From Thiotrichaceae bacterium (GTDB lineage Bacteria; Pseudomonadota; Gammaproteobacteria; SZUA-229): a stretch of 16,800 nucleotides of DNA. A program made the position numbers and the translations under genes. The notes below the pieces were generated by a model. It worked only from the letters and a program-made list of their open reading frames with translations. It ran no database searches and was not told the origin of the DNA. Location of the stretch: positions 1 to 16,800 of the forward strand of contig NVWZ01000004.1 in assembly GCA_002746365.1 (NCBI GenBank), read 5' to 3'. This document shows positions 1 to 16,800 of the stretch, in pieces. Within the stretch, counting starts at the first letter, position 1, and every line of letters begins with the position of its first letter.

Positions 1-246
1 AAGCACACTGGCGGCTTCCAAAATATCAAAATCATGATCATTGTGCGTCCAGACACCCAAGAGGAACTGCGCGATAATCTTTTCACCGTGTGACATAACA
101 CCCATATTCTCCTTTAACGTTTCATAGTCACACTCACACTTATCCCAGTCCCAGTATGCCGTTAACCTCGGGAAACGCTCAAGCAGAATTTTAAATTTCG
201 CCTGTCCCGGTGATAAATTTGAACTCATGGGCATTATATTTGACAT
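1..246 (-). CDS. Unknown protein, N-terminal 82 residues (runs off the window)
   Basis: An open minus-strand frame starts at ATG 246-244 and stays open to base 1, so only the N-terminus is visible. Two further in-frame ATGs follow (234-232 and 228-226), so the true start is uncertain. The first ATG shares its A with the csrA stop (TGATG), which implies translational coupling to csrA. Visible features are a Trp/Tyr-rich patch (AYWDWDKCECDY, about residues 29-40) and a later GEKIIAQFLLGVW stretch (about residues 54-66). No signal peptide or membrane segment is seen. I do not recognise the family. The coupling suggests a function expressed together with the CsrA paralog. Confidence 0.7.
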   Translation of the reverse strand, partial: MSNIMPMSSNLSPGQAKFKILLERFPRLTAYWDWDKCECDYETLKENMGVMSHGEKIIAQFLLGVWTHNDHDFDILEAASVL

Positions 247-431
247 CATCTATTACCTTTATTCTCGGCTTCGTTCTGTTTTCGCAGATGTATTTCTTCT
301 CGATCGACGGCAACCTCTTTCGGCGCATTGATTCCGATGCGAACCTGATTGCCTTTGACACCTAACACGGTAACCGTAACATCATCATCTATACACAGTG
401 TCTCACCAATCCTTCTCGTCAGTATTAACAT
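246..431 (-). CDS. csrA: CsrA/RsmA-family RNA-binding translational regulator
   Basis: A 61-aa CsrA homolog of normal family length. CsrA dimers bind GGA motifs in mRNA leaders and control translation and mRNA stability. The sequence keeps the family hallmarks: MLILTRR at the N-terminus with Leu4, the GVKG loop (24-27), VRIG (30-33), APKEVAV (36-42) and Arg44, which is key for RNA contact in E. coli CsrA. The tail after residue 50 ([11 protein letters not shown]) differs from chromosomal copies. An AAGGAG ribosome site sits 7-8 bases before ATG; it contains a GGA, so self-regulation is possible. The gene lies 37 bp downstream of a tyrosine recombinase on the same strand and overlaps the next gene by one base. 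This points to an accessory copy carried by a mobile element rather than the housekeeping csrA. That last point is inference from context. Confidence 0.93.
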
Positions 432-468
432 AAGAAACTCCTTATTTTAATCAGAACATAACTATTAT

Positions 469-1545
469 TTATGTATCATATTCTATCTTATCTTTATTGG
501 TGTTATTCGCCAGGCGGTCTTTAAACTTTCTTTCAATAATCTTACTTGGCAGTGAAGATTTACCATCTAAATAACGCATTGCCGTCCTGGTATCACTCCA
601 ACCAATCCACTCTTTAAGCTCGGCAACCGACGCACCTGAATCAATAATCCAGTTAGCGATGCCTCGTCGCATGCTGTGTGTACTATATTCGCTCGTATCT
701 ATTCCTGCATCTTGTATTAATCGAATAAACACCTTATAAATAGAGTTCTTATGGATAGACGTCTTAGATATCTTGCCCCAACGTGATACTTTAGAGAACA
801 AAGGCAACTCGCTTTCTCGGTAATTCTTAACCTCAACCCCATTACAACTTATCTCAAGCCAATCCCGTAGTGCATGCATCGGACAAAGGTTTGGTAAGGC
901 TTCAAGTTTCCTTGTTCGACCATGAGCATCTCTATCTGTTTTAGATTTAGAAAGGTACAACTCAAAATAGGGGGTATCTGCGTCCCAATGAAAATTTATA
1001 TCACACACACGTAAATTAATTAACTCATCTGACCGAAGTCCAAACCAAAATGTTGTCAACAACAGCGCCTTATCCCTAACAGACCTTAAGCGATTACTGT
1101 GATTTTCGTCCTCACGATTACTTATTACCTTATCTAAATTAACAATCACTTTTTCAATAATACGCAACGGCGCTGGTTTCGCCTGCTTCGGAGCACGACC
1201 ATATTTACGACGTATTCCGCGCATGATCCGTCTAACTTCTTCTGAATCATTTGGATTATGATCAAAGCCATGTTCACGATGCCATCTTCCAATTAAAACT
1301 CTCCGTTGTTCCAATGTAGACACACTTAATTCACCCGCATACCTAATGAGATACTTTCTCAACACAACATCAGTGCAGGGCAGTGAAGCACCATAGACCT
1401 GTCTAAAGTGTTTTACAGCGTTATCTAAAGCTCTTTTTGTGTTTTCATTTTCTGAGGCTTTGAGAAGCATTTCCTCCTTTGCAATGAGATCAATTTCCGC
1501 GTCTTTACCAACGAGTAAAGGATCAATGTATTTTGATGTCGTCAT
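469..1545 (-). CDS. Tyrosine recombinase / site-specific integrase
   Basis: A 358-aa tyrosine recombinase that would cut and rejoin DNA at specific sites to integrate or excise an element. The N-terminal ~145 residues look like the SAM-like core-binding domain. The C-terminal catalytic domain carries the full set: Arg171 in FGLRSDEL, a beta-hairpin Lys at 200 or 202 (SKSKTD), His290-x-x-Arg293 in STHSMRRG, Trp316 in IGWSD (the His/Trp position), and nucleophile Tyr325 in MRYLDG. It is therefore likely active. It lacks an obvious extra segment like that of integron integrases and reads as a phage/ICE-like enzyme. The start at 1545 has only a weak Shine-Dalgarno (GAG), consistent with translation following on from the gene 8 bp upstream. 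No attachment site could be assigned. Confidence 0.92.
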   Translation of the reverse strand: MTTSKYIDPLLVGKDAEIDLIAKEEMLLKASENENTKRALDNAVKHFRQVYGASLPCTDVVLRKYLIRYAGELSVSTLEQRRVLIGRWHREHGFDHNPNDSEEVRRIMRGIRRKYGRAPKQAKPAPLRIIEKVIVNLDKVISNREDENHSNRLRSVRDKALLLTTFWFGLRSDELINLRVCDINFHWDADTPYFELYLSKSKTDRDAHGRTRKLEALPNLCPMHALRDWLEISCNGVEVKNYRESELPLFSKVSRWGKISKTSIHKNSIYKVFIRLIQDAGIDTSEYSTHSMRRGIANWIIDSGASVAELKEWIGWSDTRTAMRYLDGKSSLPSKIIERKFKDRLANNTNKDKIEYDT

Positions 1546-1553
1546 AACGTCAA

Positions 1554-2078
1554 TTACTCACTATCTTTATAATTGTCGATAATGGACTGAATACTTGCCG
1601 TGTTCATCAACAGAGATTCAGATCGTGCCAGGATAATATCCAGGGGAGATTCCATATTGTCCCGATCAATGATGATTAATATATGCGCTCTATGCTTGTC
1701 TCCCTCAGACAGTACTTTCTTTAACACTGGTGGCCATAATGCAATGGTTGGTAGCGCCCTTAAAGAAAACTTTATCGTGATATCTTTATGTTTCTCATCA
1801 TAAGGCATATCTGGGTCGGCAATAACGTCCCAAGCTGACAAGAAATGGCCCCAGTGAATAGCATCATCTACTTCAGGCTCAATTAGGTCGAGCTTCTTAC
1901 AACCAAATAAAACGATAGTGCTTTCTGTACTATCTATCAAATAAACACATACTTCTAATCCATCAATAACATCACCATTAATCTCCCAGCCTGATGCAGA
2001 AACGATTTCTTTCAATCGTTCTTTTTTTAGCTTTATCTGAAGACGTTTCGTGAAATCAGCTACATTATTACCGGGCAT
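1554..2078 (-). CDS. Hypothetical protein (174 aa)
   Basis: I do not recognise this protein. It is 174 aa and looks cytosolic, with no signal peptide or membrane helix. The N-terminus is Lys-rich (RLQIKLKKERLKEI, about residues 12-25). The centre is acidic (around DLIEPEVDD), and a hydrophobic strand near residues 131-138 is followed by DRD (HILIIIDRD). The start overlaps the preceding stop by one base (TAATG), and the stop lies 8 bp before the integrase start, so it is embedded in a tightly coupled cluster. It may be an accessory protein for the recombinase, but that rests on position alone. The short plus-strand frame at 1600-1803 is treated as its shadow. Confidence 0.75.
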   Translation of the reverse strand: MPGNNVADFTKRLQIKLKKERLKEIVSASGWEINGDVIDGLEVCVYLIDSTESTIVLFGCKKLDLIEPEVDDAIHWGHFLSAWDVIADPDMPYDEKHKDITIKFSLRALPTIALWPPVLKKVLSEGDKHRAHILIIIDRDNMESPLDIILARSESLLMNTASIQSIIDNYKDSE

Positions 2079-2470
2079 TAACTATCACTCATATTCGTTT
2101 TTAATGTTATTTTAAAAACAGAGAAGGTCCAGTCATCATAATACGTTCGTGCTGCATAAAATAAGGCCTTCTTTTCTCTTTCAGGTAATGCTGTGAGCGA
2201 TGGTGCTGGGTCAAATACGTTTTTAACAACAGTATTTAGATCTTGTTCGCCATACGCTTGTGCTGCAGCGATATAAATAATCTTAAACATTTCATCAGCG
2301 ACTATTTTTCGCTGTCCATAAATCACCAACTCTGGTGCGCCAATATTGCGCATACCAACGGTGTAACTGTAGCCATCTTCATGTTTAACGTATAACGAAT
2401 CGTTGTTGATGACTTGCCTGATGACGTCATTATGCATGGCAATGCCATTGTAAAATTGACTCAGCTCCAT
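2078..2470 (-). CDS. DUF4262-like protein
   Basis: A 130-aa protein that fits my memory of the DUF4262 pattern: an early charged segment, then a YTVGM motif (about residues 37-41), then PELVIYG (about 46-52), then a helix with conserved small residues. The family's function is unknown. The gene has a strong GGAGGT ribosome site about 5 bases before ATG. This is the best initiation signal between csrA and parD, and it suggests the protein is made independently at a good level. Its TAA overlaps the ATG of the next gene. DUF4262-like genes are common in accessory DNA. The family assignment is from memory and should be checked with a profile search. Confidence 0.72.
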   Translation of the reverse strand: MELSQFYNGIAMHNDVIRQVINNDSLYVKHEDGYSYTVGMRNIGAPELVIYGQRKIVADEMFKIIYIAAAQAYGEQDLNTVVKNVFDPAPSLTALPEREKKALFYAARTYYDDWTFSVFKITLKTNMSDS

Positions 2471-2522
2471 TGTAACCTCCAGGTATTAAAGCGTTACTTT
2501 CAACTTACAATGCCTTTTATAA

Positions 2523-2843
2523 CTAGCAACCTTTTGTGTTTGTTTGATTGCAGTGATTTTCTTCACAATGCACGATACGCTTATTGAATTCGCTGGCAGG
2601 TATCAACTTTGGTTCTTGGTACGATGGCCATGCTTGCATTGTGATGTGTCCACAATCCGGGGCTGTCTCATTTTCAGGTGCACCAATTATCCAAACCTCA
2701 CAAGTTTCACTTACGTAGTCGTGTCTTATTTTCTCGGAGAAGTCTTGTAGTTCAACGGCCGTTTCTGCTTGAGGTGCAAATATTAAACGAATGCTATTTT
2801 CTCCACATTTTTCGCATTGAAAGTATTTTGATTCAACAAACAT
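2523..2843 (-). CDS. Hypothetical small Cys-rich protein (possible zinc ribbon)
   Basis: An unrecognised 106-aa protein. It has a CxxC pair near the N-terminus (CEKCG, residues 9-13), single cysteines in ETCEVW and PDCGH, and three more close to the C-terminus (CEENHCNQTNTKGC). The first pair sits in a context like small zinc ribbons that precede other domains (YFQCEKCGENS). Metal binding is plausible but not shown. A GAGAAG sequence before ATG is a moderate ribosome site. The gene starts 24 bp after parE and ends 52 bp before the DUF4262-like gene on the same strand. It could be a small cargo gene co-transcribed from the parD promoter. Confidence 0.65.
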   Translation of the reverse strand: MFVESKYFQCEKCGENSIRLIFAPQAETAVELQDFSEKIRHDYVSETCEVWIIGAPENETAPDCGHITMQAWPSYQEPKLIPASEFNKRIVHCEENHCNQTNTKGC

Positions 2844-2867
2844 GTTTATCTTCTCAATATTGATAAG

Positions 2868-3164
2868 CTATTTAATAATGTGTTTTGATGGCTCCATTGA
2901 CTGATGCAACACATCAATAATCTCTATATGGGTAGGCCGGACGCGGTAGTAAATGGTATGGGAACCGACAAAATCACTATGGTATCCCACTTTCAGGTCT
3001 TCTCGTATTCTTCCACGAGATGGGCTTTCTGCTAACGCCTGCATCCGATTGCGAATATCCTGAAGGTAGGTTTTTGTTCTCTGAGGACCGAATTTTTTAT
3101 TCGAGTAGGCTTTTATGTTACTCAAACTCTTTTGCGCTGCAGGCGAAAGAAGGTATTTTGTCAT
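2868..3164 (-). CDS. parE: ParE/RelE-superfamily toxin
   Basis: A 98-aa ParE-family toxin of normal length. The visible pattern is the ParE fold: an N-terminal strand (YLLSPAAQ), a long helix pair (residues ~10-48), the SPSRGRIREDL turn, then SDFVGSHTIYYRVRP and IEIIDVLHQSMEPSKH. The SHTIYYRV strand and the final IIDVLHQSMEP are typical of ParE. ParE toxins of this type usually inhibit DNA gyrase. Its ATG overlaps the parD stop by one base (TAATG), the usual antitoxin-first coupling that keeps toxin below antitoxin. Its likely role is stabilising the carrying element by post-segregational killing. Function is inferred from the family; whether this copy targets gyrase is not shown. Confidence 0.92.
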   Translation of the reverse strand: MTKYLLSPAAQKSLSNIKAYSNKKFGPQRTKTYLQDIRNRMQALAESPSRGRIREDLKVGYHSDFVGSHTIYYRVRPTHIEIIDVLHQSMEPSKHIIK

Positions 3165-3403
3165 TATTTGATCAAATCTTGCATAAATGCATCGCCATCG
3201 ACGCCTTTGCCTTGATCGAGTTGCGCTTCACCAACAGACAGTGTCTTTCGTAGTAGATCTAATTTGGCTTCATGCTCTTCAAGAAGACGCAGACCCGCTC
3301 TTACCGCTTCACTCGTTGATTCAAATCGCCCTTGTTGAATTTTGTCTTCAACAAATTCGCCAAAATGTTCGCCTAATGTCACGCTCGTATTTCTTTGCAT
3401 CAT
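3164..3403 (-). CDS. parD: ParD-family antitoxin (ribbon-helix-helix)
   Basis: A 79-aa antitoxin. The N-terminal half is a ribbon-helix-helix DNA-binding domain: RNTSVTLGEHFGEFVEDKI, then GRFESTSEAVRAGLRLLEEHE. The C-terminal half is acidic and Gln/Lys-rich and would wrap the toxin. Dimers neutralise ParE and repress the operon. Two adjacent ATGs (3403-3401 and 3400-3398) follow a GAGG ribosome site; the second has the better spacing, so the product may be one residue shorter. parD is the first gene of the parDE pair. A sigma70-like promoter and operator-like repeats lie directly upstream. Confidence 0.92.
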   Translation of the reverse strand: MMQRNTSVTLGEHFGEFVEDKIQQGRFESTSEAVRAGLRLLEEHEAKLDLLRKTLSVGEAQLDQGKGVDGDAFMQDLIK

Positions 3404-3419
3404 TCACCTCACTTTTATG

Positions 3420-3455
3420 TAATACATACTAATACACGCACTTCTAACGTGTCAA
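3420..3455 (-). promoter_or_regulatory. parDE promoter and candidate ParD operator
   Basis: On the minus strand TTGACA (3455-3450) is a perfect -35, and TAGTAT (3431-3426) an acceptable -10, with 18 bases between. Two copies of TAATAC (plus strand, 3420-3425 and 3430-3435) are spaced 10 bp apart, one helical turn, as expected for ribbon-helix-helix half-sites, and overlap the -10. An inverted repeat ACACG-N9-CGTGT (3434-3452) fills the spacer. ParD/ParDE binding here would block the promoter and autoregulate the pair. Which repeat is the true operator is not known. Confidence 0.6.
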
Positions 3456-3502
3456 TGGATTGAGTGATTACACTGCGTGGCCATCATCGTCGGGTACAAC
3501 AC

Positions 3503-3519
3503 CGTTAAGCGATTTAACG
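3503..3519. repeat. Inverted repeat CGTTAA-N5-TTAACG
   Basis: A perfect 6-bp inverted repeat with a 5-base spacer (GCGAT). It lies between the divergent parD and kfrA-like genes, away from either start codon. It could be a regulator half-site pair or chance in AT-rich DNA. No partner copy was noticed elsewhere. Confidence 0.35.
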
Positions 3520-3601
3520 TTCACATTATTACGCTTACGATTGGCCTGGCACTCTAATTTTCTAAAAAACCCATCACCCTACTACATCCTATTATATCTT
3601 A

Positions 3602-3632
3602 AAGGCGTGATAATGTTCTATTATCACGTCTT
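3602..3632. repeat. Long hairpin / inverted repeat in the kfrA leader
   Basis: CGTGATAAT (3606-3614) and ATTATCACG (3620-3628) form a perfect 9-bp stem around a GTTCT loop. Allowing one G-T pair at 3605/3629, the stem extends to 3602-3632. No convincing U-tract follows on either strand and no gene reads into it, so a terminator is unlikely. In plus-strand RNA the stem would cover an AAGG ribosome site and the ATG of the 48-aa ORF at 3613. As DNA it could be a dyad for a regulator. Confidence 0.6.
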
Positions 3633-3759
3633 ATATATTGCCCTTATTTTCATTGTTTTTACACTATTACATGTTATATTTAGTGTGACATTAAATAAAG
3701 CAGATATAAACCGCTCGCACGACGGCACTACACGCCCCGTGCCAGCCACCACCGCTTGA
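3613..3759 (+). CDS. Possible 48-aa single-span membrane peptide (uncertain)
   Basis: ATG at 3613 follows AAGG with a 7-base gap. The first half is strongly hydrophobic (YYHVLYIALIFIVFTLL, roughly residues 3-19, continuing to about residue 25), so one membrane helix is predicted. A polar tail with RSHDGTTRPVPATT follows. The stop (3757-3759) overlaps the ribosome site of the kfrA-like gene, so translation could be coupled. Against it: no clear promoter upstream of 3600, and AT-rich non-coding DNA often gives such hydrophobic frames. The last ~15 codons also lie in the GC-rich segment, a composition break inside the ORF. The longer frame from TTG at 3460 is not favoured. Confidence 0.25.
   Translation: MFYYHVLYIALIFIVFTLLHVIFSVTLNKADINRSHDGTTRPVPATTA
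3653..3686 (+). promoter_or_regulatory. Candidate kfrA promoter with overlapping dyad operator
   Basis: TTGTTT (3653-3658) and TATATT (3675-3680), 16 bases apart, make a plausible plus-strand sigma70 promoter. An inverted repeat ACACTA-N14-TAGTGT (3661-3666 and 3681-3686) overlaps the spacer, the -10 and the probable start point. KfrA-type proteins are known to repress their own promoters, so this is the best-placed self-repression site. Both hexamers are imperfect. Confidence 0.35.
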
Positions 3760-3770
3760 GGACAGACACC

Positions 3771-4790
3771 ATGGCCAGGCCATCCGTTATTGCCATCCAG
3801 GACATTGAAGACGCGGTCGACACGCTCAACGGCCTCGGCAAACCCATCAACCCTTACCAGGTGCGCACCTTGCTTGGTAAAGGTTCCGAAGCGAAAATCG
3901 CATACTTTTTAAAAGGACTGGACATCGATATCGACTACCAGGACGAAGACCCGGTCACAAAACGTCTGGTCAGCCTGATCCGTCCGGTGGTATTGGAACT
4001 AAACGACCAGTACGATGAATTAGTGGCAAAAGAGAAAAAAGGTCTGGAAGAACGTCTGGAGAAGGCAAAACAACAATCAGAAGCGCTTAAAAATGAAAGT
4101 AATAATGCGCAAAAAAACCATAAACAGGCGGCGCTTCGTATCAAGGAACTTGAAAAATCCCTCCTTGAAACCAATCAGGCCCTGACTGACAAAAGCACTA
4201 AATTATCAAAAACTGAGCAATCCAATGAAAATTTAAAACAAGCTCTGGTCGCCGCAGAGAATGCGTTGATTACGGTCAAACACCACCAGGATCAACTGCA
4301 GGCAGAACATACCACATTAGTGCACACCCTCAAAAATGAGCATGCAGAAACCCTCAAGGGGTATAAAAAAGCGCTTGAACAATCAAACACCAGTATCCAG
4401 CAAACCCGTGATCAATTAACCAATGCTGAGAATAAAAATAAAGCGCTTACTGAGACGAATGACAAACTGAAAGATCAGCTGAATCTAAGCCACCAGGAAA
4501 ATGCTGAGATATTAAACCAACTGACTGAGAGCAATAAACAACACATCGAACAGAAAAAACAAAACAAGCATCAAGCAGAAGAATTAGAGAAGCAGCAGAA
4601 TATCATCGCGGATGTTGAACAGGATCTCACCGCTGCACATCAAACCATTCTCCGCCTGAAAGAACATCAGGAAATAAATTTAAAGCTACAGACGGATCAC
4701 CAAAAACTCAGCACCAAGAATGAAAAACTCCGTACCGAAGTCGATGTTTTAAGGTCTGTTGTTGATAAGATATCCAAAAATAAAAAATGA
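3771..4790 (+). CDS. KfrA-like DNA-binding coiled-coil protein
   Basis: A 339-aa protein with two parts. Residues ~1-100 match the KfrA N-terminal DNA-binding domain: a helix-turn-helix region ending in GKGSEAKIAYFLKGL, which resembles the family's GRGS...hLK motif. From ~residue 90 to the end it is an almost unbroken Lys/Glu/Gln-rich coiled coil. KfrA of IncP plasmids is a self-repressing, alpha-helical plasmid maintenance factor; the family is also found on integrative elements. Start choice: ATG 3771 has GAGGA 8 bases upstream, whereas the longer frame would begin at TTG 3756 inside that ribosome site. It converges on the BREX operon and diverges from parD. Likely roles are element maintenance or regulation. 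The first ~250 bases are much richer in GC than the rest of the gene. Confidence 0.85.
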   Translation: MARPSVIAIQDIEDAVDTLNGLGKPINPYQVRTLLGKGSEAKIAYFLKGLDIDIDYQDEDPVTKRLVSLIRPVVLELNDQYDELVAKEKKGLEERLEKAKQQSEALKNESNNAQKNHKQAALRIKELEKSLLETNQALTDKSTKLSKTEQSNENLKQALVAAENALITVKHHQDQLQAEHTTLVHTLKNEHAETLKGYKKALEQSNTSIQQTRDQLTNAENKNKALTETNDKLKDQLNLSHQENAEILNQLTESNKQHIEQKKQNKHQAEELEKQQNIIADVEQDLTAAHQTILRLKEHQEINLKLQTDHQKLSTKNEKLRTEVDVLRSVVDKISKNKK

Positions 4791-4803
4791 GAAATAATAT
4801 CAA

Positions 4804-4819
4804 TTAGGTACATACCTAA
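4804..4819. repeat. Perfect palindrome in the convergent kfrA/BREX gap
   Basis: TTAGGTA-CA-TACCTAA has 7-bp arms with a 2-base centre, or a 6-bp hairpin with an ACAT loop. It lies 13 bp after the kfrA-like stop. A smaller hairpin follows (GGCA-TTTAC-TGCC, 4824-4836) with a short T-rich stretch. Together they may end transcription from the left, but neither is a classical terminator. The palindrome may instead bind a protein. Confidence 0.45.
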
Positions 4820-4866
4820 GTGTGGCATTTACTGCCCTTTATTGTTGGAGACCCTATACGACATTA

Positions 4867-6132
4867 TCAGATTAATGACGGCTGAACAGCCTTAGCAGCT
4901 TCAAATTCAGTGAATGGCCGAGCCCATGGTTCTAGCGGAAATGCTTCTGCTACAGCTTTTTGAAACTCATCATTCTTAAGCATCTCAAGCGTTACATCTT
5001 TGAATAGACAATTTATCTTAATATCAGAAATTAGTTTATCAATATCAGGTATTGTTTTATCCAGTTCATGTTCAAGATAATGACGAGCTTTATCAACAGT
5101 AATCGGTGTTGATGTCTGTCTAAGAAGGTCTGGGGGAGGATTCTTCTTAACTACTGGAACGAGTGCTTTCACAAGATTCTTTTTAGTTTTTATAACTTCT
5201 TTAGATAGTTGAGTCTTAATATCATTCTTAAACACATCAAGATTACCCATAATTTCATTTAATGCTTCGTCGAAATCTTTTCTGTTTGACCTCAGAATGA
5301 CTTTACCAACTGACCTTAGATTTTGAAGATAGCGTTCTCGCAAATTGTTTATTTCATCAATGAGTTTTTGTGATGCGGCTTGCTTATTACTATCTATTAA
5401 CTGAAATGACGAACGAAGACGTTCTTGAGTATCTTTATCCTTTGTCAAAAGTAATTTAAACTTTTTAGGTATATTAATTGTATGACGACTAACATGTGCA
5501 CCAACAATTTCTAATTCAACAAACTGAAGATAAGATGAATAAACCTTAACTTGCCTAGATAAATTAAATGGTTGCGGTGGATTTTCATCAATTTTATTTT
5601 TAATATCTTTAACACTATCTACACTGACTAGTGTCAACCCTACGTTTACAACAGGTTCTGATTCAGTAGGATTGTCTTCTCTAGGTGCTTCTTCTATTGT
5701 TTTCGGCGCTAAAGTTACATCTCTAGGAATAGAGATTGATTTAAACATCTCATCTACTTGTTGCCTATTCAGCACAAAGCCATTAGCGCTTTGTACTGGG
5801 AGACTTTGATCCTCAACCATCATTGCCGGCAAGCTAAACGCCCATCCCTTATAATCACATAATAAAACGCCTATTCTGCACCCTGCTTGCTGTCTAACAG
5901 ATAAATTCGCATCTTGAAGCATCTTGATTTCATCGATAGCCCCATACCCTAACCGAACAACATTTTCATCAACATCAAGAATTATGGTTACAGAATTCTT
6001 TCCAATCTGATTAGCTATATTTACAAGTGCCGATGCAATACTTGAATCCAGCCCTGGAGCCATAAATAGAACACGTTTCTTTGCCAAAAGGATTTTTTTG
6101 GCAATATCTGAAGGTCTCATTGTATAGAACAT
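4867..6132 (-). CDS. Unknown BREX-associated protein with a PLD-like N-terminus and a helical C-terminus
   Basis: A 421-aa protein, last gene of the BREX operon, 15 bp after brxL, with an AGGA ribosome site. I do not recognise a named family. Residues ~15-105 look like one phospholipase-D-fold repeat: KKRVLFMAPGLDSSIASALVNIA, then VTIILDVDE, then a C-terminal strand RIGVLLCDYKGWAFSLPA. At the place of the catalytic HxK(x)4D motif the residues are Arg86, Gly88 and Asp93, so it would be inactive as a phospholipase or nuclease and may bind a ligand. A proline/acid-rich linker (~143-190) follows, then a second region that is mostly long charged helices (~235-335). No signal peptide or membrane segment. 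A partner role for the unusual BrxL is inferred from position and from the shared PLD-like theme. Confidence 0.75.
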   Translation of the reverse strand: MFYTMRPSDIAKKILLAKKRVLFMAPGLDSSIASALVNIANQIGKNSVTIILDVDENVVRLGYGAIDEIKMLQDANLSVRQQAGCRIGVLLCDYKGWAFSLPAMMVEDQSLPVQSANGFVLNRQQVDEMFKSISIPRDVTLAPKTIEEAPREDNPTESEPVVNVGLTLVSVDSVKDIKNKIDENPPQPFNLSRQVKVYSSYLQFVELEIVGAHVSRHTINIPKKFKLLLTKDKDTQERLRSSFQLIDSNKQAASQKLIDEINNLRERYLQNLRSVGKVILRSNRKDFDEALNEIMGNLDVFKNDIKTQLSKEVIKTKKNLVKALVPVVKKNPPPDLLRQTSTPITVDKARHYLEHELDKTIPDIDKLISDIKINCLFKDVTLEMLKNDEFQKAVAEAFPLEPWARPFTEFEAAKAVQPSLI

Positions 6133-6147
6133 TTAATTGCTTCCTAC

Positions 6148-8217
6148 TCACACTTTAATATACGTAACTTCAAACGCCTTACAAGCACGCTGTTTCTGAA
6201 GTCTATTACTTAACTGAAAAGCATCACCCATATCGTACTGCTGGAAGATGTCCAACCCCCGATCAAGTGAGATTTTCCAACCTGCATCGGTCACGATATG
6301 GCGTGCATGTTGCGTACCGCTATTATCAAATGACCAGTCGAATTTTATACCCACGGAAAACATAGTATTTTGTATTTTTTCGAAAAACTCTATCTGTTGG
6401 AAGGATTTAAATTCATCTTCGACTGTAATTAGGTTTACAAATATTTCATCATCTTCTGTATTGTTTCTGACGACAGTTTCTAGGAGTTCCATTAGATTTC
6501 TTGCTTGATAGAACAGGCGAATATATGGGTCTGTAATTGTTATTTCTGTTGCCCCTTTCAGATATGGACCGAATAGCTTGTCATATGAGATACCTCGCTG
6601 GTTTTCTGCAAAGGTTAGGTGCTGCTCTTTTGGTGCTTCAGTTTTGGCTTCTTCATTAGCCGTTGCGTTAGGCGTTGAAGTTTCCGTGGACTCTTGATTA
6701 TTTCCAGTTCCATCCTCCTCACCATCAGAAACTGTTTTATTGAAATAGTTTGGGTACTCAATTTCTTCTAATGTAGCGACTGAGACTGATTTTCCGTCCA
6801 TATCACTGTAACTAAAGTTAACATCGGCATAGGTGTTATCAATTCTGAACAGTTGGTCCTTAACACGTATCCGCCCTTCTACTGAAAATTTTAATATATC
6901 CTCAATCTCTTCTTTTGATGCATCTCCTTGTGGGAAAAGAATCTTCATCAGCCCTGAAAATGTCTTATTAATCGCATCTCGGTCACGGGTTGAAATATCA
7001 GATGATAATGTGAAATATTCTTTATATTGATCCGAGAAGTCCTGAGTACGTAGATGTCTTAATATCTCGGCCAGGTAATCAACTACAAATCCATAACCTT
7101 CTGAGAACATCTCTCCTCTAATAATATCTACTTCCCAACCTGGTATATAAAAGTGCAAACGATCTAAGAAGGCCGAGTCGTAGAATTTTTCAGGTAATGC
7201 ATCAAATAAATTTGAGTGCTTCAACATGTAAGGCAAACTGTGTTCTGTATTACCAACAAATGCCATTGAGGCATCAGCACCTAATGTTTCTACACCGCGT
7301 GAGAAGGTCTTATTGGCCATATAGTTCTTCAATATATCTACCAGAGACTTATCAACTTTCTTTTTCTTGCCTGCAAACTCATCAAACGCTACGGTATCCC
7401 AGTAACCGACCAACCCGATCTTGCCAGAAGCATTATTTACAAAGAGTTTAGGTACGGTCACTTCTCCACCTGACAGCAAAATACCGTGTGGTGAAAATTC
7501 AGAATAGATGTGTGATTTACCCGTACCTTTAGGGCCCAGCTCGATCAAATTATAGTTACGTTCACAAAAAGGAATCAAACGTACTATTTGGATTAGTTTG
7601 CTTCGCCTTCCAAAGTGTTCTGGGTTAAAGCCAATGCTTTGTATTAAAACATCAATCCATTGATCCAGAGTAAACTGGCGACGGGCTTCAAGATAAGATT
7701 CATACTCAAAATGTGACATCTGGATTGGTTTAAGCGAACCCATTATCCAGGGCGAGCTATCCTTATCTTCAGAATGCTCATATTCAATATCTGCTATACA
7801 CCACACACCACCAACCAGTAGCTTCGGGTGTTTTTTAATCGTGCCTGAATCGATTAATATTTTCTTTATGCCCAAATTAGAAAACTCGGCCTCATAAACA
7901 TCTTTTTTATCGTTGAGTGCGACGCTCACTTTATCGATAACTTTATGGCGGCCTTTTTCTCGAATGGTCGAACGTATTAAGCCTGCTTCATTACGATGCA
8001 CATAATGCTTAGCTAAAATTTCTTTTACCGTTTGAATACCTGTCTCGATAGTATCTTCATCATTCGATGCACAATATTGCCCAAGCAAATACTCCAATAC
8101 ATAGGAAGGTACTATTGCGTTACCTTTAACAGTTTTAACAAGATCCTTTCTAACAACAAGACCTGGAAACACATCACAGATCTTTTGATCTAACTCATTC
8201 AATACGTTTTCTGTCAT
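6148..8217 (-). CDS. brxL: BrxL-like AAA+ protein with a MITD1-type C-terminal domain instead of the Lon protease domain
   Basis: A 689-aa BREX protein in the brxL position. Residues ~1-490 carry the BrxL AAA+ core: Walker A GPKGTGKS (228-235), Walker B AFDEFAG (277-283), a sensor-like GNTEH (322-326) and an arginine-finger-like LDRLHF (351-356). BrxL of characterised systems ends in a Lon-like Ser/Lys domain. Here no Lon-type catalytic Ser or Lys motif is visible. Residues ~499-536 are a Glu/Thr/Ser/Asn linker. From ~541 the sequence resembles the PLD-like C-terminal domain of MITD1: GISYDKLFGPYLKGATEI, DPYIRLFYQARNLMELLE, then GWKISLDRGLDIF. HARHIVTD (637-644) keeps an HxR(x)4D version of the HKD motif. 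It likely works as an ATP-driven ring on DNA, as known for BrxL; the tail's role is unknown. Confidence 0.9.
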   Translation of the reverse strand: MTENVLNELDQKICDVFPGLVVRKDLVKTVKGNAIVPSYVLEYLLGQYCASNDEDTIETGIQTVKEILAKHYVHRNEAGLIRSTIREKGRHKVIDKVSVALNDKKDVYEAEFSNLGIKKILIDSGTIKKHPKLLVGGVWCIADIEYEHSEDKDSSPWIMGSLKPIQMSHFEYESYLEARRQFTLDQWIDVLIQSIGFNPEHFGRRSKLIQIVRLIPFCERNYNLIELGPKGTGKSHIYSEFSPHGILLSGGEVTVPKLFVNNASGKIGLVGYWDTVAFDEFAGKKKKVDKSLVDILKNYMANKTFSRGVETLGADASMAFVGNTEHSLPYMLKHSNLFDALPEKFYDSAFLDRLHFYIPGWEVDIIRGEMFSEGYGFVVDYLAEILRHLRTQDFSDQYKEYFTLSSDISTRDRDAINKTFSGLMKILFPQGDASKEEIEDILKFSVEGRIRVKDQLFRIDNTYADVNFSYSDMDGKSVSVATLEEIEYPNYFNKTVSDGEEDGTGNNQESTETSTPNATANEEAKTEAPKEQHLTFAENQRGISYDKLFGPYLKGATEITITDPYIRLFYQARNLMELLETVVRNNTEDDEIFVNLITVEDEFKSFQQIEFFEKIQNTMFSVGIKFDWSFDNSGTQHARHIVTDAGWKISLDRGLDIFQQYDMGDAFQLSNRLQKQRACKAFEVTYIKV

Positions 8218-8229
8218 TTCTATGCCCTG

Positions 8230-10737
8230 TTAAAAATCAAAGTCGCTGGTGAAGGAGCGTCTCATTGTATAGGTAAGTGTTTTATATTTTTTATAATGCG
8301 TTGTACCCGCCAGCTTTTCTTCCAGTCGTAAGATAACTTCCTGGCCGTTAACTTCGTCTGCTTTTCTTGTTAATACAAAACGAACCTGTAATTCTCTTTC
8401 TCGTGGGTTATCCGAAATAAAATCAAAGACAAGATCATGGGAATCGGAAACAAGCTCACCATCTTGCGTGTAGATACCTGCTCTTAGTGTTCTTGGCTGC
8501 ACTTTATCTGTTGATGGTTCGGTTTGATAGAACACTAGTGCCAACTGTCCGGAGGTAATTACTTTTGTACCACCACGTAAAATATCAACCGATACAGCCG
8601 ATATATCACTTTTTCTCTTTTTATTAATATGGATAACCGGTATCACAACTTCCTGTAAGGATGCACCGCCATGAACAAACCGGCTACCAGCGCCTTTAAC
8701 ACGCAGTCTGTTAATTGATTTTGGAATTTGTACTTCCACATTACCCACTAATCCCAGATCGGATGACTGAAATGATCGTAACTCTGAAACCTCTTTTAAA
8801 CCCTTACCTAATACAAACCGTCTATTGCGATAGAGAACCTTCTCACCTTCTACTTCTGCTCCTGAAAAATCACTCTCATCTAGAACACTGTTCTGATAGA
8901 TAAAACCATGGTCTGCTGTTATTAAGAAATTGCTCGCATTTGCCGCAGCTAGTTTCTTAATAATTTTAATTAAATCCTGAAGTGCATCTTCAGCAGCATC
9001 AAACACACGCTCTTCAGAATCGCGTGAATCACCTGTTTTATCTATTTGATTATGATAAATATAAAGCACATCATTTTCGCGTAGTAAAGCACGACTTTCA
9101 TCTCTATTTAAAGACATTAAGTCTTCAGAGCGAATGGCTGTACCGCGCTGCTCAATCGCCTGATTTAGTATTTTTGATCGATTAGCTGTTCCCTGTGAGC
9201 TTCGACCATCTACTTGCACCGCTCCCGAATCATTGTCCATCAGCGATAACACTTTATTTGGCAGAAGCGCGGCCATACCTAGCTGTGTATAACTGGGCAG
9301 CATAGACAATGCCGGCTCAAGGTTGGCGTCGAATCGGTCTTCCTGACGTATCAAACTCAACAGCTCATCACCTACTTCATAACGCAGAGCATCCGATATG
9401 ATTACGTACACTTTATTGTCTTTCTTCAGGTAACGCTGAACACAACTTTCGAAAAAATTCTTTTGCAATAAAACAGGTGATGCATCCCATTTATCAGTAG
9501 CATCAACCTGAATTTGCCAACGATCATTTAACTTCAGTAGATAATTATTCGAATACAGGTTTTCAATTTGCTCAATCAAGGAACCCAGCAGCGTTGTTGA
9601 GCGAGCATCACAACGAGCATGATATGTAAACTTTCGGTACAGTTGATCTAACCGAAACCAAGATTGAGAATATCGCTGTATTCCGTCAGACATCGAATCC
9701 ATTTCTAATGTCACTTCATCAAGCATATGGAAAAACTGTGAAGCAAAATCAATCGCTTCGTATAGATGCTGATAACTTTTGTACCAATGGCTCTGACGCC
9801 TCTGCCGTACCCAGAGTGCAACATCGCCTGTTGAGACGGTTCTAGCTACAACATTTTGCACCAGCTCATAGATTATCTTTTCATCAATTAAACTAAAGTA
9901 ATCCAGATCTATCAGGTTGCGGAAGTCACGGTTATGTAAATCCTGCTCAATACCTAACGAGTCAGCACACTTTTTAGACAAAGATTCAAATGATGCTTCA
10001 TATTGACGACTATCCTTCCATCTTCTAAGAAAAACCAGCGCATCAGATGATAAACGTACATCACCATCAGTACCCATGGCATAACATGACTTGAAAAGCT
10101 CAATGACAAAATCATGGATACCAGGCTCATCAGACTTGTAACCATAACCGCGCTCCATTCGCTCCCAGAGAAATCCATCAAGGTTACAGCGTGCTATTAA
10201 TTTAATTTTTTCATCATTATCAGTAGCAAGATCCAACAACAGATGTTCAAGTGACGCATCAATACGTGGGTCACTTGTACAGCCAGCACAAACCGCTAAC
10301 ATTTTTATACGGATGAAACTGTCAATGTCATCCTCCTTAAGCAGGCTTTTTAAATCATCTTTTCGCTTAACCGCTTTAAAGAACTCTTCATGCTCCTGCA
10401 CTAAATCAGAAAATTCCACTCCAAGTTCCAACTCACCTAACCACAGTGCTATCTGATCAGTGCGAAATTCTGCTTGCCCTAGTTGAACATCGAGAAGCCA
10501 GTTATCCATGCTATCGGGCTCTGGGCCTTCACGATAAAGGAGAAACTTCTGCTCAGGCTCTTCTCGTAATACTTGATACTTAACACCAAACTCATTATTC
10601 GTGAGTTCGATTTTCTCAATTCCAGACAAATCCAGACTCTCATAGTCTCCGCGTAACTCACTCTTTACGTCGCACCAGAAAACAATCCGATGTTTATCAA
10701 AGAGTTTAGTTAGTGCTTGTGTAATACGGTTACTCAT
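8230..10737 (-). CDS. pglZ: BREX type 1 PglZ, alkaline-phosphatase-fold protein
   Basis: An 835-aa PglZ of normal type 1 length, essential for BREX in studied systems. It has a long helical N-terminal part (~1-420) and then the alkaline-phosphatase-like domain: YVIISDALRYE (444-454) with metal ligand Asp449, the YTQLGMAALLP segment (483-493) with probable catalytic Thr484, a YHNQIDKTGD loop (561-570), and ITADHGFIY (606-614) with metal ligands Asp609 and His610. All key residues are present, so it should bind divalent metal. A beta-rich C-terminal domain follows (~690-835). The ribosome site AGGA precedes ATG; it starts 8 bp after pglX and ends 12 bp before brxL. Its substrate in BREX is not firmly established; PglZ is thought to work with PglX. 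Confidence 0.95.
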   Translation of the reverse strand: MSNRITQALTKLFDKHRIVFWCDVKSELRGDYESLDLSGIEKIELTNNEFGVKYQVLREEPEQKFLLYREGPEPDSMDNWLLDVQLGQAEFRTDQIALWLGELELGVEFSDLVQEHEEFFKAVKRKDDLKSLLKEDDIDSFIRIKMLAVCAGCTSDPRIDASLEHLLLDLATDNDEKIKLIARCNLDGFLWERMERGYGYKSDEPGIHDFVIELFKSCYAMGTDGDVRLSSDALVFLRRWKDSRQYEASFESLSKKCADSLGIEQDLHNRDFRNLIDLDYFSLIDEKIIYELVQNVVARTVSTGDVALWVRQRRQSHWYKSYQHLYEAIDFASQFFHMLDEVTLEMDSMSDGIQRYSQSWFRLDQLYRKFTYHARCDARSTTLLGSLIEQIENLYSNNYLLKLNDRWQIQVDATDKWDASPVLLQKNFFESCVQRYLKKDNKVYVIISDALRYEVGDELLSLIRQEDRFDANLEPALSMLPSYTQLGMAALLPNKVLSLMDNDSGAVQVDGRSSQGTANRSKILNQAIEQRGTAIRSEDLMSLNRDESRALLRENDVLYIYHNQIDKTGDSRDSEERVFDAAEDALQDLIKIIKKLAAANASNFLITADHGFIYQNSVLDESDFSGAEVEGEKVLYRNRRFVLGKGLKEVSELRSFQSSDLGLVGNVEVQIPKSINRLRVKGAGSRFVHGGASLQEVVIPVIHINKKRKSDISAVSVDILRGGTKVITSGQLALVFYQTEPSTDKVQPRTLRAGIYTQDGELVSDSHDLVFDFISDNPRERELQVRFVLTRKADEVNGQEVILRLEEKLAGTTHYKKYKTLTYTMRRSFTSDFDF

Positions 10738-10745
10738 TAATTATC

Positions 10746-13700
10746 CTACTTACCACTCAATCCAGTTATTTTTTTTAATGCTGTGCCGAATTTGTTGTAA
10801 TTCACTTTCACGCCATCATCGAGATCGATTTCTAACTGCTCTGTGGCGAGTGGGTATAACACATCACGTTCGTATTCTTCCATTTCCACAATCATCTTGT
10901 TCAGTTTTTCTATTGCTTTTAATGCTTTTGTTTTTTCACTCTGAGAAGCACTGGCGCTGATATTTATGGCTTCAAGATGTTGCTTACGGGAGCTTAGTTT
11001 GGCGTTGAATTCTCGTAGGTAATCATTAAGTACGACGCTGACAGTATCCGGGCGGTAACGATGCATGTAAATTAGTGCGTTGAAACTGCCCTTGGGACTA
11101 CTGAACATCCAGTAAATGGGTCGTTTTTTGTAGCGTTTTACGTGATCATTGTAAAAATCTTTAAGGAAATATTTACGGACATCCTTACCGATACCATGCT
11201 CGATGAACTTCAGATTTTCTTCGTAGTGTTCTTCTCCAAAGGTAACTCGCAGGAATTTAAAAAAACGATCGGTAATGTCATCGGTAAACCAGTCACCGTC
11301 GAGCATCGGAATCACGTTATCATCATCTGCAGGATAAGATGGATTATGAATTTGCTTAAAATATTCTTCTAATGTTTCACCTTGATTGGCAACAATTAAA
11401 CCTTTTTTGTCTAACGAATAGCGACCAAACATACAGCCTACTGCATATGAGAGAAAACCATTAATAACTTCACTCGGTGTAAATACAAGCTTATTTTCAA
11501 TAATTTCAGCCACATCATCTAACAACGTAATATGCTTAAGATCAACGTCTGGTGATATATCTTCCAACTGGTATATATTAAATAAGTATGAGTTTATTTT
11601 TTCTTCATTACTATGCAAGGTCCAAAATCGATTATCCCAATAAGAGCAAAAATCATGAAATGCCTGCCTAAAATCACCATTTTTATTATATTTTAAAAGT
11701 TCATTTTGTTTAAATCCCCAGGATGATTCTTTACAATTCCACTCTTCCTTCGCAATTTTTATATTTTCCTGAGATAAAGAATCAATTTTAAACTTCAAAT
11801 CATTTTCTTTAGGTATGATTAATGGTAGCCGTTGTATATCACCAACTTGGAAGTTTAGAGTTGGATTTAGTGATATCAAACATTCTGAAGAAATTTTTGA
11901 CCCCATAAATGCCAATATATAGTCAATGTTTTCTTTATCTGGAAATGCTGATGAGCCACCAACATCAAAAAGAAAACCAGCCTCATTATATCTTGGTCCA
12001 AAACTTAACCCAATTAATGACCAAGTAATTGATTCTTTAAAATAATATTCTTTATTTTGTGGCCTAGATCTTAGCTTCCCTTTTGAATCAGTAAAGTTTT
12101 GAATTTCATAACCGTCGTTCTCCCAATTAACAATGAATATTTGATTGCCATACCACTTTCTAAAGCCACCACCTTTATTATATGGAAACCACTTTAATCC
12201 ACTCGAACTAGCTAACTGCCTAGTTTCATAATTAAAACCAATTCGATTAAATGAGACCTCTGTCCAAATTCTAACAAACTTATCATTTTTGCCTGTTGCC
12301 ATTCCTTGCCTAGGTTCTGCAATTTCTCGTAATTTTTGCGCAGAATGAAAAACGTGTCTAAGTGCTTTAGGGGTTTCAAAAGATATAGGTGTACCTTCGA
12401 TGTACGCAAACTCATCTGAGTTAATATTATAAATATTTAATGCATTCTTCTCTTTAAAAAATATTTCTTTTTTATCTGCTGTTTTTGAAGCATTATTTAA
12501 TGATATGAAATCACCATACTGTCCTTTTAAGTCCTTAATGATAGTAAATGCTGCTGCAAGTGCAAATTTTGAATTAAGTTCAGGGAAGCTATTAAAGCCA
12601 ATCTGAATTAAATTTAATATTGAATGATAATCAAGTATTTTTGCACGTAACTCTTCATAAGAATCAATAAAAAGCCAAGCCTGCATCGTAATCATTGAGC
12701 AATAACCAAATGGTAGTGTTAGCTCTAAGCCTTTTTCAATAAAGCATGCGAACAAATCACCTTTGGACCTAGGGAACCTAAACGCCATATACATTTGTAG
12801 TTGATCATTTAAATCTTTCTTTGATTTATAAGGCGGATTTGCGATTACCACATGATATTTCGGTATAAGATAGTCGGCCTGTCGTAGAGTTTTCAACACT
12901 TTTTCATGTGTCTCGTTCAAAAACAACTGCTCGGACACATCCTTTGCACTCAATAGATGCAACATACTCGCAACATCAGTTACTTCTGGAGTAATCAACG
13001 AACCGAAGTTGTTCGTCTCTTCAAATTGGCTAAGAGTAGTTAACAGTGGTGTAGTAAACAGATCTCGTCCAATAAACTCCATATACTCCTTAAGTTCATC
13101 CTCTTCAAACTGAATATTTTCCAATACACAAATATTGGGGTGTACCTGCTTACGGAAAAAACGGCGCTGTTTAGCTCTGGCTTTCATCGTCAGTGCAAAT
13201 GCAGCCAGTTCCCCAGCACGCTCATCAATCTCAACACCATACAGGTTATTGGTCAGGATTTTTTCTGGTATGTCGGCAGGTTCATAACCCTCCTCTTCGT
13301 AAATTGCATAGAGCAGGTCAAAGGCATAGGTAAGCATGTGACCCGAACCACATGCAGGATCACATATTTTAATTTCTTCGGGACTGCTGATTTGCAGGAA
13401 GTCGGCTTCTGGTCGCTCAGGCTTAATGTAATAATCCATCTGCTTAAGCAACCCTGAATCAGGGCGATTAAGCATCCACAAGCGACCTAATGAATTCTCT
13501 ACCAGGTAGCGAACAATCCAGTGCGGGGTAAAAAGCTGAGTGGCGGCAGGAATATTCTCTGGTGTAATCTTTTTGTTCTTTTTTAGTCCATCGAATACCT
13601 CGTCCTTCTTCTCTGAGATGTAGAACTGATAAAGCCAGCCGATAACTTCTACATCTTCACAAATGTCTGGCGTCATCGCCTCGCGCGTATAGGCGAGCAC

Positions 13701-14231
13701 AGAGTTTCCAGAGAGCAGATCATCTGGCATCAGTAGTTCAGTGTAATCGGCAATGCGCTCAAACATATATGGCATAGCTTTGTAGTAGTCGTTACAGGCG
13801 GCAACAACCAACAGACGATAAGCCTCAGATTGTGGATCTTTGCTAGGCGAAGTACCATCAAGCAAGGTAAAGATTTGTTGTCTAGTAGTGTCAGGCACCA
13901 TACCTTCGTCGATATGCCCCATCTTGGCTTCAGCCAATATCTCGGGTTGGAACTGTCCCTCTGCAGGCGACACCACACCGATACGGGTATAGCGGTTCAC
14001 ATCCATGAAGCGTAGAGCGCAGAAGCGGTTGAACCAGATGTAAGCAACCTGTTCTATCACATGTTTCTTGCTATGAATCTTGATTTGCTCTTCAAGCTTT
14101 TTAACAGCCTCTGCATTTTCACGCCGGGCTGCACTATCATCGTTGAGCACGAGCTTGAGTTTATTTGAAACCTGTTCAATCAGACTACGGCGGGCATATT
14201 GCGCGAATTTTTTTAGTTTTGTTGTTTCCAT
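10746..14231 (-). CDS. pglX: BREX type 1 PglX, N6-adenine DNA methyltransferase
   Basis: A 1161-aa BREX adenine methyltransferase of normal length. It methylates the host at a specific asymmetric site and provides self/non-self discrimination. Order of features: an N-terminal helical segment (METTKLKKFAQYARR), FTPHWIVRYLVEN (234-246), SAM-binding motif I DPACGSGHML (291-300), GVEIDERAGELAA (332-344), catalytic motif IV NPPY (465-468), then the target-recognition region (~470-930) and a helical C-terminus. All methyltransferase motifs are intact. The recognition region is strikingly AT-rich compared with both flanks, as expected if it has been exchanged. Its ATG directly abuts the TAA of the preceding gene with no spacer, so translation is probably coupled. 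The recognised DNA motif cannot be read from the sequence. Confidence 0.97.
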   Translation of the reverse strand: METTKLKKFAQYARRSLIEQVSNKLKLVLNDDSAARRENAEAVKKLEEQIKIHSKKHVIEQVAYIWFNRFCALRFMDVNRYTRIGVVSPAEGQFQPEILAEAKMGHIDEGMVPDTTRQQIFTLLDGTSPSKDPQSEAYRLLVVAACNDYYKAMPYMFERIADYTELLMPDDLLSGNSVLAYTREAMTPDICEDVEVIGWLYQFYISEKKDEVFDGLKKNKKITPENIPAATQLFTPHWIVRYLVENSLGRLWMLNRPDSGLLKQMDYYIKPERPEADFLQISSPEEIKICDPACGSGHMLTYAFDLLYAIYEEEGYEPADIPEKILTNNLYGVEIDERAGELAAFALTMKARAKQRRFFRKQVHPNICVLENIQFEEDELKEYMEFIGRDLFTTPLLTTLSQFEETNNFGSLITPEVTDVASMLHLLSAKDVSEQLFLNETHEKVLKTLRQADYLIPKYHVVIANPPYKSKKDLNDQLQMYMAFRFPRSKGDLFACFIEKGLELTLPFGYCSMITMQAWLFIDSYEELRAKILDYHSILNLIQIGFNSFPELNSKFALAAAFTIIKDLKGQYGDFISLNNASKTADKKEIFFKEKNALNIYNINSDEFAYIEGTPISFETPKALRHVFHSAQKLREIAEPRQGMATGKNDKFVRIWTEVSFNRIGFNYETRQLASSSGLKWFPYNKGGGFRKWYGNQIFIVNWENDGYEIQNFTDSKGKLRSRPQNKEYYFKESITWSLIGLSFGPRYNEAGFLFDVGGSSAFPDKENIDYILAFMGSKISSECLISLNPTLNFQVGDIQRLPLIIPKENDLKFKIDSLSQENIKIAKEEWNCKESSWGFKQNELLKYNKNGDFRQAFHDFCSYWDNRFWTLHSNEEKINSYLFNIYQLEDISPDVDLKHITLLDDVAEIIENKLVFTPSEVINGFLSYAVGCMFGRYSLDKKGLIVANQGETLEEYFKQIHNPSYPADDDNVIPMLDGDWFTDDITDRFFKFLRVTFGEEHYEENLKFIEHGIGKDVRKYFLKDFYNDHVKRYKKRPIYWMFSSPKGSFNALIYMHRYRPDTVSVVLNDYLREFNAKLSSRKQHLEAINISASASQSEKTKALKAIEKLNKMIVEMEEYERDVLYPLATEQLEIDLDDGVKVNYNKFGTALKKITGLSGK

Positions 14232-14729
14232 TTATATACCAGCTTCACTTAACCGTTTGACGGTCCATTTAGGATAATTTCTATTCCAGGCTGCGATGGT
14301 TAGTACATGGCAACTAGCAGCAATAGGTCTTGACCAACATGACGGACCAATAAGTGGCAAATTTTTATGTAAGTTATCTTGGATACTATTGAGCAATGCT
14401 TCTTCAAGGGTAATTAGCGAAAGAAAGTGTATGGGTTTTTCAGGCTTATTAACTGCCCATCTATAAACGAAGGAGTCTCTAAACTTCTTTACAATGTCTT
14501 TACAAAGGTTTCCATTTGTAGCGATTGCCTCAAATTGTTCTACAGCTTGAACATGTGCATGTGGATGAGATGGGTCTTTTACCTCAATAAAAAGATATGC
14601 ATCTGCTAACTCTACGACGAAGTCAACGGCTTTCATACAGTGCGATAAGGCATGGCCACTATCATCAAATTTGATAGCATCGAGAGCATCGGTAAAATCA
14701 AATTCTAAATCTGCTTCAATAAGGATCAC
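14232..14729 (-). CDS. Small protein with a PD-(D/E)XK-like motif, partner of the adjacent ATPase
   Basis: A 165-aa protein starting with GTG at 14729, which overlaps the ATPase stop (GTGA, 4 bp), and ending exactly at the base before the pglX ATG. I do not recognise a named family. Residues 33-52 read KAVDFVVE...AYLFIEVKD: Asp36, then Glu49-Val-Lys51, in two adjacent beta strands. This is the spacing and hydrophobic pattern of the PD-(D/E)XK nuclease core. A helix follows (HVQAVEQFEAIA). The C-terminal part has several Trp and Cys residues (PSCWSRP, ASCHVL, AAWNRNYPKW). It may be a nuclease or a nuclease-fold DNA-binding subunit gated by the ATPase. Activity is inference from one motif; similar strand pairs can occur by chance. 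Confidence 0.75.
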   Translation of the reverse strand: MILIEADLEFDFTDALDAIKFDDSGHALSHCMKAVDFVVELADAYLFIEVKDPSHPHAHVQAVEQFEAIATNGNLCKDIVKKFRDSFVYRWAVNKPEKPIHFLSLITLEEALLNSIQDNLHKNLPLIGPSCWSRPIAASCHVLTIAAWNRNYPKWTVKRLSEAGI

Positions 14730-15844
14730 TTTCCCAGACCTCCCATAGTCTTGGAAATTTCATGATCAGTCAGATCACTATAACTATCGGCAATCGAATT
14801 AGGCGTAATTTCTCGATAGTTATCTGTAGTCTCAAGCTTGATTTTTTCAGATTTTTGATCACGATACAGTGTATGAAACCGTACATAATCATCCTTGCCT
14901 TTATCCGCCAACAGATCAAACCATTTGAGTAGCACATAATCATGAGTTGCGATAATAATTTGCTGCCCCTTACGTGAAAGCTCTAATATGATATCCACAA
15001 GCATCTGCATCAGCTTGGGATTCATATTGGATTCAGGTTCATCCCATAGTAGTGGCCCGTTAACGCCTGTGCCGATTGCCTGGTTCTCCAATAGCCGCTG
15101 AAGTACACCAATTTTTCGATACCCCTCAGCAGTCATGGTGGCGGACAAGCTGTGCTTGCTGGATGGAGCAAAGTAAGACTTGCTTGCATGCTTATCCTTG
15201 TAGTCCTTATATACACCTTCTTTGAAGCAAACCGTTGTGTCGTCAAATAAAAATTGCCCACCCAATTGATTGGTGATTGCCTCTCGGAACCAAACTGTTT
15301 TTTCCTCAACTTCGTCTCTCTGCTGTTCAAGCAGCTTGTCTGTAAGATCGAAGTAGGTCATATCAAACAATCGGTTCAGCGTGGCTGGGTCAGAATTCTC
15401 ATTTGAAATCCCATCAAGAAAGGAAAGAACCTCTTTTGCTGGGAGATAGACCGCACCTTGGGAAAATGGCGTTTTATGATTACCCTTAACCTGTACTTTA
15501 CTGGATCTGGATGTAAATTCAGCACCTAGTTGACCACTTGATGTGAATTCCGCAGTAATTTCTGCTTTCCCACTACCACCACGGTTATACAGTTCACCAA
15601 GTTTGTTTTCAGTAGGCTTATAAACATGTATCAATCTATCGGTGAGCACCTGCTCTACTTTCGATTTTGTTATCTTTTCATCTCCAGAGAATGCCGTGCC
15701 TGTGGTGCTTAGAACATAAGCAGCTTTTAACAACTGGGTTTTACCGCAACTATTTTCTCCAATAATAACGTTAACCTTTGGTGAGAAATCTATTGATAAC
15801 TTTTCAAAGGCAGCAAAGTTGTTTAGTGTAATTTTATCGAGCAT
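14726..15844 (-). CDS. RecF/SMC-like AAA ATPase embedded in the BREX operon
   Basis: A 372-aa ABC-type ATPase of the AAA15/AAA21 kind. It opens with the typical MLDKITLNNFAAFEKLSIDF strand pattern, then Walker A GENSCGKT (29-36), a signature-like segment near SATMTAEGYRKIG (234-246), Walker B LLWDEPES (265-272) with catalytic Glu269 or nearby, and the H-loop His301 in IIIATHD. All ATPase elements are present. It is too short to carry a fused TOPRIM nuclease, so it is not a full OLD or GajA protein. It overlaps the nuclease-like gene by 4 bp and starts 8 bp after brxC. Such ATPases commonly sense phage or DNA ends and switch on a linked effector. With the next gene it may form a two-protein accessory defence unit inside BREX; that function is inferred. 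Confidence 0.88.
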   Translation of the reverse strand: MLDKITLNNFAAFEKLSIDFSPKVNVIIGENSCGKTQLLKAAYVLSTTGTAFSGDEKITKSKVEQVLTDRLIHVYKPTENKLGELYNRGGSGKAEITAEFTSSGQLGAEFTSRSSKVQVKGNHKTPFSQGAVYLPAKEVLSFLDGISNENSDPATLNRLFDMTYFDLTDKLLEQQRDEVEEKTVWFREAITNQLGGQFLFDDTTVCFKEGVYKDYKDKHASKSYFAPSSKHSLSATMTAEGYRKIGVLQRLLENQAIGTGVNGPLLWDEPESNMNPKLMQMLVDIILELSRKGQQIIIATHDYVLLKWFDLLADKGKDDYVRFHTLYRDQKSEKIKLETTDNYREITPNSIADSYSDLTDHEISKTMGGLGK

Positions 15845-15852
15845 CAGTAATC

Positions 15853-16800
15853 TTATGTCTGTATACGTTTGCCTTTACCTATTTCAGCAAGTAAAGCTTC
15901 ACGTAATTGTTTCAAATAGAGATCAACATCTGCTTCATTTGCAAGCCATGCCTTATCAAAATCAACGATGATTTTTCTGGTGGATATATATTCAATTTCT
16001 GTCTCAGCGACACCCCCAGTAGAGCCACCTGACACCTCACTAGTTTCCGTATTATCTTCATTTGTAGCCTTTTCCACAGGCGTTGCCATTCCAACCATTT
16101 TTGCTAACAGAGTTTGATAGCCCTGCTCTTCAAAAAAGCGAATCGAGTCGTTAATTACAGCGATAAGTGTTTGTTGATTTACACGATCGATCAAATCACT
16201 AAACGGTGCATCAAGCTCAGTTTTTTGAGCTTCTTGAAGTACACTATACTCATCCATACTATGCAATCGTGACTGCATTCCTTCTAGTATTTTTAATGTT
16301 TCTGTGCGTTTTTCCTGTATCTTTTTATCAACTTTTGTTTTCAGCTCATCAAGTTGTGTTTTCAGATTTTGTATCTTATTGCCTTTGTAACAAGAAGGAT
16401 CGACCAATACGGTTTTAATCTGCCCGATGGTGTCGTCTTTCACATAGATAAAGTTGGCCTCTTGTGCCTGCAAAAATTCTTTGCCATGTTTGTATATATC
16501 TTTCTGCGGACCACTCATGAACTTTTTAATCGGGTCTATGACACTTTCTTTTACATCCAGAAGATTATCTTCATTATTTAACAGTTCTGTTAGATACCAG
16601 GTATAGGGTTTTCCGTTTACAGATTCCAGCTGCTCGACAACGGGTACGAGTGAATTGAGAAATGGATACTGCATCGATTCTGCAACAAGAAGATTAAGTT
16701 CACCTATCAGCTTTTGGAATGCTGTACCTGTATCCTTTCCAAGAACTTTTGCTTCGCTTGATTGTGGTGGAGCATCGAAGAAATCTTCATAAAATTCTTT
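15853..16800 (-). CDS. brxC: BREX P-loop protein BrxC, C-terminal 315 residues (5' end outside the window)
   Basis: The frame stays open from the stop (TAA, 15855-15853) to base 16800. A frame beginning at the Met at 16674 would be artificial: 42 more codons in phase (KEFYEDFFDAPPQ onward) precede it, and BrxC is normally about 1,200 aa. The visible part has a long Lys/Glu-rich coiled coil (QNLKTQLDELKTKVDKKIQ and onward), a low-complexity Asn/Thr/Ser/Gly stretch, and the characteristic BrxC end: EYISTRKIIVDFDKAWLANEADVDLYLKQL then REALLAEIGKGKRIQ. The Walker motifs lie beyond the window. BrxC is a large ATPase needed for BREX defence. It is followed 8 bp later by the embedded ATPase rather than directly by pglX. 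Confidence 0.93.
   Translation of the reverse strand, partial: KEFYEDFFDAPPQSSEAKVLGKDTGTAFQKLIGELNLLVAESMQYPFLNSLVPVVEQLESVNGKPYTWYLTELLNNEDNLLDVKESVIDPIKKFMSGPQKDIYKHGKEFLQAQEANFIYVKDDTIGQIKTVLVDPSCYKGNKIQNLKTQLDELKTKVDKKIQEKRTETLKILEGMQSRLHSMDEYSVLQEAQKTELDAPFSDLIDRVNQQTLIAVINDSIRFFEEQGYQTLLAKMVGMATPVEKATNEDNTETSEVSGGSTGGVAETEIEYISTRKIIVDFDKAWLANEADVDLYLKQLREALLAEIGKGKRIQT

Follow-up and report, generated by a model that had tools for sequence, protein, structure and literature searches.

The window, a stretch of 16,800 nucleotides (positions 1 to 16,800 of contig NVWZ01000004.1, Thiotrichaceae bacterium), encodes a BrxL protein in which the BrxL core is followed by an MIT_C tail, the strength of the matches being far beyond chance. 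The architecture is real, it was correctly recognised in an earlier note on this DNA, and its class has already been published (PMC12839542). Added here to the published account are the observations that the tail motif is H-x-R and never H-x-K in 343 tails, that a rarer form of the tail, type B, groups with human MITD1, and that an MIT_C domain also ends a bacterial dynamin.

Domain structure of the BrxL protein

The brxL gene (6148..8217, (-) strand; 689 aa from ATG to stop) codes for an AAA+ BREX protein with matches in Pfam, PADLOC, NCBIfam and the PDB. A BrxL_N domain at residues 16-146 (7780..8172, (-); PF20442, E 2.4e-50) precedes the BrxL AAA+ ATPase domain at residues 158-469 (6811..7746, (-); PF13337, E 1.8e-128), both over their Pfam cut-offs, and the NCBIfam model TIGR02688, which ends at the ATPase, is matched with 650.6 bits against a cut-off of 329.3. 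The BrxL-like nature of the AAA+ core, proposed in the earlier note, is thereby borne out. The Walker A motif GPKGTGKS lies exactly where it had been placed, at residues 228-235; the Walker B motif, VAFDEF, is present as well, albeit at residues 276-281 rather than 277-283.

A linker read from the sequence, low-complexity in part, occupies residues 470-541 (6595..6810, (-)) and leads into the MIT_C / PLD-like tail at residues 542-688 (6154..6594, (-)). The tail matches PF16565, which Pfam describes as a "phospholipase D-like domain at C-terminus of MIT", with 143.5 bits (cut-off 25; E 5.4e-42), and the human MITD1 structures 2ymb and 4a5z align at residues 525-660 in the PDB comparison. Together with the fold matches discussed below, these results agree with the MITD1-type PLD-like tail that had been recognised from the letters; the coordinates then given, 6148-6700, take in the tail together with the last part of the linker. 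The protein is not a MITD1 proper, as its N-terminus is that of a BrxL and no MIT domain is found among its Pfam matches. Human MITD1 (4a5z / 2ymb), in contrast, has an MIT domain and binds ESCRT-III and membranes.

No Lon proteolytic domain family was found among the Pfam and NCBIfam matches at E values up to 0.01 (certain BrxL models carry "Lon" in name only), and the Pfam profiles place the tail in MIT_C, not in a Lon family. The Lon/RadA-like C-terminal domain is likewise absent by comparison with Lon-tailed relatives: TIGR02653 (Lon-tailed BrxL, 675 positions) covers residues 8-475 only and reaches 624.0 bits against a cut-off of 628.25, and the solved BrxL 8emc aligns over residues 7-475 only (PDB comparison). 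The PADLOC BrxL model PDLC02508 (698 positions) covers residues 7-688, tail included. The N-terminal and AAA+ domains are common to the Acinetobacter BrxL 8emc (PMC10164562) and the window's BrxL, whereas the tail of the former has a Lon/RadA-like fold and that of the latter a PLD-like one. The description of the Lon domain as "replaced" stands insofar as the PLD tail is in its place, although the direction of the change is not settled by the core trees (see below). An output other than that of a peptidase was probably a right guess; still, no protease function was lost in the swap, since even Lon-tailed BrxL is without the Lon catalytic dyad (PMC12839542, PMC10164562).

The BREX operon and its neighbours

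The BREX genes and the ORF after brxL lie on the (-) strand, their transcription order being BrxA, BrxB, BrxC, HEC-02A, HEC-02B, PglX, PglZ, BrxL and a 421-residue ORF. As BrxA, BrxB, a whole BrxC, PglX, PglZ and BrxL are all encoded, the locus is a complete Type-1 BREX operon. The window itself contains pglZ (8230..10737, (-); BREX-1 PglZ type A, 835 aa; PF08665, PADLOC PglZ, TIGR02687), pglX (10746..14231, (-); BREX-1 adenine methyltransferase, 1161 aa; PADLOC PglX, NF033452, Eco57I/N6_Mtase) and the 3' part of brxC (15853..16800, (-)), whose frame runs past the window edge as a 1182-aa open frame in the contig; brxB and brxA were identified upstream of brxC by Pfam on the adjoining contig. 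An inserted HEC-02A/HEC-02B pair (14232-15844) separates brxC from pglX; both of its members have relatives in 12 of the best 80 of 334 tail loci (see below). It comprises a HEC-02A-like ATPase of the AAA_15 type (14726..15844, (-); 372 aa; PADLOC PDLC04213, E 7.5e-103) and a HEC-02B-like ORF without a Pfam family (14232..14729, (-); 165 aa; PADLOC PDLC04229, E 6e-58).

Directly after brxL lies a rare ORF of 421 aa (4867..6132, (-)), for which Pfam, PADLOC and PHROGs gave no family and NCBIfam a match below cut-off only. It is possibly an unnamed BREX accessory. Sixteen other proteins are related to it. One of them is encoded on an Acinetobacter towneri plasmid (L014 13950-15206) that has a Lon-type BrxL, where its gene lies between pglX and pglZ and the starts overlap; a second relative, on a Caballeronia plasmid (L015), lies near a McrC-annotated gene. 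When 369 genomes of the class were searched with a profile, the ORF turned up in two, the window's genome among them, and beside the best 80 of the 334 MIT_C-type BrxL loci there was one 63-aa fragment only, after brxL in L081. Given this rarity and the full-length relative in a Lon-type BREX operon, a role as specific partner of the PLD tail was rejected. A PLD half-domain at its N-terminus was not supported: profile comparison with the tail returned a probability of 0.7%, and PDB sequences did not back it either.

A ParD/ParE toxin-antitoxin pair (2868-3403, (-)) adjoins the operon, and Pfam further identifies a KfrA_N protein (3756-4790, (+)) and, near the contig end, a phage-type integrase (469-1545, (-)). 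The integrase and the KfrA_N protein near BREX are consistent with a mobile island. This fits with the outcome for 17 other genomes of the genus, many of them incomplete, none of which has an MIT_C match.

Published precedent and distribution of the tail

According to PMC12839542 (2026), the Lon domain of BrxL is replaced by a C-terminal "HKD-endoDNase" in 1030 of 2913 Type-1 taxa with BrxL. The replacing tail bears an HRD motif, and a DNase is proposed there on the basis of sequence and models; the K to R change is termed conservative and the domain likely active, and HKD-tailed BrxL is said to follow a 2025 Menshen paper. The window's BrxL, with its BrxL core, a PLD-type modelled tail in place of Lon, the sequence HARHIVTD at residues 637-644 and a Type-1 locus, belongs to this variant and differs from it in nothing essential. 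Novelty of the architecture therefore fails, and the suggestion that the role of the tail in BREX is undescribed has to be withdrawn, as the swap, the HRD motif and the DNase proposal are all given in that paper. MIT, MITD1 and ESCRT have zero occurrences in its main text; kinship with MITD1 is thus not drawn there.

A passage in PMC12715929, citing a 2015 BREX paper, names PF16565, COG4930 and PF13337 together as BREX parts; it is a list of family names, from which structure, motif and function of the tail are absent. In the CoCoNuT paper (PMC11090510), the passages on PLD nucleases and BREX do not mention a BrxL PLD tail. Literature searches, with subscription papers mostly outside their coverage, found no paper linking BrxL to MITD1 by name and no experiment on a MIT_C-type BrxL tail. 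The tail, present in about a third of BrxL, is accordingly not a common and already characterised part of most BrxL proteins, in line with the earlier note.

PF16565 was found over cut-off in 7 of 398 genomes of the phylum, the window's genome included. Four weak below-cut-off matches (L008-L011) were dropped, two of which read as ABC transporter ATPases. In the class, 16 of 369 genomes contain BrxL_N, at 19 places in total. By tail comparison, six of these places have a tail of the window's kind (type A) and 11 a Lon-type tail; a divergent MIT_C tail (type B) is seen at one place, and one has no matched tail, with the reservation that loci were cut near the gene end and tails partly seen. The seven MIT_C-type tails of 19 compare with the 1030 of 2913 taxa in print (PMC12839542), where the swap is already described. 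Three genomes (G420, G585 and G651) have two BrxL_N places each, and G420 pairs a type A with a type B tail.

A scan of GTDB species genomes revealed 334 stretches that encode a relative of the tail, of which the best 80 were analysed. By record title these include pseudomonadotal, desulfobacterial, spirochaete, planctomycete, lentisphaerote, synergistete, cyanobacterial and bacteroidete loci as well as loci of candidate phyla. In 79 of the best 80, tail and BrxL core share one frame. Among the 68 loci that leave 2 kb of room, 66 have PglZ no more than 3 kb upstream, and among the 56 that leave 6.5 kb, 54 have PglX. At least 119 other proteins, all near relatives, have the architecture of the window's BrxL. 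In Planktothrix (L151 822-2402, (+)), the gene of a separate PLD-like protein (PLDc_2) is flanked by pglZ and a Lon-type brxL, as though the PLD domain were supplied in trans.

The H-x-R motif and the PLD fold

The tail is predicted to fold as a PLD half-domain; such half-domains generally pair to build a single active site. Conservation across tails highlights a near-invariant DPYIR at residues 563-567 (6517..6531, (-)) and the H-x-R-x4-D motif HARHIVTD at residues 637-644 (6286..6309, (-)), the latter absent from the description in the earlier note. H637 is kept in 341 and R639 in 339 of 343 distinct tails. The canonical HKD form, H-x-K-x4-D, is found neither in the window nor in any of these tails, none of which has K at the R position. 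A Tenacibaculum BrxL (L147 6429-8435, (+)), with brxC, pglX and pglZ annotated beside it, carries C at the motif Arg.

Structure comparison places SauUSI, the NgoAVII R protein and BfiI among the PLD fold relatives of the tail at about 6-10% identity; SauUSI is described in its PDB title as an ATP-dependent restriction enzyme. Their motif, which we take to be the canonical H-x-K, is unlike the H-x-R of the window. The fold matches also include FAM83, presumably a PLD fold without catalytic activity. Human MITD1 keeps H-x-R in alignment with the tail, with N at the position of the motif Asp, and is to our knowledge not known as an enzyme. It is described as a membrane-binding partner of ESCRT-III in cell division (PMC9776629, PMC6015221). 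As a membrane-binding protein also keeps H-x-R, the motif does not show catalysis; a catalyst and a phosphate-binding pocket alike would be expected to conserve its H and R.

Proposed mechanism and alternatives

The solved Acinetobacter BrxL forms a dimer of hexamers when bound to DNA and a dimer of heptamers when DNA is absent, and its C-terminal domains join both rings at the equator of the chamber (PMC10164562). Judging from the domain make-up, the BREX context, the predicted PLD fold and the near-invariant H and R obtained here, the window's BrxL would be the restriction ATPase of the Type-1 BREX, with the Lon-like tail replaced by a single MIT_C PLD half-domain. If ring assembly, DNA binding and ring-ring contact are carried over from the published relative, the N-terminal and AAA+ parts would form a ring on DNA, with the DNA threaded through it, and the tails would be placed where the two rings meet tail to tail. 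We infer that the tails of two subunits pair, as PLD half-domains do, and so bring two H-x-R motifs around the DNA backbone as a phosphate-binding site; with DNA as its putative substrate, this site may cut or nick molecules without the BREX mark. A PLD tail at the place of the Lon tail could thus both join the rings and form sites around DNA. An AAA+ ring with paired PLD tails that form a phosphate-binding, probably DNA-cutting site is our best explanation, and we consider the chances of its being correct to be even. DNA cutting is kept as the likeliest activity for three reasons: the ring is of a DNA-holding kind, restriction enzymes are among the relatives of the tail, and H and R hardly ever vary.

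A strong but less probable competitor is a non-catalytic PLD fold that pairs to join the rings like the dead Lon domain, its H-x-R pocket only holding DNA phosphate while PglZ cuts. Pure dimerisation would not need H637 and R639 to be so nearly invariant in distinct tails from many phyla; conversely, H-x-K is never seen in the 343 tails, H-x-R is kept in MITD1, which we know of as no enzyme, and FAM83, presumably non-catalytic, shares the fold. The Lon-type counterpart, moreover, is itself non-catalytic and mediates the ring-ring contact (PMC12839542, PMC10164562). In PLD1, K898R is called a lipase-inactive mutant, and one sentence of the same paper also gives the constructs of one experiment comparable lipase activity (PMC2739277).

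It is rather improbable that BrxL is recruited to the inner membrane, at the site of phage DNA entry, by a tail that binds acidic lipid head groups like the PLD domain of MITD1. A Thiodictyon protein that combines Dynamin_N with MIT_C gives this some weight, but the tail is in frame with a DNA-binding ATPase core in 79 of the best 80 of 334 loci, and another MIT_C protein carries IF2_N, which we assume to be a nucleic-acid-linked domain. Even smaller is the likelihood that the tail has RNA or a nucleotide as its target instead of DNA, e.g. as a suicide effector that responds to a block of BREX; the argument against it is that the tail sits on a ring that holds DNA in a relative, and nothing more specific. 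An annotation artefact, gene fusion or misassembly, for which no supporting point was found, is refuted by the recurrence of the architecture in these 79 loci and the 119 or more near-relative proteins.

The putative DNA-cutting role of the paired tails concerns about a third of Type-1 BrxL, and the DNase claim is testable by two point mutations, at H637 and R639, in one gene.

Type B tails and the kinship with MITD1

The type B tail of the second BrxL of one gammaproteobacterial genome matches human MITD1 with E 7e-38 over 147 residues, as compared to 8e-14 for the tail of the window. BrxL proteins with this rarer tail were found at L125 8227-10419 (+), L130-L142 and L144 10390-12489, the tail having up to 50% identity to human MITD1. 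Of 14 loci matched in a viral collection, 13 hold a type B tail and the remaining one just the final 28 residues of it. Seven loci leave room for PglZ, which in five of them is found no more than 3 kb upstream, and 12 of the 13 tails share a frame with a matched core. No match to a type B tail was obtained in the phages collection; one Thioflavicoccus plasmid and two Hymenobacter plasmids carry it.

In the tail tree, MITD1 and type B are grouped at 100/100 when the long branches L148 and L150 are omitted and at 95/73 when they are included, with a bootstrap that is not fully settled in the former case and human MITD1 as the sole eukaryotic sequence. The core trees are quick trees of the window and 61 of 138 rows, after removal of four similar Lon rows along with the majority of the type A rows. 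Types A and B each form one clade with an SH-aLRT of 100, and Lon-type rows lie between the two clades. Before topology testing, a further four rows were dropped, namely two identical copies, a near copy and a far tailless row; the tests rejected neither a single clade for types A and B (p 0.365) nor a single Lon-type clade (p 0.184). Two separate gains of the MIT_C tail were therefore not retained, even though the best core tree separates A and B.

A tentative and rather doubtful reading is that the PLD domain of MITD1 and the BrxL tail represent a single module that passed between bacteria and eukaryotes, type B being the closest bacterial kin found. The shared function would then be not classic HKD catalysis but an H-x-R phosphate pocket, for DNA in BrxL and for lipid head groups in MITD1 and perhaps the bacterial dynamin. 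Should further eukaryotic sequences confirm it, the close kinship of a phage-defence tail with a human ESCRT-linked domain would add another module of eukaryotic cell biology to those shared with bacterial defence.

The two long branches of the tail tree are plasmid proteins with a C-terminal MIT_C domain: L148 (5640-8483, (+)) from Candidatus Thiodictyon carries Dynamin_N, and L150 (7470-8519, (+)) from Paenarthrobacter carries IF2_N.
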